Shown piece by piece: positions 1 to 64,000 of a stretch of 64,000 bases of DNA (the stretch's first letter is position 1; every line of letters begins with the position of its first letter). Source of the stretch: Opitutales bacterium. Lineage in GTDB: Bacteria > Verrucomicrobiota > Verrucomicrobiia > Opitutales > Intestinicryptomonadaceae. The DNA is taken from contig SUVP01000002.1 in the NCBI GenBank assembly GCA_015061945.1, positions 186,001-250,000 of the forward strand. The letters run 5' to 3'. The translations under genes and the position numbers were made by a program. Below the pieces are notes generated by a model, which was not told the origin of the DNA, did not search any database, and saw only the letters and a list, made by a program, of their open reading frames with translations.

Positions 1-825
1 TTTTGAAGTTGTAATAAAAAAGATTTTTTCTTTGCCACTGCCGTGTTCTGCTTGCGAAAGCAAGTCTGAAGCAATATATTTTGCGTTAGCAGATGCGTCA
101 GCGAGAATAAGAACTTCGCTTGGTCCTGGGAGAAGGTCGCAACCGACTTCCCCGAAGAGTTGGCGTTTTGCTTCAATCACAAACGCATTACCAGGTCCAT
201 AAAGTTTATCGACTGCCTTGATTGATTCAGTGCCGACACCCATTGACGCAATCGCTTGTGCCCCGCCAACCTTGTAAACTTCTTTAATTCCGAGCATCGC
301 AAGCACGCAAAGAATGTGCGAGTTTATCGAGCCATCTTTTGCAGGCGGAGTGCATACGCAAATTTCTGGACAACCTGCAATTTTTGCGAGGGTTGCAGTC
401 ATCACAACTGTCGACACGAGCGGTGCGTTCCCTCCAGGGATATACAACCCTACTCTTTTTATTGGGTAAAAACTTTCGCCGACAACTGCCCCGTGCGGAT
501 TTTTTGCTCTCCAATTTTTTGGTTTAGAACGCAAGTTGTATTGCTTTACGCACGCAATAGCTTCACGCATCGCTTTTTTATCAGCCGATGAAACTTTTTT
601 CTGTGCAAGTTTAAATTCGGCATCAGACACTTTCAATGTATCTTTTGAGATATCGACTCCGTCAAATTTTTTAGTGAATGCGAACACGGCAGAATCGCCC
701 TTTGCTCGCACTTGTGCAATTACATCTGCCACTGCCGATGGAATATTAGATGACAGTGCAACAGGCTCGCACGCTACTTTCAAATCGTTTGCAAATGTCG
801 AAGATTTATAATCCAAAATTTTCAT
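1..825 (-). CDS. hisD: Histidinol dehydrogenase HisD (3' end cut by window edge)
   Basis: HisD oxidises L-histidinol to L-histidine in two NAD-dependent steps, the last steps of histidine synthesis in the cytoplasm. Reading leftward from the ATG at 825, 275 codons stay open to base 1. The family is usually about 430 residues, so the C-terminal third lies outside the window. Visible landmarks are GLYIPGGNAPLVSTV, the GGAQAIASM and YGPGN stretches of the nucleotide-binding region, and GPSEVLILAD followed by LLSQAEHG, all characteristic of HisD. The start MKILDYKSS is the first in-frame Met. It lies 48 bp downstream of the stop of the leftward polymerase gene, so co-transcription is possible. 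No other his gene is visible. Confidence 0.95.
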   Translation of the reverse strand, partial: MKILDYKSSTFANDLKVACEPVALSSNIPSAVADVIAQVRAKGDSAVFAFTKKFDGVDISKDTLKVSDAEFKLAQKKVSSADKKAMREAIACVKQYNLRSKPKNWRAKNPHGAVVGESFYPIKRVGLYIPGGNAPLVSTVVMTATLAKIAGCPEICVCTPPAKDGSINSHILCVLAMLGIKEVYKVGGAQAIASMGVGTESIKAVDKLYGPGNAFVIEAKRQLFGEVGCDLLPGPSEVLILADASANAKYIASDLLSQAEHGSGKEKIFFITTSK

Positions 826-873
826 ATTAAAAATATCTAAAATAAACTCGTTTAAATCAAGCAGAAATAATCA

Positions 874-3054
874 TTAGAACAATTCGCCTTGTCCCGACAC
901 GTTCCCGAACAAATCGGAGAAACGCTCACGCCAATCGTCGATTTTATCAGCATAATATTTTGCATCGTATGGAGCTGTATGTTTATCGTATAGCGAGATT
1001 GGGCGAGCACGTTTCCAATCGGCATCTCGTGGAGACGCTGATGGCGTGATATAATAAAGTACTTTGTCGCCAACCTCTGGTGGTGGATTCATTTGCAACG
1101 CCGCCTCTAACGATGCACGTCTACCCTTGCCTGTTTTCAAAACATCGGCTTGGTATTGTGCTGGCGACTTGCTGATAAACTCGCCTTTTGCCAAATCGAC
1201 AATCGGCATTTCGCCTGAATAAATCATCTCTTTGAAATGTTCTACTTCTTTCTCGACAAGGTCATCTCTACCCAAGAGTTTGTCTTTAACCATTGCTTCG
1301 GTAAGTTTTCTCAAGAATGGTTCTGTTGCACGATTTCGCAATGCGGAGCCACGCAATGTGATTTTCCCATTTTGCATCAACGCATAATTTTTAGCTTTGT
1401 AGCAAAGCATTGCATCGAACTTTCCGTCGAACTCTAAATCTACACCTTGAGGCAAAATTTCTGACGCACACTTCAACAATTCTTCAGGAGAATCAAAATA
1501 TTTTTCTGACGCCAAATATATACCATCGGTATCGGCTTCGAGAACATCACAACCGACACTTCTAAAAAATTCAATCAACTTTGAAAGCAGTTCTCTACCT
1601 GTCCGTGTAATTTCAGAAGCAAGCGTAGAATCGCCAAATATTGCGGTTGAAAGCCCCAAGTAGCCATAAAAAGAATTGATTAAAATTTTGAAACTTTTTT
1701 GACGGGCGTCGTACTCTTTTTGCAAATCTGCATCTGATGTTTCTCGAGCAAGCTTTTTGTATTTCAATCGATACTCACGCAATGCAGAAAGCTCTTTCAA
1801 AAAGATATTCAGATAATCATTGCGTGGACACTTGCCGAGAACAAGCATTAAACTGGGGTATAGCGAGGCAACGTCGTAATGCAAAACATTTTGGTAAACG
1901 CCAGTCGCATACGATTCCGACAACGCACCTTCGATGAAATCGCCCGTTGTTGCGAACGGCAAAGCTGATTTTGCCGACAAATATTTTTCGAGAAACACGC
2001 TCTCTACTTTCATTCCCGTTCCTCGAAGTAGACACTCTTGCAAAGTCATTGGGAAATTCGCAACTTGTGCGACGTATGTGGGCAAAAGTTTTTCTGAAAG
2101 CCCTGCGGTTTCACGTAAATCATCCGATAGATACGCTCTGAAAGTGTCTCTATCCGATATGAACATATCGCCGATTTTATCGCCCTCGATATAGGTTCTG
2201 TCGTCGGCTTTGCTAATTCCAAAATGAATTGCCGACGCTTTCAACGTATACGATGTCATTTCTCTGGCACTAATATCATAGAATTGAACAAGGATTAGCG
2301 TATCGACAACTGTGCGACCTGCGATATCGCAACGTGTATATGCAAACATTCTTTCGGCAAAAGAGAGTCGACTTTTTCTGAACGATACCTCGCCACCGAA
2401 ACGCCCCCACTTCATCGGGATTTTCAACATCTTTGAGCGAGTTGCAATATATGGCAAATCGAACTTGAAGATGTTATGGCCTTCGATTGTATCGGGGTCT
2501 CGGGCGAGAATTTCGTCTTGCACTTCTTGCAATAAGCGACGCTCTGCATCATCGGTAAATTCGGCAAGCTCGATAATTTTCTCTCCGCCAAAACCAGAAA
2601 TCCCGACTGCAATAATTCTGTCGTCTTTGCGTGAGGCATTCGGGAAACCTTGGCTACCCTTCACTTCGATGTCAACTTGTACACGTCTGATTTTCGAGAA
2701 TGGCATATTGGCAAACATTCTCTGTTGCGAAAATGTCAAATACTGATTTTCAACAGATGATAATCTTTCAATCGGCAAAGATTTATTACGCGATTTAAAA
2801 TATTTATCCATATCGCCGATACTATCAAAAAACATAAGCGTATCGAGCGGAGTGGCTGGCTGTGATTGTGTCGGCAAGGATAGTTTTTCGAGTCTGGCGT
2901 AGTCGCAAGTAGCGTCTGATGATGTCCATATATACGGCGAAAAGTTATGCGAAACTTCGCTTCGCAAGCCGTCTTGATTGCATAAACAAAGATGTACAGT
3001 AGAATCTTTGCACCATACACCACAGATTGATTGATTATTTTCTTCAAATTGCAT
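874..3054 (-). CDS. Family-B DNA polymerase with 3'-5' exonuclease domain
   Basis: A 726-residue DNA polymerase of the PolB (Pol II/archaeal-like) family, probably used in repair or translesion restart rather than bulk replication, since bacterial replicases are family C. Exonuclease motifs are intact: Exo I D128-I-E130, Exo II N194-IFKF-D199, Exo III Y308-x3-D312. Polymerase motif A is D394-VASLYPS, motif B K456-ILINSFYG, motif C A-D508-T-D510-G. All metal-binding acidic residues are present, so both activities are expected. It is slightly shorter than E. coli Pol II (about 780). The ATG at 3054 is divergent from adk across 62 bp. Function beyond the family is inference. Confidence 0.93.
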   Translation of the reverse strand: MQFEENNQSICGVWCKDSTVHLCLCNQDGLRSEVSHNFSPYIWTSSDATCDYARLEKLSLPTQSQPATPLDTLMFFDSIGDMDKYFKSRNKSLPIERLSSVENQYLTFSQQRMFANMPFSKIRRVQVDIEVKGSQGFPNASRKDDRIIAVGISGFGGEKIIELAEFTDDAERRLLQEVQDEILARDPDTIEGHNIFKFDLPYIATRSKMLKIPMKWGRFGGEVSFRKSRLSFAERMFAYTRCDIAGRTVVDTLILVQFYDISAREMTSYTLKASAIHFGISKADDRTYIEGDKIGDMFISDRDTFRAYLSDDLRETAGLSEKLLPTYVAQVANFPMTLQECLLRGTGMKVESVFLEKYLSAKSALPFATTGDFIEGALSESYATGVYQNVLHYDVASLYPSLMLVLGKCPRNDYLNIFLKELSALREYRLKYKKLARETSDADLQKEYDARQKSFKILINSFYGYLGLSTAIFGDSTLASEITRTGRELLSKLIEFFRSVGCDVLEADTDGIYLASEKYFDSPEELLKCASEILPQGVDLEFDGKFDAMLCYKAKNYALMQNGKITLRGSALRNRATEPFLRKLTEAMVKDKLLGRDDLVEKEVEHFKEMIYSGEMPIVDLAKGEFISKSPAQYQADVLKTGKGRRASLEAALQMNPPPEVGDKVLYYITPSASPRDADWKRARPISLYDKHTAPYDAKYYADKIDDWRERFSDLFGNVSGQGELF

Positions 3055-3116
3055 ATAAAAATGCTTGCCGATTACGTTTATGTTTTCAAACTTATAATCT
3101 TATTTTTTTTTAAAAG

Positions 3117-3782
3117 ATGAAAAAGGCTAATCTTATAATGTTGGGCGCACCTGGAAGCGGAAAAGGCACTCGTGCGGTCGCAATTTGCGAAGTTTTGGGA
3201 ATTGTCCAAGTTGCCACTGGCGACTTGTTCCGACATAATCTCAAAAACAATACTGAACTTGGCAAGCTCGCAAAATCTTATATGGATAAAGGCGAACTCG
3301 TCCCCGATGACGTCACTGCGGCAATGGTCAAAGATAGATTGATGCAAGCAGATACCGAGAAAGGCTTTGTTCTCGACGGTTTCCCTCGCACTCTCAAGCA
3401 AGCTGAAATGCTCGATGATATGTTCAAGGAAATGAATCGAGAAATTACAGCAGTAGTTTATCTCGACGTTGCTGACGAAGAAATCGTCAAGAGAATATCG
3501 GGAAGAATGGTGTGCGAAAAATGCCAAGCACCTTACCACAAAGAATACACGCCTCCGAAAACTGAAGGCGTTTGCGACAAGTGCGGTGGTACTCTCTATA
3601 CTCGTGATGACGACAAACCAGAAACAGTACAAAAACGCCTTAACGTTTATCGTACAACAACACTCCCGCTCGTCGATTTCTACGAAAAGAAAAATCTTAT
3701 CGTAAAAATTCCGCCCGAACTTTCGAGTGCTGGTGCTGTCGCAGATATGCGTGAGCTCTGCAAAGAAATTGGTTTAATCTAA
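3117..3782 (+). CDS. adk: Adenylate kinase
   Basis: Adk catalyses ATP + AMP = 2 ADP in the cytoplasm. The 221 residues start MKKANLIMLGAPGSGKGT, carrying the P-loop GAPGSGKG; residue 18 is R, followed by AVA. The AMP-binding part has TGDLFR and DGFPRTLKQAE. The LID domain is the long form with four cysteines (VCEKC about residue 132, then VCDKC about 20 residues on), as in zinc-binding LIDs of Gram-positive-type enzymes. The stop TAA overlaps the ATG of the next gene (TAATG), indicating translational coupling with the phosphodiesterase gene. A TATAAT hexamer at 3093-3098 could be the -10 element, but I see no good -35. Confidence 0.97.
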   Translation: MKKANLIMLGAPGSGKGTRAVAICEVLGIVQVATGDLFRHNLKNNTELGKLAKSYMDKGELVPDDVTAAMVKDRLMQADTEKGFVLDGFPRTLKQAEMLDDMFKEMNREITAVVYLDVADEEIVKRISGRMVCEKCQAPYHKEYTPPKTEGVCDKCGGTLYTRDDDKPETVQKRLNVYRTTTLPLVDFYEKKNLIVKIPPELSSAGAVADMRELCKEIGLI

Positions 3783-4660
3783 TGCGTATATTTTTTATAG
3801 GCGATATCGTTGGCAAACCAGGGAGAAAAATGCTCGCTGAAAATTTGCCGTCGATAAAAGAGAAGCTCGGCATTGATGTTGTAATTGCTAATGGCGAAAA
3901 TTCTGCTGGTGGCAATGGCATCACAAAAAATATGTCCGAAGAACTTTTCCGTGCTGGCGTTGATGTTATCACGTTGGGTGATCATATTTGGGATCAAAGA
4001 TGTTTTGAAAACGAAATTGAATCTTTGCAAAATGTCTGTCGTCCAGCAAATATTCCGCAAGGCAACCCTGGCAACGAATATGTTATTTTTGAGAAAGACG
4101 GCGTAAAGCTCGGTGTTTTCTCGCTTCTCGGACAAACGCTTATGAAGATAAAATCGGATTGTCCGTTTGCGTCGGCAACTCGTATGGTAGAAACATTGTC
4201 CCCATTATGCGATATTCTTTTTCTCGATTTCCATGCAGAAACATCGTCTGAAAAAATGTCGATGGGTTGGCATCTCGACGGAAAAGCACAAGCTGTTGTT
4301 GGCACGCATACGCATATCCCGACAAACGATGCTCGCATTCTTCCACAAGGCTTGGCATTCCTCTCTGACGCTGGAATGACTGGTCCGTGGAACTCGTGCT
4401 TGGGTAGAAAGTGGGAACCTATTTTGCAAAAGTTTATCGACGGACGCCCACGTCCATTCGCAATGGCAAATGGCGACGATAGAATTTGTGCTGTTGTAAT
4501 CGATATTGATGCACAAACAAAACGTGCAACAAATATCGAACCTTTTATCTATCCGCCTTTCCCCAATACTGCGGAGCTTTGGGCGGAAGCACGTAAAGCT
4601 GAAGAAGAAGCAAAAGCACAAGCCGAAGCAAATGCAAAAGCGGAAGAATCTGCACAATAA
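3782..4660 (+). CDS. ymdB: YmdB-family metallophosphatase (2',3'-cyclic-nucleotide phosphodiesterase)
   Basis: YmdB-type enzymes hydrolyse 2',3'-cyclic nucleotides with a dinuclear metal centre. The 292-residue protein opens with FFIGDIVGKPGRKML (metal Asp), then NGENSAGG, LGDHIWD, DFHAETSSEK and GTHTHIPTND, the complete ligand set in the expected order. The family is usually about 265 residues. The extra C-terminal 20 or so residues are an Ala/Glu/Lys-rich tail (EEEAKAQAEANAK) that looks helical and may be dispensable. It starts on the last base of the adk stop and ends just before a bidirectional terminator. Its physiological role in this lineage is unknown; in Bacillus the homologue affects biofilm and motility switching. 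Confidence 0.92.
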   Translation: MRIFFIGDIVGKPGRKMLAENLPSIKEKLGIDVVIANGENSAGGNGITKNMSEELFRAGVDVITLGDHIWDQRCFENEIESLQNVCRPANIPQGNPGNEYVIFEKDGVKLGVFSLLGQTLMKIKSDCPFASATRMVETLSPLCDILFLDFHAETSSEKMSMGWHLDGKAQAVVGTHTHIPTNDARILPQGLAFLSDAGMTGPWNSCLGRKWEPILQKFIDGRPRPFAMANGDDRICAVVIDIDAQTKRATNIEPFIYPPFPNTAELWAEARKAEEEAKAQAEANAKAEESAQ

Positions 4661-4678
4661 ATTAAACGTAAAAAATCA

Positions 4679-4715
4679 AAAAAAATGGTATCGGGAAAAT
4701 CGATACCATTTTTTT
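4679..4715. terminator. Bidirectional intrinsic terminator
   Basis: A 13-bp inverted repeat (AAAAATGGTATCG / CGATACCATTTTT) with a 7-nt loop lies between the convergent ymdB and GH10 genes. A T-run follows the stem on both strands, so it can stop transcription from either side. Confidence 0.85.
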
Positions 4716-4733
4716 GTAGCCGTTCAGAACGAA

Positions 4734-6110
4734 TTATTCTTCAACGTTCACATAAACATTTTTCAAAACTGTTTTTGTAAGTGGAATAATTTTTTCAATC
4801 TTTTTGCCCTTGTAAGTAAACGATACTTTGTACTTCCCATAAAAGCAACGGAAGTGTCTTTTCGATGCCGAACCGTCAAAAGACAAGTCTGTACGCCATT
4901 CTTTTTTGATGAGATTTTCCAAAACGTAATATGCCTTTTTCTTTGAAAAATCACGACGAATAAATCCGCTATTAAAGACATCCTCAACGCCTGCTGTACC
5001 GTCAACGAAGTGCCAATATGTGATTGCTTCAACTTTCGGATGGCTAAACCACAACTTGTAGAAATTCTCCAAGATGAACGCTTGTTTTTCTTCACCTACC
5101 TCGCCCTCATTCATACATGGGAACGAGAGTTCAGTAATGTGAATTGGCTTATTCAAACGTGCAAAAGTATCCAAAACTGTATATTGTTCGTCGGGTGTCC
5201 ATTGTTTGCCGTTGTAGAGTTCGTCACGATCTTCTTTCTTAAAGAAGTGCAACTGCAACCCCACAACATCAACTTTGGCACCACGCGAGATAAGGCTCAA
5301 TGTTGAAAGATAATCTTGCGAGTGTTCTTCATACTTTGAGACTCTCCACCAAACAGGTGTTGTGTGATTTACGATAAGCTCGTTTGAGTATGGTAAAATT
5401 CTTTCAGCCTCTTTGAATGCTTTAAATGTGTGGTCGAACGGGAACGTGTTGTTTAGCCAACGGCGAGTATCTGACGACTCGTTTGAGACGTCCCAAATGG
5501 TGATGTCTTCGCTATATCTTTCGGCGATTTTCCCCATATATCTGTTGAGATACTTATCGATAATTTTTTCGTCGCGTTCTACCCATGTCGGAAGAAACAA
5601 TTTATTTATATACCACGAGAACGTATGCCCTTTCATCTTCAGACCATTTGCGTTGCAGAACTCTACAACTGCGTCTTGCGATGGTCTGCGATAATCATGC
5701 TCACAATCTTTACCAAAGGCGTATTTGCCATTTTCGTGTTCATAATTCTTCCAATAAAACGGAACTGTCGCAAAATTGAAAAGATTTAAAAATTCCTTTT
5801 CGTACTGACGATTTTCTTGCTCCGTTTTAAAACCATTCAATAAGAAAATTTGTGCGCCGAAAAGGAAGTCGTGCGAGACCATTTCAACCTTCAAGTCTTC
5901 AACTTTTACTTTCCAATTTTTCTTATTTACAAAATGCAAATAGAAATCGCCCTTGCGATTGTGTTCTATACCAATCTTTATTTTTTCTTGTAAGACAGGG
6001 TCGCTCCACAATTCACGGAGTTTGTCAGATATTGGTGTTTCAGGTTTTGGAGCCGAAAAGACCGAGGTTGCAACGACCCCACAAAACAATGTAATCAATA
6101 ACTTTTTCAT
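4734..6110 (-). CDS. Secreted GH10 endo-1,4-beta-xylanase
   Basis: GH10 enzymes cleave the beta-1,4-xylan backbone with retention. The 458-residue protein has a signal peptide (MKKLLITLFCGVVATSVFSA), a beta-rich N-terminal stretch of about 70 residues with FLFGAQ, and a TIM barrel. The barrel shows the GH10 landmarks GLKMKGHTFSW, TIWDVSNES (acid/base E211; the usual motif is WDVVNE) and PIHITELS (nucleophile E327). H-T-F-S-W matches the usual H-T-L-V-W position. The last 60 residues form an extra beta-rich domain. No carbohydrate-binding module or anchor is seen, so it is probably periplasmic or released. Upstream DNA (6111-6196) carries a motif shared with the GH42-like gene at 33616. Confidence 0.9.
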   Translation of the reverse strand: MKKLLITLFCGVVATSVFSAPKPETPISDKLRELWSDPVLQEKIKIGIEHNRKGDFYLHFVNKKNWKVKVEDLKVEMVSHDFLFGAQIFLLNGFKTEQENRQYEKEFLNLFNFATVPFYWKNYEHENGKYAFGKDCEHDYRRPSQDAVVEFCNANGLKMKGHTFSWYINKLFLPTWVERDEKIIDKYLNRYMGKIAERYSEDITIWDVSNESSDTRRWLNNTFPFDHTFKAFKEAERILPYSNELIVNHTTPVWWRVSKYEEHSQDYLSTLSLISRGAKVDVVGLQLHFFKKEDRDELYNGKQWTPDEQYTVLDTFARLNKPIHITELSFPCMNEGEVGEEKQAFILENFYKLWFSHPKVEAITYWHFVDGTAGVEDVFNSGFIRRDFSKKKAYYVLENLIKKEWRTDLSFDGSASKRHFRCFYGKYKVSFTYKGKKIEKIIPLTKTVLKNVYVNVEE

Positions 6111-6167
6111 AATAAAAACAGATTATTATTTATTCAAAATTGCGTCAAATAAATTTAATAATAATCG

Positions 6168-6187
6168 AAGTAAACTGTTTAATTAAG
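6168..6187. promoter_or_regulatory. Possible operator upstream of the GH10 gene
   Basis: AGTAAAC-T-GTTTAATTAAG is an imperfect palindrome (GTAAAC / GTTTAA) 58-77 bp before the GH10 start. The 11-mer GTTTAATTAAG, preceded by AAAC, recurs at 33573-33587 before another secreted glycosidase. Local DNA is AT-rich, so chance is not excluded. Confidence 0.3.
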
Positions 6188-6196
6188 AATACAAAA

Positions 6197-6219
6197 AAGC
6201 CCCGATAAAATCGGAGCTT
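6197..6219 (-). terminator. Intrinsic terminator after the PHP gene
   Basis: A 10-bp stem with one mismatch (AAGCCCCGAT / ATCGGAGCTT) and a 3-nt loop. On the minus strand it is followed by TTTTTT, 24 bp past the stop of the leftward PHP gene. Confidence 0.8.
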
Positions 6220-6242
6220 CTTAAAAATCTGCAATGTTCAAA

Positions 6243-7622
6243 TTATCCTAAAACAGAATCCCAAAGTGATTTCGATTTGTCCGATACTTCTTTGAGCTTT
6301 GCAAGACGTTCCTTTGTTTCGCCCTTTTCGAGAATTTCTTTGAGCAACTTGCCTTCTTCTGCCACGAGTTTATCGTGTTCTGGGAAATATTCTTTTACAA
6401 GGAAGTGTGCATAATTGATGAGTCTGCGTTCGCCATATATCATACGTTCTTTCAAGTGCGAATAACATTTTCCATAATCTGTATCCGACACTGCGAGCGA
6501 ACGATAATTGAGAATTGCATCTTTTACATCTTCCCATTTTGTCGATTTACTAAAGGCTATCGTGTAGCCATAACCTTGTGCTGAAATGCGGTGAGCGTCT
6601 GTTGTACCGATTATTGGATATTTAATTCCGTCCTTGCAAAGTTCGGTATATTTTGCGTTTGAAAGCGATGTTGAAATATCTTTACAGCCAAAATTGATGA
6701 ATTCAAAAACGTCGAATTTTTTTCTCGCACAAAGGGCTTCAACAGATTCATCAGTCATATTGAAACGTGTACCTGAATACCAGTATGGGTGATTGAGTAC
6801 CGATATTCCACCGATTTCATTGATTATTTGGCACTGTACTTCAACTAAAGCGACTTCTGTCTTGAGTTTTTCTGGCATATCGCTTGGCAAAGTCTTGATA
6901 TATTCAGCAACTCGCTTATCGAATTGTGCCTTGTTTGCGTTGATATAATCAGTCAAACCTTGTCGAGCACCTAAGCTTTGGATATGAGATATCGCAAAGT
7001 GGCATTCTTCAGCATGATAAAATGACATCGACGTATCGTATTTGCCGAGTTGTTTTTTCATATCATCAGAAGTATCCCAACGGCGATGGTCTGAAATTGC
7101 TTGGTAGTCCAAACCAACTTCATAGCAACGCAATGCTACTTCTATCGGCGTATTTTTTCCGTCTGAATTTGTCGAGTGAATATGTGTGTCGCCTTTGAGT
7201 GGACGCAATGCGTAAAGGTCATCTTTAAGTGCGTACATTCTTATGAAAGCAAAGGCAATTTTCGTGCCTTTCTTTTTGTCGCTGGGGTCGAAGAAACAAA
7301 TGGTATATCGCCCTTCTCTTTTAAAATCGACATTTAGTTCCAAGTAGCCGTCTTTTACATTTGGCTTTAAGAGAATATCGTTTTCAAAGTTTTGGCTTTC
7401 TTTGCGGAGCTCAATTTTTAAATCTTGAATTTTAGATTTATATGCGTCGGGAATTTCTACTTTTAACGTATGCGAACCTAACTTAAAGATTTTTTTATCG
7501 TAGCTAAAGTTTGCTTTTTTGTGCTTGATAACTTTAGCTTTTGTAGCTTCTGCAACCCGTGCAAACATTCCCATACTTGCACCTAACAACGATAGATGTT
7601 TAAAAAATGATTTTCTATTCAT
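6243..7622 (-). CDS. Exported PHP-domain metal-dependent phosphoesterase-like protein
   Basis: A 459-residue PHP (polymerase and histidinol phosphatase) family protein. The PHP signature is GDTHIHSTNSDGKN (H147, H149), SDHRRW (D178, H179), a later NHPYW and TTDAHR, giving a full set of metal ligands. An N-terminal segment (MNRKSFFKHLSLLGASMG) resembles a Tat-like or Sec leader with a single Arg-Lys pair. Residues 35-130 look like an all-beta domain and the C-terminus is helical and charged. Substrates of stand-alone exported PHP proteins are not established; a phosphoester or a sugar-linked substrate is only a guess from the GH10 gene downstream. It has its own terminator, and the upstream spacer is 92 bp. 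Confidence 0.75.
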   Translation of the reverse strand: MNRKSFFKHLSLLGASMGMFARVAEATKAKVIKHKKANFSYDKKIFKLGSHTLKVEIPDAYKSKIQDLKIELRKESQNFENDILLKPNVKDGYLELNVDFKREGRYTICFFDPSDKKKGTKIAFAFIRMYALKDDLYALRPLKGDTHIHSTNSDGKNTPIEVALRCYEVGLDYQAISDHRRWDTSDDMKKQLGKYDTSMSFYHAEECHFAISHIQSLGARQGLTDYINANKAQFDKRVAEYIKTLPSDMPEKLKTEVALVEVQCQIINEIGGISVLNHPYWYSGTRFNMTDESVEALCARKKFDVFEFINFGCKDISTSLSNAKYTELCKDGIKYPIIGTTDAHRISAQGYGYTIAFSKSTKWEDVKDAILNYRSLAVSDTDYGKCYSHLKERMIYGERRLINYAHFLVKEYFPEHDKLVAEEGKLLKEILEKGETKERLAKLKEVSDKSKSLWDSVLG

Positions 7623-7672
7623 AGCATAATTTTATTTTAATTGATAAATTTGAGTCAACGGCAAAAAACAAA

Positions 7673-7698
7673 AAAACGTCCGTTAGTGCGGACGTTTT
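7673..7698 (-). terminator. Intrinsic terminator after the PEP-CTERM gene
   Basis: A perfect 10-bp stem (AAAACGTCCG / CGGACGTTTT) with a 6-nt loop and a T-run on the minus strand, starting 16 bp past the stop codon of the PEP-CTERM gene. Confidence 0.85.
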
Positions 7699-7714
7699 CA
7701 AAGTCAAAATCAGA

Positions 7715-9451
7715 TTATTTTCTTTTTCTGTACATTGCAAATGCGAGAGCAATACCGCCGAAAATCATAGCCCATTCAGCTGGTTCTGGAACTGCTGCTG
7801 GGATGTTAAGCCAAAAACCTTGCATACCATTCCATTCGCCCGCAACCATTTGGAAATCGTCATTTGTATAGGTTCTGTTTTGATTTAACTCAGATTTCAA
7901 ATATGCGTCTGACAATGTTGCTGAAATTGAAACTATAAAGTCTGGCTTCTTTGTGCCTACCATTGCTCCAACATCTTCCATATTCTGAATGAAAATTCTG
8001 TTATTCTCAAATTCGTTAATAGACAATTTTGCATAGCTTGTATTTTCAAAAGCATAACCTTGTGCAAATTGAGTAAATGATACTACTCCACTATCGCCAA
8101 GTGTAATTGTAAATTCGCAATCTTTTTGCCACGATATCTCTCCGAATGCTGAATCTGCATTTACGACAATCTCAGCTGACACACTACTACCCAACACGAT
8201 TTGTGTGTTGAAGTTTGCCATGTCGTTTTGGTACCCTTCTTTGTATTCAAAAAGTGTAGTATCGTATGCACTTGACTTAACAAAAATATTTTTATTATTC
8301 AAATGAATCGTTCCGTCTGCACCAGTACCATTATTTACAAATGTTACCTTATCTGCAACAATTGCACCTTGGCGACCTGCATTGATATATACATCAACTT
8401 TTCCACCACTATATTGACCAACTTTAAAGTCGTTCCCACCTTGTGAACTTGCTGTATGCAAATAAGCATTTCCTTTGAGATTGATTTGATTGTTTTTGCC
8501 TTTCCCAACGCTAAAAGTGTATTGATTATTTTCATCAGCCAACTTTGCATCGGCAACCATCATTGATGCGTTGTTTGCGATATTCAAAACACCACCTGTC
8601 ATCAAGAATGCGTTGTCGCCAAAAGTTTGGACTCTACCAGCTTTGATATTTAATGTTGCTCCTGCTTCTACAACAACACCAGCTAAAACGGAATCACGAC
8701 CATCGTTGATATTCAAAGTCGAACCTGTATAAAGGTTGAGTTTACCTTTCTCTGTTTTCGACTGACCAGCAACACTGATATTATCAACATTAATCGTAGC
8801 AGATCCAACATCAATCTTTGCATTATTGCCTGCAGAAATCATTTTAGCATTCAATTTAGCATAGCCATTTAGAGACAAACCTGCTGACGATTCATTGTTA
8901 TTTGCACCTACATAAATAGTATTTGCATTCAAAGTTGCTTTATTGTCTATACGAAGATTTGAATATTTACCACCGAAAATATTAATATCACCAAATGTAG
9001 CAACTGCATTTTCTCCACTTACTTCGAGATACGCTTTGCCATCTGTACCAATTTCTGTATACGCATTTGTATTCAACTTGCCGTAAACATGCATTCTACC
9101 AGCAAACAAGTACAACCCAGAATACTCAGGATCTGATACATTGAAATTCATCGTACCAGACACTTTTACAGTTCGTACCGAATTATCGAAGTCTGTCTGA
9201 CTATACATATAGAAATTCGAGCCATCTTCGATATTAAGCGTACCACCCGATTGTACATCAACTGAAGTGTAATTTTCATCACCGCCCCATTGATTTGTAT
9301 TGTATTGGCTGTCTACATAAATTTCACCAAATATATCTTTGGTTGCACCATCGGCAACAGTTAACGATGTTGCAGTCTGTGCGTATGATGCTGTTGCAAA
9401 TGCACCAATAGATAAAGCTAAAAGGAGGCTCTTTAAGTTGTTCATAGTCAT
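7715..9451 (-). CDS. PEP-CTERM-sorted beta-helix surface protein
   Basis: A 578-residue exported protein with a signal peptide (MNNLKSLLLALSIGAFATASYAQ) and a C-terminal exosortase signal: VPEPAEWA, a hydrophobic helix, then the basic tail YRKRK. In known systems exosortase recognises this tail and processes the protein at the inner membrane before release to the surface. The middle is rich in Asn, Gly, Thr and Val in short repeated strands (LNIEDGS, LNIKAG, LNINDG), suggesting a right-handed beta-solenoid like autotransporter passengers. No catalytic motif is visible. Two in-frame ATGs two codons apart (9451, 9445) could be the start; neither has a clear Shine-Dalgarno. The matching exosortase is at 54348-55352. 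Confidence 0.85.
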   Translation of the reverse strand: MTMNNLKSLLLALSIGAFATASYAQTATSLTVADGATKDIFGEIYVDSQYNTNQWGGDENYTSVDVQSGGTLNIEDGSNFYMYSQTDFDNSVRTVKVSGTMNFNVSDPEYSGLYLFAGRMHVYGKLNTNAYTEIGTDGKAYLEVSGENAVATFGDINIFGGKYSNLRIDNKATLNANTIYVGANNNESSAGLSLNGYAKLNAKMISAGNNAKIDVGSATINVDNISVAGQSKTEKGKLNLYTGSTLNINDGRDSVLAGVVVEAGATLNIKAGRVQTFGDNAFLMTGGVLNIANNASMMVADAKLADENNQYTFSVGKGKNNQINLKGNAYLHTASSQGGNDFKVGQYSGGKVDVYINAGRQGAIVADKVTFVNNGTGADGTIHLNNKNIFVKSSAYDTTLFEYKEGYQNDMANFNTQIVLGSSVSAEIVVNADSAFGEISWQKDCEFTITLGDSGVVSFTQFAQGYAFENTSYAKLSINEFENNRIFIQNMEDVGAMVGTKKPDFIVSISATLSDAYLKSELNQNRTYTNDDFQMVAGEWNGMQGFWLNIPAAVPEPAEWAMIFGGIALAFAMYRKRK

Positions 9452-9498
9452 ATAGTGGGGTAAATTCTTTTTATATTGATGTGTAAATTAAACATCAT

Positions 9499-9536
9499 CA
9501 AAAGATATTTACACGCATACGCATAAACATCTTTTG
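9499..9536 (-). terminator. Hairpin between hemL and the PEP-CTERM gene
   Basis: CAAAAGAT and ATCTTTTG form an 8-bp stem that continues 3 bp after a mismatch, with a 14-nt loop. It lies 43-80 bp past the hemL stop and 48-85 bp before the PEP-CTERM start. The following T-run is short, so it may be a weak terminator or a 5' leader structure. Confidence 0.35.
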
Positions 9537-9578
9537 TAAAAAAAACTACCAAAAAACTATTGAACGTCAAGCAATTTA

Positions 9579-10853
9579 TCACAAATTTGCGATAGATTTT
9601 GACATTGCTTCGACCGCTTTTTCGAGATCGGAATCTGTGTGTGCCGAACTCATAAAGCAGATTTCAAATGCAGACGGCGCGAGATATACCCCTGCATCGA
9701 GACATCCTTTAAAGAATTTTTTGTAAAGCTCGGTATTTGATGTCAACGCAATCTCGTAATTTTCAACTTTTCTTTCGTTGAAGAAAAATGAGAACAACGA
9801 CGCCACCATAGGTGTTTGCAACGCTATACCCTTTTCTTTTGCGACAGAAGAAACGGCGTCTACAACAAATTTCGATTTGCGTTCAAGCTCGGCATACGGA
9901 TTTTCTTCGAGAATCATTTTTAATGCCGATACCCCTGCTGCCATTGCGAGCGGATTGCCACTTAAAGTTCCAGCTTGATAAACTGGACCAAGTGGTGCGA
10001 TGTATTCCATAATTTCACGTTTTCCGCAGAATGCACCAACAGGCAAACCACCACCGATAATTTTCCCAAGAGCACAAAGATCGGGCAAAACACCTTCTCT
10101 TGCTTGAGCTCCACCTGACGCTACACGAAAACCAGTTATAACTTCGTCAAAAATCAAGAGCGATCCATTCTTATCGCACACATCACGCAGATGTTTCAAA
10201 AATCCCTTATTTGGTGGGATAAGCCCGACATTTGCTGGATATGGTTCAAGAATTATACATGCAATTTCATCGCCATACTTTGCAAAGCATTCGTCTATTG
10301 CGACAGTATCGTTAAAAGGCAACACGATTGTAAGCTTTGCTAAATCAGATGGAATTCCAGCCGAGTCTGGATTTCCAAAAGTAAGCGCCCCACTGCCAGC
10401 TTTGACAAGCAAGCTATCAACGTGTCCATGGTAGCAACCTGCAAATTTGACAATCTTGTCGCGCTTTGTATATCCACGCGCGAGGCGAATTGCCGACATC
10501 GTCGCTTCAGTACCCGAGTTTGTCATACGCACCATTTCGGCGCATGGAATCATTTTATTGATGAGCTTTGCCATCTCGACTTCGTGCATATTTGGAGTGC
10601 CGAACGATGTCCCATTTTTCAATGCTGTTTCAACTGCCGAACGGATTGTCGGGTGGTCGTGCCCAAATAGCGCTGGACCCCAGGTGCAGACAAAATCGAT
10701 AAGCTCACGTCCGTCTTCAGTGATGAGTTTTGCACCGTGTGCCGACTTCGTAAAAAACGGAACACCGCCTACACTGCGAAACGCACGCACTGGCGAGTTA
10801 ACTCCACCTGGGATATATTTTTTTGCTTCTTCAAAAAGTTCTGATGATTTCAT
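9579..10853 (-). CDS. hemL: Glutamate-1-semialdehyde 2,1-aminomutase
   Basis: HemL converts glutamate-1-semialdehyde to 5-aminolevulinate with PLP, the second committed step of the C5 heme/tetrapyrrole route. The 424 residues match the family length. Landmarks are [13 protein letters not shown] near the N-terminus, [38 protein letters not shown] and the PLP-lysine region [14 protein letters not shown], with [16 protein letters not shown] after it. It lies 17 bp downstream of nadE and is leftward, so it probably belongs to the infA-to-hemL run. The start follows the family N-terminus ([17 protein letters not shown]). Confidence 0.97.
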
Positions 10854-10870
10854 AAAATTCCTCTCTAAAA

Positions 10871-12529
10871 TTATTGCATACCTCTGCGAATTGCAACCGA
10901 CACAATTCTATCCGACGCATACGCAACTGGCGAAACTTTTGGTCCAATCGGGTACTGCGTACGTTTGTACTCAGCCCCTGCGACTTTGCGAACGACATCT
11001 TCGACAACTGCCTTATCATACCCACGTGCGATAATCTCCGACGCCGACAAATACTCGTCGATATGCAAACGCAAAATTGCGTCAAACAAATCGTATGATG
11101 GCAATGAGTCTTCATCTTTTTGATCTGGACGCAACTCTGCCGAAGGTGGTTTATCGATTGTATTTTGCGGGATTACTTCTCGACCAGCCTTTTCATTTAT
11201 CAAGCGAGAAAGACGGAAAACTTCTGTTTTGTAAACGTCGCAAATTGGAGCAAATCCTCCGTTAGTGTCGCCATAAAGCGTGCAATAGCCAACCGAACAT
11301 TCGCTCTTGTTGCCCGTTGTAAGAACTAATGCACCAAACTTGTTTGATATTGCCATAAGCACCAAACCACGAGAACGTGATTGTATATTTTCTTCGGTAA
11401 CATCACGAGGTAAGCCTGTAAAAATAGGGGCAAGCGAAGACTCTGTTGCTTCCACAATATCGGCAATCGAAACAGTGTGAAATTCTATTCCAAGATTTTC
11501 AGCGAGGTCGCGTGCATCATCCTTGCTATGTTGGCTCGATATTTTAGATGGCATAGAAACGCCAATTACTCGGTCTTTCCCAAGTGCCATAACTGCCAAC
11601 GCTGCGACAAGTGCAGAATCTATCCCGCCACTCAAGCCGATTAACACGCGTTTAATTCCACACTTATTTACAAAATCTCCCAACGCTAAAACGAGAGCTT
11701 GCAGTAGGTCGTCATCGCCCGAAAAATCGGCAGAATCGCCGTCATAGCCCGAGACATTGTCGGTATCTATTACTTTTAAATCTTCCGCAAATTTATTTAA
11801 GCATTCGCATTTTGCTTCGCCATTTGACGCATCGACATACGCACTCGCACCTGCAAAAATAAGGTTATCGTTCCCACCTACAAGATTGCACCAAACAAGC
11901 GGAGCATTTACATATTCCGAAACTTTACAAAGCATTCCACCCTTATGGCGAACATTATCGTTTGCCGACGAAAATACACTTGCAGAAACATTGATGAGCA
12001 AATCTATTTTCTCTTTCGCAAAATAATCGAGAGGCTTTTCTTGATTAGCGTATCGGGAAGATGTCGACACTTCTTTGAGCGACCATATATCTTCACAAAT
12101 TGTTATGCCGATTTTTTTATCTTTGAAATTTATGCAACCGATTTTATCGCCACTATCAAAATTTCGAGTATCATTTAAAGCACCATAATTTGGGAGCAAA
12201 TGTTTGTCGAACACATCGCAAATTTTGCCGTCGACAATCCAAAACACAGAATTGCGTACCCCGATTGCACCGTCGCACAAACGTGGACATCCGATTAACG
12301 CTGGCAATGGCAATTTTGGTGCGAGTTCTTTCAACGCAGTTTCTGCCGATTCCACAAATTTTTCATATCCCACCAAATCTTTCATCGGCAAGCCTGATAC
12401 TGCCAATTCTGGAAAGACAGCAAAATCTGCACCTTGTTTTGCGAACTGCTCGCACGCTTGAAAAATCTTTTGCGTATTCGCTTGAAAATCGCCAACACGC
12501 GTATTTATCTGACCGACTCCAATTTTCAT
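10871..12529 (-). CDS. nadE: Glutamine-hydrolysing NAD+ synthetase
   Basis: NadE amidates nicotinic acid adenine dinucleotide to NAD+ using ATP. This 552-residue version carries its own glutaminase. Residues 1 to about 250 are a nitrilase-type domain with [11 protein letters not shown] (catalytic Glu), a DKHLLPNYG lysine segment and GITICEDIW (catalytic Cys). From about residue 280 follows the ATP-pyrophosphatase domain with [33 protein letters not shown] and [17 protein letters not shown]. The two-domain form is standard for glutamine-dependent enzymes. hemL follows 17 bp downstream; an ABC transporter ATPase gene lies 56 bp upstream. Confidence 0.97.
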
Positions 12530-12585
12530 ATCAGCAACAAGTATCGGTTTGAACTACGCACTTTGCAAGCTTATTGAAAACTTAC

Positions 12586-13362
12586 TTACGCTTTTGCACC
12601 TAAAAAATGCACAAACGGATATTTGAATTTTTCGTTTTTTATCAACGCACAATTTGAATCGTATGCGTCCGACAATAATTCTTCATCGAGAATTTCGTCG
12701 ACATTCCCACACTTCAAAAGTTTTCCATTTTTCAAAAGTGCGATTTTATCGGCGTATGCAGTCGCCAAATTTACATCGTGCAAAACTGCACAAACAACTG
12801 CACCTTTGTCGGCAGTAATTCTTGCGGATTGCATTGCGATATGCGAGTGCATTGGGTCGAGCCCAGCCGACGGCTCATCGAGCAACAAAAGTTTATTTTC
12901 GGGATTTCCGCCAATCTGACAAAGTGAACGTGCCATTTGAACTCTGCGTTTTTCCCCGCCCGATAACTCTGAATATTTGCGTTTGGCAAAGCCACCCAGT
13001 CCGACTTTTTCGAGTGCATCGAGTGCGTCTCTTTCCAAGTTCGCACAATTTTTGCGAGCAAATCCGCCAAGCTTTACAGTTTCTAAAACAGAATAATCAA
13101 ATGCAAGCGGACACTCTTGCTCGAGTACTGCACGGAAATTTGCAAGCTCTTTTGGCGATTTCTTGGCGATGTCGTTGCCGTCAAAAATCACACTTCCAGA
13201 ATTTGCTTTTAAAAATCCACTGACGATTTTCATCAGCGTACTTTTACCTGCTCCATTTGCCCCCAACAACACGAGCATTTCGCCTTTATCGACCGACAAC
13301 GAAACATTTTCAAGCACGCATTTATTGCCATACGAAAAGTTGACCGATTCTATCTTAAGCAT
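12586..13362 (-). CDS. FecE/HmuV-type ABC transporter ATPase
   Basis: A 258-residue ATP-binding subunit of an iron-siderophore, heme or cobalamin importer. It shows Walker A GANGAGKSTLMK, signature LSGGEKRRVQMAR, Walker B KLLLLDEPSAGLD and the switch His in VLHDVNLA. The signature and the overlap with a FecCD permease place it in the FecE/HmuV/BtuD group. The overall look (long helical insert after Walker A, SHIAMQ after Walker B) is closest to heme HmuV by memory, and nearby hemL gives weak support for heme. The substrate is not decided: no TonB receptor or binding protein is in the window. It overlaps the permease gene by 8 bp. Confidence 0.88.
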   Translation of the reverse strand: MLKIESVNFSYGNKCVLENVSLSVDKGEMLVLLGANGAGKSTLMKIVSGFLKANSGSVIFDGNDIAKKSPKELANFRAVLEQECPLAFDYSVLETVKLGGFARKNCANLERDALDALEKVGLGGFAKRKYSELSGGEKRRVQMARSLCQIGGNPENKLLLLDEPSAGLDPMHSHIAMQSARITADKGAVVCAVLHDVNLATAYADKIALLKNGKLLKCGNVDEILDEELLSDAYDSNCALIKNEKFKYPFVHFLGAKA

Positions 13363-14353
13363 TTCCGCCTCCTTTTCGCCTTAAAAGCATCGCAAAAAAT
13401 GGAGCTCCAATCAACGCTGTTACGACGCCTATCGGGATTGGATCGGTATGCGAAAACGTGCGAGCTACGACATCTGCAAAAATCACGAGTACCGCTCCAC
13501 CAAGTGCAGACAACGGCAAAAGCTTTGTATTGTCGGGTCCGATTATCATTCGCAATATATGCGGAACGACAAGCCCGACAAAACCGATTACACCGCATAT
13601 CGACACACACGAAGCTGTCATAACAGCCGACGCACCAATTACGCCAATTCTAACACGTTCGACATCAACCCCGCAATGATACGCATTTTCCTCGCCCAAC
13701 AAAAGAACATTCATTTTGCGTGCCGACATAAAAATATAAATCCATGCTGGTACTGATATAGCATACGAAAATACGATTTCACTCCAACCGCATCTGTCGA
13801 GCGAACCCAAGCTCCAAAACACAAAACCACGCATACCAGCGTCGCGTACTGTGTACATAAAAAATCCGACAATAGCTCCGCAAAACGCATTCACCGCAAT
13901 TCCGCCAAGCAAAGTAGAAAGTGCCGACACCCGAGAATCTATCCGCCCGATTAAACAAACTAATATTGCCGATGCTACACCAAAAATTAACGCAAAAATT
14001 TCGAGTGCAAAAATCGACGAGAAAAAAGTTATCGCCAACACTGCACCCAACGCCGAACCCGATGATACCCCTGTTATCGACGGATCCGCAAGCGGATTGC
14101 GAAACAAGCTTTGCATACCAGCACCGGCGAGTGCTAAACTCGCACCAGTGAGAATCCCTGCGAAAAGTCTGGGCAAACGGATTTCCCACACGAGCAAATT
14201 TGCGGTCTGATTATCCGACAATCCAAATAATGACAAAAAAATATCGCCACACGATACATCGCTGAAACCCAAGCACAGCGAGCCTATTGATAGCGTGGCG
14301 AAAATTACAATCAGGCAGATGCCGACCAACAATATGGGGCTTCTCGCCTTCAT
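13355..14353 (-). CDS. FecCD-family ABC transporter permease
   Basis: A 332-residue inner-membrane permease of the BtuC/FecCD/HmuU family with about ten hydrophobic segments. Family marks are WEIRLPRLFAGILTGASLALAGAGMQ, the LADPSITGVSSGSALG stretch and GVIGFVGLVVPHILR. I start it at MKARSPILLV (14353). An upstream in-frame Met would extend the protein 21 residues into infA and add an un-family-like basic stretch. It follows infA by 10 bp and overlaps the ATPase gene, forming a permease-ATPase pair. The periplasmic binding protein is missing locally. The imported compound (heme, siderophore, cobalamin) cannot be told from sequence. Confidence 0.9.
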   Translation of the reverse strand: MKARSPILLVGICLIVIFATLSIGSLCLGFSDVSCGDIFLSLFGLSDNQTANLLVWEIRLPRLFAGILTGASLALAGAGMQSLFRNPLADPSITGVSSGSALGAVLAITFFSSIFALEIFALIFGVASAILVCLIGRIDSRVSALSTLLGGIAVNAFCGAIVGFFMYTVRDAGMRGFVFWSLGSLDRCGWSEIVFSYAISVPAWIYIFMSARKMNVLLLGEENAYHCGVDVERVRIGVIGASAVMTASCVSICGVIGFVGLVVPHILRMIIGPDNTKLLPLSALGGAVLVIFADVVARTFSHTDPIPIGVVTALIGAPFFAMLLRRKGGGNA

Positions 14354-14363
14354 TTGAGAACCC

Positions 14364-14627
14364 TTACTTGCGTGGACCAAAGCTACGGCGTGGAACCGAG
14401 CGTGGCACTTCCGCATTCTTGAGGCGATACACTATGCGTGCCTTCTCAAGATCTTGAGGAGTCATTTCCATTTTGACGCGGTCTCCCACAGTCAACTTAA
14501 TGAAGTTTTTACGGAGCTTACCAGAGATGTGTGCAAGCACCTGATGACCATTGGCGATTTCCACCCTGAACATAGTTCCAGGGAGTACCGCTATTACTTT
14601 TCCTTCTACTTCTACGCAGTCTGACAT
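14364..14627 (-). CDS. infA: Translation initiation factor IF-1
   Basis: IF-1 binds the ribosomal A site during initiation. The 87-residue protein has the S1-like OB fold with [31 protein letters not shown], then [12 protein letters not shown] and a basic Arg-rich tail ([13 protein letters not shown]). The family is usually about 72 residues; the extra length is the C-terminal tail. It is divergent from tadA over 81 bp; TTGACT on the minus strand (14686-14691) could be a -35 element but no good -10 pairs with it. Its downstream neighbours are transporter genes rather than ribosomal protein genes, so the usual spc-operon context is absent. Confidence 0.96.
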
Positions 14628-14708
14628 TTATTTTTATTTATTTTTTGCTGTAAAAATATGATATTTGTGTTTCTATTTGCGTGTTAGTCAACAATAAAAA
14701 TTATAGAA

Positions 14709-15236
14709 ATGTCTGAAAACGCAAAAGAATATCCAGAAAAGACAATTCCAGAGTGTCCGTTTGAGCCACTTTTTCCGTCGTATCTTGTCCGCGATGACGA
14801 GTTTTTTATGAAGCTTGCATACAACCAAGCACTCAAGGCGTGGAAGCTTGGCGAAGTCCCTGTTGGTGCTGTTATCGAGTACGGAGGCGAAGTTATCGCA
14901 CAAGCACACAACACTGTTGAGCAATCGCAAGATCCAACTGCACACGCTGAAATTTTAGCAATCACGCAAGCATCCGCTAAAATTGGCGATTGGCGATTAA
15001 ACGGTGCGACGCTTTATGTAACAAAAGAACCTTGCCCGATGTGTTCGGGAGCATCGATTATGGCTCGGCTCTCACGAGTTGTCTATGCCGTACCCGATTC
15101 TAAAATGGGTTTTTTAGGTGGAGCATTATCTACTCACGAAGTCCCCACGCTCAACCACCACTTACAGATAACTCAAGGCATACTTCAAGATGAGTGTCTC
15201 GAACTTATCAAAACCTACTTCGCCCTCAAAAGATAA
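14709..15236 (+). CDS. tadA: tRNA-specific adenosine deaminase
   Basis: TadA deaminates A34 to inosine in the tRNA-Arg(ACG) wobble position. The 175-residue protein has the zinc and catalytic motifs THAE (AHAEILAI; His ligand and catalytic Glu) and PCPMCSGA (two Cys ligands), plus GEVPVGAVI and GFLGGALS, which are typical of TadA rather than cytidine or guanine deaminases. About 25 residues (MSENAKEYPEKTIPEC...) precede the usual family start, and the first ATG was kept since it is 8 bp past a likely AT-rich leader. An alternative start at MKLAYNQA would still give a complete deaminase. It ends at a hairpin terminator facing gdx. Confidence 0.94.
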   Translation: MSENAKEYPEKTIPECPFEPLFPSYLVRDDEFFMKLAYNQALKAWKLGEVPVGAVIEYGGEVIAQAHNTVEQSQDPTAHAEILAITQASAKIGDWRLNGATLYVTKEPCPMCSGASIMARLSRVVYAVPDSKMGFLGGALSTHEVPTLNHHLQITQGILQDECLELIKTYFALKR

Positions 15237-15244
15237 AATTAAAT

Positions 15245-15305
15245 ACTCTATATAAGCACAGAGGGAAGCGTTTAACGTAATATTCTTTATAGAGAGTTTT
15301 TTTTT
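15245..15305 (+). terminator. Terminator after tadA, facing gdx
   Basis: An imperfect stem (ACTCTATATAAG with CTTTATAGAGAGT, one bulge each side) closes a loop of about 30 nt and is followed by nine T residues. The long loop is unusual for a simple terminator. Confidence 0.6.
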
Positions 15306-15324
15306 AATTTTCAATCAACTTAAA

Positions 15325-15648
15325 TCAATGTTCGGTTACAAAGTTTATGCCGATGATTCCGATTACTATCATTGATAAAAATAGTATGTGCCAAAATCCA
15401 CTGGGTTCGTTGAATAAAAATATACCGGCGATGACTGCCCCTGCAGCTCCCATCCCTGTCCAAATTGCGTAAGAAAGCCCGAGTGGCAATGTGCGAATTG
15501 CCAAGTTCAACAATAGAAAACTCGATACTATCGACACTACAAAAATTGTAGTCGGCACAAGTTTGCTAAAGTTATCGGCGTATTTTAGGGCTACAACCCA
15601 TACAATCTCAAGTACGCCAGCGGTAAAAAGACATATCCAGTTTATCAT
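15325..15648 (-). CDS. gdx: SMR-family guanidinium exporter (Gdx/SugE type)
   Basis: A 107-residue four-helix small multidrug resistance protein. It follows the Gdx/SugE subgroup: AGVLEIVWVVALKYA with the essential Glu14, then LPLGLSYAIWTGMGAAGAVIAG and LFNEP. The subgroup exports guanidinium ion in exchange for protons in characterised members, rather than quaternary drugs as EmrE does. It is the last gene of the leftward tyrA-aroA/cmk-plsC-gdx run, with 3 bp to plsC, so a dedicated guanidine riboswitch directly upstream has no room. As SMR proteins work as antiparallel dimers, a single gene is sufficient. Confidence 0.88.
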   Translation of the reverse strand: MINWICLFTAGVLEIVWVVALKYADNFSKLVPTTIFVVSIVSSFLLLNLAIRTLPLGLSYAIWTGMGAAGAVIAGIFLFNEPSGFWHILFLSMIVIGIIGINFVTEH

Positions 15649-15651
15649 AAT

Positions 15652-16311
15652 TTAAATTTCGTTAATTTCAGGTGGTTGAATTTGTGCAATGCGTTCCATA
15701 ATTCTATCGACAATAATTTGTGCTCTGTCGGGACAATCTTTCCCTGGGTCGATTTCCTTTGGATCTATTGGCTTACCCGCACACATAATTATACGAGTAC
15801 CTCCACGAAGTTTATTTGTGCGTGGCAAAACATCGTAAAAATTAAATGAGCGAATTGGCAAAATTGGAGCTCCCGATTTAATCGCCAACAGCCCTGCTCC
15901 AGCCTTACCTTTGAGAAGTTCGCCTGTTGGTGTTCGTGTTCCTTCAGGGAAAATAATTACACCTATTCCCGATTTTATCCTCGCCAAAACATCTCTAAAT
16001 GCCCCCAAGTTGCCCGACTGCCCTCGCTTAATCGGGATAGCATTTAAACGACGAAAAAACGCTCCAGATATTTTTCCGTCCATAAGCGTATCGCGTGCGA
16101 CTGCACAAAGTTCAGTTTCGTGAAAAAACGCCATTGCCATTGGGTCGAGATAGCTGACGTGATTGCCTACAATTATGCACGCTTTATCTGGAATATTCTC
16201 GTACCCGTGCAACTCGATTCTGCCGAAAACGTCGCAAACTATCGATGCGAACAGCCACCAGCCTTTGTAAACAATATGACCTTTCCCAAATCTAAAAAAT
16301 CTACTTTTCAT
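15652..16311 (-). CDS. plsC: 1-acylglycerol-3-phosphate acyltransferase
   Basis: PlsC acylates lysophosphatidate to phosphatidate in membrane phospholipid synthesis. The 219-residue protein has the acyltransferase motif I NHVSYLD (His and Asp catalytic), motif III FPEGTRTPTGELLKGKAGAG and motif IV-like PILPIRSF. A hydrophobic segment near residue 20 (WWLFASIVCDVFG) may anchor it to the inner membrane. It starts 3 bp after the aroA-cmk fusion; a cmk-plsC neighbourhood is common in bacteria, which supports this assignment over lysophospholipid remodelling enzymes. Confidence 0.93.
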   Translation of the reverse strand: MKSRFFRFGKGHIVYKGWWLFASIVCDVFGRIELHGYENIPDKACIIVGNHVSYLDPMAMAFFHETELCAVARDTLMDGKISGAFFRRLNAIPIKRGQSGNLGAFRDVLARIKSGIGVIIFPEGTRTPTGELLKGKAGAGLLAIKSGAPILPIRSFNFYDVLPRTNKLRGGTRIIMCAGKPIDPKEIDPGKDCPDRAQIIVDRIMERIAQIQPPEINEI

Positions 16312-16314
16312 AAA

Positions 16315-18312
16315 CTATGATTCGAGAATCAGCGAGAGTGTTTTTTGTACAACTTGCTCTTTGGTCAAATGGGATGTATCGATAAGATCGGCACCTTCTG
16401 GTTGTTTTAATGGTGCTGTTTTACGATTCTTATCAAGCTCATCTCGTTTTTTGATTGAATCAGAAATGCCTTCTTTTGCACGACGTTTTGCTCGTGTTTC
16501 TTCGTCTGCATCGAGGAATATGCGGACATCGGCGTCTGGGAAAATTACAGAGCCTATATCGCGACCTTCCATAATCATACCATTGAAATGATTTTCTTTT
16601 CCGAAGTCTGCCATTGAACGTTGGTAATTTTTGAGGAAGTCACGAACTTCTGCCACTGCGGCAAATTCAGCAACTTTCAAATTTATACGTTCGTTGCGGA
16701 TTTCAGAATCAGGAACTAAATTTCCGTTGAGTGTAATTTTTGCAGAATTACCTTCGAGAGCTGTACCGATTTTTAAATTTTTCAACGCTTGGATAATCGC
16801 ATTTTTATCTGACGCATCAACGCCTTGTTCGAGAAGTCCGTATGCGATTGTTCTATAATGTGCACCTGTGTCAACGTGCATATAATCGAGCACACGCGAA
16901 CACTCACGCGACACACTTGACTTTCCGACAGCAGCACCGCCATCAACAGCAATAACTCTGAATTTTTTTGAATCTTTGCGTGCTGTGTAAAGCACTTCAA
17001 AAAAGTCAACCCACGTTTTTGATACGCATTCGGGATTTTCAATTTTAATCCACGGCTTGCCGTCTCCACGAATGTCCGCACAACCTGCGATTGCAAAGCT
17101 CATCGCAATTCTATGGTCATCGTATGTATTCACCAATGTTTCGCTCGGCAATTTTTTCACAAGCTCTTCACGAGTATATGGTATAATAGAAATGCTATCT
17201 TCAGTTTCTTCGACACTCGCACAGAATTTACGCAACTGGCACGCAACTGCACCAACACGATCAGTCTCTTGAGCTCTTGTGTGAGCGATGCCCTTTATTT
17301 TCAACTTAAATGGCAAGAGCATTGATATTGACGCAAGAGTCAAGAATGTGTCGGAAATATCGTTGAAATCAACTTCGACAGTTTCGGGGAACACGGTGTT
17401 TTCCGATGCGTACACAAGCAAATTGTTTCCGCAATGTTGAGTTTTTATCAAGCCGATTGATTCCAATACCTCGACGAACGCTGAATCACCTTGCAATTTG
17501 CACGAGCCAAAGTTGACTATTTCAGACACGCCACCTACGACAATCGGCAAGGCGACAAAATAGCTTGCCGCTGTAGCATCTGGTTCGATTGAATATATGC
17601 GTGGAGAATCTGCACGACGTTTTGCACGCAAATCGACCTTATAATTTGTTCCGTCAACTTCGCATGAGAAACCAAATTGCTTCATCATTTCAATCGTCAT
17701 ATTGACAAATGGTTTCGATACCGTACCACTGGAAAGTTTTACATTCATCGGCGATTCCGCACCAACCGATGCCATCAAAAGCCCTGAAAGCATTTGGCTT
17801 GATTCACCTGCGTCGATAAGAATATCGCCACCATTCAAGCCATTTGTACGAATTACAAAAGGCAAGTGATTTTCTTCCCCCAAAAATTCAAAAGTTGCAC
17901 CTTGCGATTTCAATGCGTCAATCAAACCTTTTATTGGGCGTGCGTGCATAGCTTTATCGGATGTGAGCTTAAACTTCCCTTTTTTGCGAAGTGCCACAAG
18001 TGCTGTTACAAATCGGGCAGCAGTACCAGCATTGCCGACATTTATTTCGGCTTCTGAATTTGGAATAGAGCCATACGCTGAATCAATCTCGATAGTATTT
18101 TCGTTTCTATCGAGCTTGAGCATATAGCCCAGCTTTTGCAGACAATCTGCCATTATATTTGTATCACGAGAAAACAGAACATCTTTCAACAATGTTCGTC
18201 CGCCAGCGAGTGCCGAAAGCATCATCGCACGGTTTGTAATACTTTTCGAGCCAGGGGGAGTTATCGAGGCCCTGCACTTCACAAATGGTTTTACTGAAAT
18301 TTCTGAATTCAT
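16315..18312 (-). CDS. aroA-cmk: Bifunctional EPSP synthase / cytidylate kinase fusion
   Basis: One 665-codon frame joins two enzymes. Residues 1 to about 440 are EPSP synthase (shikimate pathway, PEP + shikimate-3-phosphate): PPGSKSITNRAMMLSALA, GNAGTAARFVTAL, the DAGESSQMLSG and VNTYDDHRIAMSFA segments. Residues from about 451 to 665 are cytidylate kinase (CMP/dCMP + ATP): P-loop DGGAAVGKSS at 457-466, VDTGAHYR, MEGRDIGSVIFPDA, RDELDKNRKTAPLKQPEGA. The P-loop lacks the usual Pro and Ser of GPAGSGKS but keeps Gly-Lys-Ser. No stop or frameshift separates the parts. It lies 4 bp after tyrA and 3 bp before plsC. Fusions of this kind are annotated in other bacteria, so this is uncommon, not new. 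Confidence 0.95.
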   Translation of the reverse strand: MNSEISVKPFVKCRASITPPGSKSITNRAMMLSALAGGRTLLKDVLFSRDTNIMADCLQKLGYMLKLDRNENTIEIDSAYGSIPNSEAEINVGNAGTAARFVTALVALRKKGKFKLTSDKAMHARPIKGLIDALKSQGATFEFLGEENHLPFVIRTNGLNGGDILIDAGESSQMLSGLLMASVGAESPMNVKLSSGTVSKPFVNMTIEMMKQFGFSCEVDGTNYKVDLRAKRRADSPRIYSIEPDATAASYFVALPIVVGGVSEIVNFGSCKLQGDSAFVEVLESIGLIKTQHCGNNLLVYASENTVFPETVEVDFNDISDTFLTLASISMLLPFKLKIKGIAHTRAQETDRVGAVACQLRKFCASVEETEDSISIIPYTREELVKKLPSETLVNTYDDHRIAMSFAIAGCADIRGDGKPWIKIENPECVSKTWVDFFEVLYTARKDSKKFRVIAVDGGAAVGKSSVSRECSRVLDYMHVDTGAHYRTIAYGLLEQGVDASDKNAIIQALKNLKIGTALEGNSAKITLNGNLVPDSEIRNERINLKVAEFAAVAEVRDFLKNYQRSMADFGKENHFNGMIMEGRDIGSVIFPDADVRIFLDADEETRAKRRAKEGISDSIKKRDELDKNRKTAPLKQPEGADLIDTSHLTKEQVVQKTLSLILES

Positions 18313-18316
18313 AATT

Positions 18317-19177
18317 TTAAAGTTTATCTCTATATGCTTTTGCGTCGCGGAGAAATTTTCCGATTTTTTCCGATTGGCAATTTTCTATTGATTCTATGAT
18401 TGAATTTAATTCTGACGAAAAATTTTTCAATGCGTTGACTATTTCTTTTCGATTGTCTGCAATGATACTGTCCCATATTTCAGGGTTTCCAGACGATATT
18501 CTGGTGCTATCACGGAAACCTGGTCCTGAATAATTGCGTAAATCAAGTTCTGGAAATTTTAAAGCCGTATTGCACAATGTACCTGCGACGATATGAGGCA
18601 AATGGCTTATGTTTGCAACTATGCTATCGTGAACATCGGGCGGAACAGAGTAAACTTTCATACCGACAGCTTCCCATATTTCAGCCAACTTTTTTGCACA
18701 ACGTTCGTCTCCGTCGGAATACGGAGTTATAAAGCACGGGCGAGCTTCAAATAGTTCTGGGTCTGAAAAATCTATACCGATTTTTTCTGAACCTGCCATT
18801 GGGTGTGAGCCTACAAATATCGCATTTTTGTCTTCAAGTACTTTTCGGCAAGCTTGGCAGACTACTTCTTTTACGCTTCCAACATCCGTTATAAATGCTC
18901 CATTTTTTAGCGACGGTACAATCGATTCTATCACTTCAACAATATTTGATGTCGGCGAACATACCACGACTAAATCGGCATTTTCAACTGCCTGATTTGG
19001 CGTGTCGTAAACTTCATCAAACACAGATGGAAAAGCACGGCACTTTTCACGGGTCTGTTCGCTACGCGACCATGCAACAACCTTTTCGGCAACTGCACGT
19101 TTCTTCAACGCCTTAGCCAACGACGCTCCTAAAAGCCCTGTTCCGAGAACTGCAACTGTCCCGATTATTTTCATCAT
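18317..19177 (-). CDS. tyrA: Prephenate dehydrogenase
   Basis: TyrA oxidatively decarboxylates prephenate to 4-hydroxyphenylpyruvate with NAD(P)+ in tyrosine synthesis. The protein has the Rossmann motif VLGTGLLGASLAKALKK, DVGSVKEVV, GSHPMAGSEKIGI (substrate-binding region) and DSIVANISHLPHIVA with the catalytic His. The C-terminus carries the GFRDSTRISSGNPEIW stretch typical of the family. I place the start at MMKIIG (19177); a longer frame from 19210 adds 11 residues with no family match. It heads a tight leftward operon with aroA-cmk, plsC and gdx. No chorismate mutase domain or ACT domain is present. Confidence 0.93.
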   Translation of the reverse strand: MMKIIGTVAVLGTGLLGASLAKALKKRAVAEKVVAWSRSEQTREKCRAFPSVFDEVYDTPNQAVENADLVVVCSPTSNIVEVIESIVPSLKNGAFITDVGSVKEVVCQACRKVLEDKNAIFVGSHPMAGSEKIGIDFSDPELFEARPCFITPYSDGDERCAKKLAEIWEAVGMKVYSVPPDVHDSIVANISHLPHIVAGTLCNTALKFPELDLRNYSGPGFRDSTRISSGNPEIWDSIIADNRKEIVNALKNFSSELNSIIESIENCQSEKIGKFLRDAKAYRDKL

Positions 19178-19241
19178 AAAAAAATTTAAAATATCGAACC
19201 TACAACGCAAATAAAAAAAGTAATAATATGTGCAAACTCTG

Positions 19242-20150
19242 CTACTCTTTTACTTGAACCTTGATTGTCGCCTTTGAGCGATACTCATCAGGTGCTTTCA
19301 AGAATCGGTATCGTTTCGCCTGTTCGGCGTCGATAATTACTTCTTTTATGTCGGATGAAGGTTTAGTTTTAAGCTGTGTAGATTTTGGTGCGAGTTGTGT
19401 CGACGTCGGTGCCGGCGATGCCGATTTTTGCATTCCCGACGACTGCATTTGTTCGGGAGGTGGCGTCTTTTCTTTCTGCATTGTTTTGGGGTCTATCTTT
19501 CGTTCAACACCTGTAAATTTTATCGCTTTGCGTTTTATGCGTGTATCAGACGATAGAAAATCGAAAAATCCCTCCTCTTCTTCGCCAGTCAATTCTGCTC
19601 CTGCACGCTTGACATAAGTAGTATCCTGAGACGATGCCCGAGAATAATATTTGTTAAAATCTTCCATCGATCTATCGACAAGACTTCCGTAATATTTGTC
19701 GATAAAACTTTGGTATTGCATATTGCGTTTGCTTATGTCGATTTTCCCTTTGTAAACTTTTGAAAGATTCTTATCGCCATTTATGAATTTTGCTTTATCG
19801 TCTGAACGATTCCATTTATTGAAGTCGCCTTTATATTCGGAAACGTCAAATTTCTTTGATGCGTTTGGAGCTCTGTTCGATGCGTCTATCGATGTCTTTT
19901 GATTAGACCAATACGACTCTTTTCCGCTAAAATTTGATGTTTTTCCAGAATCGAAAAATGATTTTTTTTCAACAACGCTTCCCTGCATTTGCGATTTTTT
20001 CCCACCAAACCGACTTTCTTCCGATTGATATTTTCGAGAGAATGAGCTTGCCGACTTTGTGTAATCATTATGCTTTTGTGCAAGACAACAAAGCGGAATC
20101 GCAAAAAGCGACACCGCTATAAAAATCAGTCTTGCAACAATATTTTGCAT
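19242..20150 (-). CDS. Secreted Ser/Lys-rich protein of unknown function
   Basis: I do not recognise this 302-residue protein. It has a signal peptide (MQNIVARLIFIAVSLFAIPLCCLAQ) and a low-complexity mature part rich in Ser, Lys, Asp and Gln, with repeated short Tyr-Lys and Phe-Ser patches, and a Pro/Gln/Ser linker around residues 230-260 before a small predicted beta C-terminus ending KVQVKE. No enzyme motif is visible. The ATG overlaps the parB stop (TAATG), so translation is coupled to parB. A 64-bp gap separates it from tyrA. Candidate roles are a cell-envelope or division-associated factor, purely from position beside parB and a LysM protein. Intact frame and coupling argue it is real. 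Confidence 0.75.
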   Translation of the reverse strand: MQNIVARLIFIAVSLFAIPLCCLAQKHNDYTKSASSFSRKYQSEESRFGGKKSQMQGSVVEKKSFFDSGKTSNFSGKESYWSNQKTSIDASNRAPNASKKFDVSEYKGDFNKWNRSDDKAKFINGDKNLSKVYKGKIDISKRNMQYQSFIDKYYGSLVDRSMEDFNKYYSRASSQDTTYVKRAGAELTGEEEEGFFDFLSSDTRIKRKAIKFTGVERKIDPKTMQKEKTPPPEQMQSSGMQKSASPAPTSTQLAPKSTQLKTKPSSDIKEVIIDAEQAKRYRFLKAPDEYRSKATIKVQVKE

Positions 20151-21091
20151 TAAATTTTTACACCGATTGTATCCAAAATACGTTGGAGATCGTCATTACC
20201 CAAATATGTGATAACAATCTTCCCACGCTTTGGCGTATGTTTAATTTCTACTGATGCATTTAAGCGTGTTGAAATTTTATTTTGAATATCACGGATTACT
20301 GCGTTTTGTGCGGCAACAGCAATAGGCGTTCCTGGGGTTGTCCTATCTGACGATGCTTTCATACGTCGGATAAGATCTTCGGTACTCCTTACATTTAAAT
20401 CGTTCTCGATAATTTTGCGTGCGATAATCGTTTGCTGAACGGGATCATCAACGCCCATCAAGATTTTTGCGTGTCCGATACCCATCAAACCTTTCGAGAT
20501 ATATCCACGCACTTCTTCTGGAAGCTTGAGCAAACGGAGTGCATTTGCGATTGTCGAACGTGGTTTACCCAAGCGTTGTGCGACTGCTTCTTGTGTGAGA
20601 TGAAACGAGTGAACAAGTTTTAAAATACCATTTGCTTCTTCAATCGGGTTGAGGTCAGCACGTTGGAGATTTTCTATAAGACCTTTTGCTGCCGACGATG
20701 CGTCGCTTGCAGTTTGGATGCAAACAACTACTTTTTTCAAGCCGATTTTTTGGCACGCACGCAAACGACGTTCCCCTGCCAACAACTCGTATTTGCCGTC
20801 ATTAAGCTTTCTTACCAAAAGCGGATTGAGCAAACCTTCCGATGCGATAGAATCGGCAAGTTGAGTAATTTTGTCATCATCAAATTCGATACGAGCTTGG
20901 TATGGGCTTGGGATAATTTTATCAATTGGAACTTCACTATATGTTCCGTGCGATGCTATTTTTACGTCTTTTACTGTCGACGCTTGTGCTTGTGATACTA
21001 CTTTTTTTGCTCCGCTTTCGGCGACTTTTTTCGCACCTGCTGAAATGATAGCACCCAGCCCTCTACCTAATGTTTTGCGTTGTGTTGCCAT
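20150..21091 (-). CDS. parB: Chromosome partition protein ParB
   Basis: ParB binds parS DNA and slides as a CTP-loaded clamp to segregate the chromosome. The 313-residue protein shows IPSPYQARIEFDDDKI, the box-II motif LAGERRLRACQKIGLKKV (CTP-binding arginine patch), an HTH with LTQEAVAQRLGKPRSTIANALRLLKLP, and a C-terminal dimer domain ending ILDTIGVKI. The N-terminus GRGLGAIIS matches the ParA-stimulating peptide of chromosomal ParBs. parA is not adjacent, and I found no parS-like palindrome (TGTTTCACGTGAAACA) by eye in this window. The gene lies 6 bp downstream of the LysM gene. Confidence 0.94.
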   Translation of the reverse strand: MATQRKTLGRGLGAIISAGAKKVAESGAKKVVSQAQASTVKDVKIASHGTYSEVPIDKIIPSPYQARIEFDDDKITQLADSIASEGLLNPLLVRKLNDGKYELLAGERRLRACQKIGLKKVVVCIQTASDASSAAKGLIENLQRADLNPIEEANGILKLVHSFHLTQEAVAQRLGKPRSTIANALRLLKLPEEVRGYISKGLMGIGHAKILMGVDDPVQQTIIARKIIENDLNVRSTEDLIRRMKASSDRTTPGTPIAVAAQNAVIRDIQNKISTRLNASVEIKHTPKRGKIVITYLGNDDLQRILDTIGVKI

Positions 21092-21097
21092 ATAAAA

Positions 21098-21670
21098 TTA
21101 TTTTTGTGGAATAAAAATTTGTTCGCCGACACGCAAGCCTCTGTTTGGATCTGCAATTTTATTTGCGTCTTGAATCCACTTAATTTTTGAATTGTTTTTG
21201 CGAGCAATCTTACCGAGCGTATCGCCCGATTGCACGGTGTATTCAATACCTGTTTGTGGATAGTCGTTGCTAAATGTTTTTGGCATTTCTACTTGAGGAC
21301 GATTTCCAATTGCCTTTGCGAGTTTCTGAATTGCAGTATTTGTCTGCGTTGCGAGGTTTTCAATATCCTTTTTTACGAGTGCGACAATCTCACGTTTCAA
21401 TGCTTGGTTTTGCGATGAAACATCTGCACGCACTGACGACACTTGGGCTCTAACCATATCGTTTGATGATGTCGATGCCTGTGCTTTGCGAAGTTGTTGC
21501 GAAAGCTCTTGGTTTTGTCTTGAGAGCTGTTCTACTTCGAGACGCAAGCGACCTACTTCACGCTTGAGCAACGCTAAATCTTGTTGCATATCTGCAACAC
21601 TTTGTGCCGAGAGTATATTGGCAGAAATGATACCTGCCAATATGAGAGCTGATATTTTCAAAATTTTCAT
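21098..21670 (-). CDS. Exported coiled-coil LysM protein
   Basis: A 190-residue cell-wall-associated protein. A signal peptide (MKILKISALILAGIISANILSAQ) is followed by a coiled coil over residues 30-120 with heptad Leu, Gln and Glu, and a single LysM domain at the end: YTVQSGDTLGKIARKN, then GLRVGEQIFIPQK. LysM binds peptidoglycan or other GlcNAc polymers. Together with the coiled coil it may tether the outer envelope to murein, but no enzymatic domain is present. Because parB and the secreted unknown follow directly, a link to division or segregation is possible. The gene starts 204 bp from glmS in a shared divergent region. Confidence 0.85.
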   Translation of the reverse strand: MKILKISALILAGIISANILSAQSVADMQQDLALLKREVGRLRLEVEQLSRQNQELSQQLRKAQASTSSNDMVRAQVSSVRADVSSQNQALKREIVALVKKDIENLATQTNTAIQKLAKAIGNRPQVEMPKTFSNDYPQTGIEYTVQSGDTLGKIARKNNSKIKWIQDANKIADPNRGLRVGEQIFIPQK

Positions 21671-21824
21671 TATTACAAACGTTATTAGTGTATAAAATAA
21701 TTGGTGTAAGCGACTTTAAATGAATCGCCAATCTTTTCAAGTTTTTTTGTCAAACTACTGTAATCTTTTTGTGAAATTTAAATCACTAAAAAGTTCCGAC
21801 ATTTATAATATTTTGCTTGAAAAA

Positions 21825-21865
21825 GTCAATTTAGTTCAAAAATATGGTCAATATAGTTCAAAAAT
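21825..21865. promoter_or_regulatory. Tandem 19-bp repeats immediately upstream of glmS
   Basis: Two copies of GTCAATWTAGTTCAAAAAT (21825-21843 and 21847-21865) lie with a 22-bp period, about two helical turns. They differ at one base and end 9 bp before the glmS start. No GC-rich hairpin accompanies them. They look like tandem binding sites for a regulator in the 5' region or promoter. Confidence 0.55.
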
Positions 21866-21874
21866 CATAAAAAT

Positions 21875-23722
21875 ATGTGTGGAATTACAGGTTATGTAGG
21901 TAAACGCAATGCGACTCCTATTTTGATTGAGTCGCTAACTAAACTCGAATATCGCGGGTACGATTCAGCAGGTTTGGCTCTGTTAAAAAGTGGCAACTTT
22001 AATGTCATAAAAAAAACTGGACGTGTAGCGTCTTTAGCAAACGAAGTTGCGAAAAAACAAATCGACGCCAACATTGGAATAAGTCATACAAGATGGGCAA
22101 CACATGGTGGAGTTAACGACGCCAACGCTCACCCCCATATTTCAAGCGATGGTAAATTTACACTCGTCCACAACGGGATAATCGAAAATTACGAAAATAT
22201 AAAAAATTTCTTAGTCAACCAAGGATATACTTTCGCAAGTCAAACCGATTCAGAAGTTCTCGTCAATCTAATCGCATACCACTACGAACACAGAACATCG
22301 CCCGACACAAAAAACAGATTCACAGAATCTGTCAGAAAAGCATTGATACACATAGAAGGAACTTATGGTATTGCTGTGTTAGGAAAAGATTTCCCCGAAG
22401 AAATAGTAGTTGCACGAAAGGGTTCACCACTTCTCATTGGAGTCGGGAAGAATGAATATCTTGTATCGTCCGATGTACTCGGATTTGCAGGACGTGCTAC
22501 AAATGTTATATATCTTGAAGACGGACAAATCGCTTCAATCACCTGTGATAACTGCGATGTAATCACAATGACAAATTCGCCTGTCGGTATAGATATAAAA
22601 GAAATAGATTGGGAACTTGAAAATGCAGATTTAGGTACATCAAAAACCTATATGCAAAAAGAAATTTTTGAACAACCTAAAGCTTTAGAAAACGCCATCC
22701 GAGGAAGAATATCCGATGACCTTTCAACTTCGGTATTAAATGGATTAAATATTACTCCAACAGAATTACGTCAATTTGATCGCATTTTATTTTGTGCCTG
22801 TGGAACGGCTTGGCACGCATGTTTAGTCGCCGAATATCTCATTGAAAAATATGCAAGAATTCCCGTAGAAGTAGAATATGCAAGTGAATTCAGATACAGA
22901 AATGCTCCTTTAGATAAGAGTACGCTTGTTTTTGTAGTAAGTCAAAGTGGCGAAACCATAGATACATTACAGGCACTGAGAGAATCAAAACGCAAAGGGT
23001 TTAAAACTTTAGCGATAACAAATTCTGTCGGTTCTACTATCTCGAGAGAATCCGATGGAGGATTATATCAATATGCTGGGAAAGAAGTAGGTGTTGCATC
23101 TACAAAAGCATTTACTTCTCAAATTATGATATGCTTGTTAATAGCACTTTACATAGGCAGAATGCGAGACCTCTCTTTCTCGGAAGGTCGAGAAATTGTA
23201 AAAGCTATAACTTCACTGCCCAATGCGATACGAGATATTCTTAAATTAGCACCACAAATAGAAAAAATAGCAAAGAAATATTCTCACTATAATGATTTTC
23301 TCTTTTTAGGGAGATTATCTGAATTCCCGATTGCCTTGGAAGGTGCATTAAAGCTCAAAGAAATATCTTACATTCACGCCGAGGGATATCCTTCGGCAGA
23401 AATGAAACATGGTCCGATTGCCCTTGTATCGCCAGAATGCCCGTCTGTAATTCTTGCAAACGATGCAGAAATTACGCCTAAAGTAGTATCAAATGCACAA
23501 GAAATAAAAGCTCGGTCTGGTAAAATTATTGCAATAACAAATACTCCAGAATTATTTGCAAATATTGCCGATGATATAATCGCAATGCCAAATTTACACG
23601 ATAGCGTACGAGTAATAGCTACCACAATTCCATTGCAAATTTTAGCATATTATATTGCTTTGGAACGTGGTTGCGATGTCGATAAACCACGCAATTTAGC
23701 AAAAGCAGTTACTGTTGAGTAA
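21875..23722 (+). CDS. glmS: Glucosamine-6-phosphate synthase (isomerising)
   Basis: GlmS makes glucosamine-6-phosphate from fructose-6-phosphate and glutamine, the first step toward UDP-GlcNAc. The 615-residue protein has the N-terminal glutaminase starting MCGITGYVG (Cys2 becomes the nucleophile), LEYRGYDSAG, TRWATHGGVNDANAHPH, then two SIS domains with CGTAWHA, SQSGETIDT and LGRLSEFPIALEGALKLKE, ending AKAVTVE. The start is fixed by Cys2. By eye, codons ATA, AGA and TTA are more frequent than in neighbouring genes, which favour ATC, CGT and CTC. This may point to a different history, but I did not count it. No glmS ribozyme is recognisable. Confidence 0.97.
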   Translation: MCGITGYVGKRNATPILIESLTKLEYRGYDSAGLALLKSGNFNVIKKTGRVASLANEVAKKQIDANIGISHTRWATHGGVNDANAHPHISSDGKFTLVHNGIIENYENIKNFLVNQGYTFASQTDSEVLVNLIAYHYEHRTSPDTKNRFTESVRKALIHIEGTYGIAVLGKDFPEEIVVARKGSPLLIGVGKNEYLVSSDVLGFAGRATNVIYLEDGQIASITCDNCDVITMTNSPVGIDIKEIDWELENADLGTSKTYMQKEIFEQPKALENAIRGRISDDLSTSVLNGLNITPTELRQFDRILFCACGTAWHACLVAEYLIEKYARIPVEVEYASEFRYRNAPLDKSTLVFVVSQSGETIDTLQALRESKRKGFKTLAITNSVGSTISRESDGGLYQYAGKEVGVASTKAFTSQIMICLLIALYIGRMRDLSFSEGREIVKAITSLPNAIRDILKLAPQIEKIAKKYSHYNDFLFLGRLSEFPIALEGALKLKEISYIHAEGYPSAEMKHGPIALVSPECPSVILANDAEITPKVVSNAQEIKARSGKIIAITNTPELFANIADDIIAMPNLHDSVRVIATTIPLQILAYYIALERGCDVDKPRNLAKAVTVE

Positions 23723-23882
23723 AAATTATATTATCTCATTTTCCGTTTTTCTTGACAATTTGCCATCAAATTTGATTAAGAAAAAAGTATGAACAAAATT
23801 GGTGTCGTCGTATGACAAGATTTTAATGACTACGGCAAACCCACGCTCACAAAAACAATGTTCGGCAGAATGAATAAATTGT

Positions 23883-24788
23883 ATGTTTTTATTATCATCA
23901 ACACTACCTTTTCCTGATATACTTTTCCCGATTTTTGCAGCGGGACTTTATTGCGTAAGTATTATGCTTGCAAAGTATGCGTCGCGTTCAGGCACGTTTT
24001 CGGGAACATCGGTATTGGTGATGAATAATATTTTGTCGGGCTTAGTATTTATCCCAACTATTTTCTTTGAAGAAACAATGCCGAATTGGTCGCTTGTATG
24101 GCAACCACTTTCCGCAAGTTGCTTTTGTGCTATCGGGAATATCGCAACTTTCGTCTGTGCAGAACGTGGTGAAGTCAGCTTGATGACGCCAATTATGGGA
24201 ATAAAAATTATGTTCGTAATTCTCTTTGCAAGAATTTTGCTCGATACAAATATGCCTCACACGATAACGATAGCGGGTGCAATTTGTTGTCTTGCCGTTT
24301 TCATTATGGGGTGGTCGAAAAATTCTTTGCGAACAAAAAAACTTGGTATAACACTTTTGCTTTCGTTCACTGCGTGCATATCTTACGCAATGTGCGATGT
24401 GATTATGCAAAAATATGCTCCCAACTTTTCACGAAATGCAATGCTATCTTTGACAAGCGTTGCAATGCCTCTTTCGATAATCCCATTCTTGCCAAGATTT
24501 TTTAAAGATGTATCGCATTCAAGCAAAGCTACACTTGCAATTAGTGGTATGAGTGCAGGACTGATGATTATGGAAATGTATTTGATGTTTTTGTCGATTG
24601 TCGGAGAAGTCGGAGCAGCACTTTGCAACATTTTATACAACACGCGTGGGATTATGTCGGTTGTGCTGATGTTTGTTGTTGGCAAGTTTGTAGTCGATAT
24701 GAAAGAGCTTTCTAAAGCATCTGCACTGCAAAGAATTGTAGGTGCAACTATGATTCTTATCGCAGTTATTATTGTAATATATAAGTAA
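23883..24788 (+). CDS. EamA/DMT-family transporter
   Basis: A 301-residue inner-membrane protein with about ten hydrophobic helices arranged as two EamA-like repeats (VSLMTPIMGIKI in the first half, GAALCNILYNTRGI in the second). The family exports or imports metabolites such as amino acids and nucleotide sugars. No substrate can be assigned. The upstream 160 bp contains only a mini frame (23789-23815) and no clear promoter; a TTGACA at 23753 is a lone -35 candidate. The next gene starts 108 bp downstream, after a palindrome. Confidence 0.82.
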   Translation: MFLLSSTLPFPDILFPIFAAGLYCVSIMLAKYASRSGTFSGTSVLVMNNILSGLVFIPTIFFEETMPNWSLVWQPLSASCFCAIGNIATFVCAERGEVSLMTPIMGIKIMFVILFARILLDTNMPHTITIAGAICCLAVFIMGWSKNSLRTKKLGITLLLSFTACISYAMCDVIMQKYAPNFSRNAMLSLTSVAMPLSIIPFLPRFFKDVSHSSKATLAISGMSAGLMIMEMYLMFLSIVGEVGAALCNILYNTRGIMSVVLMFVVGKFVVDMKELSKASALQRIVGATMILIAVIIVIYK

Positions 24789-24789
24789 A

Positions 24790-24821
24790 GACAAAATAGT
24801 ACAAATTTTGTCCAGTATAAT
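24790..24821 (+). promoter_or_regulatory. Palindrome and -10-like box before the DUF4838-MFS operon
   Basis: GACAAAAT-N7-ATTTTGTC (24790-24812) is a perfect 8-bp inverted repeat, followed 3 bp later by TATAAT (24816-24821). A T-run after the hairpin is absent, which argues for an operator covering the -35 region rather than a terminator of the preceding gene. Confidence 0.45.
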
Positions 24822-24896
24822 TCAATTCTGTGAAATTTTTGTGTGTACAGACTGCAAAAAAAATGAAATAATTTTATTATTAAACAAGAAACAAAT

Positions 24897-27287
24897 ATGA
24901 TTAAAAATACACTTCTATTCTTGATGGGAACATTGGCTTCTGCAAGCGTGTATGCCGATGTATTGATTGCAGAAAATTCGCAAGCAAAAATGCAAATTGT
25001 GTTGTCTGACAACCCTACACTTGTCGAAAAAACATCGGCGTCAGAACTCAAAGAACACTTGGATTCTATCTGCGGTGCCGACTTCAAAATAACATCGCAA
25101 TCAAAAATGGATTCCTCGAAACGCTCGATTTTCGTCGGCGATTTCTCCAAAACAAAAGAAATTTTAAACTGCCCCGACTTCTCAAAACTTGGCTACGATT
25201 CAATTAAAATCAAAACAACCCAACAAGGCGATATCGCTGTATGCGGACACCCAAAACGTGGAACACTCTATGCAGTTTATACGCTCTTAGAAGATTATAT
25301 CGGCGTAAGATGGTGGTCGCAAACAGAACGTTATTTGCCAAATAAACCGACTCTGTACGTCGCTGAAGTAGACACCACTTACACGCCAAAATTGATGCTC
25401 CGTGAAGCCCTTTACAGAATAGCTTTCGACGGCATATTCGCATCAAAGATGAAACAAAATGGTGCAACTCTCACCAGAATGAATTTTGACCGCCCTGTAA
25501 TCCCAGTGGAATACGGTGGTTGCGATACCCTTGTGCTTTTCAAAGGCAGAGGTTCATCATTCCACGCCCACTACGAAATTATCCCGCCTGCAAAATATTT
25601 CAAAGACCACCCAGAATGGTTTTCGCTTTTCAACGGCAAAAGAACTTGCGACCATGCACAACTTTGCTTAACAAACGAAGAAATGACGCAAGAATATATC
25701 AAAAATATAAAACAACTCTTGCGTGAAAATCCCAAAGCGACATCAATCCAAGTATCGCAAAACGACTGGGGCAAAGCTTGCCAATGCCCAAAATGTAAGG
25801 CTATCGACGATGAAAATGAATCGTACGCTGGCACAAATATTTACTTTGCAAACAAGATTGGCGAAGCTATCGAAAAAGAATTCCCAAATGTTTGGATTGA
25901 TACTTTTGCATATCAGTACACACGCAAAGCACCAAAAAAAATTACACCTCGCAAAAATGTTCTCGTACGCCTTTGCACAATAGAATGTTCTTTCATAAAA
26001 CCTCTCGAAAGCACTGCTGAAAAACGAAATCAGGCTCTTGTGAATGATATGATTGAATGGGGAAAAATCACAAAAAATCTCTTTATATGGGATTATGTAA
26101 CATGCTTCCATTCCTATATGATGCTCCACCCGAATATGCGTGTGCTTGCACCAAATATCAGATTCTTTGTGAAAAATTCAGCATCGGGAATCTTTGAACA
26201 AGGCGACGCATTCTGCAATGCAGGCGATTTTGTACTTATGCGAAACTGGGTAATCTCGCACTTAATGTGGAACCCAAACCTCAATGAAGACGTACTCTTT
26301 AAAGAATTTTTGTACGGCTATTACGGCAAAGAAGTTGGCGATATTTTCAAAGAATATATCGATGTTATCCACGATAGAGCCGAAGCGTCGGGACAATTTA
26401 TAGGTTGTTTTACAGAAGGCTTACGTTGGATGGATACAAAGACATTCAACAAGGCATCTGCCCTTATCCAAAAGGCAAACGAAACTGCTCAACGCCTCGA
26501 AAAACAAAATCCTAAAAAGTACGCTGGATTAGTCAATAAGGTCCGACGTGAGTCGCTTTCGTTCCAACACACAAGCGTTGTATATTACAAAACACTTCAG
26601 AAAAAAGCAGATCTTGAAGGCTTAAAAATCGATCTTCCAGAAAATCCTAAAGCGTTGGTTGAATATTTAATTTCCACTTGGAAAGAATTTAAAGTTGAAA
26701 CTTGGAGAGAATTTACAACACCTGCAGATTTTGAAATATATCAACAAAATTTGCGTGAAGATATGGTTCGCCAGCTCTTTGCAAAGAACATAAAACTCCC
26801 TACAAAAAATAAGTCTGAACAATTCTCGTTCTATGCTCCAGAATTTGATTTTATCAATTCTACCAAGCGAGTAAAAATGAGTGCTGAACTTGTTGCCGAC
26901 AACAATGCGTCAACAAAATATGCTGTAAAAGTCCCGACTAATTTGACAGAACATATCCGTATACCAATCGATTTGAGCGACCTCAAATTTGACAAAAAAG
27001 GCGATGCGAAAATCGAGTTATTTGCACTCGTTCGTGCCGATGCTGGCAAGGCAAAAAAAGACAATTATGCGGTAAGATTGCGTCTTACAACAGTCGATTG
27101 GAAGATTCTCGCAACACGAAATATCAAGATTGGTGAAGTTGATGATAAAAAATATAAGGTCATAAAAATTTGCGAAAAAACAATCAATAAAAGCGTTGGT
27201 TCAATGTTCGTAGAAATGCGTCCACACCAACAAACCGTCGACGCTGACGGCGTGTATATCGACCGCATATTCGCAATACAAAAATAG
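24897..27287 (+). CDS. Secreted DUF4838 protein with GH20-like N-domain (putative glycosidase)
   Basis: A 796-residue exported protein. It has a signal peptide (MIKNTLLFLMGTLASASVYAD), then a zincin-like N-domain as found before GH20, GH67 and GH84 catalytic domains (ASELKEHLDSICGADFKI, GTLYAVYTLLEDYIGVRWW). The central TIM-barrel-like part shows the DUF4838 motif SQNDWGKACQCPKCKAIDDENE, with a C-x-C-x2-C cluster and acidic residues after it, then IWDYVTCFHSYMMLHPN. The C-terminal 180 residues look like a beta-sandwich. The natural substrate is not established; related DUF4838 proteins accompany uronate and alpha-glucuronidase loci. It is 1 bp from an MFS gene, so the pair probably handles one sugar. 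Confidence 0.82.
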   Translation: MIKNTLLFLMGTLASASVYADVLIAENSQAKMQIVLSDNPTLVEKTSASELKEHLDSICGADFKITSQSKMDSSKRSIFVGDFSKTKEILNCPDFSKLGYDSIKIKTTQQGDIAVCGHPKRGTLYAVYTLLEDYIGVRWWSQTERYLPNKPTLYVAEVDTTYTPKLMLREALYRIAFDGIFASKMKQNGATLTRMNFDRPVIPVEYGGCDTLVLFKGRGSSFHAHYEIIPPAKYFKDHPEWFSLFNGKRTCDHAQLCLTNEEMTQEYIKNIKQLLRENPKATSIQVSQNDWGKACQCPKCKAIDDENESYAGTNIYFANKIGEAIEKEFPNVWIDTFAYQYTRKAPKKITPRKNVLVRLCTIECSFIKPLESTAEKRNQALVNDMIEWGKITKNLFIWDYVTCFHSYMMLHPNMRVLAPNIRFFVKNSASGIFEQGDAFCNAGDFVLMRNWVISHLMWNPNLNEDVLFKEFLYGYYGKEVGDIFKEYIDVIHDRAEASGQFIGCFTEGLRWMDTKTFNKASALIQKANETAQRLEKQNPKKYAGLVNKVRRESLSFQHTSVVYYKTLQKKADLEGLKIDLPENPKALVEYLISTWKEFKVETWREFTTPADFEIYQQNLREDMVRQLFAKNIKLPTKNKSEQFSFYAPEFDFINSTKRVKMSAELVADNNASTKYAVKVPTNLTEHIRIPIDLSDLKFDKKGDAKIELFALVRADAGKAKKDNYAVRLRLTTVDWKILATRNIKIGEVDDKKYKVIKICEKTINKSVGSMFVEMRPHQQTVDADGVYIDRIFAIQK

Positions 27288-27288
27288 G

Positions 27289-28590
27289 ATGAGCCTTTTC
27301 AATCCAAATACAAAACATCCATTTTATAAATGGGAAATTCTTGCGTTCCTGTGGGTCGCGTTTTTCCTCAATCAAGCCGACAGGCAAATTTTCAACGTTC
27401 TGCTTACCTCGATAAAAGCCGATCTCATGCTGACCGACGCACAGATGGGGTTTATCGCAACAACGTTTAACTTTGCCTTTGCGACACTCGTTCCAATATC
27501 GGGACTTTTGGGCGATAGAATTAGTAAAAGAAATATCCTTGTTTTCAGTATTCTACTTTGGAGTATTGCGACAATGTGTACGGGCTTTAGCTCGTCTATG
27601 TTGATGTTTATCATTTTCAGAAGTCTCGCCACAGGCGTGGGCGAAGCACTTTTCGGACCTGCGTATGTCTCGACGATTGCGTCGTACCACAAAGAGACTC
27701 GTGCGTTGGCGATGAGTATTCATCAAACTTCGTACTACATAGGTGTTATTGCAAGTAGTGTGATTGCTACTTACGTTGCATCGCTTTGGGGCTGGCGAAT
27801 GGCGTTTGTCGTATTCGGTGCAGTCGGCGTATTTTGGGGACTTCTAATGCTATTGCGTATGCGAGACAAACCTCGTGTTGTCGATTTAGAAAATACCGAA
27901 AACAAACCTATTGAACTCGAAAAAATCCCGATTAAAGAATCGCTTGGTGCGTTGTTCTCTGCCCCGACTGCAATCATTTTGGTTGTCGGTTTTAGCGGAT
28001 TGATTTTTGTTCTGACTGGGTTTCTGACTTGGATGCCAACATACCTTGAACAAAACTTGGGCTTCTCCCTTGAATCTGCCGCATTCAATGCGACTTTTTG
28101 GACACACGCCTTTGCGTTTATCGGTATTGTCATTGCGGGGAGACTTTCCGACAAACTTTCAAAAATCAAACATTCGTATAGAATACTTTTGCAGGCACTC
28201 GGATTATTCTCGGCAATTCCATTTATCGTTATAATGGGTAGTGCGACACAACTCTGGCTTGTTTATATCGGCTTAGCTGGCTTCGGCTTCACTCGTGCAT
28301 TCTTCGACGCAAATACATATGCGGTAATGTACGATGTAATTCCCGAAAAACATAGAGCGTCGGCATCGGGTATTATGTGTATGATTGGGTTCGGGATTGG
28401 ATCGCTCTCGAGTTGGATTCTCGGAGCACTCAAGTCGATAATTGGGCTGAGTGCTGGTATTTCATTGCTGGCGTGCGTATGGCTCCCATGCTCACTTCTG
28501 CTTATGTACGCATACAAGTTCACTTACGAACGTGATTATCAAAAAGCACAAGAAATAGATTCCAAAGACGCAAACCGATTAGCAAATTAA
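27289..28590 (+). CDS. MFS transporter, sugar-acid/hexuronate-like
   Basis: A 433-residue 12-helix major facilitator. The loop 2-3 signature GDRISKRNILVFS and the loop 8-9 copy GRLSDKLSKIKHS are present, and the opening WVAFFLNQADRQIFNVLL resembles the anion:cation symporter/hexuronate (ExuT-like) and spinster-like groups. It overlaps functionally with the upstream DUF4838 gene (1 bp apart), so import of the released mono- or oligosaccharide is a reasonable inference. Exact substrate cannot be read. A spacer of 105 bp leads to rpmG. Confidence 0.82.
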   Translation: MSLFNPNTKHPFYKWEILAFLWVAFFLNQADRQIFNVLLTSIKADLMLTDAQMGFIATTFNFAFATLVPISGLLGDRISKRNILVFSILLWSIATMCTGFSSSMLMFIIFRSLATGVGEALFGPAYVSTIASYHKETRALAMSIHQTSYYIGVIASSVIATYVASLWGWRMAFVVFGAVGVFWGLLMLLRMRDKPRVVDLENTENKPIELEKIPIKESLGALFSAPTAIILVVGFSGLIFVLTGFLTWMPTYLEQNLGFSLESAAFNATFWTHAFAFIGIVIAGRLSDKLSKIKHSYRILLQALGLFSAIPFIVIMGSATQLWLVYIGLAGFGFTRAFFDANTYAVMYDVIPEKHRASASGIMCMIGFGIGSLSSWILGALKSIIGLSAGISLLACVWLPCSLLLMYAYKFTYERDYQKAQEIDSKDANRLAN

Positions 28591-28695
28591 TTTATAAAAA
28601 AAATAAAACTTTGAAAAAATAAACTTGAATTGAGAAAAAATTTAGGCATTATGCTACTAATATTTTTTTAATAATCCACCAGAAAGGTTAAATTT

Positions 28696-28869
28696 ATGCC
28701 ACGCGAAATCGTTATCATCGAATGTACAGAAGCACGCAAAGAAGGTAAATCACCTTCACGCTATATGACTACACGCAACTTCCGTAAACCAGACGGAAAG
28801 AAAGTAGAAAAGCTTAAGTACAATCCATCACTCAAGCGTAGAACGCTCCACAAAGAAATTAAGAAATAG
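28696..28869 (+). CDS. rpmG: Ribosomal protein bL33
   Basis: A 57-residue bL33, [30 protein letters not shown] and [19 protein letters not shown]. The second CxxC pair of zinc-binding bL33 is lost (YNPSLK in place of YCPRCR), and only one Cys (residue 10) of the first pair remains, so this is the zinc-independent form. An AGAAAGG Shine-Dalgarno precedes the ATG by about 8 bp. A TTGAAT (28625)/ATTATG (28648) pair with 17-bp spacing could be the promoter, though both are weak. A strong terminator follows 7 bp after the stop, so it is transcribed alone. Confidence 0.95.
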
Positions 28870-28876
28870 TTTTTAG

Positions 28877-28903
28877 AAAACCTGCCTTTGTGCAGGTTTT
28901 TTT
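28877..28903 (+). terminator. Intrinsic terminator after rpmG
   Basis: A perfect 9-bp stem (AAAACCTGC / GCAGGTTTT) with a 6-nt loop and a seven-T run, 7 bp past the rpmG stop. Confidence 0.9.
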
Positions 28904-28929
28904 GTGTCCACATTTTTCAACATTGCACA

Positions 28930-28964
28930 AAAAAAGGTTAAAAGAACTTCTTTTAACCTTTTTT
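28930..28964 (-). terminator. Intrinsic terminator after fabD
   Basis: A perfect 17-bp inverted repeat (AAAAAAGGTTAAAAGAA and its complement) with a one-base centre, 12 bp past the fabD stop on the minus strand, rich in A/T with a terminal T-run. Confidence 0.8.
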
Positions 28965-28976
28965 ATAAACTTTTTA

Positions 28977-29882
28977 TTACTCAAAATCGCGTGTTTCTGC
29001 TAACGATTTTATTGATGCGTCTCTATTGATTCGCTTCATCATACCAGCGAGAACTCCCCCTGGACCGCATTCATAGAACTGCTCAATACCAAGCTTCGAT
29101 GCGTTGTTTACGCAATCTTCCCAACGGACAGTGCTTACAACTTGCTTTACCAAGTTATCTTTTATTTCTTGTGGATTCTTCACTTGCTCGCCCGATACAT
29201 TTGTGAACACTGGGATTGTCGGTTCTGCAAAATCGATTGGTTCGAGGAATTTTTCAAAAGCGTCTCGAGCGGGCTTCATCAATCTACTGTGATATGCACC
29301 TGCGACTTTCAACGGAACTACCATTTTGAAGTCTTTGCGTTCCTTTGCGACTGCAACTGCTTTTGCGATATTTTCAGCATCGCCCGATATCACAATCTGC
29401 CCTGGACAATTCAAATTCGACATATCGATATCAAACTCTTTGCAATATGGCAAAACGCTTTCTTCTGTACCACCGATAAGGCTCGCCATTGCACCCTTTG
29501 TTGCGTCGCACGCTTCTTGCATTAAACGGCCACGTTCTGCGACGATTTTCAAGCCTGTTTCAAAAGTATATGTCCCCGCAACAGCGTGTGCCGTGAGTTC
29601 ACCGAGCGAAAGCCCAAGGACAGCATCAATACTATCGAGCATCCCACGTTCTTTCATCACTTGTACTACTGCGATTCCGTGCAAATAGAGTGCTGGTTGA
29701 CAAACGCTTGTTTTTGTCAATTCAGCCATTGGACCCTCAAAACAAATTTGCGAAAGTTTGAAACCCAACGTATCGTCGGCACGATTAAAAAGATCTTTTA
29801 CAGAATCGTAATTATCGAAAAGCGATTTCGCCATTCCGACACTCTGAGCTCCTTGTCCTGAAAAAAGTAATGCTGTTTTCAT
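28977..29882 (-). CDS. fabD: Malonyl-CoA:ACP transacylase
   Basis: FabD transfers malonyl from CoA to acyl carrier protein for fatty acid synthesis. The 301 residues match the family. Marks are SGQGAQSVGMAK, the nucleophile elbow GLSLGE (Ser92; usually GHSLGE, the His is Leu here), then QEACDATKGAM and GAYHSRLM with the catalytic His, and YECGPGGVLAGM. It is the last gene of the leftward mla-type operon, 5 bp after the lipoprotein gene. Such a linkage of a lipid-transport operon with fatty acid synthesis is uncommon but biologically coherent. Confidence 0.95.
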   Translation of the reverse strand: MKTALLFSGQGAQSVGMAKSLFDNYDSVKDLFNRADDTLGFKLSQICFEGPMAELTKTSVCQPALYLHGIAVVQVMKERGMLDSIDAVLGLSLGELTAHAVAGTYTFETGLKIVAERGRLMQEACDATKGAMASLIGGTEESVLPYCKEFDIDMSNLNCPGQIVISGDAENIAKAVAVAKERKDFKMVVPLKVAGAYHSRLMKPARDAFEKFLEPIDFAEPTIPVFTNVSGEQVKNPQEIKDNLVKQVVSTVRWEDCVNNASKLGIEQFYECGPGGVLAGMMKRINRDASIKSLAETRDFE

Positions 29883-29887
29883 AATTG

Positions 29888-30484
29888 TTATCTATTAGAT
29901 GAAATTGTATTGACGATGTCAAACGCCAAGTCTGCCATCGCTTTGTCGATTGCCTCAACATACGATTTATACGTTTTGCCACAATCGATTTTTATCGAAA
30001 AATCTTTTACTATTTGCTTTGCATTGTCAACAGAATCCGCCTGCCACTTACCGTTGAAAATCAACACTCCACCAAGTGTACCGATGCAATCATTTATGTA
30101 GATACGCAAATTCATTGCGTCTTTCGCAAACGACGGATATGCGAAAACATCGACCTCATCGGATGTCGCACAAATGTTATCAATCAACACACGTGTAAAA
30201 TTGCTCTGTGCCGATTCCGCCCATCTATTAAATTCGGAAAGCTCCACTGTGCCATTTTGAGACAAGCTTACGATTTGATTGCGTGCCATATACGATGGCG
30301 TTGTAATCGGCAAAATATTTATTTTCAGCAGAGTATCCAAATTCACTTTTGCGATATTATTTGCCGGACGCATAAGGTAAAATTTGGTAAAATCTTCTTT
30401 AGGCTCAAGAAATCCGCCCAAACACGATGTCAAAAGTGGAGTTATTACTGCCAAAAAAATTATAGATATAATATTATTTTTCAT
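29888..30484 (-). CDS. ABC-type transport auxiliary lipoprotein (PqiC/DUF330-like)
   Basis: A 198-residue lipoprotein with a lipobox ending TSC (FLAVITPLLTSCLGG, lipid Cys about residue 21) and a PqiC/ABC-auxiliary-like fold suggested by FYLMRPANN near the start and INDCIGTLGGVLIFNGKWQ. Partners of MCE transporters of this kind are anchored in the outer membrane and receive lipid from the MCE tunnel. Its start overlaps the MCE gene end by 11 bp. It could equally be named YrbC/MlaC-like by position, but MlaC is a soluble non-lipoprotein, so the auxiliary lipoprotein call fits better. Confidence 0.72.
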   Translation of the reverse strand: MKNNIISIIFLAVITPLLTSCLGGFLEPKEDFTKFYLMRPANNIAKVNLDTLLKINILPITTPSYMARNQIVSLSQNGTVELSEFNRWAESAQSNFTRVLIDNICATSDEVDVFAYPSFAKDAMNLRIYINDCIGTLGGVLIFNGKWQADSVDNAKQIVKDFSIKIDCGKTYKSYVEAIDKAMADLAFDIVNTISSNR

Positions 30485-31493
30485 TTGATGCCTCCTTCGC
30501 TTTTTTCTTTCCAGTCAATAACGAGCTTGGGTTTCGCTCGATATAATCGGTCAGATTAGAAATTGAATTTAAGGATTCATTGAGTGTGCGAATCAATACC
30601 GCAAGCTCGTATCGAAGTGGAGATTGCGGAGCCACTATTGTATCAACGTTTTTCAAAACGCTATCTATATTTGCAAACGTACTCTGCCCCGCCTTCGACA
30701 ACGCCAAAAACTCTGCTTGTGATGTACCCATAAATTGCGATGCATCCGTCATCAACTTGTTGAGATTTTTCGGAGCATTTTTTACATCGTCTGAAGCGAC
30801 TATATCGTTCACATTTTTTACAAGCACATTCGATGTGTCGAGCAACTGCGAGATTTTTTGCGGTGCCGATTGCGTTTCAGGATTCGCAACAATCGTATTG
30901 AGATTTGCCAAAAGATTATTTGTATTTTCACCAATCGCCTTAAAATCAATCTGCGAGACATTTTCAATGGTCTTGCTAAATGCTTTCACAAGTTCGGCAA
31001 GCCCTGATTCCGAGCTTGGAATTTCAATCATATTGCGTTTGCCTCTATAATACAGTTTGTAAGACTCGCCCGCCTGTGCGAGAAAATCGAGCTCAATATA
31101 AAGCATACCTGTTACTACACTTTGGTAATTGAGTTTTGCACGCAAACCATCTGTGATTTGCTGGTTAATCCAAGTATTAAAATCGACAACAGTTTTACCT
31201 GTCCTACGGCGAAGTAAGTCGACATCGATAGAATAAATTACCGCAACTTTGCTTTGGCGAATTGTCTTCGATGGTGCCATCATAATCTTTTCAACCTTGC
31301 CGATTTTCACACCCTTGTATTTGAGTGGAGCTCCGACATCCAAGCCGTTAACACTTTCGGAAAAGAATGAGATAAAAGTCTCGGTTTTTGCAAAAAATTT
31401 TGCAGTGCCAAACACTACAACTGCTACGACAGATATTACTGCCGAAGCCAGAACAAACATCCCTATTGCAACTGGATTTACATTTTTTTTCAT
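30474..31493 (-). CDS. mlaD: MCE-domain lipid transport protein (MlaD type)
   Basis: A 339-residue inner-membrane-anchored MCE protein. One N-terminal helix (NPVAIGMFVLASAVISVVAVVVF) precedes the single MCE domain (FSESVNGLDVGAPLKYKGVKIGKVEKI). Residues 170-330 form a long helical tail with repeated Asn-Leu-Asn stretches (NTNNLLANLN, NLNKLMTDASQF, NLTDY), which in related proteins makes a tunnel or needle. MlaD in E. coli is shorter (about 180), so this is a long-tail MCE. Its ATG overlaps the ATPase stop (ATGA). Role: retrograde or anterograde phospholipid movement with MlaE/MlaF; direction is not known here. Confidence 0.9.
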   Translation of the reverse strand: MKKNVNPVAIGMFVLASAVISVVAVVVFGTAKFFAKTETFISFFSESVNGLDVGAPLKYKGVKIGKVEKIMMAPSKTIRQSKVAVIYSIDVDLLRRRTGKTVVDFNTWINQQITDGLRAKLNYQSVVTGMLYIELDFLAQAGESYKLYYRGKRNMIEIPSSESGLAELVKAFSKTIENVSQIDFKAIGENTNNLLANLNTIVANPETQSAPQKISQLLDTSNVLVKNVNDIVASDDVKNAPKNLNKLMTDASQFMGTSQAEFLALSKAGQSTFANIDSVLKNVDTIVAPQSPLRYELAVLIRTLNESLNSISNLTDYIERNPSSLLTGKKKAKEASNEK

Positions 31494-32329
31494 TTTTCTG
31501 CGTCTTTTGTTCGAGGATCAACACCTCTGTTGAGGAAAATGCGAACATCGGCATTGTCGGAATTTAAAAGCTCTTTCGGAGAACCGATTGCCGTTTGTGT
31601 TCTTGTTTTTGTGTCGAGAAATATCGCTCTATCGGCGATATCAAAAATACTTGCGAGTTCGTGCGAAACCACGACGATAGTCGCACCGAGAGAATCACGC
31701 ATCTGCACGATAAGTTCGTCGAGTCTATGCGATGAAATGGGGTCGAGCCCAGCGGAAGGTTCGTCGAAAAACAGCACGAGAGGATCGAGTGCAATGGCTC
31801 GGGCAAGCCCTGCACGTTTGCACATACCGCCACTAATTTCTGACGGATAGAACCCACCAAACCCGTTCAGCCCAACAAGCGACAATTTTAAATCGACAAT
31901 TTCTTCGGCGTCTTGGTCTGAAATATCTTTGAACTCACGCAAGGGCAATGCTACATTTTCGGCAAGTGTCATCGACGACCACAACGCACCGCCTTGATAC
32001 AACACGCCAAACTGTCGGAGCATTTCAATTTTCTCTTTATCTTCTGCGTCCGAAAAATTTTTACCTCTGAAATAAATCGTCCCTTTTGCTGGTTTAATCA
32101 GCCCAATCATATGGCGAAGTAGCGTACTTTTGCCACATCCACTACCGCCCATAATGAAGAAAATTTCGCCTTTTTTGACAGAAAAGTTGAGGTCGTGCAT
32201 AACGGTATAATCGCCGTATGCCATTGTCAAATTTTCGATTTTGAAAATGTCTTCAACTTCTGTCGGATTTTCCGATACCACAGAATTTGCAATTTTTTGA
32301 ATTTTATTTTCTGTATTTTCTGTGTTCAT
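31490..32329 (-). CDS. mlaF: MlaF-type ABC ATPase
   Basis: The 279-residue ATPase energises lipid transport. It has Walker A GGSGCGKSTLLRH, signature EISGGMCKRAGLARA, Walker B LVLFFDEPSAGLD and VVSHELAS with the switch His, all in the MlaF style. I start it at MNTENTENK (32329), because the permease stop and this ATG share TAATG; a longer frame from 32386 would run into the permease gene. The 40 N-terminal residues before the ABC core are polar and not conserved in E. coli MlaF. Confidence 0.92.
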   Translation of the reverse strand: MNTENTENKIQKIANSVVSENPTEVEDIFKIENLTMAYGDYTVMHDLNFSVKKGEIFFIMGGSGCGKSTLLRHMIGLIKPAKGTIYFRGKNFSDAEDKEKIEMLRQFGVLYQGGALWSSMTLAENVALPLREFKDISDQDAEEIVDLKLSLVGLNGFGGFYPSEISGGMCKRAGLARAIALDPLVLFFDEPSAGLDPISSHRLDELIVQMRDSLGATIVVVSHELASIFDIADRAIFLDTKTRTQTAIGSPKELLNSDNADVRIFLNRGVDPRTKDAEK

Positions 32330-33483
32330 TAGATATCGAAAATTGTAAAGATTACTGCGAAAATTGCGTCGGCTACGATAATCCAAGTGATGCTTTGCAC
32401 AACGCTCGATGTTGTCGCCATACCGACCCCAGCCGAGCTATTCTCACACTGCAAGCCCATTCGACAACCGATACACGCAACAATTATCCCGAAGATAAAA
32501 CTTTTCATCACGCCTGTTGATATCTGCACCAAATTTAATGCAGATAGTGTTCTGTTTGCGTATTGATCATAACTAATATCGAACATTCCTGCCCCGATTA
32601 CAAAACCACCAAGCATACCGATAACATCGGCAAAAATTGTAAGCAATGGGAACATCAATACCAACGCCAACACGCGTGGGAACACGAGAAACTCCATTGG
32701 AGATATACCGAAAGTTCGGAATGCCGATATTTCTTCGTTTACTTTCATCGACCCAAGCTCAGCCGCAAATGATGCCCCTGTGCGACCACTCATCACAATA
32801 CCAACCATCATAGCACCCATTTCACGAACCATTGCAATCCCGACAAGGTCGGCAACAAAAATTTCAGAACCATATTTTGCAAGTTGAATAGCACCGACAA
32901 ATGCGAGAATCAATCCTACAAGAAAACTTATCAATGCGACAATCGGCAATGCTTCGGGACCAGACGATTGTATAATCGAGAGCAAGTCGCTTGTGCGATA
33001 CCTCGCCTTACCACGCAATGCGTTAAGCGATGCTATCGTCAATTCACCCACAAAACCACACTGACTTGCGATAGTGTCCATAAACTTAATCGCACGCGAG
33101 CCAACCGTGTTAAAAAGATTCCAATCTCCGTCATTTTTTTCAGCACTAACTTCAGGCACCGCAACAGCCAACTTCAATAGTTCACGTGGACCTTCTGGGA
33201 GCGACTCTAAATCGACATCAATATTTTGTTCTTTGCAAGATTCGTAGCACTTTAAAAGCATACAAACCAAAGCAGAATCGTACGTTCCAAGCGACGATGT
33301 TTCAAAAGAAAGTTTAGACAAATTTTTGGGGATAGACGCAATTATTTCTTTTGAATTTGTGCGAGTTTCCGACAACAACCAATCGCCCGCAATCTGCAAA
33401 ACTGCGGAATCACCTTCCCCGACGATTTTTGCTGTCGCCTTTGCGACAGAATCAGATGACAATATTTTCTTTAATCCAAACAT
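32329..33483 (-). CDS. mlaE: MlaE-type permease with N-terminal STAS-like domain
   Basis: A 384-residue fusion. Residues 1-110 look like a STAS domain (IAGDWLLSETRTN..., LSFETSSLGTYDSALVCMLLKCYE), the MlaB-like regulator that is separate in E. coli. From about residue 125 comes the MlaE permease with GELTIASLNALRGK, REMGAMMVGIVMSGRTGASFAAELGSMKVNEEISA (the characteristic coupling region) and five or six hydrophobic helices. The fusion is common in STAS-MlaE proteins. It is first in the operon and divergent from the GH42-like gene over 132 bp. The transporter maintains outer-membrane lipid asymmetry in characterised systems. Confidence 0.92.
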   Translation of the reverse strand: MFGLKKILSSDSVAKATAKIVGEGDSAVLQIAGDWLLSETRTNSKEIIASIPKNLSKLSFETSSLGTYDSALVCMLLKCYESCKEQNIDVDLESLPEGPRELLKLAVAVPEVSAEKNDGDWNLFNTVGSRAIKFMDTIASQCGFVGELTIASLNALRGKARYRTSDLLSIIQSSGPEALPIVALISFLVGLILAFVGAIQLAKYGSEIFVADLVGIAMVREMGAMMVGIVMSGRTGASFAAELGSMKVNEEISAFRTFGISPMEFLVFPRVLALVLMFPLLTIFADVIGMLGGFVIGAGMFDISYDQYANRTLSALNLVQISTGVMKSFIFGIIVACIGCRMGLQCENSSAGVGMATTSSVVQSITWIIVADAIFAVIFTIFDI

Positions 33484-33572
33484 TTAAAAAACGTTCACTA
33501 TTATTTATAATCCCGACCAAAGATAAAGCTTTTTTTTCAATAACATAAGAGCTTATTGCTTGCAATATCGAC

Positions 33573-33592
33573 AAACGTTTAATTAAGTAAAC
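33573..33592. promoter_or_regulatory. Possible operator upstream of the GH42-like gene
   Basis: AAACGTTTAATTAAG (33573-33587) followed by GTAAAC (to 33592) lies about 25-45 bp before the start. It contains an AAACGTTT palindrome and shares the 11-mer GTTTAATTAAG with the region before the GH10 gene (6177-6187). Confidence 0.3.
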
Positions 33593-33615
33593 ATTGTTTT
33601 AACCTATCTTTAATA

Positions 33616-35484
33616 ATGAAAAAATTACTGTCTCTTATACTTCTACTCGCGACTTCATTTTGTCTATCCACTCCTAAAGAAAAGTTTTTTGCATATCGTT
33701 CATTCTACCCCGAAACTTCCGCAATGCGTGATTTTGGCAATGCTGGAATAAATCTTTACGCAGTAATGCCATCGAACTCGTTTAATACACTCGGCGAACC
33801 ATACTGCAAATTCAAACCATTTTGGGTCTGGGACGAAACTTATCTTTGGAACGTTGTCGATGAACAATTCGACCTCGTTATTAGACAAAATCAAAATGCA
33901 AAATTTATCGTGATGATTGATATCAACAGCCCTTTGTGGTTGTATCGCCGATTAGAAATACGTTTTGGTATGGGTGGCGATAGCTTCAACGATATGACTA
34001 ATTCGCTCTGCATTCCAGAATGGAAAAATCTTACCACAAAAATGGTTAAGGCGTATGTCGAACATATGGAAAAACAATATGGCGATAGAATCTTTGCCTA
34101 TATGATTGCAGGCGGAGGTTCGAGTGAATGGTACGATTCTTCAAAAGGTCGTGCCCTTGTATTCAAAGAAAAGGAATGGGAAAAATACTTACAGAAAAAA
34201 GGCCTACCAAATTGGGTTCACCCTACCCACAAAGAATTATACACTCCCACTTTCGACAATCTCTACTTTGATCCACAAACACAAGCTTTCAGAATCCATT
34301 ACGCACACTTTACCGAAAAATTGATTTCTGACGGCATGGATTATTTCTCAAAAATCGTGCGTGATATAGTCGGCGATAAACGTCAGATTGGGGCTTTTTG
34401 CGGATTCTTACCGCATACGCTCGTTGGAAAAATCGACAACAGGCAAACTTATTCTTCGTCATATAACGATTTTGTAGGCGACCCTGGGGGATACGATAAC
34501 AGACGTATCGGTATGGGTGGCGGAATGAATGCCCCCGTAAAATCCTTAAAATTACAAGGCAAACACTGGTTCCAAGAAATCGATCATCGCACACACACTT
34601 TCAATTACGATTTGTCTCCATACATAAAAATATTCGGCAAAGATATGTATGGTATGAAAAATCAACAAGAAACAACCGCTATGCTCAAACGTGAGTTCTC
34701 GCTTGCAATTGTGATGCAAAATTCACTTTGGTGTTTCGATATGTGGGGAGGAGTTTTCAGCACTCCCGAAACAATGGAAGTTATCGCAAAAGCCCACAAG
34801 CTTTGGCAACAACACAAAGACGACAACTTGCCAATGCACTCCGAAATTGTGTATATTGCCGACCCCGATAGCTGTATGTATATAGAGTATCCGTCTGTAA
34901 AATATTTTAAACGCATTCTATTCTCTTGCGGAGCTTCGTTCGACCACATCATATTTGACGATATCGCAAAAGTAGATTTTTCAAAATACAAAGTTGTAGT
35001 CTTCCCTCACACATTTGAAATTACTTCCGAAAAGAAAAAACTCCTCGATAAATACGTTTTTAAGGATAATAAAACAATCGTAACAATGGGTGCCTTTGGC
35101 ACGACAGACGGCAAACGTATTGATAAAAAATTTACCGAAAATTTAACGGGCTTTAAATACAAACAAAATGGAATAAATCGGAAAAATATGGGAGATTGGG
35201 TTAGCGTTTACGCCGGCAATGAAGAATCGTTCAACAAAAATAATTTTATGGATATAATCAAGAAAGCCGGTGTTCATTTATATACCGATGAACCACTGCC
35301 CGTTTACGCAAACAAAAACCTTGTTGCTATCCATACCGAAAACGGAGGCAAAAAAACTATCTATCTACCCAAGAAAGTAAAAAAAGTTAAGGAACTCTTT
35401 ACTGACAAAATTATAGAAGTAAACGACAACAAATTTGAATACAACTTCAGCCAACCCGACACTGCATTATTTTCTCTTGAATAA
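33616..35484 (+). CDS. Secreted GH42-like glycosidase homologue (paralogue of 56266 gene)
   Basis: A 622-residue exported protein (signal peptide MKKLLSLILLLATSFCLS). The first 350 residues look like a clan GH-A TIM barrel: NSPLWLYRR, then AGGGSSEWYD with candidate acid/base E171, and HWFQEIDHRTHTF with candidate nucleophile E321. Residues about 400-500 resemble the Rossmann-like trimerisation domain of beta-galactosidase (GH42), then a small C-terminal domain (LYTDEPLPVYANKNLV). The motifs GEW and E-x-D-x-R-T are shared with the 882-residue gene at 56266, as is the C-terminal LYTDEP/IYTKQP stretch, so they are paralogues. The exact sugar is unknown. It ends at a strong terminator. Confidence 0.7.
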   Translation: MKKLLSLILLLATSFCLSTPKEKFFAYRSFYPETSAMRDFGNAGINLYAVMPSNSFNTLGEPYCKFKPFWVWDETYLWNVVDEQFDLVIRQNQNAKFIVMIDINSPLWLYRRLEIRFGMGGDSFNDMTNSLCIPEWKNLTTKMVKAYVEHMEKQYGDRIFAYMIAGGGSSEWYDSSKGRALVFKEKEWEKYLQKKGLPNWVHPTHKELYTPTFDNLYFDPQTQAFRIHYAHFTEKLISDGMDYFSKIVRDIVGDKRQIGAFCGFLPHTLVGKIDNRQTYSSSYNDFVGDPGGYDNRRIGMGGGMNAPVKSLKLQGKHWFQEIDHRTHTFNYDLSPYIKIFGKDMYGMKNQQETTAMLKREFSLAIVMQNSLWCFDMWGGVFSTPETMEVIAKAHKLWQQHKDDNLPMHSEIVYIADPDSCMYIEYPSVKYFKRILFSCGASFDHIIFDDIAKVDFSKYKVVVFPHTFEITSEKKKLLDKYVFKDNKTIVTMGAFGTTDGKRIDKKFTENLTGFKYKQNGINRKNMGDWVSVYAGNEESFNKNNFMDIIKKAGVHLYTDEPLPVYANKNLVAIHTENGGKKTIYLPKKVKKVKELFTDKIIEVNDNKFEYNFSQPDTALFSLE

Positions 35485-35519
35485 CCAAAGGAGATAGGCA
35501 CATAAAAAGTATTAAAACG

Positions 35520-35547
35520 AAAAACCTCCAACACATTGGAGGTTTTT
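35520..35547 (+). terminator. Intrinsic terminator after the GH42-like gene
   Basis: A perfect 10-bp stem (AAAAACCTCC / GGAGGTTTTT) with an 8-nt loop and T-run, 35 bp past the stop. A smaller AAGGA/TCCTT hairpin at 35603-35618 nearer the ABC gene end is weak. Confidence 0.85.
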
Positions 35548-35634
35548 CTGTATAAATGTACCACTCGTTTCAAAGAGCAATATTACCTATGATAATCATC
35601 GTAAGGAGTAAAGTCCTTTTAATAATATTCATGC

Positions 35635-36414
35635 TCATTTAGATATGCCCCATTTTTTGCGGAGGTGCAATTCCAATGGCGAAAATAGAACTTTATCTAC
35701 AAGCAAACCGATTGCGATAACTACGCACATCACGCCGATAACTTGGTTCATATCCATAAGTTCACGTCCGTAGTGTAGTAGTTGTCCCAAACCAAAACCT
35801 GACAAGATTGTAACATAGATTTCGGCTGCCATCAATGAACGCCACGCAAATGCCCAACCTTGTTTCATTCCGCCTAATATACTCGGGAACGATGCTGGCA
35901 AAATAACTTTCAACCATGTGTGCATCCCCTTTGATCCCATTGTCTGTGCGGCACGCAAATAAATTGGTGGAATATTTTTTACGCCGTGTTCCGTCGCAAG
36001 AATCATCGACCAGACTGTCCCCATAACGACAACAAACAACATCGCCGATTCTTCTTGTCCAAACCACATAATTGCGAGAGGAACCCAGCAAACACTTGGC
36101 AACGCTTGCAAACCAAGTGCGAGCAAACCAATAGTATCTCTAAAACAGTTGAATCGTGAACACAACATCCCTGTTGGTATACCGATAATCAAACCGATTG
36201 AATAGCCCATCAGCAAGCGTTTCAAGGTTACCCAAATTGCCGATAAAAGTGTTCCGTCGAGTATAGAACTGCCAAGATACCCTGCTACTTCAGACGGTGG
36301 TGGTAAAACGTATTCAAACAATCCAAAATATCTTACAGCCAATTCCCAGATGAGAAATAAAACCGCAAATGCAACGATTGAAACAACCAATCTTTTATAA
36401 TTTTTCTTTTTCAT
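35635..36414 (-). CDS. Sulfonate/nitrate/taurine-type ABC permease
   Basis: A 259-residue inner-membrane permease of the SsuC/TauC/NrtB family with about six helices and the EAA-loop segment LRAAQTMGSKGMHTWLKVILPASFPSILGGMKQGWAFAW. The stop is TGA at 35635. Its ATG shares TAATG with the ATPase stop. Specificity cannot be read from the permease. The set could import organosulfonates, taurine, nitrate, thiamine precursors or bicarbonate; sulfonates are favoured only because a sulfide-oxidising enzyme lies across the divergent region. Confidence 0.88.
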   Translation of the reverse strand: MKKKNYKRLVVSIVAFAVLFLIWELAVRYFGLFEYVLPPPSEVAGYLGSSILDGTLLSAIWVTLKRLLMGYSIGLIIGIPTGMLCSRFNCFRDTIGLLALGLQALPSVCWVPLAIMWFGQEESAMLFVVVMGTVWSMILATEHGVKNIPPIYLRAAQTMGSKGMHTWLKVILPASFPSILGGMKQGWAFAWRSLMAAEIYVTILSGFGLGQLLHYGRELMDMNQVIGVMCVVIAIGLLVDKVLFSPLELHLRKKWGISK

Positions 36415-37214
36415 TATTCGGCAATATCCTTTCCGAATTGATTTTTTAAATACGATGTAATTTCGTGTGCGTATGATGTCAACGCTGGGTCGTTAATATC
36501 ACGTGGACGTGGCAAGTCTATATCAAATTTCTTGATAATTCTACCTGGGTGTGGCGAAAATAAAATGACTCTATCGCCCAAGCAGACTGCTTCACGGATA
36601 TTGTGTGTTACAAACAAAATTGTCTTTTTGCGTTTTTCCCAAATTTGTTGAATTTCGCCATAGAGTTGCTCACGAGTGAGAGCGTCGAGCGCACCAAAAG
36701 TTTCGTCCATAAGCAAGATTCTCGGATTGGGAGCGAGCGATCGTGCAAGTGCTACTCTTTGACGCATACCGCCCGAAAGCTCGTGAATAGATGCCTTTGC
36801 GAACTTTTCAAGACCGACTAAATGCAAGTAGAACATTGCAACTTCTTTGCGTTCTGGTTCGGTAAGATTTGGTTTTAAACGCAAACCAAAAAGAACATTC
36901 CCGATAACATCGAGCCATGGGAAAAGTGCGTGTTCTTGGAACATCACCATTCTGTCTCGCCCCGGACCTTTCACTTGTGTGTCTTCGACCAAAATCTCGC
37001 CACTATCGGGCATATCCAAACCAGCTACAAGATTTAAAAGTGTCGATTTCCCGCAACCGCTCGGTCCCACAAGGCACACAAATTCGCCTTCTCCGATATT
37101 CAAGCTGACGTCTTTAAGTGCATCAACTTTCCCTTGTGCCGATTCATATGTCTTGCAGACATTTTTTACAGAAAGTTTTGCAGTTATATTTTGTAGTTCT
37201 GCTGATACGCTCAT
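36414..37214 (-). CDS. Sulfonate/nitrate/taurine-type ABC ATPase
   Basis: A 266-residue ATPase of the SsuB/TauB/NrtD group: Walker A GPSGCGKSTLLNLVAG, Q-loop FQEHALFPWLDV, signature HELSGGMRQRVALARS, Walker B ILLMDETFGALD (Glu-Thr-Phe is the group's usual variant of DEPFGALD) and VTHNIREAV. It overlaps the permease start and follows the binding-protein gene by 1 bp. The four-gene order porin, binding protein, ATPase, permease runs leftward as one unit. Confidence 0.9.
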   Translation of the reverse strand: MSVSAELQNITAKLSVKNVCKTYESAQGKVDALKDVSLNIGEGEFVCLVGPSGCGKSTLLNLVAGLDMPDSGEILVEDTQVKGPGRDRMVMFQEHALFPWLDVIGNVLFGLRLKPNLTEPERKEVAMFYLHLVGLEKFAKASIHELSGGMRQRVALARSLAPNPRILLMDETFGALDALTREQLYGEIQQIWEKRKKTILFVTHNIREAVCLGDRVILFSPHPGRIIKKFDIDLPRPRDINDPALTSYAHEITSYLKNQFGKDIAE

Positions 37215-37215
37215 A

Positions 37216-38175
37216 CTATTTTTCCCAATAGAATTTATCCATTTTCATTTTATTGCGTAAGAATCCGCATTTATAAGCATAGTCCACAAATTTTTGGACT
37301 TCATCTTTATTGATTTTGCTTGTAAAAGTTATGCGTTGCCATGAATCTCGAACGAGTTTCTCCGAGATTTTTCCGCCAGTCAAAGCCTCGAGTTCCAACA
37401 AGACAAGCTTTTGTGCTTCGGCTGGATTTTTATTTATCCATTCTGTCAATTCGATATGTGCTTGAACAAATTTTTTGACCAGCTCTGGATGTTTTTTCAA
37501 CACTCTGTTGCACGATACGACAATCGTTGTTATAGCTTCTTTTTGTTCGAGAAAAATCTTTCCACCACCTTCTTGTTCGAGACGTGTTACCCATGGCTCG
37601 ATAGTCCATACGGCGTCGAGATTTCCTTGTCTAAACAACGACAACTGTTCGGGGTTTGCAGTCGCAATAACTTTTGCTTCTCCCGATGTCAACGTTACGG
37701 GGATGCCGTTTTCTATAAGCCACGCTCTGCAAGCTACGTCTTGAGTATTTCCCAACTGCGGAGTCCCGATTTTCTTCCCCTTAAAATCTGACGGCTTTGT
37801 TATATTTAGTTTCGGGTTTACAACAAGCGACGCACCACCATCTGCGGAACCTGCAATTACACGAATATCACGCCCACGGGTTCTCGCAAATGCGTTAATA
37901 GCTGGGTTTGGTCCGACGTATGTAATGTCAACCGCCCTTGTGAACATAGATTCCATTGCACTTGGACCAGCGTTAAAAAGACGCCACTGTACTTTTACAT
38001 CTTTACCAAGACGTTGTTCAAACCAGCCCTTGCCCTGTCGGCTGAGTTGATGTGCCACAAGTGCTTGTGCGTGCGAAATGTTTGGGAAGTGTCCAATCTG
38101 AATAACCGTTTCTTTCGGTTCAGGTGAACACCCTGCCAATAAAGCGACCAATGTAAGTGCGAAAAACTTTTTCAT
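37216..38175 (-). CDS. ABC substrate-binding lipoprotein (SsuA/TauA/NMT1 type)
   Basis: A 319-residue periplasmic binding lipoprotein. I start it at MKKFFALTLVALLAGCSPEP (38175), which gives a textbook lipobox LLAGC; a Met four codons upstream is less likely. It has the NMT1/SsuA features TVIQIGHFPNISHAQAL, AMESMFTRAVDITYVGPNPAINAF and DFKGKKIGTPQLGNTQD. This superfamily binds alkanesulfonates, taurine, nitrate or pyrimidine precursors; residues that decide this are not known to me, so the ligand stays open. A 47-bp gap leads from the porin gene. Confidence 0.88.
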   Translation of the reverse strand: MKKFFALTLVALLAGCSPEPKETVIQIGHFPNISHAQALVAHQLSRQGKGWFEQRLGKDVKVQWRLFNAGPSAMESMFTRAVDITYVGPNPAINAFARTRGRDIRVIAGSADGGASLVVNPKLNITKPSDFKGKKIGTPQLGNTQDVACRAWLIENGIPVTLTSGEAKVIATANPEQLSLFRQGNLDAVWTIEPWVTRLEQEGGGKIFLEQKEAITTIVVSCNRVLKKHPELVKKFVQAHIELTEWINKNPAEAQKLVLLELEALTGGKISEKLVRDSWQRITFTSKINKDEVQKFVDYAYKCGFLRNKMKMDKFYWEK

Positions 38176-38222
38176 AATAATAAACACTCAATTTTTGAAT
38201 CTTCTAAAAATATTTCAAGCAA

Positions 38223-39515
38223 TTAAAATCTTACTTGAAACTGCATACGCAACGCACTCGATTCGGCAAAATCTCCACTATGTTTATCGTCTGCCGAACC
38301 TGAATATTGAATGTAGCTGTACCCCAGTTGAAGTTTTACATCGTCTCCACTCAGATACCAATTCAGACCAAAATAGAATTCTTGTGCGTTATTATAAAGC
38401 GTACCGACATTAGTTGCCTGACGTTGTGCGTCAGAAACCATAAGCCCACGTCCACCTGTATCGAGCCATGAATATCTGAACGCTGGAGCAATCTGCCCGA
38501 ACTCGTCAATATCGATTCTATATTCCAACGCAAAATTTAATCCGTAAGGATTTGCTTGTCGATATTGCCCTGCGACCATTTTACCGTCGGCAACGCCAGA
38601 TGCTAAAAAGTCTCCCCAAAAGTACAAATTGCCCCAATTTCCAGTATAATATGGATTGATTGTATAAGCCGATGATGAATCCATTAAGCCCATATTTTGA
38701 TTCGCCGAACCTGAATACATCGAGTATATCCCGAATTTCACTTTTGCATTTTCACGTTTAATTTCATAATGCAACCCCAACCAATACGCTGGACTATCAT
38801 CTTGGAAATTGTACGCAAGCTCGTCTATCCGATATGGCGAAAGATTGAATCCGTTTGATATTCCCAAATTATAGGTTAAGCCTTCAACTTGTTTTACATT
38901 GCCACGCCAACGTATACCTGCATATCGACTCCCGATTCCCAAACGTCGTCCATTTGCAGCACCAGTCCAATAATTTGTCGATGCCGAACGCTCGATAGTC
39001 ATCAAAGTTCCAGACGAAAATAAATCTTCGACGCAAATACCCGGTTTCATATAACCGAACGATAAGTCGCCATTGATATATTCGCCGTCAATTTTTTTAG
39101 CTATATAATTATCGGTAAGAATACTATTTACATACGATCTCGCCAAGTCGACTGAAACACAAGCCGACCAACCACTACCTAAACTCGCATCGGCTTGCAG
39201 AATTATCCTTCGGACAATTACGCCCATATTTGAATCTTTTTCCGGAGCACCTACGCCTGATTTTGCAGATGAATTTATCCATTCGCCTTGAACTTGCATT
39301 CTTCCGCTAAATCGCAACATATTTGTAGTTGGACGCAAAATTTCGACATCTCCGACCGATTCTTTGGCAATTTCCGATGCCTCTGCCGGAGTCAAAATCC
39401 CTTTTTCGACAAGTGCATTTAGCATTGCTTTGTCAGACGCACACAAGTCGTATGTGTAAACAAACATACAAGCCAATGATAAAACAAGCTTTATCATCGA
39501 TTTAATTTGCAACAT
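38223..39515 (-). CDS. Outer-membrane porin, phosphate-selective porin O/P type
   Basis: A beta-barrel porin of about 430 residues. I take the start at MLQIKSMIKLVLS (39515), giving a signal peptide ending DLCASD; longer starts (39536, 39617) would put 34 extra residues in front and cover the inverted repeat at 39574-39616. After a short helical segment (MLNALVEKGILTPAEASEIAKES) come alternating strands with many aromatic turns (FYFGLNWYLSGDDVKLQLGYSYIQYSG), ending in MQFQVRF with the C-terminal Phe needed for BAM assembly. It is the first gene of the ABC operon, so it should admit the same substrate through the outer membrane. Confidence 0.8.
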   Translation of the reverse strand: MLQIKSMIKLVLSLACMFVYTYDLCASDKAMLNALVEKGILTPAEASEIAKESVGDVEILRPTTNMLRFSGRMQVQGEWINSSAKSGVGAPEKDSNMGVIVRRIILQADASLGSGWSACVSVDLARSYVNSILTDNYIAKKIDGEYINGDLSFGYMKPGICVEDLFSSGTLMTIERSASTNYWTGAANGRRLGIGSRYAGIRWRGNVKQVEGLTYNLGISNGFNLSPYRIDELAYNFQDDSPAYWLGLHYEIKRENAKVKFGIYSMYSGSANQNMGLMDSSSAYTINPYYTGNWGNLYFWGDFLASGVADGKMVAGQYRQANPYGLNFALEYRIDIDEFGQIAPAFRYSWLDTGGRGLMVSDAQRQATNVGTLYNNAQEFYFGLNWYLSGDDVKLQLGYSYIQYSGSADDKHSGDFAESSALRMQFQVRF

Positions 39516-39573
39516 ATTATGTAAAACGTTTGACATACCAAATTTTTCAGACGCTAAACTATATCCTTTTTTG

Positions 39574-39616
39574 TGCAACAAAAAATAAGAAAATTTTGAT
39601 TCTAAATTTTGTTGCA
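39574..39616. promoter_or_regulatory. Inverted repeat between the porin/ABC operon and sqr
   Basis: TGCAACAAAA (39574-39583) and its exact complement TTTTGTTGCA (39607-39616) are spaced centre to centre by 33 bp, three helical turns, in the divergent 168-bp spacer. The left arm overlaps a small TTTTTTGT-GCA-ACAAAAAA hairpin. This fits a dimeric regulator that serves both directions. Confidence 0.45.
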
Positions 39617-39683
39617 ATGGTAGAGATCTAACGGCATACTCCTCTTTGATAATAATCTGAAATAGTGTAAGGAGAAATTAGAT

Positions 39684-41024
39684 ATGCAAACATCTGAAAT
39701 TAAAAGAAGAAACTTTTTAAAAATTGCAGGACTCGGCGGTGCAACTGCACTTATCGCAAGCGGTGCGGTATATCAAATGACAAAAGTATCGAGCGATGCC
39801 AAAGCTAAAGTTGTTGTTATCGGTGGTGGTGCGGCTGGTATCAGCGTTGCTTCTCGCCTTATGCGTTGGCTCAAAACTCCAGACATCACAATTATCGATC
39901 CAAGCGACAGACATTATTATCAGCCAGGTTTTACTCTTATCGCAGGTGGAGTTTATTCGCCCGACGAAGTTTGGCTCAATCAAAAAGATTGTATTCCATC
40001 GGGTGCAAAGTGGATTAAAGATTCAGTTGTAGCTCTCGACCCTGATAAGAAAAATATTACAACTGCAAAAAACGGAAATGTTCAGTATGATTTCCTCGTA
40101 CTCACTCCTGGGCTCGTCTTGCGTTGGGACTTAATTGAAGGTATTGATGAATCAACACTCGGCAACGGAAACGCTCATTGTATCTACACTCACAATGGTG
40201 CAATTAAGGCGTCAAAAGCAATGAAAGAGTTTGCACAAAAAGGTGGTAAAGGTATTTTTACCGACACTTACACAAAACACAAATGCGGTGGTGCACCTAA
40301 AAAAGTCTGCTTGCTGACCGAACATCAGTCTCGTAAAAATAATCGTCGAGACGCTCTCGATATCAATTTCTACACAGCGTCAAAACAACTTTACGACGTA
40401 AAATATTTCACACCTCGACTCCTTGAAATTTATCAAGAACGCAACGTTAAACTCAACCTCAATACACGTGTAAAAGGAATCGATACAGTTGCAAAAAAAG
40501 CTCTCTTGCAGACGGTCAAAGACGGCAAAGTTATTAAATCGGTCTATGAAGATTTCGACTTTATGCACTTCCTCCCACCTATGACTGCTCCTCAATTTGT
40601 CAAAGATGCGGGGCTTTCTGTCGTCGGCGGAAAACGTGATGCTGAAATGTGGGTTGATGTCGACAAAGGAACACTGGTTCACAAAAAATATCCAAATATT
40701 ATTTCGCTTGGGGACGTCGCTGGTATTCCAACAAGCAAGACCTCGGCAGCAATTCGCAAACAAGTGCCGATTGCGACCCTCAACCTTATCTCACTTATGG
40801 AAGGTAAACAACCCGAACAAATTTACGACGGCTACGCTGCTTGCCCTATCATCACCGATTACGGACATCTGATTATGGCTGAATTCGATTATCAAAAAAA
40901 TCGCAAAAATACTTTCCCATTCTCAATATTAGATATGTCAAAAGAAAGCAGAATGGGTTGGCTTCTAAAAGTGTATGGTCTTAAACCGATGTACTTCTAC
41001 GGAATGCTAAATGGTTTAGCATAA
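39684..41024 (+). CDS. sqr: Sulfide:quinone oxidoreductase with Tat-type leader
   Basis: A 446-residue flavoprotein of the SQR family (type II, human SQOR-like). It oxidises sulfide to protein-bound or soluble sulfane sulfur and passes electrons to quinone. Key parts are the FAD motif VVVIGGGAAG (residues 43-52), KCGGAPKK with C201, and YDGYAACPIITDYGHLIMAEFDY with C387, the redox cysteine pair, and NIISLGDVAG. The N-terminus EIKRRNFLKIAGLGGATALIASG is a twin-arginine leader, so the enzyme may act on the periplasmic face. A strong AAGGAG (39669-39674) precedes the ATG by 9 bp. It is divergent from the porin/ABC operon. Confidence 0.9.
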   Translation: MQTSEIKRRNFLKIAGLGGATALIASGAVYQMTKVSSDAKAKVVVIGGGAAGISVASRLMRWLKTPDITIIDPSDRHYYQPGFTLIAGGVYSPDEVWLNQKDCIPSGAKWIKDSVVALDPDKKNITTAKNGNVQYDFLVLTPGLVLRWDLIEGIDESTLGNGNAHCIYTHNGAIKASKAMKEFAQKGGKGIFTDTYTKHKCGGAPKKVCLLTEHQSRKNNRRDALDINFYTASKQLYDVKYFTPRLLEIYQERNVKLNLNTRVKGIDTVAKKALLQTVKDGKVIKSVYEDFDFMHFLPPMTAPQFVKDAGLSVVGGKRDAEMWVDVDKGTLVHKKYPNIISLGDVAGIPTSKTSAAIRKQVPIATLNLISLMEGKQPEQIYDGYAACPIITDYGHLIMAEFDYQKNRKNTFPFSILDMSKESRMGWLLKVYGLKPMYFYGMLNGLA

Positions 41025-41072
41025 TATTTTTATTTCTTGATAAAAATTAAACTCGATATAACGTCATAACAA

Positions 41073-41648
41073 ATGAAAGATTTTTTTAGAATACTTTTTG
41101 CAGTTTTTTCAATTATCGCAATTACTGGTTGCTCGTCAGACGGCGAGAAATCGGCATCCGATAGCAATTCAAATGAAATTATCGGCGTAAATCACAAGGA
41201 AGAACCTAAGATTACTTATTGCTTACCTCGCTACATCACAGAGCAAGAAACTCGCACAATTTACGAAGTCTTTACTGGCGATGAAATGCCATACGGACAC
41301 CTCATTTTGAGAAGTCAGCCTAAAAAACGTGCTGGTATGTACTTCTTCATAATGTTCGGCTACAAACCTGATGATATCGGGTTGGCTTGCCGATTCGTCC
41401 TTGAAATAGACTCTAACCGACACCCTCACCCTCGCCAATTCGTATTCGATGTACCCGAAACGCATTCAGTTTTCCGTGAAGTTAAACTCGGTATAACTGG
41501 CAACGATTGGTTTGGCGAAGAAGAAAAAGTCAACGCATGGCGTCTGACACTCCTCTCGCCGACAGGCAAGGTTATAACACAATCGCAATCGTGGTTGTGG
41601 TCGGTAAAATACGGCGATTCAAAGCTCAAGCTCGAAAAATCCGAGTAG
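41073..41648 (+). CDS. Hypothetical lipoprotein
   Basis: A 191-residue lipoprotein: the lipobox IAITGCSS places the lipid Cys at about residue 20, followed by a polar linker (DGEKSASDSNSNE). The folded part has no recognised domain. It is rich in beta strands and contains the motifs TIYEVFTGDEMPYGHLI and SQSWLWSVKYG. It is 48 bp downstream of sqr and 3 bp upstream of the DNA glycosylase gene, so it sits in one rightward run with both; whether it belongs with sqr or with the repair pair is unclear. Confidence 0.75.
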   Translation: MKDFFRILFAVFSIIAITGCSSDGEKSASDSNSNEIIGVNHKEEPKITYCLPRYITEQETRTIYEVFTGDEMPYGHLILRSQPKKRAGMYFFIMFGYKPDDIGLACRFVLEIDSNRHPHPRQFVFDVPETHSVFREVKLGITGNDWFGEEEKVNAWRLTLLSPTGKVITQSQSWLWSVKYGDSKLKLEKSE

Positions 41649-41651
41649 GAT

Positions 41652-42527
41652 ATGAAACCAACGTGGTCTAAATTCGAGCAATTAGATATTCCCAAATTTA
41701 CACCTGCTGATTTTTGCGAGACCCTCGACGGTGGTCAATCATTTAGGTGGTACGAAACAGAAGCGTCGAGTAGCCTCGAACCTGAATATATTGGGGCATT
41801 TGGCAATGTTGCATCTATTTTAAAACTTTCCAAAAATGGAAAAGTTCTCTGTGCTGTTCACAAACGTGGAACAGAAAAATTGGTCGAAGAATATCTCGAC
41901 GGCAAACGCGATTATTTCGCCATGAGAAAATCTCTCAAAAAAATTGGCGATAATATTATGAATCGTGCACTCGAAGTTTACCCTACTCTACGTATTTTGC
42001 GACAACCTTCAGACGAAACTATAATTTGCTTTATTTGTAGTTCAAGTAAACGCATCGTACAAATTAAACAATGCGTAAAATTGTTGTCTGAAAATTTTGG
42101 CGAAGAAATTGTCGACGGAATTTTTACTCTCCCGACTTTTCAAAAATTGGCAAAGTTGAGCGTTGATGATATAAAAAAATGTAAACTCGGTTTTAGAGCA
42201 TCGTACTTAAAAAAGACTGCCGAAAAAATCTGTGCCGACAATTTTAATCCGGAACAACTGCGTATTATGCCGTACAAAGACGGCAAAAAATATCTAACCT
42301 CATTGAGTGGAATTGGTGAAAAAGTAGCCGATTGCATTTTGCTTTTCGGAGCTGGAAAAATGGACGCATTCCCTGTCGATACTTGGATAAAAAAAGCGAT
42401 GTCGGAATTATATCAAACGCCAGATAATCCCGACAAGATACGCAAGTTTGCGTCAGAAAAATTTGGCACGCATGCGGGATTCGCACAACAGTTGATATTC
42501 GCAACAAAGCGAAAAAATTTGCTTTAA
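41652..42527 (+). CDS. ogg: 8-oxoguanine DNA glycosylase/AP lyase (OGG1 type)
   Basis: A 291-residue bifunctional glycosylase. The N-terminal motif DGGQSFRWYE is that of eukaryotic OGG1, and the HhH-GPD core LSGIGEKVADCILLF holds the catalytic Lys224, with AFPVDTWIKKAM carrying catalytic Asp243. It excises 8-oxoguanine opposite C and nicks the AP site. Bacteria more often use MutM (Fpg), so an OGG1-type enzyme is a less common choice. The stop shares TAATG with the following alkD gene. A Cys-rich region (ICFICSSSKR) is not a [4Fe-4S] motif. Confidence 0.92.
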   Translation: MKPTWSKFEQLDIPKFTPADFCETLDGGQSFRWYETEASSSLEPEYIGAFGNVASILKLSKNGKVLCAVHKRGTEKLVEEYLDGKRDYFAMRKSLKKIGDNIMNRALEVYPTLRILRQPSDETIICFICSSSKRIVQIKQCVKLLSENFGEEIVDGIFTLPTFQKLAKLSVDDIKKCKLGFRASYLKKTAEKICADNFNPEQLRIMPYKDGKKYLTSLSGIGEKVADCILLFGAGKMDAFPVDTWIKKAMSELYQTPDNPDKIRKFASEKFGTHAGFAQQLIFATKRKNLL

Positions 42528-43210
42528 TGGATACATCAGAAATAACAAATATCCTAAAGAACAAGGCGGATACTAAGTATAAAAATTTCGCACAAAAATT
42601 GATTTTGCACAATGTTGATATGCTCGGTGTGCGTCTGCCTGAACTCCGTAAAATCGCAAAAGTTTTGGCAAAAGAAAATAAAGCTGATGTTTTGCAACAC
42701 AAAGTTCCCACTAAATTTTTTGAAGAAAAAATGCTGTTGGCAATGGCTATTGGATACATAGCTTGCGACTTAAAATCGAGACTAAAATCTGTCGCAAAAT
42801 TTATCCCGAAAATCGACAACTGGTCTGTTTGCGATTCATTTTGTGCGACGCTAAAATTTGAAGAAAAAGAGCTACCTTACGTCTGGGAATTTCTCGAACA
42901 ATATTTTGAATGCGACAAAGAATATCATTGCCGATTCGCTCACGTTTTAACGTTAAATCAATTTGTAAATTCTCAATATTTGGAAAAATATTTGTGTAAA
43001 GTTTCAGAATTTAAAAATAAATTTTACTACGCAAAAATGGCGTGTGCATGGGCGTTAGCGACATATCACGCAAGATTCCCTCAAGAAATAAACACATACA
43101 TTTCGACTTTGCAAAATGCAGAAATAAAAAACTTGGCGATTAAGAAAATTTTAGAATCACGCAAAACATCAGAAGAAAATCGCAACATTTTAAAAGCGAT
43201 GAGAACATAA
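42527..43210 (+). CDS. DNA alkylation repair enzyme (AlkD-like HEAT-repeat protein)
   Basis: A 227-residue all-helical protein of the AlkD/PF08713 family: HEAT-like repeats, with the family marks VRLPELRKIAK, YIACDLKSRLK, KIDNWSVCDSFC, and YYAKMACAWALATYHARFP. AlkD removes positively charged alkylated bases without base flipping. The catalytic Trp and Asp (NWSVCD) are present near residue 103. It is translationally coupled to ogg and ends at a bidirectional terminator. Some family members lack glycosylase activity, so the activity is inferred. Confidence 0.88.
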   Translation: MDTSEITNILKNKADTKYKNFAQKLILHNVDMLGVRLPELRKIAKVLAKENKADVLQHKVPTKFFEEKMLLAMAIGYIACDLKSRLKSVAKFIPKIDNWSVCDSFCATLKFEEKELPYVWEFLEQYFECDKEYHCRFAHVLTLNQFVNSQYLEKYLCKVSEFKNKFYYAKMACAWALATYHARFPQEINTYISTLQNAEIKNLAIKKILESRKTSEENRNILKAMRT

Positions 43211-43212
43211 CT

Positions 43213-43244
43213 AAAAAGCCGACTTTTTAAGGTCGGCTTTTTTT
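43213..43244. terminator. Bidirectional intrinsic terminator
   Basis: A perfect 11-bp stem (AAAAAGCCGAC / GTCGGCTTTTT) with an 8-nt loop lies between the convergent alkD-like and tex genes; T-runs flank it on both strands. Confidence 0.9.
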
Positions 43245-43261
43245 ATATATATTCTGTTTTA

Positions 43262-45547
43262 TTAGAATTTCAGATTCGAGAATGCATCGCCAAATGAGTT
43301 GCCAAATGGCTTTGATGAGTTATATCGGGTCGGGTTCGGTGGAGTTGCTCCACGTCGTGGTGCACCTCTACCCTGCATCGCTGATTCGCCAGCAGACTTC
43401 ACACGCTTTTGAGGATTGCTTTTCATCGAAAGCGATATTCTTCTTCTGGCAATATCAACTTCCATTACATAGACGTTTACTTTTTGTTGTGGCTTTACAA
43501 CTTCGTTTGCGTCTTTGATAAATGTGTCGGACAATTCGCTGATATGAACAAGTCCGTCTTGGTGAACGCCGATATCGACAAATGCACCAAATGCGGTAAC
43601 ATTTGTTACAATTCCAGGGAGTCGCATACCTTCTTGCAAATCCTCGATTTTATTGACACCTTCGGCAAAGGCGAAAACTTCAAACTTTTCGCGTGGGTCA
43701 CGCCCTGGCTTACCGAGTTCTTGCATAATATCTTTGAGTGTCGGCATACCGAGTTCGCCATCGACATATTTATTTAAATCGATTTTCGCACGCACAGACG
43801 CATCTTTCAAAATAGTGTCGATATCAGAGCCGATATCAGATGCCATACGTTCTACAACCGAGTAGCGTTCAGGGTGAACAGCACTTGCGTCAAGTGGATT
43901 ATCTCCCCCTCTGATACGCAAGAAACCTGCGGCTTGTTCAAATGTTTTTGCACCCAACCCTTTAACTTTCAAGAGGTCTTTTCTCGACTTAAATGGTCCG
44001 TTCGCATTTCTGTATTCGACGATATTCGATGCCGTTGTAGCGTTCAAGCCCGACACATACGAAAGCAACTGTTTACTTGCTGTATTGACTTCAACGCCAA
44101 CGCTATTTACGCAACTAATGACAGTGTCATCGAGTGAACGCTTGAGCATTGTCTGGTTGACATCGTGTTGATATTGACCAACGCCGATTGATTGCGGATC
44201 GATTTTCACGAGTTCTGCGAGAGGGTCCATCAAGCGACGTCCGATTGAAACTGCACCACGCACTGTGATATCGTAATTTGGGAATTCTTCGCGTGCGACT
44301 TCCGATGCAGAATAAATTGATGCTCCGCTTTCGTTGACCATAACAACTGGAATTGTCGCTGGCAAACCGAGTGAACGTACAAACGCTTCTGTTTCTCTAC
44401 TTGCCGTTCCGTTGCCGATTGCGATTGCTTCAATTTCAAACCTTGCACAGAATCCGAGAATTTTTTGCGATGCTTCTTTTGCCTTAAAATCACCTTGTTC
44501 CGGATAGATAACATCGTTGTGCAAAAGGTCTCCTTGACGATTTAAGCATACGACTTTGCAACCTGTTCTAAAACCAGGGTCGATAGCCAAAACGTTTTTG
44601 CGACCAAGTGGCGATGCCATCAAAAGTTCACGGAGATTATTTGCAAAAATCTTCACAGCGTCTTCGTCAGCACGTTTTTTCACTTCGAGACGCATATGTG
44701 TTTCTGAAGTTGACGACAACAAACGATTGTAAGAATCTTCAACTGCCATTGCTACTTGCTTTGCCGATTCTCCATTGCCCTTCACAAAAAGTTTTTTCAA
44801 AATAGCAATCGCACCACTCGTATCTTCAGGGACGATACGCATAATAAGGAAACCTTCAGACTCGCCACGACGCACTGCGAGAATACGGTGGCTTGGTGCG
44901 TCGCTCGCCTTTTCGCTCCAGTTGAAGTAATCACGATATTTTGCACCTTCCTCTTCTTTGCCAATCATCACTTTCGACGACATATTCGATTCACGTTCAA
45001 AATATTCTCGGACACCTGCACGAGCATCGGCAGAATCGGCAACTTGTTCAGCGATGATATCACGAGCCCCAGCAAGAGCCGATTCTACATCGGCAACTTC
45101 TTTTTCTGCGTCGACAAATTCAGATGCTTTTTCGCTACACGAACTATCTTGGTTTTCCAAAATGAATTGTGCCAAAGGCTCAAGCCCTTTTTCTTTTGCG
45201 ATTGTCGCACGTGTTCTGCGTTTTGGTTTGAATGGTTGATAAATATCTTCAATGCGTGCGAGAGTCTCGGCAGAATCGAGAGCTTGGATGAGTTCGGGCG
45301 TAAGAAGTTTGCGTTCTTCAAGCGACTTCTTCACCGACGCACGTCTATCGTCGAGAGCTGAAAGACGCTCGATTTCATCACGGATTTTTGTGATTGCAAC
45401 TTCGTCAAGAGAACCTGTCGCCTCTTTTCTGTATCGTGCAATAAATGGAACTGTTGCACCTTCTTCGAGAAGTTTTGCAACTGCACCGACTCCCATTACT
45501 GGGATATTCAAGTCGGACGCAATTTTTATAATGTGGTCTTGATTCAT
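43262..45547 (-). CDS. tex: RNA-binding transcription accessory protein Tex
   Basis: A 761-residue Tex protein. In order it has the N-terminal Tex helical domain (VPFIARYRKEATGSLDEV), a YqgF/RuvX-like nuclease fold (VLAIDPGFRTGCKVV), helix-hairpin-helix motifs (VEYRNANGPFKSRKDLLKVKGLGAKTFEQAAGFLRI), and a C-terminal S1 RNA-binding domain (GIVTNVTAFGAFVDIGVHQDGLVHISELSD). A 45-residue basic, Gly/Pro-rich tail follows. Tex binds RNA and affects transcription in characterised species. It starts with MNQDHIIKIASDLNIP and is divergent from mdh over 124 bp. Confidence 0.95.
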   Translation of the reverse strand: MNQDHIIKIASDLNIPVMGVGAVAKLLEEGATVPFIARYRKEATGSLDEVAITKIRDEIERLSALDDRRASVKKSLEERKLLTPELIQALDSAETLARIEDIYQPFKPKRRTRATIAKEKGLEPLAQFILENQDSSCSEKASEFVDAEKEVADVESALAGARDIIAEQVADSADARAGVREYFERESNMSSKVMIGKEEEGAKYRDYFNWSEKASDAPSHRILAVRRGESEGFLIMRIVPEDTSGAIAILKKLFVKGNGESAKQVAMAVEDSYNRLLSSTSETHMRLEVKKRADEDAVKIFANNLRELLMASPLGRKNVLAIDPGFRTGCKVVCLNRQGDLLHNDVIYPEQGDFKAKEASQKILGFCARFEIEAIAIGNGTASRETEAFVRSLGLPATIPVVMVNESGASIYSASEVAREEFPNYDITVRGAVSIGRRLMDPLAELVKIDPQSIGVGQYQHDVNQTMLKRSLDDTVISCVNSVGVEVNTASKQLLSYVSGLNATTASNIVEYRNANGPFKSRKDLLKVKGLGAKTFEQAAGFLRIRGGDNPLDASAVHPERYSVVERMASDIGSDIDTILKDASVRAKIDLNKYVDGELGMPTLKDIMQELGKPGRDPREKFEVFAFAEGVNKIEDLQEGMRLPGIVTNVTAFGAFVDIGVHQDGLVHISELSDTFIKDANEVVKPQQKVNVYVMEVDIARRRISLSMKSNPQKRVKSAGESAMQGRGAPRRGATPPNPTRYNSSKPFGNSFGDAFSNLKF

Positions 45548-45624
45548 ATTTCAAAAAGTCTAATAAATTCTAAAAACGTTATTATCGCAAACTGATTAAA
45601 AAAAGCAAAGACTTTCGTAAAAGA

Positions 45625-45649
45625 TTGACATAAAAAATAGCAGTATAAT
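45625..45649 (+). promoter_or_regulatory. Possible mdh promoter elements
   Basis: TTGACA (45625-45630) and TATAAT (45644-45649) are both perfect consensus hexamers but only 13 bp apart, shorter than usual sigma-70 spacing. They are 23-47 bp before the mdh start. Either one is used with another partner or they act separately. Confidence 0.35.
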
Positions 45650-45671
45650 CATATTTAAAACTTTATAGAAA

Positions 45672-46658
45672 ATGAAAAAACCTATCAAAATTACTGTAAC
45701 CGGCTCAACTGGGCATATTGGTTATTCTCTTTTGTTCAAAATTGCCAACGGAGAAATGTTCGGCAAAGATCAACCAGTCGATTTGACTATGCTCGGCGTT
45801 TATCCAGGGGCTGGTGCAATGCGTGTTGGGCTCGCAATGGAACTTGAAGACTGTGCGTACCCTCAACTTAATTCAATGCGTTCAACTACTGATTTGGACG
45901 ACGGCTTTAAAGATGCAAACTGGATTATTATGCTCGGCTGTGCTCCACGCAAAAAAGGTATGGAACGTGCCGATTTGCTCGAGATGAACGGCAGGATGTT
46001 TATTGGGCAAGGTGCAAGTATTGCACGCTCGGCATCCGATGACGTTCGTGTGATTGTCGTTGGCAACCCTTGCAATACAAATGCGTGGATTGCTATGAAT
46101 AACGCAGAAGGCGTGCCAACTGACAGATGGTTTGCTCTCACACGTCTTGACGAAAATCGTGCAAAAGCACAACTGGCAAGAAAAGCTGGCGTACACGTTA
46201 GCGATGTCTCGCAAATGTGCGTTTGGGGCAACCACTCAAATACGCAATTCCCCGATTTCTACAATGCCAAAATTTGTGGAAAACCAGCACTCGATGTTAT
46301 CGGTGATGAAGAATGGTTAAAAAATGATTTTGTAAGAATCGTCAGAAATAGAGGCTCGGCTGTTATCGAAGAACGTGGTGCGTCGAGTGCGGCAAGTGCT
46401 GCAAGTGCGATTGTCGATACGGTCCATTCTATAATAAACCCAACTCCAGAAGGCGATTTCCACAGCATTGGCATTTGCTCCGATGGGTCGTATGGCACAA
46501 AGAAAGGGCTCATTACATCGATGCCTATCAGAAGCGACGGCAAGAATATCGAGATTGTACAAGGTTTGCAAATAAGCGATTTTGCACGCACGCAAATTGA
46601 CGCATCTGTAAATGAGCTCCAAGAAGAAGCTGATACTTTCAACGGATTGGCGTTCTAA
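45672..46658 (+). CDS. mdh: Malate dehydrogenase (NAD-dependent)
   Basis: A 328-residue enzyme of the TCA cycle, interconverting malate and oxaloacetate. It has the Rossmann motif VTGSTGHIGYSLLF, the substrate loop APRKKGMERADLLEMNG (Arg residues for the dicarboxylate), VVGNPCNTNAW, TRLDENRA, VWGNHSNTQFPDF with the catalytic His, and EERGASSAASAA. This is the cytosolic-eukaryote/actinobacterial-like subgroup rather than the lactate-like one. The gene begins 124 bp from tex and the stop precedes the next ORF by about 30 bp. Confidence 0.95.
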   Translation: MKKPIKITVTGSTGHIGYSLLFKIANGEMFGKDQPVDLTMLGVYPGAGAMRVGLAMELEDCAYPQLNSMRSTTDLDDGFKDANWIIMLGCAPRKKGMERADLLEMNGRMFIGQGASIARSASDDVRVIVVGNPCNTNAWIAMNNAEGVPTDRWFALTRLDENRAKAQLARKAGVHVSDVSQMCVWGNHSNTQFPDFYNAKICGKPALDVIGDEEWLKNDFVRIVRNRGSAVIEERGASSAASAASAIVDTVHSIINPTPEGDFHSIGICSDGSYGTKKGLITSMPIRSDGKNIEIVQGLQISDFARTQIDASVNELQEEADTFNGLAF

Positions 46659-46689
46659 TATCCCACTTAAATTAGAAAAAAATTTCTAT

Positions 46690-47664
46690 ATGAGATTATT
46701 CCGATTGAGATTATTGTTTTTTATAGTTCTTGCTACATTTGTATCGCAACTTTCTGCACTTCCTTTTTGGGAATCGGGCAATAATTTTGATTGGAAAAAT
46801 TCAAAGTCTTCGTATGGCGGAGTGATGCGTATAACAAAACTCAACACACAAAATCCACGTCCGATAAAATTAAATGCTGTGCGATTAGAACTTGCAAAGG
46901 TGTTGCCTATCCTCACAAAAAAAGATAAGGATTTTGGCAAGCCGATGCCCGATTATCCACAACACACAATCAGAACAAAACGCCAAACTACTCGTGAATT
47001 TGTAGAAAATCTGCTTTCGGAAAATAAACAATTAAAAATTGTTTTTGCATGTAATACAGCTCCGTGGCGGCCATGGACAAAACCTTTCACCCACGCATAC
47101 GCAGACTACCGTGGATACATTGTTTCTGACGGCGATGTTATCTCGACTGGATTTGTAAACGAAAACGATCTCTTTCCCATTTTATATTGGGATAAACAAG
47201 GTCAGATTGGAATAACAACACCTTCTGCAAACGAAAATTTGACTCCATACAAACACGCTATTTTTGCGTTTACGTTATTGCTCAAAGACGGAGTTTCGTA
47301 CAACGATATGCCCGTTCAAAAAGGTCTTGCAACACATAGTGATTTCCAAAAATTGTATCCTACAATAAATAAGATTTTGTTCCCGTCGATTGCTATTGGT
47401 TTCGACAAAGACAAAAAGTATCTTTACATTGTGGGTGTTGATGGTCGCCAGCCAAAAATAAGCGAAGGCGTTTATGCAAAAGAAATGGCTAAAATAATAA
47501 AATATTTTGGTGCGTACAACGCTGTACTTATGGACGGAGGCGGTTCAACTACCTTGCTGTGTGTCGACGAAAACACAAAAGAAATTTCTCGACTGAATAC
47601 GCATCCGAAGAAAAATGTCGAAAGAAAAGTCGGCTTTAGTATTGCGTTTGAGTTGAAAGAATAA
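46690..47664 (+). CDS. Phosphodiester glycosidase family protein (NAGPA domain)
   Basis: A 324-residue exported protein with a PF09992-type phosphodiester glycosidase (NAGPA) domain. I use MRLFRLRLLFF (46690) as start, giving a signal peptide ending SQLSA; an upstream Met at 46612 lies inside mdh. Domain marks are NTAPWRPW, ISTGFVNENDLFPIL, and the signature YNAVLMDGGGSTTLL near the C-terminus. Human NAGPA removes GlcNAc from a phosphodiester; the substrate in bacteria is usually unknown. It faces the EEP hydrolase gene with 19 bp between the stops. Confidence 0.82.
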   Translation: MRLFRLRLLFFIVLATFVSQLSALPFWESGNNFDWKNSKSSYGGVMRITKLNTQNPRPIKLNAVRLELAKVLPILTKKDKDFGKPMPDYPQHTIRTKRQTTREFVENLLSENKQLKIVFACNTAPWRPWTKPFTHAYADYRGYIVSDGDVISTGFVNENDLFPILYWDKQGQIGITTPSANENLTPYKHAIFAFTLLLKDGVSYNDMPVQKGLATHSDFQKLYPTINKILFPSIAIGFDKDKKYLYIVGVDGRQPKISEGVYAKEMAKIIKYFGAYNAVLMDGGGSTTLLCVDENTKEISRLNTHPKKNVERKVGFSIAFELKE

Positions 47665-47683
47665 ACTTTTTTGTTCACCCGCT

Positions 47684-48616
47684 TTACTCGAGAAATTCGA
47701 CTTCTGCGACGATTGGATAATGGTCTGAAATTGCGATTCCATCATAATGGTCGGTAATTGTAGCAAACCTATTTACCACTATATTTTTCGACGCATAAAT
47801 AAAGTCTATCGGATTATCTCCAGTCGATTTTAGGGTATAATCGTTGTATGTTCCCTTGTGGGTGCCGTACCTAAATTTTGCGACTTGGCGAGCGTCGTTT
47901 ACAATACCTAATTCGCGCAAATAAGTTGATGCTTCGTCTGAATAAAACTCATTGAAATCGCCTGTGATAAAAAATGAATTATCTTTTGTAATCTCTCCAA
48001 TTTTCTTTACAAGCAACTCCATTGCTGGTTTGTGATATTGCTTAAATTTGCGAACACAAAGATGTAGGTTGAAAAAGTAAAATTCTTTACCAGTCTCCTT
48101 TTCACGAAACTTTGCCCAAATACACGAGCGTATAGCATCAAAAGAGAATCCAAAACCAAGCTCATATTTATCTTGGGTTGGAGCAAAATAAAACTTACCT
48201 TGCTCTAAAAGGTCAAATTTATCGCGCTTGTAGAAGATTGGGTTATTCATATTCCGACACATCCTACGGAAATTCTCAATTCCCTTTGGCGAAAATTTTG
48301 CAATATCGGGATATGATAAATCGCGAACAATCTCACCAGCAACGGCATATTCGGGACATGCTTTTTCTAAATAATCAATTTGAAAACTAAAAGGTTCTTG
48401 CATTCCGACGATATCAAAATTGTGATATTTAACCAGAGGCATAATATAATCACGACGCCCTTCCCAATTAGGAATATCTTTCGCCATTCTGCAAAAACCT
48501 ACATTAAAACTCGCTACATTTATTTTTAACGACTTTTTACTATCTGCAAAATGAATTTGCGACAACGCTATTATGCCGATAAATAACGCGATTAACAAAA
48601 TTATAGTCTTCTTCAT
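47684..48616 (-). CDS. Secreted endonuclease/exonuclease/phosphatase-family hydrolase
   Basis: A 310-residue EEP-family metal-dependent phosphodiesterase. It has a signal peptide (MKKTIILLIALFIGIIALSQ) and the core motifs INVASFNVGF, VGMQEP, FFITGDFNEF, and ISDHYPIVAEV. These are the metal- and phosphate-binding residues of the DNase I/sphingomyelinase/inositol phosphatase fold. Substrate may be nucleic acid, phospholipid or a phosphorylated sugar; the N-terminal leader suggests an extracytoplasmic target. No sibling genes indicate which. Confidence 0.82.
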   Translation of the reverse strand: MKKTIILLIALFIGIIALSQIHFADSKKSLKINVASFNVGFCRMAKDIPNWEGRRDYIMPLVKYHNFDIVGMQEPFSFQIDYLEKACPEYAVAGEIVRDLSYPDIAKFSPKGIENFRRMCRNMNNPIFYKRDKFDLLEQGKFYFAPTQDKYELGFGFSFDAIRSCIWAKFREKETGKEFYFFNLHLCVRKFKQYHKPAMELLVKKIGEITKDNSFFITGDFNEFYSDEASTYLRELGIVNDARQVAKFRYGTHKGTYNDYTLKSTGDNPIDFIYASKNIVVNRFATITDHYDGIAISDHYPIVAEVEFLE

Positions 48617-48768
48617 AATTTCACGTTTTCAAAATTCAGAAATAATGTCGAGATTTAATTTTTCCTAAAAAAAAGACGTAAAATTTCTTTTTACTCTTGC
48701 AAAAATTTTCAGTTCTAAAATCATATAGAACAACAGCAATAGCGAACAATTTTATATAAATAAAAAAT

Positions 48769-50043
48769 ATGGATTCTCTCTTAATTAAAGGTGGCTCACG
48801 ACTCGAAGGCGAAGTGAGTGTAGCCGGTGCAAAAAATGCGTGCCTTCCAATCTTCGCAGCAACTCTGCTCACAGACCAAAAATGCGTTTTGAAAAACGTG
48901 CCTGACCTCTCCGATGTCAGATATATGGCTGAAATAGTCGAAGCAATGGGGGCAGAAGTTTCTAATCCGAAAAAAGGCGTTTGGGAAATCCAAGCAAAAA
49001 ATATTTCACATATAGCTCCGTACGAACTCGTCAGAAAAATGCGTGCAAGTATTTGTTTGCTTGGCCCGCTCACAGCACGTTTACGCAAGGCGGAAGTTTC
49101 GCTCCCCGGCGGATGCGTTATCGGTGCAAGACCAGTCGATTTACATATCAAAGGGTTAAAAGCACTCGGTTGTAAAGTTGAAATCGAACGTGGTTATATT
49201 ATCGTCGATGCGAGAAAAATTCGCGGGTCGCAAGTATATCTTGGTGGACGTTTCGGCAGTACAGTTACTGGCACGGCTAATATCATTATGGCAGCTGTTC
49301 TCACTCCGGGAACGACTGTAATTGAAAACGCTGCGTGCGAACCAGAAATTGCCGATATGTGCAAGATGCTTTCAAATATGGGCGCGATTATCGACGGTGC
49401 TGGCTCGCCAACTGTTACAATCACGGGTGTCCCAAAATTAGGTGGAACAGAACACTCTGTTCTCCCCGATAGAATCGAAGCTGGCACTTGGATTGCTCTC
49501 GCTGCTGCGGCACGTGGAAAAGTTCTCATCAAAGGAGCACAGAAAAAATATTTGGGGTCGTTCCTCGATATTCTCGAACGTGCAGAATGTCCATTTGAAA
49601 TTAAGAGTGAATCGTCGATATATGTAGATGCATCGAAGATGAAACTTAAACCGATTGAATGCACTACACTCCCTTACCCCGGCTTCCCGACCGACTTGCA
49701 AGCACAACTCTGTGCTTTGATGACTCAAGCCGATGGAATATCTGTTATCACAGAGAGAATTTATCCAGAACGTTTTATGCACGTTCCAGAACTCTGCCGT
49801 ATGGGTGCAAACATCGTAAGAGAAGGTCCGAGTGCAATTATCAGCGGAAAGACAAAACTTTCGGGTGCACCAGTGATGGCGTCAGACTTGCGTGCAAGTG
49901 CAGCACTTGTAATAGCGGCTCTCACAGCTAAAGGTGAGACAATTATCAATCGTATATATCACCTCGACCGTGGATACGATTCAATCGATAAAAAATTGAT
50001 TCAACTCGGTGCAAAGGTTGAAAGATTAAAAAATTACGAGTAA
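48769..50043 (+). CDS. murA: UDP-N-acetylglucosamine enolpyruvyl transferase
   Basis: MurA transfers enolpyruvate from PEP to UDP-GlcNAc, the first committed step of peptidoglycan synthesis. The 424 residues start MDSLLIKGGSRLEGEVSVAGAKNACLP (the fold's signature), and include VSLPGGCVIGARPVDLH with the catalytic, fosfomycin-sensitive Cys, GRFGSTVTGTANIIMAA, and PGFPTDLQAQLCALMTQ. It lies in a rightward group with infC and an amidase, 72 bp upstream of infC. The 152 bp before it show no strong promoter or repeat. Confidence 0.96.
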   Translation: MDSLLIKGGSRLEGEVSVAGAKNACLPIFAATLLTDQKCVLKNVPDLSDVRYMAEIVEAMGAEVSNPKKGVWEIQAKNISHIAPYELVRKMRASICLLGPLTARLRKAEVSLPGGCVIGARPVDLHIKGLKALGCKVEIERGYIIVDARKIRGSQVYLGGRFGSTVTGTANIIMAAVLTPGTTVIENAACEPEIADMCKMLSNMGAIIDGAGSPTVTITGVPKLGGTEHSVLPDRIEAGTWIALAAAARGKVLIKGAQKKYLGSFLDILERAECPFEIKSESSIYVDASKMKLKPIECTTLPYPGFPTDLQAQLCALMTQADGISVITERIYPERFMHVPELCRMGANIVREGPSAIISGKTKLSGAPVMASDLRASAALVIAALTAKGETIINRIYHLDRGYDSIDKKLIQLGAKVERLKNYE

Positions 50044-50116
50044 TAAAAAGGTTGAATTGTAAAAAAGAATCTGTTTTATTTATATCTAACAAATAAGAAA
50101 AAATTAAAAAAAATTA

Positions 50117-50734
50117 ATGGCAACAAATATTCCTTACAAAGGCGACAAACGCAATTTTAAAGGCGGTAAAAACTTCGGGCCCAGAAGAAACGAAAGAATC
50201 AGAGCCCCCAGAATCAGAGTTATCGGTGCCGACGGCACTATGCTCGGCATAATGACTCCATACGAGGCATTGGGCTTGGCAAAGAAAGTCGGGCTTGATT
50301 TGCTCGAAGTATCGCCAAACGCAGAACCGCCAGTTTGCCGTATTCTCGATTATGGCAAATATATGTACGAGGAATCTAAAAAACAAAAGTCGCACAAGGC
50401 AGTTACAGTCAAGGTGAAGGAAATTAAGCTCCGCCCAATGATTGAAATTAACGACTTTATGACAAAAATTCGTGCCGCCGAAAAATTCCTTTACCAAGGT
50501 AATAAACTTAAGATTACTCTTATGATGCGTGGTCGCGAAATGGAATTTAAAGATAAAGCGTTTGACGCAGTAAAGCGTGCTATCGCAGACCTCTCGCATA
50601 TGGGCCATGCCGATTCTGAACCAAAACTTATGGGTCGTAATATCGGTGTATCGATGTCCCCTGTTCCACAAAATCAACGTAAGCTGAAGTATTCAGGCGA
50701 AAACGAAAACGTCGAAGACGGCGATTCGGAATAA
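50117..50734 (+). CDS. infC: Translation initiation factor IF-3
   Basis: IF-3 prevents premature 70S assembly and checks start-codon selection. The 205-residue protein has the N-domain (APRIRVIGADGTMLGIMTPYEALGLAKKVGLDLLEVSPNAEPPVCRILDYGKY) and C-domain (VKEIKLRPMIEINDFMTKIRAAEKFL). An Asn/Lys/Gly-rich 30-residue N-terminal extension and an acidic C-terminal extension (ENENVEDGDSE) make it longer than E. coli IF-3 (180). It begins with a normal ATG, whereas many infC genes use a rare AUU to autoregulate. rpmI and rplT do not follow; an amidase gene does, 4 bp on. Confidence 0.95.
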   Translation: MATNIPYKGDKRNFKGGKNFGPRRNERIRAPRIRVIGADGTMLGIMTPYEALGLAKKVGLDLLEVSPNAEPPVCRILDYGKYMYEESKKQKSHKAVTVKVKEIKLRPMIEINDFMTKIRAAEKFLYQGNKLKITLMMRGREMEFKDKAFDAVKRAIADLSHMGHADSEPKLMGRNIGVSMSPVPQNQRKLKYSGENENVEDGDSE

Positions 50735-50738
50735 TTTA

Positions 50739-51722
50739 ATGTTTTCACGACGCAACTTCATCCTATCGCTGCTCGGGCTATCTTGTGTAGCGCCGAAAGC
50801 CGTTGCGTTGACTGTAAAAGATACTGAATATATCCCGATATCGCAATTCGCACAAATTTGCGGTATGCGATACCGAACAACCGTTGCGAGAAAAGCTCAA
50901 ACCGTTTATAGCAAATATTCGAGAATAAATTTTATCGTAAACGCACGTTCGATAAACCTCAATGGGACAACAGTTTGGCTCGGGCATCCGATTGTTGAAT
51001 ACAAAGGAATGCTCTATTTGGCAAAGCGAGACTATTTCAAAACAATCCGCCCTATTATGTACCCGCAAAATAACGGTGTACCGCCAAGATTGTTCAATAT
51101 ATTTATCGACGCCGGACATGGCGGAAAAGATAAAGGGGCTATCAATAAAAGATTTGGTGTTTACGAAAAAACTTTGAATCTTGATATCGCACTTCGCTTG
51201 GGCAAAATTTTAAGAGCAAGTGGATATAATGTCAGCTATTCACGTACGAGCGATAAGTTCCTCGACTTGCCCGATAGACCTGCAATGGCAAATAAACGTC
51301 GGGCAGATTTGTTCTTGAGTATTCACTGCAATGCGGCGAGTCCGTCAATTAGTGGAATAGAAACTTTTGCACTCACACCACGTGCGATGCCGTCTACAAC
51401 AAGTGCAAAAATCGGCAAAGGCGATTATGTAAAATATAATGGACATACAAATGATGAATGGAATCAGATGCTTGCATATTATATCCAACGTGCCTTGCAT
51501 ACCGCAACTCGCTCATCCGATAGAGGTGTAAAAAAAGCACGCTTTGCCGTCTTGAAAGATACACGTATGCCCGCTTCGCTCATTGAATGCGGATTCATTT
51601 CAAACGATGCAGAATGTAGAAAAATGATGTCGGCAGAGTATCGGCAATCAATAGCACGAACAATCGCAAATGCCGTTATGAACTATCACAACACATTGCG
51701 AAGACTTTCTCGAAAAAAATAA
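50739..51722 (+). CDS. Exported N-acetylmuramoyl-L-alanine amidase (Amidase_3)
   Basis: A 327-residue zinc amidase that cleaves the MurNAc-L-Ala bond. The N-terminus MFSRRNFILSLLGLSCVA is a Tat-type leader (S-R-R-N-F). Residues about 25-115 are an accessory region, probably a copper-amine-oxidase-like N-domain (MLYLAKRDYFKTIRPIMYPQN). The Amidase_3 core has DAGHGGKDKGA, YEKTLNLDIA, LFLSIHCNAA and the C-terminal ASLIECGFISN with the catalytic Glu. It lies 4 bp after infC, so it is probably translated from the same mRNA. Role in cell separation is likely. Confidence 0.93.
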   Translation: MFSRRNFILSLLGLSCVAPKAVALTVKDTEYIPISQFAQICGMRYRTTVARKAQTVYSKYSRINFIVNARSINLNGTTVWLGHPIVEYKGMLYLAKRDYFKTIRPIMYPQNNGVPPRLFNIFIDAGHGGKDKGAINKRFGVYEKTLNLDIALRLGKILRASGYNVSYSRTSDKFLDLPDRPAMANKRRADLFLSIHCNAASPSISGIETFALTPRAMPSTTSAKIGKGDYVKYNGHTNDEWNQMLAYYIQRALHTATRSSDRGVKKARFAVLKDTRMPASLIECGFISNDAECRKMMSAEYRQSIARTIANAVMNYHNTLRRLSRKK

Positions 51723-51738
51723 ATTTCGACTCAAAAAG

Positions 51739-51764
51739 AAGTGCAACCCTTACAGATTGCACTT
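51739..51764. terminator. Bidirectional intrinsic terminator
   Basis: An 8-bp stem (AAGTGCAA / TTGCACTT) with a 10-nt loop lies between the convergent amidase and GH106 genes. T-rich DNA follows on each strand. Confidence 0.75.
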
Positions 51765-51768
51765 TGTT

Positions 51769-54339
51769 TTATTTCTGTTTTACAAGGTGAACTTCGCCAA
51801 TTAAGCCCGATTCTTCCAATGGCTTTTTCTCGATTGTATATGGTGGACGATAACTAATGTCTATCAAGTTATTTCCTTTATTCCAGTTGGGATTCTTACT
51901 TGCCAAATGTCGCATATAGTTGAATGAACAATTTGTAATTTCAATTTCAAGTTCGTTAGAATTTTTCAAGATGTCTGACGAAATTTCAACGCGATACGGG
52001 ACACTCCAAATTTCACCTATATATACGCCGTTGATTTTCACTTTTGCAACATCTCGTATTTCATCAAACGTTAACACATATTGAGAAGATATATCATCGA
52101 CACTAAATTTTGTTTTGTAGACTGCCGTTCCGCAGAAAATCTTTGCGATATCGTCGCCTAGTTTTGTCCAACTTGCGAGTACGTTTGTTGAAAATGGCTT
52201 CGGCAGTTTTGATTCTTTTATCGAGCTTGGAACCCATTTTGCGAATGAAATATCCCAAATTCCAACAAGCTTTGTCGATGATTCATCAGCTCTCATCGTT
52301 ATTTTTTTCAAAGAATTGTTGCGTTTTTTATTTGCAAAAATGAAACAACTTTCGCCTTGCTTTAACGATAAATTGAAAGTTGTGCCATACGCTGTTTTTT
52401 CAAATGCGACCTCGCCTCGCTTTTGCGTCAACGGATTAAAATACTCCACTTGTTCGCAATCGGCAGAAATTGCAAGCTTGCCAAAATCGAACTCCTTGTT
52501 GAAGTTTACAATAAAATAGGCTGTGCTATCGGACAATTCTTTGCGGATATAATCGAGCTTATAATCGGCAAAAACTTCTCGCTTTGCACCAAACGATGTT
52601 GCCAAAATTGTGGCATTGCCAACTTTTACATTTTTAAAGATAGTAAATTTTTCGGCAAAATCTTTCGCCTTTGCACGACGCTCTTGCAAGTTCGCAAAAT
52701 TCGGTACATCCGAAGGAATCTCGTTTTGGAATACAATCTTTGCACCTTTTTTTGCGAGTTTAAAAAGTTGTTGATATGTATCCAACGGGAGCTGTTTGCA
52801 ATCGGGAATTATTATCGTTTTGTATGATTTCCCCGTCGCACAAAGTTCGCCATTTTCGACAGTTAATTTTTGCAATTCTTTGTCTGAAATAAAATCAAAG
52901 GCAAAACCTTTTTTGTCGAGTTCAGAAATAAGAGAATCAAATGAAGGACACTTTTTGAGCCACGTCGACGCTTTGTGGACATCGAACATCAAGATATGAT
53001 TTCGCCCACCCGACTCTTTCCAAAATGCATGAATTGGGAAATACACAAGCGTATCGTTTCCACTTTTTGAATTTTGCATCACGCTCTGCACTTGATAAAT
53101 GTAGCGATTCAAACTCGGGAAGAATTCGGAGAAGTGCGAGTTAAAATTGAAGTTTGTTGACGCATAAAAAAGTCGACCTGGGAAAGCTTTGTCTTTTGGG
53201 GTATATGGGAATCCGTGATAAAATATATGATTTATTCCACCTACGAAAAGCTTATCGATATCTGGCTTGATTTGCGAAAGCGACACTTTGAAGTGATTTG
53301 CAACCCATGTGCAAGATTCTGACGCAACAAGTTTTTTGCCATTCAGATTCGCTGATGATTCGGCAAATTTCATCATTATCTTATTTGGTCTGCCAAAAAT
53401 ATTTTCACGATAATCGGGATCGTTGCGGACAAATTCAAAACCACTCGAACCGAACGATTCAGTTTCTGGGATGTCTGCAATAGAGTAAAGGTCAATCAAA
53501 TTGCCGACAGAACCATGAGCTTCGTTTACACTCAGACGTCCCATACGTTTTGCACCTTGGGTGAATTCGAGCATAGATTCATAGAGTAAATCAGAAAGCG
53601 TTTCGTGGTAATCTTGCCAAACACGAGTGCATTCTTCTGGCGAAAGTTGCTTATCCGATGATGTCTCATTTTTGGCAATTTCTTCCCAATTTTCAGAAGT
53701 CGAGAACACTGCTCTTGCGTATGGTTGAAAATCGTAGCCACGACGTTTTTTAAATTCGTCATAAAAATTTTCCGAAATATTTACACCATAATATTCGTAT
53801 GAATCGTTGAAAAATCCACGCAAAACATTTGGATATTTTTCAAACGCTTTTTCAAAAATCCCGACGTGAAACTTATACGCTTTATTATTAAATGGATTTA
53901 CGGCATACCCTTCTCCACCTGGTGATGCTCTTTTAACTATTGCATTTTCTTTAACTAAAACATTTAAATTTTTGTCGAGATGTTTCGATGCGTATTCGTC
54001 AGAAACCCAAGGTCCACCAAATGGCCAACCACTTCCCATTGTCATATCGACACCAAGCCCGAGTCTGTTGGCTTCTTTTTGAATATATGCAAGTTTCTGC
54101 ATAAATTCAGGACTAATCAAATCGATATAATTTGCCTCATCGCCTTTTTCGCCATAACATGGGATAATGCAAACACCGCCCATCCCCGATTTTTTCATAT
54201 ATTCGAGCTGATATGTGATGTCGGATTCTTTCATTGAATTTCCCAAAATCCACCACCAAGCCCATGGTTTTGCAGTATCGTATGCAAACGTAAAATTACA
54301 GCAAACCAATAACAGTAATAACAAAGTTCGTAATTTCAT
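51769..54339 (-). CDS. Secreted GH106-type alpha-L-rhamnosidase
   Basis: An 856-residue exported enzyme with a signal peptide (MKLRTLLLLLLVCCNFTFAYD). The N-terminal sequence PWAWWWILGNSMKESDITYQLEYMKKSGMGGVCIIPCYGEKG and VDMTMGSGWPFGGPW matches the GH106 TIM barrel; GH106 inverts alpha-L-rhamnosyl bonds in pectin (RG-I, RG-II) and plant glycosides. Later parts include the LKQGESCFIF stretch and a C-terminal GH2-like beta-sandwich (YVLTFDEIRDVAKVKINGVYIGEIW). The start is 8 bp past the exosortase stop, so it is the third gene of the epsI-exosortase operon. It has no PEP-CTERM tail. Confidence 0.88.
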   Translation of the reverse strand: MKLRTLLLLLLVCCNFTFAYDTAKPWAWWWILGNSMKESDITYQLEYMKKSGMGGVCIIPCYGEKGDEANYIDLISPEFMQKLAYIQKEANRLGLGVDMTMGSGWPFGGPWVSDEYASKHLDKNLNVLVKENAIVKRASPGGEGYAVNPFNNKAYKFHVGIFEKAFEKYPNVLRGFFNDSYEYYGVNISENFYDEFKKRRGYDFQPYARAVFSTSENWEEIAKNETSSDKQLSPEECTRVWQDYHETLSDLLYESMLEFTQGAKRMGRLSVNEAHGSVGNLIDLYSIADIPETESFGSSGFEFVRNDPDYRENIFGRPNKIMMKFAESSANLNGKKLVASESCTWVANHFKVSLSQIKPDIDKLFVGGINHIFYHGFPYTPKDKAFPGRLFYASTNFNFNSHFSEFFPSLNRYIYQVQSVMQNSKSGNDTLVYFPIHAFWKESGGRNHILMFDVHKASTWLKKCPSFDSLISELDKKGFAFDFISDKELQKLTVENGELCATGKSYKTIIIPDCKQLPLDTYQQLFKLAKKGAKIVFQNEIPSDVPNFANLQERRAKAKDFAEKFTIFKNVKVGNATILATSFGAKREVFADYKLDYIRKELSDSTAYFIVNFNKEFDFGKLAISADCEQVEYFNPLTQKRGEVAFEKTAYGTTFNLSLKQGESCFIFANKKRNNSLKKITMRADESSTKLVGIWDISFAKWVPSSIKESKLPKPFSTNVLASWTKLGDDIAKIFCGTAVYKTKFSVDDISSQYVLTFDEIRDVAKVKINGVYIGEIWSVPYRVEISSDILKNSNELEIEITNCSFNYMRHLASKNPNWNKGNNLIDISYRPPYTIEKKPLEESGLIGEVHLVKQK

Positions 54340-54347
54340 AGCGTAAA

Positions 54348-55352
54348 TTATTTAGAATTATCTTCTGTCTGTGGTTGTTGATTATCTCTGAATTCTTTTG
54401 GAACAATGCTGAATTGGAAAATCGGCAACAAGAGCAAAAGTCCGACGACTGTTGCACCCAAGACAAAATATCCAGCGGCATCGTGAACAAACCCTGCTAT
54501 TGAATCTGGACCATTTTCATACGCCCATATCGACAAGAATAAAGCTCGGAGAATATTGTTAAAAAACGCAAAACCCATCGAACAAGCCACAAGCAATATC
54601 TTCTTCCAGAGCTTATCGAGGAACACTGCCGACAAGAACGACCCCGCAAACAAACAAGCTGTCAACGAGCGAATCCCACTGCATGCGTCGGCGACACCAA
54701 CATTGCCGTTTGGGAAACAAAGCGAGTTGCCTTTCATTTCAACGAGGAACCCGAAGAAATCCATAAATCCGCAAACGAGCACTGCAACTTTTGAGAGCAA
54801 GAAAAGGCTTATTGCGTGTTCAACTGACGAGAATACTGGTGCTGAAATTATCCACGCAAATGCGGGAAAAACGAACAATGATGAAAAACCTAATCTTTGA
54901 CGCAATCCCATTTGCTCGCCTTTGAGATTTTTTGACGACGCAAAGAAAGTCATCGCAAAAAATAAGAACGAAAACCCGAAAGTCATAGGGAACATTGCCG
55001 ACGATGCCGGATTGCCCGAGCCACCTTTAAGAATCGCAAACAATAAGAAAGTTAACGCTCCGCAAACGAGCATTCCGCCGAAGAAAAAGTTAGCAAAATA
55101 ATCTGCAAGCGAGCGTTTTGTAGCGAGCGAATCTTTTTGAAAATAACCGAAGATTTTTTCCCATCTATCGAACAAAACGTAAATACAAAACATCGGCATA
55201 ATATAACCGAAGCTGTAATCGACTCTGTTTGCCCAAACGTATTTTAGCGACAACGTTTCGATAACAATCATCGACAAAATAATCAACGCACTCACTACAA
55301 CTTGCGTCGGCATTTGGAAAAATTGATATTTTTTTAGTTCTGAAAAATTCAT
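54348..55352 (-). CDS. xrt: Exosortase
   Basis: A 334-residue inner-membrane protease/transpeptidase that processes PEP-CTERM proteins. Eight or so hydrophobic helices hold the active-site residues: C224 in ADACSGIRSL, R269 in NILRALF, and H290 in HDAAGYFVL, the conserved Cys-Arg-His set. The ATG overlaps the epsI stop by four bases (ATGA), and GH106 follows 8 bp later. The PEP-CTERM protein at 7715-9451 is the only candidate substrate in this window. Subtype (XrtA, XrtB, etc.) cannot be assigned by eye. Confidence 0.92.
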   Translation of the reverse strand: MNFSELKKYQFFQMPTQVVVSALIILSMIVIETLSLKYVWANRVDYSFGYIMPMFCIYVLFDRWEKIFGYFQKDSLATKRSLADYFANFFFGGMLVCGALTFLLFAILKGGSGNPASSAMFPMTFGFSFLFFAMTFFASSKNLKGEQMGLRQRLGFSSLFVFPAFAWIISAPVFSSVEHAISLFLLSKVAVLVCGFMDFFGFLVEMKGNSLCFPNGNVGVADACSGIRSLTACLFAGSFLSAVFLDKLWKKILLVACSMGFAFFNNILRALFLSIWAYENGPDSIAGFVHDAAGYFVLGATVVGLLLLLPIFQFSIVPKEFRDNQQPQTEDNSK

Positions 55353-56080
55353 TTTTTTGCTTCCCCTTTGTCTTCAAGAATGAGTTTGCCCAACGCTTTT
55401 ATTATCTTTTGGAATTCCTTATCTTCTTTGAGAGTGAGAATATCTTGCGAAGAATCTACTCTGATAAAATATTGTTCTGGAGCACCCCTGAAAGTCGACA
55501 ACAACACATTTTTCAGGTATTCAAAAGAGAACGCATTGAAAAAAGTAGCACTATCACCATAATCGTATCGTTCACCATCCATCATATGCCAAAAGCAAAC
55601 AAAACGCTCAACTGGTGTCGAAAAATTCTTGTATATCATACGACGATAAAATGCAGGGATAAGCTTCATATCGTCTACCTTAAGCACGACATCACTGCGG
55701 GCTTTCGATTTATCGTTTTCCCAACCATTGAGGATCCAGCACTTGTCTGGAGTATGGTCTGTTACAACACGTCCGTTAGCCTTGCCCGCTTCCCAATATG
55801 CGATATACACAACAAACGATTTTGTCCCATCAGACGATGTATATTCTTTATTGAAATACTCATTACTACCCAAAATTTTTTCAGCCGCACGAACCGCTTC
55901 TTCGTTTGGACCAAGTGGGATATCTTTAGAAGTCCATCCATCAAGAGATGCTGGAATAACCTTTTTTAAGTGGTCCGTCGCTTTGGGAGCTGATTTTGGT
56001 TGCGTTGAATATGCAAAAAACAAAAAGTAAATTGCAATAGCAACTACCAAACCTACAAATATATTTATATATCTTAACAT
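55349..56080 (-). CDS. epsI: EpsI-family exosortase-associated protein (DUF3485)
   Basis: A 243-residue protein with an N-terminal helix (YINIFVGLVVAIAIYFLFFAYS) and the EpsI/DUF3485 domain: FVVYIAYWEAGKANGR, HTPDKCWILNGW and MDGERYDYGD. In other systems EpsI is fused to or next to exosortase and takes part in exopolysaccharide assembly. I start it at MLRYINIF (56080); a longer frame from 56116 adds 12 residues without a signal. The stop overlaps the exosortase start. No other exopolysaccharide synthesis genes are present in the window. Confidence 0.88.
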   Translation of the reverse strand: MLRYINIFVGLVVAIAIYFLFFAYSTQPKSAPKATDHLKKVIPASLDGWTSKDIPLGPNEEAVRAAEKILGSNEYFNKEYTSSDGTKSFVVYIAYWEAGKANGRVVTDHTPDKCWILNGWENDKSKARSDVVLKVDDMKLIPAFYRRMIYKNFSTPVERFVCFWHMMDGERYDYGDSATFFNAFSFEYLKNVLLSTFRGAPEQYFIRVDSSQDILTLKEDKEFQKIIKALGKLILEDKGEAKK

Positions 56081-56265
56081 CGCTTTTATTCTTACTTTTG
56101 CGACATTTATTGTCAAATAAAATGCCCTTTATTATTGACTATATGATAGCAACTCTTGAACTATTTTGACTTTTAATAATAAAAAAAGGAAATTATCTTG
56201 TTAAAATCGATAAAAAAACAATAATTCCCAATGTAAACACGAAATTTATATAAACTAAAATCGCT

Positions 56266-58914
56266 ATGAAATACAAGGCACTATTAACTCTCTTTACCGC
56301 TATAATTCTATCTTTGGTTGGATGTGCACAATCAGACAAACCATCGAATGACCCTACATTTTCTGTGAAGAAAATAAAGGGAGTACCATTTCTGGCTGAA
56401 GACGGAAAAGCTATGCGTGGAAGAATGTTCTATGGCTCGACAAATGGTGTACGATACAAAGTTATCCAGCCTGAATGGACTACATTGTCAATGGATATAA
56501 CGGCAAAATCTGATGACTTAAACGCTCTTGCTCGTATGAGCTTCGATGGACTCGTCAAAAAACTTTCTATCCGACAAATAAATTTAGTAGATTTGACAGA
56601 TAACAAAACTCACCTTCTCATATCTCCAAAATATCCAAGAACTGTAAAGCGTTTGAGAACATCGGATCCAAAAATCTCAAAAATAACGCATAATGCAGAT
56701 GAAATTTTTATCGAGAAAAATTCTGATAACTCGAATAACCCTCGTTTTTACATCGACAACATTCCACTTCAAAAAAACAAGAAATATCGATTTGATGTCG
56801 AGCTGAAATATGAAAAAGCCGGCTGGTCGGATATGGTAATGGCGAGCAAAGGCGAAATTATCGGTATTTCGTCTGAAAAGGTATTTCTCAAGCAATTCAA
56901 ACACGTTACAAACGCAAACGTTAATATCATCACTATTCCGATAACGTTGTTTCGAGATACAATGAATATAAAAATGTATGAAGAAATTGCGTCAAAAGTC
57001 TTTGACCCAGTTATCGCAATGAACCCAAACGTACGCATTATCCCAAGAATCGGTGTTGATGCTGACGCAAAGTGGCTCGACAAAAATCCTGATTCAGAAA
57101 TGCGTAATTTTGACGGCAAGCCAACAACACGTATGTCTCGTGGTAATTTCACAAGCTTGCAACGTTTTGCTTCGGTATCGTCGTTGAAATATCGTGAGCA
57201 TTATGGTGAATGTTTGCGTAATACAATTTTGTTCCTCGAAAGTAAATACGGAAAAAATATTATGGGCTATCACCCATGCGGAGCAAACACTGGTGAATGG
57301 TTCTATGCGCAATCGCCAGGACCTATCCCAAGTGGATATGACCCCGCTACACTTATCGCATGGCGTAAGTGGCTCTCAAAAAAATATCAAACTGCCGAAG
57401 CATTGCAATCTGCGTGGAACAAAAAAGATGTTTCGCCCGAAACTGCGACTGTCCCAACTTATCAAGAAAGAATGAAAGATATCTCGTATGTTATCGACCC
57501 CGCAAAACATCAAAATGTAATCGACTTCAACTTATTCCTCAATGATGAAATGGCTGACACTGTTATCCATTTCGGCAAAGTTATTAAAGATACAACAAAC
57601 GGCAAAAAACTTTCGCTCACTTTCTACGGGTATGGTTTTGAATTCGCCTGTGGAGTACAATCACCTTCAGTTACTGGACACTTTGCTATGCGAAAAGTAC
57701 TCAGCTCGCCATACATCGATATGATTAGTGGACCTATATCGTACTCGACTCGTGGAAAAGGTGGCGAAAAGAAATATATGAGTGCTGTCGAAACTTGCAC
57801 AAATGCTGGAAAACTTTGGTGCGATGAAGACGACAACAGAACTTATCTCATCTGGGGTTCTGGCTCAATTCTGCTCGTCGCTGACCCTGGACAGAAAACT
57901 CAAAAGGATTCGATTGACGTTATGCGTCGCAACCTATCGCAACAAATTATACGCAACACTCCGTCTTGGTGGATGGACTTGTTCGGCACCGGCTGGTACG
58001 ATGACCCTGTCCTTTGGAACCAAATTGAACTCACTAAAAAAGCCGAACGCGATATGATTAAACGTCCACAACGTTATAATCCACCAATTGCGTTGGTTTA
58101 CGACGAAACATCTATGAATTATGTTGGTCGCCCCTCTAACGTGACTACTGGTGGGCTTATGAGTACTGCACGCAGATATGTCAATTATACCGGCATTCCG
58201 TCGGGGCAATATTTGCTCGATGATATTCTTGAAAATCGTGCATCGCCAAAGCTCAATCTTTTCTTGAACGTTTTTGCACTCGATGCCGACCAACGCAAGA
58301 AAATGCGTGAAGCATCGGAACGCTCGGCAAGCGTGTACTGCTGGGCAACCGGGTATGCCGACAAGACAAATAAAAAACTTTCGGTTGAAGCAATAAAAGA
58401 AGCAACTGGTTTTGAAGTTAAACAAGTAGAAAAGCCAATCTCGACAACCGTGTCGTCTACTCCAGAAGGCTTAAAAGTTGGTCTGCCTGAAAAATTCGGC
58501 TACCAAGCGAAAGGTAAAATGACGTTATCCTTCTCGCCTGTTCTCGAAGCTGGCGATATCGTGCTTGCAAAATACGAAACTGGCGAACCTGCAGTTGTTT
58601 TGCGTAAGACTGGTAAACATCCACAAATGTTCTTGGGTGCAACAGTTATTACAGAAGAACTCATACGCTATATGGCAAAAGAATGTGGAATACACATCTA
58701 CACAAAGCAACCAGCTTCGGTCTATGCAAATGGTGCGTACGTTTCGATTACTGCACACACAAAAGAAACACATACGGTAGACTTCAAGACGAACAAGAAA
58801 ATCTACGATGTCTTCACAGGTGAAGAGCTTGGGCAAGGACCAATCCTCAACTTTGATATGGACGTTGGTGAAGTTAAGTTTGTCAGAATAGGCAAACGTA
58901 ATCCGAAAAGATAA
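56266..58914 (+). CDS. Lipoprotein GH42-like glycosidase homologue
   Basis: An 882-residue lipoprotein (lipobox LSLVGC, lipid Cys20). Residues about 30-200 form a beta-rich extension, then a GH-A-like TIM barrel: GYHPCGANTGEWFYAQ with candidate acid/base E344, and KLWCDEDDNRTYLIWG with candidate nucleophile E521. A Rossmann-type trimerisation-like domain and a C-terminal domain (IYTKQPASVYANGAYV) follow. The GEW, E-x-D-x-R-T and IYTKQP/LYTDEP motifs are shared with the 622-residue gene at 33616. Enzyme class and substrate are unproven; beta-galactosidase-type activity is the nearest guess. It faces a GH2 beta-mannosidase gene. Confidence 0.75.
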   Translation: MKYKALLTLFTAIILSLVGCAQSDKPSNDPTFSVKKIKGVPFLAEDGKAMRGRMFYGSTNGVRYKVIQPEWTTLSMDITAKSDDLNALARMSFDGLVKKLSIRQINLVDLTDNKTHLLISPKYPRTVKRLRTSDPKISKITHNADEIFIEKNSDNSNNPRFYIDNIPLQKNKKYRFDVELKYEKAGWSDMVMASKGEIIGISSEKVFLKQFKHVTNANVNIITIPITLFRDTMNIKMYEEIASKVFDPVIAMNPNVRIIPRIGVDADAKWLDKNPDSEMRNFDGKPTTRMSRGNFTSLQRFASVSSLKYREHYGECLRNTILFLESKYGKNIMGYHPCGANTGEWFYAQSPGPIPSGYDPATLIAWRKWLSKKYQTAEALQSAWNKKDVSPETATVPTYQERMKDISYVIDPAKHQNVIDFNLFLNDEMADTVIHFGKVIKDTTNGKKLSLTFYGYGFEFACGVQSPSVTGHFAMRKVLSSPYIDMISGPISYSTRGKGGEKKYMSAVETCTNAGKLWCDEDDNRTYLIWGSGSILLVADPGQKTQKDSIDVMRRNLSQQIIRNTPSWWMDLFGTGWYDDPVLWNQIELTKKAERDMIKRPQRYNPPIALVYDETSMNYVGRPSNVTTGGLMSTARRYVNYTGIPSGQYLLDDILENRASPKLNLFLNVFALDADQRKKMREASERSASVYCWATGYADKTNKKLSVEAIKEATGFEVKQVEKPISTTVSSTPEGLKVGLPEKFGYQAKGKMTLSFSPVLEAGDIVLAKYETGEPAVVLRKTGKHPQMFLGATVITEELIRYMAKECGIHIYTKQPASVYANGAYVSITAHTKETHTVDFKTNKKIYDVFTGEELGQGPILNFDMDVGEVKFVRIGKRNPKR

Positions 58915-58929
58915 TCACATAATACGAAC

Positions 58930-58964
58930 AAAAAAAGAACACTCGTTCTGAGTGTTCTTTTTTT
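58930..58964. terminator. Bidirectional intrinsic terminator
   Basis: A perfect 15-bp stem (AAAAAAAGAACACTC / GAGTGTTCTTTTTTT) with a 5-nt loop between the convergent GH42-like and GH2 genes; T-runs on both strands. Confidence 0.9.
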
Positions 58965-58976
58965 GTGTGGAAACTT

Positions 58977-61376
58977 TTAGTTGAGTTTTATCTTCTCTAC
59001 AAATTCTTTGTCGCGATTTATTTTGAAGTCGGGGTAATAAACAAAGCTGTATTCCGATGAGAATTCTGGCTTACCTTCTACTTCAAGAATTAATTTGAAA
59101 CGACGGATTTCTTTGCCCAAGTCGGGAATTTTGAATTCGTAATTTCCAACAAATTCATTTTTATTCGGTTGAATTGCTTTCGATTTTAGTGTTCTAACGT
59201 TGCGAACTTTTCCATCAAATTCAACTTTGATATTGATTGTCATTGGGTCGAACGACTTGTAATAATCGTTCAATATAAAAGCTTTGCCTGCAAATTTTTC
59301 ATTTGGTTTCCAAGTGAATTTTGCAAATCGTGCACTCGCTAAAACAGGGCGACAAGCTTGCTTTACGGTCTCGTACGATTGCTTTTTAATTGTCGGGTAT
59401 GCAATTATTGATTGGTTGCCCGCACCTTCCCATGCGTCGTTGAAGCACCAATTTATCGCCATTGAGCAATATGGTTTTTGTCGACGCGTTTCTTCAAACA
59501 TAAAGCGATACGCTTGTGCTTGCATAAATTGAGTCTTTTCGATGAGTTCTTCTATTGACTTTGACTCGCCACAGAAAACTTCTGAAGCATAGTAGTTGCT
59601 GTGAACACCTTTGAGTAAATCACTTTTATCATTTGTCTTAAACGCATGGTGTTCTATCCAAGCTGGTGTTGGACGAACTGGGAAAATCTCATTTGCTGGG
59701 ATTGTCTTACGGATTGTTTCAACTGGAGACATCGCCGAAATACCGAACTCGCAATACGCAGTAAATCGACAAGTTTGCCAGTACTGGAAAATATCGACTC
59801 GCTCGCCATTGTGGTTAACAAAGAAGTGGTATGGTCCATGAGCCACTCCCATAATTGGCGATGTTGCGTTAAACGGAATTTCAGGATTATATTGAAGTGT
59901 AATTGAATTAAGCCAACGCAATGGGAGAGACTGTTCTGTCATTCTCGACCAACTATTGTACAACTCATTTCCACCACGCCAACAAGCCATACACACGTGC
60001 TTGCGAAGTTTCTTTACTATTGATGTCGCTTCTTGACGAAGTACTTTCAAGTAAGCTTCTTCATCTGGATAAAAGTTGCAACCCAAGATAAATTCTTGCC
60101 AAACGAGCAACCCTTTCTTGTCGCAAATTTCAAAAAACTTTTTGCGTGCAACTGGTGCACCACCCCACATACGAAGCATATTGAAATTTAAATCAACAGC
60201 ATAATCGGTTAAGATTTCGTATCTTTCATCTGAAACTTTTGCTGGGAAAATTTCAGGATTTACCCAATTTGAACCTTTAACAAAAATTTCTCTGCCGTTA
60301 ATTTCTAACTGCATTGGTGGCACTGAACGTGTTTTTGCTGGAACGCTTGGCTCCGACCATGCACCTCTATTTGGAACAAACTTCACACGTTTAAAGCCGA
60401 CTTTCTGTTTGTCTGTTTCCAAAAGTTTTCCATCATCTGAATAAAGCTCAAAGATACTATCGTAAAGATAAGCTTTGCCGTGTCCATTTGGCCACCACAA
60501 TTCTGGATTTGCAAATTCTATGTTTTCTGAAACGAAACAGTCAGCACTTATTTTGCCATTTGCCGACTTCACAAGTTTGCCCGACTCATCTAACAACTTC
60601 CATTTGTACGATGTTTCAGCAAGCTTTACTCCTTCAAGATTTAAATTGATGTTTGCAGTTTTTAAATCATCTGAAAGCGAATACTTAACATAAACGTCAT
60701 TCAAACGGCTTGCATTCGCAACTTCAAGTTTTGCTTCGCCACAAATACCCAACGGAATTAAGCGTGGATGCCAATCCCATTCGTACGACACAGGTGGCTT
60801 GAAAGACTTGCTTGCATTCATTCGATAACTCTTTGGCTTAAAAACTTTGTCATTTTTTCCTCGAACTGCACTCATGAGTGGATTTTCGTTATACCATTTT
60901 TCATCAAAATTTTCATCAGGATATGCTTTAGGAGCTGGGAATACTACGACTTCTAAAAGATTTGAATTCTTCAAAAAGTCTGTAATATCAACATTCACTG
61001 GCGTAAACATTCCCTCTTGGTCGACAACAAGATTTTTGTTCACATAAATTTTGAAGCGATAATCTATACTTTCGCACTTAAATAAAAGTCTCTTGTTTTT
61101 AGATAGAGCTGGCTTTGCGAACTCTACTTTATATGTATAATATCTGTCTTCGAGCCATCTGTATGCTCTTGAATTTATACCGAAACGATAATCTGGCAAT
61201 TTAAGAGCTTTTGCAAAATCTAACTGGACTGCTCCAGGTACTTCGGCTGGGATGAATTTTTGAGGATAATCTTTTTCGGTTTGGCTCGCCCCCACCTGCC
61301 AATTCAATTTTATTTCTGCCATCAGCAATGACGTACAAAGTGCCATTGCTACAACTAATAATTTACGTTTCATCAT
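58977..61376 (-). CDS. Secreted GH2 beta-mannosidase
   Basis: A 799-residue exported enzyme (signal peptide MMKRKLLVVAMALCTSLLMA). It has the GH2 layout: sugar-binding jelly roll (FIPAEVPGAVQLDFAKAL, SPAPKAYPD region), immunoglobulin-like domain, TIM barrel with NFNMLRMWGGAPV, acid/base E471 in WRGGNELYN and nucleophile E543 in YCEFGIS. Those barrel motifs follow the beta-mannosidase subgroup, which removes terminal beta-mannose from mannan oligosaccharides or N-glycans. AAAGGA precedes the ATG by about 5 bp. Upstream (61377-61519) is an 11-bp palindrome and a 9-bp direct repeat. It appears to be transcribed alone. Confidence 0.9.
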   Translation of the reverse strand: MMKRKLLVVAMALCTSLLMAEIKLNWQVGASQTEKDYPQKFIPAEVPGAVQLDFAKALKLPDYRFGINSRAYRWLEDRYYTYKVEFAKPALSKNKRLLFKCESIDYRFKIYVNKNLVVDQEGMFTPVNVDITDFLKNSNLLEVVVFPAPKAYPDENFDEKWYNENPLMSAVRGKNDKVFKPKSYRMNASKSFKPPVSYEWDWHPRLIPLGICGEAKLEVANASRLNDVYVKYSLSDDLKTANINLNLEGVKLAETSYKWKLLDESGKLVKSANGKISADCFVSENIEFANPELWWPNGHGKAYLYDSIFELYSDDGKLLETDKQKVGFKRVKFVPNRGAWSEPSVPAKTRSVPPMQLEINGREIFVKGSNWVNPEIFPAKVSDERYEILTDYAVDLNFNMLRMWGGAPVARKKFFEICDKKGLLVWQEFILGCNFYPDEEAYLKVLRQEATSIVKKLRKHVCMACWRGGNELYNSWSRMTEQSLPLRWLNSITLQYNPEIPFNATSPIMGVAHGPYHFFVNHNGERVDIFQYWQTCRFTAYCEFGISAMSPVETIRKTIPANEIFPVRPTPAWIEHHAFKTNDKSDLLKGVHSNYYASEVFCGESKSIEELIEKTQFMQAQAYRFMFEETRRQKPYCSMAINWCFNDAWEGAGNQSIIAYPTIKKQSYETVKQACRPVLASARFAKFTWKPNEKFAGKAFILNDYYKSFDPMTINIKVEFDGKVRNVRTLKSKAIQPNKNEFVGNYEFKIPDLGKEIRRFKLILEVEGKPEFSSEYSFVYYPDFKINRDKEFVEKIKLN

Positions 61377-61437
61377 ATATCCTTTAAACTTTTAAGCTAT
61401 AAAATAACTGATTGCTACACAAACATTCTACAACAAT

Positions 61438-61490
61438 ATTCTTTTTTGTATATCAAAAAAGAATGATATGTTTTTGACAAAAATGATATG
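61438..61490. promoter_or_regulatory. Palindrome and direct repeat before the beta-mannosidase gene
   Basis: ATTCTTTTTTG-TATAT-CAAAAAAGAAT (61438-61464) is a perfect 11-bp inverted repeat. AATGATATG occurs twice (61462-61470 and 61482-61490), 20 bp apart. They lie 62-114 bp upstream of the start, between it and the metallophosphoesterase terminator. Confidence 0.4.
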
Positions 61491-61493
61491 AAT

Positions 61494-61520
61494 AAAAACA
61501 AAAGGCAAAGCTTGCTTTGC
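61494..61520 (-). terminator. Intrinsic terminator after the metallophosphoesterase gene
   Basis: GCAAAG-CTTG-CTTTGC forms a short hairpin overlapping the end of the stop codon. On the minus strand it is followed by CTTTTGTTTTT, a T-rich run. Confidence 0.6.
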
Positions 61521-62419
61521 TAAAAATTCAAGGTTCTCGAGACTTCTTTGCCAAAACCTTTCACTACAATTTTGTCCTCGCAAAATTCGATAGTTGAATA
61601 GGTCGGCTCTTTATTTTGGATAATAGATTGCATAGTCAGATAATGAACACTATTGTGTTGAACATAACCACCCTCGTGCAAATGCCCACAAATAAAGGCT
61701 TTCACGCACTTGTTGTTTTCCAAAATTTCTGCGATTTGTTCGTGATTAAACATTGACGCATGTGTAAATGGGAAAATTGTCATATGGCAAAATACTGCAA
61801 CTTTTTTATTTTCTTGCGTTGCTTTTTTTAATCCATTCTCAAGCCATTCGAGCTGTTCGGAATCTACGCCACCGCCCCAAACTACGCCATTTTCTTTGCC
61901 TTTTACTTTAGCAAGCCAATATGCCGATTCATTTGTGCAACGTTCATTTTTAATTTTTGAAACTCGAGAAAGTCGCATAGAATCTAAAACAAAGAAACGC
62001 CAATTTTTAACATCAAAACTATAATACGATTTACTTTCCTCGAAAAGCATCGACATCATCTTGCGTTGCACCTCTGGCTTACAACGTAAATCGTGATTAC
62101 CCAAAACATTTTTTACGGGCACTCCAACAGAAGAAAGTTCGCCCATCATTTTTTGAAGTTGTGCTGGCTCGCCCTCGACAATATCGCCCAAATTCAAGAC
62201 ACAATCAAACTTTTCATTTTTAACTTTTGAGATGGCACTTTGAACTTTCGAGAAAGACATTTTATAATCTTTTGCACCGTCATCTGCTCTATCGTCGTCG
62301 CAGTGAATATCGGCAAAAGAAAGCATTTTCACAGACTCACTCTTTTTGCACGACACAACAATCGGTGTCAAAATTCCGCCAAAAATTGACGACATAAAAT
62401 TTCTTCTACACAACTTCAT
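61520..62419 (-). CDS. Exported calcineurin-like metallophosphoesterase
   Basis: A 299-residue metallophosphoesterase. The N-terminus MKLCRRNFMSSIFGGILTPIVVSCKK contains a Tat-type C-R-R-N-F leader and a possible lipobox (VVSC, Cys at about 24). All five calcineurin motifs are present: FADIHCDD, LNLGDIVEG, LGNHDLR, CHMTIF and CGHLHEGG. I start it at 62419; an upstream Met at 62431 gives the extra residues MGWG. Substrate unknown. It is 19 bp downstream of the acyltransferase gene and has its own terminator. Confidence 0.82.
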   Translation of the reverse strand: MKLCRRNFMSSIFGGILTPIVVSCKKSESVKMLSFADIHCDDDRADDGAKDYKMSFSKVQSAISKVKNEKFDCVLNLGDIVEGEPAQLQKMMGELSSVGVPVKNVLGNHDLRCKPEVQRKMMSMLFEESKSYYSFDVKNWRFFVLDSMRLSRVSKIKNERCTNESAYWLAKVKGKENGVVWGGGVDSEQLEWLENGLKKATQENKKVAVFCHMTIFPFTHASMFNHEQIAEILENNKCVKAFICGHLHEGGYVQHNSVHYLTMQSIIQNKEPTYSTIEFCEDKIVVKGFGKEVSRTLNF

Positions 62420-62438
62420 ACCCCACCCCACACATATA

Positions 62439-64000
62439 CTATTGTTCTTCAGAAACTCCGTGATATTTGCGATACTCTATCGTTTGTTTTTCGCCCATAT
62501 ACGACTTCAACAACTTTGGATCAGTCTTGAGCAAGTCGACCATAATAAGCCCGTCGATACATGAACCGAACTCATCATCGACATTAAATGCGAGCAATTC
62601 ACCATCGAGCTTCAGATAATGTTTGAGCAAAGTCGGTATGCCTTTGTTATCAATTTCAACTTCGGATACGAGAGCCGAAACGTGGTCGATATCGGCGGCA
62701 CCCTCCATCAACGCCTTGATATCGACACTTTTCATCGACACTTTTGGTGGATTTTTCGCCTTTACAAACTTTGCTAATTCTTCAGATGTTTTGCGTTCCA
62801 TCAAGAATTGCACCATTAAATCTTTCGATATTGAATTGTATTGTGCACTGATACTCACAGGTCCGTAAAGCACACGATACTGCGGGTTGCGATACAAATA
62901 TTCGCCGATACCACGCCACAAAATTGCGAGTGTCGAACGTTTCTTTTGGTACTGACTTGCTACAAACGATCTACCCATTTCGAGTGCTGGCGATATGCGG
63001 TCGATTAGCTCTCTTTTGATTTTAAATAATGTCGATGCGTACAAACCTTGTACACCAAGCGAGTTCATAATTTTGTCGGTTCTACCGATTCGATATGCAC
63101 CTGCAATCTTCTTATTTTCGGCATCCCACATAAACATATGCAAGTAGTATTGGTCGAACTCGTCGGTATCAATGCTCTTGCCGGTACCCTCGCCAACCTC
63201 ACGGAAAGTTTCTTCACGCAAGCGTCCAATTTCCAACATCGCCCATGGAATCTGCCATGCTTCAGCACAATAGACTGATATTTTTTCGCCACTTATCATA
63301 CATGCAGATTCAGGAAGTGCCGAAATTTCTTTTTCGATAAGCTGTGGGTCGATAGGCAAAATCAAATCTTGCATTTCCTTGTGCATCATCGGGAAAATTT
63401 TTTCGATACTGCGTTGAATGATTTTCAGCTGTGTTTTATCTTGCTTTTCGCCCTTGTTATTGCGACCTCCCAAGACGTATGAATTTATACGGAGCCACGA
63501 AGTCAATTCTTCGTCATTTTGGAATTCTGAAACTTTGCGTGCCGAGATTACACCACCAACGTGCATTTGTATTTTCTTGCGACGTGCAACATAAAACATT
63601 TCTCGAATGAGCAACAATGTACGCAAGCGTGGATGGATAAGCCCAGCCAAATAGAAAAGCCAAGAATTTCTGCCATCAAAATAAACAGGCAAAATATTTG
63701 CTTTTGTGCGACGTGCAATTTGTGCGATATTTGTGTTCCACTCGGGGTCGCTAATGCAACAATCTTTAACGTGAATGTGCGACACTGTCCCCGACGGGAA
63801 CGTCCCGACACAACCTCCATTTTTGAGAAGTCGGATTGTATCTTTCATCGACGACACGTTTTGGGCTGTCGCACTTTTTCCGCCAAATGGATTTACGCAT
63901 ATTGCGTATTCTTTAATTTCTGGCATATTGGCGAGAAGTCCGTTCAGAATAATTTTTGCGTCTTCGCGAACACTCAAAAGCACTGCTCCCAAAACGATTC
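62439..64000 (-). CDS. PlsC-GNAT-type lysophospholipid/ornithine acyltransferase fusion (5' end cut)
   Basis: The reading frame is open through the window end at 64000, so the N-terminus, including the NHxxxxD motif, lies outside. The visible 520 residues start with IVLGAVLLS and contain the PlsC-like acyltransferase segments VNPFGGKSATAQN and GTFPSGTVSHIHVKD, WNTNIAQIARRTKANILPVYFDGRNSWLF. From about residue 215 comes a hemolysin/OlsB-like GNAT acyltransferase domain (YCAEAWQIPWAMLEIGRLREETFREVGEGTGKS, ALEMGRSFV). Two-domain proteins of this kind synthesise ornithine or related aminolipids. The frame after the end uses no in-window ATG; a TTG at 63992 is not proposed as start. Confidence 0.85.
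   Translation of the reverse strand, partial: IVLGAVLLSVREDAKIILNGLLANMPEIKEYAICVNPFGGKSATAQNVSSMKDTIRLLKNGGCVGTFPSGTVSHIHVKDCCISDPEWNTNIAQIARRTKANILPVYFDGRNSWLFYLAGLIHPRLRTLLLIREMFYVARRKKIQMHVGGVISARKVSEFQNDEELTSWLRINSYVLGGRNNKGEKQDKTQLKIIQRSIEKIFPMMHKEMQDLILPIDPQLIEKEISALPESACMISGEKISVYCAEAWQIPWAMLEIGRLREETFREVGEGTGKSIDTDEFDQYYLHMFMWDAENKKIAGAYRIGRTDKIMNSLGVQGLYASTLFKIKRELIDRISPALEMGRSFVASQYQKKRSTLAILWRGIGEYLYRNPQYRVLYGPVSISAQYNSISKDLMVQFLMERKTSEELAKFVKAKNPPKVSMKSVDIKALMEGAADIDHVSALVSEVEIDNKGIPTLLKHYLKLDGELLAFNVDDEFGSCIDGLIMVDLLKTDPKLLKSYMGEKQTIEYRKYHGVSEEQ

Follow-up and report, generated by a model that had tools for sequence, protein, structure and literature searches.

FccB, a periplasmic flavoprotein that oxidises sulfide, is exported via the twin-arginine (Tat) route. 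It belongs to the same superfamily as the sulfide:quinone oxidoreductases (SQRs), among them human mitochondrial SQOR (PDB 6oi5), which has a mitochondrial targeting sequence at its N-terminus. In bacteria, all type II SQRs tabulated in 2015 for Sulfurimonas and other Epsilonproteobacteria bear an N-terminal TAT motif, and the same review of the genus Sulfurimonas proposes that type II SQR is transported in folded form by Tat (PMC4584964). What bacterial type II SQRs do physiologically has been termed unclear (PMC6382920).

A stretch of 64,000 nucleotides from an Opitutales bacterium (contig SUVP01000002.1), here called the window, was found to carry a gene for a type II-like SQR with a Tat leader, divergent from a gene cluster for a porin and an ABC importer. 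The interval 38223-41024 takes in only the porin and SQR genes, the ABC genes lying at 35635-38187. The features are as follows.

39684-41024, + strand: Tat-leader SQR, type II-like (SQOR-like), 446 aa, starting MQTSEIKRRNFLKIAGLGGATALIASG, with putative redox cysteines C201 and C387.
39684-39800, + strand: predicted twin-arginine leader of the SQR, MQTSEIKRRNFLKIAGLGGATALIASGAVYQMTKVSSDA (motif KRRNFLK), with a Pfam TAT_signal match, invariant R8/R9 and TatC in the host.
39574-39616, no strand: inverted repeat TGCAACAAAA-N23-TTTTGTTGCA, perfect over 10 bp with a spacer of 23, in the divergent promoter region.
38223-39497, - strand: outer-membrane porin of the phosphate-selective porin O/P family (PF07396, E 6.4e-15), likely starting at ATG 39497.
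37216-38187, - strand: ABC substrate-binding protein of the SsuA/TauA family (TIGR01728, 188.5 bits against a cut-off of 163.5).
36414-37214, - strand: ABC ATPase of the same operon (PF00005, E 1.7e-31; best NCBIfam match SaoA, below cut-off).
35635-36414, - strand: ABC permease of the same operon (PF00528, E 1.2e-14; best NCBIfam match SaoP, below cut-off).
35519-35548, - strand: intrinsic terminator-like hairpin 3' of the permease gene, a 13-pair stem followed by a T-rich tail.

The original prediction of a human SQOR-like type II enzyme with redox cysteines C201 and C387 agreed with sequence, predicted fold and alignment. The best match in a PDB sequence search was human mitochondrial SQOR (residues 42-442, E 9e-74, about 34% identity), followed at a distance by flavocytochrome c (1e-18), Aquifex SQR (2e-15), and NDH-2 and NADH oxidase entries at about 1e-5, with one NDH-2 at 3e-10. 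The protein matches PF07992 and has the dinucleotide-binding GGG motif of the SQOR fold. Its AlphaFold model has a mean pLDDT of 87.8, with the leader modelled poorly, and the top eight Foldseek matches of this model were all human SQOR (TM 0.84/0.92, rmsd about 2 Å, best E 3e-40), type I SQRs coming after. C201 and C387 align with C201 and C379 of human SQOR, and a cysteine occupies both positions in 98 of 98 aligned SQRs. FccB (PDB 5n1t, 3vrd) differs in being a far weaker match (E 1e-18 versus 9e-74 for SQOR) and in that no gene for a cytochrome subunit adjoins the window SQR gene, although the alignment with 5n1t takes in the leader region. By sequence and modelled fold the gene product is thus a type II-like SQR, akin to SQOR, and sulfide-dependent quinone reduction is its predicted activity.

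Two other identities were considered and dropped. The top NCBIfam match of the protein is NF049943, a model of the type III selenoprotein, but its 212.6 bits fall far short of the cut-off of 525. Against this model, true type III SQRs of the order, taken from families other than the window's, attain 574-615, and classical type II SQRs without a leader 240-250. An NADH dehydrogenase was disfavoured by the PDB ranking, the fold and the phylogenetic tree, in which grouping with NADH dehydrogenases had been named as grounds for refutation; the protein was instead placed with type II-like SQRs and parted by a long branch from the type III outgroup.

The twin-arginine leader KRRNFLK likewise held up. 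Pfam TAT_signal matches residues 6-25 with E 6.5e-4; the 20.0 bits of this match lie slightly below the gathering score (22.7). Both R8 and R9 are kept without exception in 16 aligned homologues, so the arginine pair is no chance occurrence, and a twin-arginine leader is present in all 14 complete SQR homologues from the window's Verrucomicrobiota family. The conserved motif is of the S/T-R-R-x-F-L-K-like form with a hydrophobic stretch after it, as in Tat substrates. The Tat translocase was judged by TatC, which is encoded once in the host genome (G000:C14:78846-79688, E 1.1e-51) and in 18 of the 19 genomes sampled from the family, being missing only in G010. The leader of the window SQR is therefore a conserved Tat leader as judged from its sequence. 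Should it instead stay uncleaved as an N-terminal anchor, the enzyme would face the cytoplasm; this would fit the window leader, in which no clear AxA site was found, but it has an RR-x-F/L-x-K motif in the strict form, TatC is present, and some homologues end their leaders with an AxA-like site or a lipobox, so that we regard an anchor as highly improbable. The leader in 14 of 14 homologues, together with the TatC, UbiA-family prenyltransferase and cytochrome bd encoded by the host, makes a periplasmic location the best interpretation for SQR, and we infer that the protein is exported by Tat. Two further proteins of the window have Tat-like leaders: an N-acetylmuramoyl-L-alanine amidase (50739-51722, SRRNFILSLLG) and a metallophosphoesterase (61520-62431, RRNF with a lipobox-like VVSC).

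The distribution of the leader was read from a quick maximum-likelihood tree of 98 SQR rows, gathered by similarity to the query and rooted on type III sequences. The window SQR falls in a clade of 43 rows (support 99, the supports given here not being bootstraps), made up of Bacteroidota and PVC bacteria that come mostly from gut and sediment: 13 from the window's family, nine from Parabacteroides and a Prevotella, ten from Rikenellaceae, five from other Verrucomicrobia, Kiritimatiellae, Lentisphaerae and a Bacteroides MAG, and six from Prolixibacteraceae and others. A second clade holds the SQRs of Campylobacterota (16 rows, support 99), and a third unites human SQOR with leaderless bacterial SQRs (32 rows, support 94). 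The clade of the window SQR lies beside the third and not within it; the tree, which has several long branches (human SQOR, L133, L135), leaves the order of the three clades unsettled. Reading of the N-termini disclosed a twin-arginine leader in every row of the first two clades except the ten from Rikenellaceae, and the leader state (RR, degenerate or none) needs just two changes over the 98 rows. Within Verrucomicrobiota the gene is patchy, with matches at E 1e-40 or better in six of 288 sampled genomes.

It had been supposed that type II SQRs normally do without a Tat leader. This is true of the leaderless clade, to which human SQOR belongs, but wrong as a generality, since the Epsilonproteobacteria carry the motif (PMC4584964), and the leader is not special to the window locus, as it runs through the 43-row clade. 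The Campylobacterota enzymes (Sulfurimonas, Sulfurovum) share the type and the N-terminal Tat motif with the window SQR at 35-41% identity, and differ in forming their own clade (support 99) and in having no porin or ABC relative found adjoining. Closer to it are the SQRs of Parabacteroides, a Prevotella sp., Prolixibacteraceae, Kiritimatiellae, Lentisphaerae and other Verrucomicrobia (45-65% identity), which share its clade and the twin-arginine leader but, outside the window's family, not the porin and ABC neighbourhood, none having been found save for a porin in one locus (L106). Thus, as far as sequences tell, the Tat-leader type II SQR is already known in kind, and what is added here is its spread among Bacteroidota and PVC bacteria; a limited literature search found no paper on a Tat-leader SQR in Bacteroidota/PVC bacteria or in Verrucomicrobia.

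The Rikenellaceae/Alistipes SQRs (L091, L092, L095-L099, L101, L102, L116) are nested within the clade of leader-bearing proteins. In these the arginine pair is replaced by R-A, R-K or R-S, the remaining leader and an AYA-AK site being retained, and TatC was found in nine of the ten genomes. The degenerate leader could be a Tat signal of non-canonical form, or these SQRs could have changed over to another export route. As Rikenellaceae lost the second arginine and mostly keep TatC, Tat export may be dispensable for SQR in places.

The separation of the window SQR's clade from that of the characterised SQOR also bears on the substrate. An exported protein with the same cysteines might have some different thiol or a persulfide as its main substrate, acting for instance as a thiol:quinone oxidase in the periplasm, and the unclear roles ascribed to bacterial type II SQRs (PMC6382920) would leave room for such an enzyme. 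The retention of both catalytic cysteines and of the SQOR fold argues for sulfide, and we consider a main substrate other than sulfide very unlikely.

On the opposite strand, ORFs, Pfam and TIGR01728 agree that the SQR gene faces a porin-binding protein-ATPase-permease operon of the SsuA class, as first proposed. The gaps between the four genes are short or absent, and the hairpin at 35519-35548 likely marks the end of the operon. The porin ORF was listed from TTG 39617; with the start judged from homologues, whose first residue corresponds to M41, the TTG is probably 40 codons early, and with ATG 39497 the divergent promoter region between SQR and porin measures 186 bases. The inverted repeat at 39574-39616 in this region is possibly an operator. 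It is the sole copy in the genome and is not conserved in relatives, and a shared regulatory motif was dropped as an interpretation for these reasons. One gene beyond the permease is an Mla-type lipid transport operon (MlaD, ATPase, MlaE; 30474-33483); the intervening gene (33616-35484) encodes a 622-aa secreted protein for which no Pfam or NCBIfam match was obtained. Scanning the window for Rfam families and tRNAs gave no match. Elsewhere in the window are a gene for an EpsH-family exosortase accompanied by a DUF3485 gene (54348-56116) and a gene whose product ends in a PEP-CTERM-like tail (7715-9451), which together suggest an exosortase sorting system.

The binding protein has a lipobox-like LAGC and a likely start at ATG 38175. 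It passes the cut-off of the TIGR01728 SsuA family profile, a profile search placed TauA first (E 1.5e-14), and its model (pLDDT 90.9) gave TauA and SsuA as the top Foldseek matches, with nitrate, bicarbonate, thiamine and pyrimidine binders close behind. Sulfonate is thus a possible substrate, going by profiles and the modelled fold. E. coli TauA and Xanthomonas SsuA, the top matches by fold and profile, nevertheless differ from the window protein in sharing only about 20% identity with it and in that the family yielded no desulfonating enzyme of either the TauD or the SsuD type: searches for SsuD/luciferase-family (PF00296) and TauD (PF02668) proteins recovered the E. coli controls and nothing in the 19 genomes. 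The SAO system (SaoX/A/P; Sec-assisted organometallic system, PMC13188914) was dropped as an identity for the ABC genes, all three matches being far below cut-offs.

The arrangement was compared across the 19 genomes of the family, many of them metagenome bins with short contigs, so that a missing neighbour can be a contig end; G012 was set aside for this. G010 was treated as uninformative, as it also gave no match for SQR, binding protein, UbiA or cytochrome bd. SQR is present in 15 of the 19 genomes, with readable flanks in 14. The divergent SQR-porin pair occurs in ten of these (G000, G001, G004, G005, G007, G008, G011, G013, G014, G016); a distant porin is convergent with SQR in G015, and no porin was found by SQR in G003, G006 and G009. 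The ABC operon follows the SQR-adjacent porin in five of the 14 (G000, G001, G005, G007 and G011, the last cut by a contig end). In the other nine testable genomes it lies away from SQR. The pair with the porin is therefore tighter than the link with the ABC genes (10/14 versus 5/14), and on the SQR tree porin adjacency needs two changes and ABC adjacency four. As to whether the porin is the importer's own, the evidence is divided: it stays with SQR without the ABC operon in five genomes, and accompanies the ABC operon without SQR in one.

The proposal that SQR, porin and SsuA/TauA-type importer make up one sulfur-scavenging module could take two forms, in which the porin and importer take up organosulfur compounds and SQR handles the sulfide derived from them, or the importer takes up the product of SQR. 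The short gaps from the porin through the ABC operon, the terminator 3' of the window's permease gene, and the closest resemblance of the binding protein's fold, which is to sulfonate binders, would all be in keeping with such a module. So would the scatter on the SQR tree of the five genomes with the full arrangement, from which the gene order is probably ancestral to the genus. However, the ABC operon is apart from SQR in nine of the 14 genomes, and its binding protein occurs in G002, G017 and G018, where SQR was not detected. Away from SQR the operon keeps other neighbours, as plain synteny would predict. In G004 (L070) it lies about 40 kb from SQR and directly by the Mla operon, a neighbourhood shared with the window that further supports plain synteny; in G003 and G009 it adjoins the lipoprotein and DNA-glycosylase genes which in the window follow SQR. 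In G006 the ABC operon has its own copy of the porin. The failure to find SsuD- or TauD-family enzymes in the 19 genomes counts against the module too. A scan of genome contigs yielded 80 SQR loci (one of which, L084, belongs to the window's family), and it also speaks against the module that in the loci searched no binding-protein relative was found by profile near SQRs outside the family within at most 7 kb on each side, less on short contigs. Outside the family a porin O/P gene adjoined SQR only in L106, a Bacteroidales contig, directly downstream of a Tat-leader SQR (L106:36-2751). With ABC adjacency in five of 14 genomes and four changes on the tree, an ancestral gene order of the genus that was broken repeatedly fits better than a conserved functional unit, and a coupled module is, in our estimation, unlikely. 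Of the conservation originally expected among relatives, the leader was kept throughout the family and the adjacency of the ABC genes was lost in nine of 14.

The best explanation of the locus, and in our judgement a likely one from sequences and models, is an exported periplasmic SQR that would oxidise sulfide into the quinone pool, for detoxification or supplementary respiration. A UbiA-family prenyltransferase is encoded in 18 of the 19 family genomes (missing only in G010) and may permit menaquinone synthesis, short of proving it. Cytochrome bd was found in six of the 19, the window's own and five others, so that the other genomes would need another final electron acceptor. In the scheme we infer, which extends to export in vivo, activity, product, habitat and the role of the porin, SQR would fold with FAD in the cytoplasm, be exported by Tat, and act as a monotopic enzyme bound to the inner membrane from the periplasmic side, attached by its conserved C-terminal region. 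Sulfide would be oxidised at C201/C387, with electrons passing to the quinone pool and on to cytochrome bd or another reductase, and sulfane sulfur (persulfide or polysulfide) would be freed outside the cytoplasm, in the periplasm. Its role would most likely be to detoxify sulfide or to supplement respiration in a gut-type habitat rich in sulfide, to which the nearest SQR relatives point. The divergent porin appears to be the closest genomic partner and may pass small sulfur species or anions through the outer membrane, and the SsuA/TauA-type importer would be a separate, family-wide uptake system that neighbours SQR in some species.

A more elaborate picture, which we hold to be unlikely, is a unit for periplasmic sulfide oxidation in gut anaerobes, in which the Tat-exported SQR would have a dedicated outer-membrane porin and, in some species, an importer bringing in the sulfur product or related organosulfur compounds. 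The oxidation of sulfide would then take place outside the cytoplasm, with recovery of the sulfur. The window locus by itself reveals no new system. If the activity predicted for the exported SQR is true, Parabacteroides, Rikenellaceae, the window's family and others would have an SQR that works on the outer face of their inner membrane. This would bear on sulfide detoxification in the gut and on the site at which reactive sulfur species are formed.
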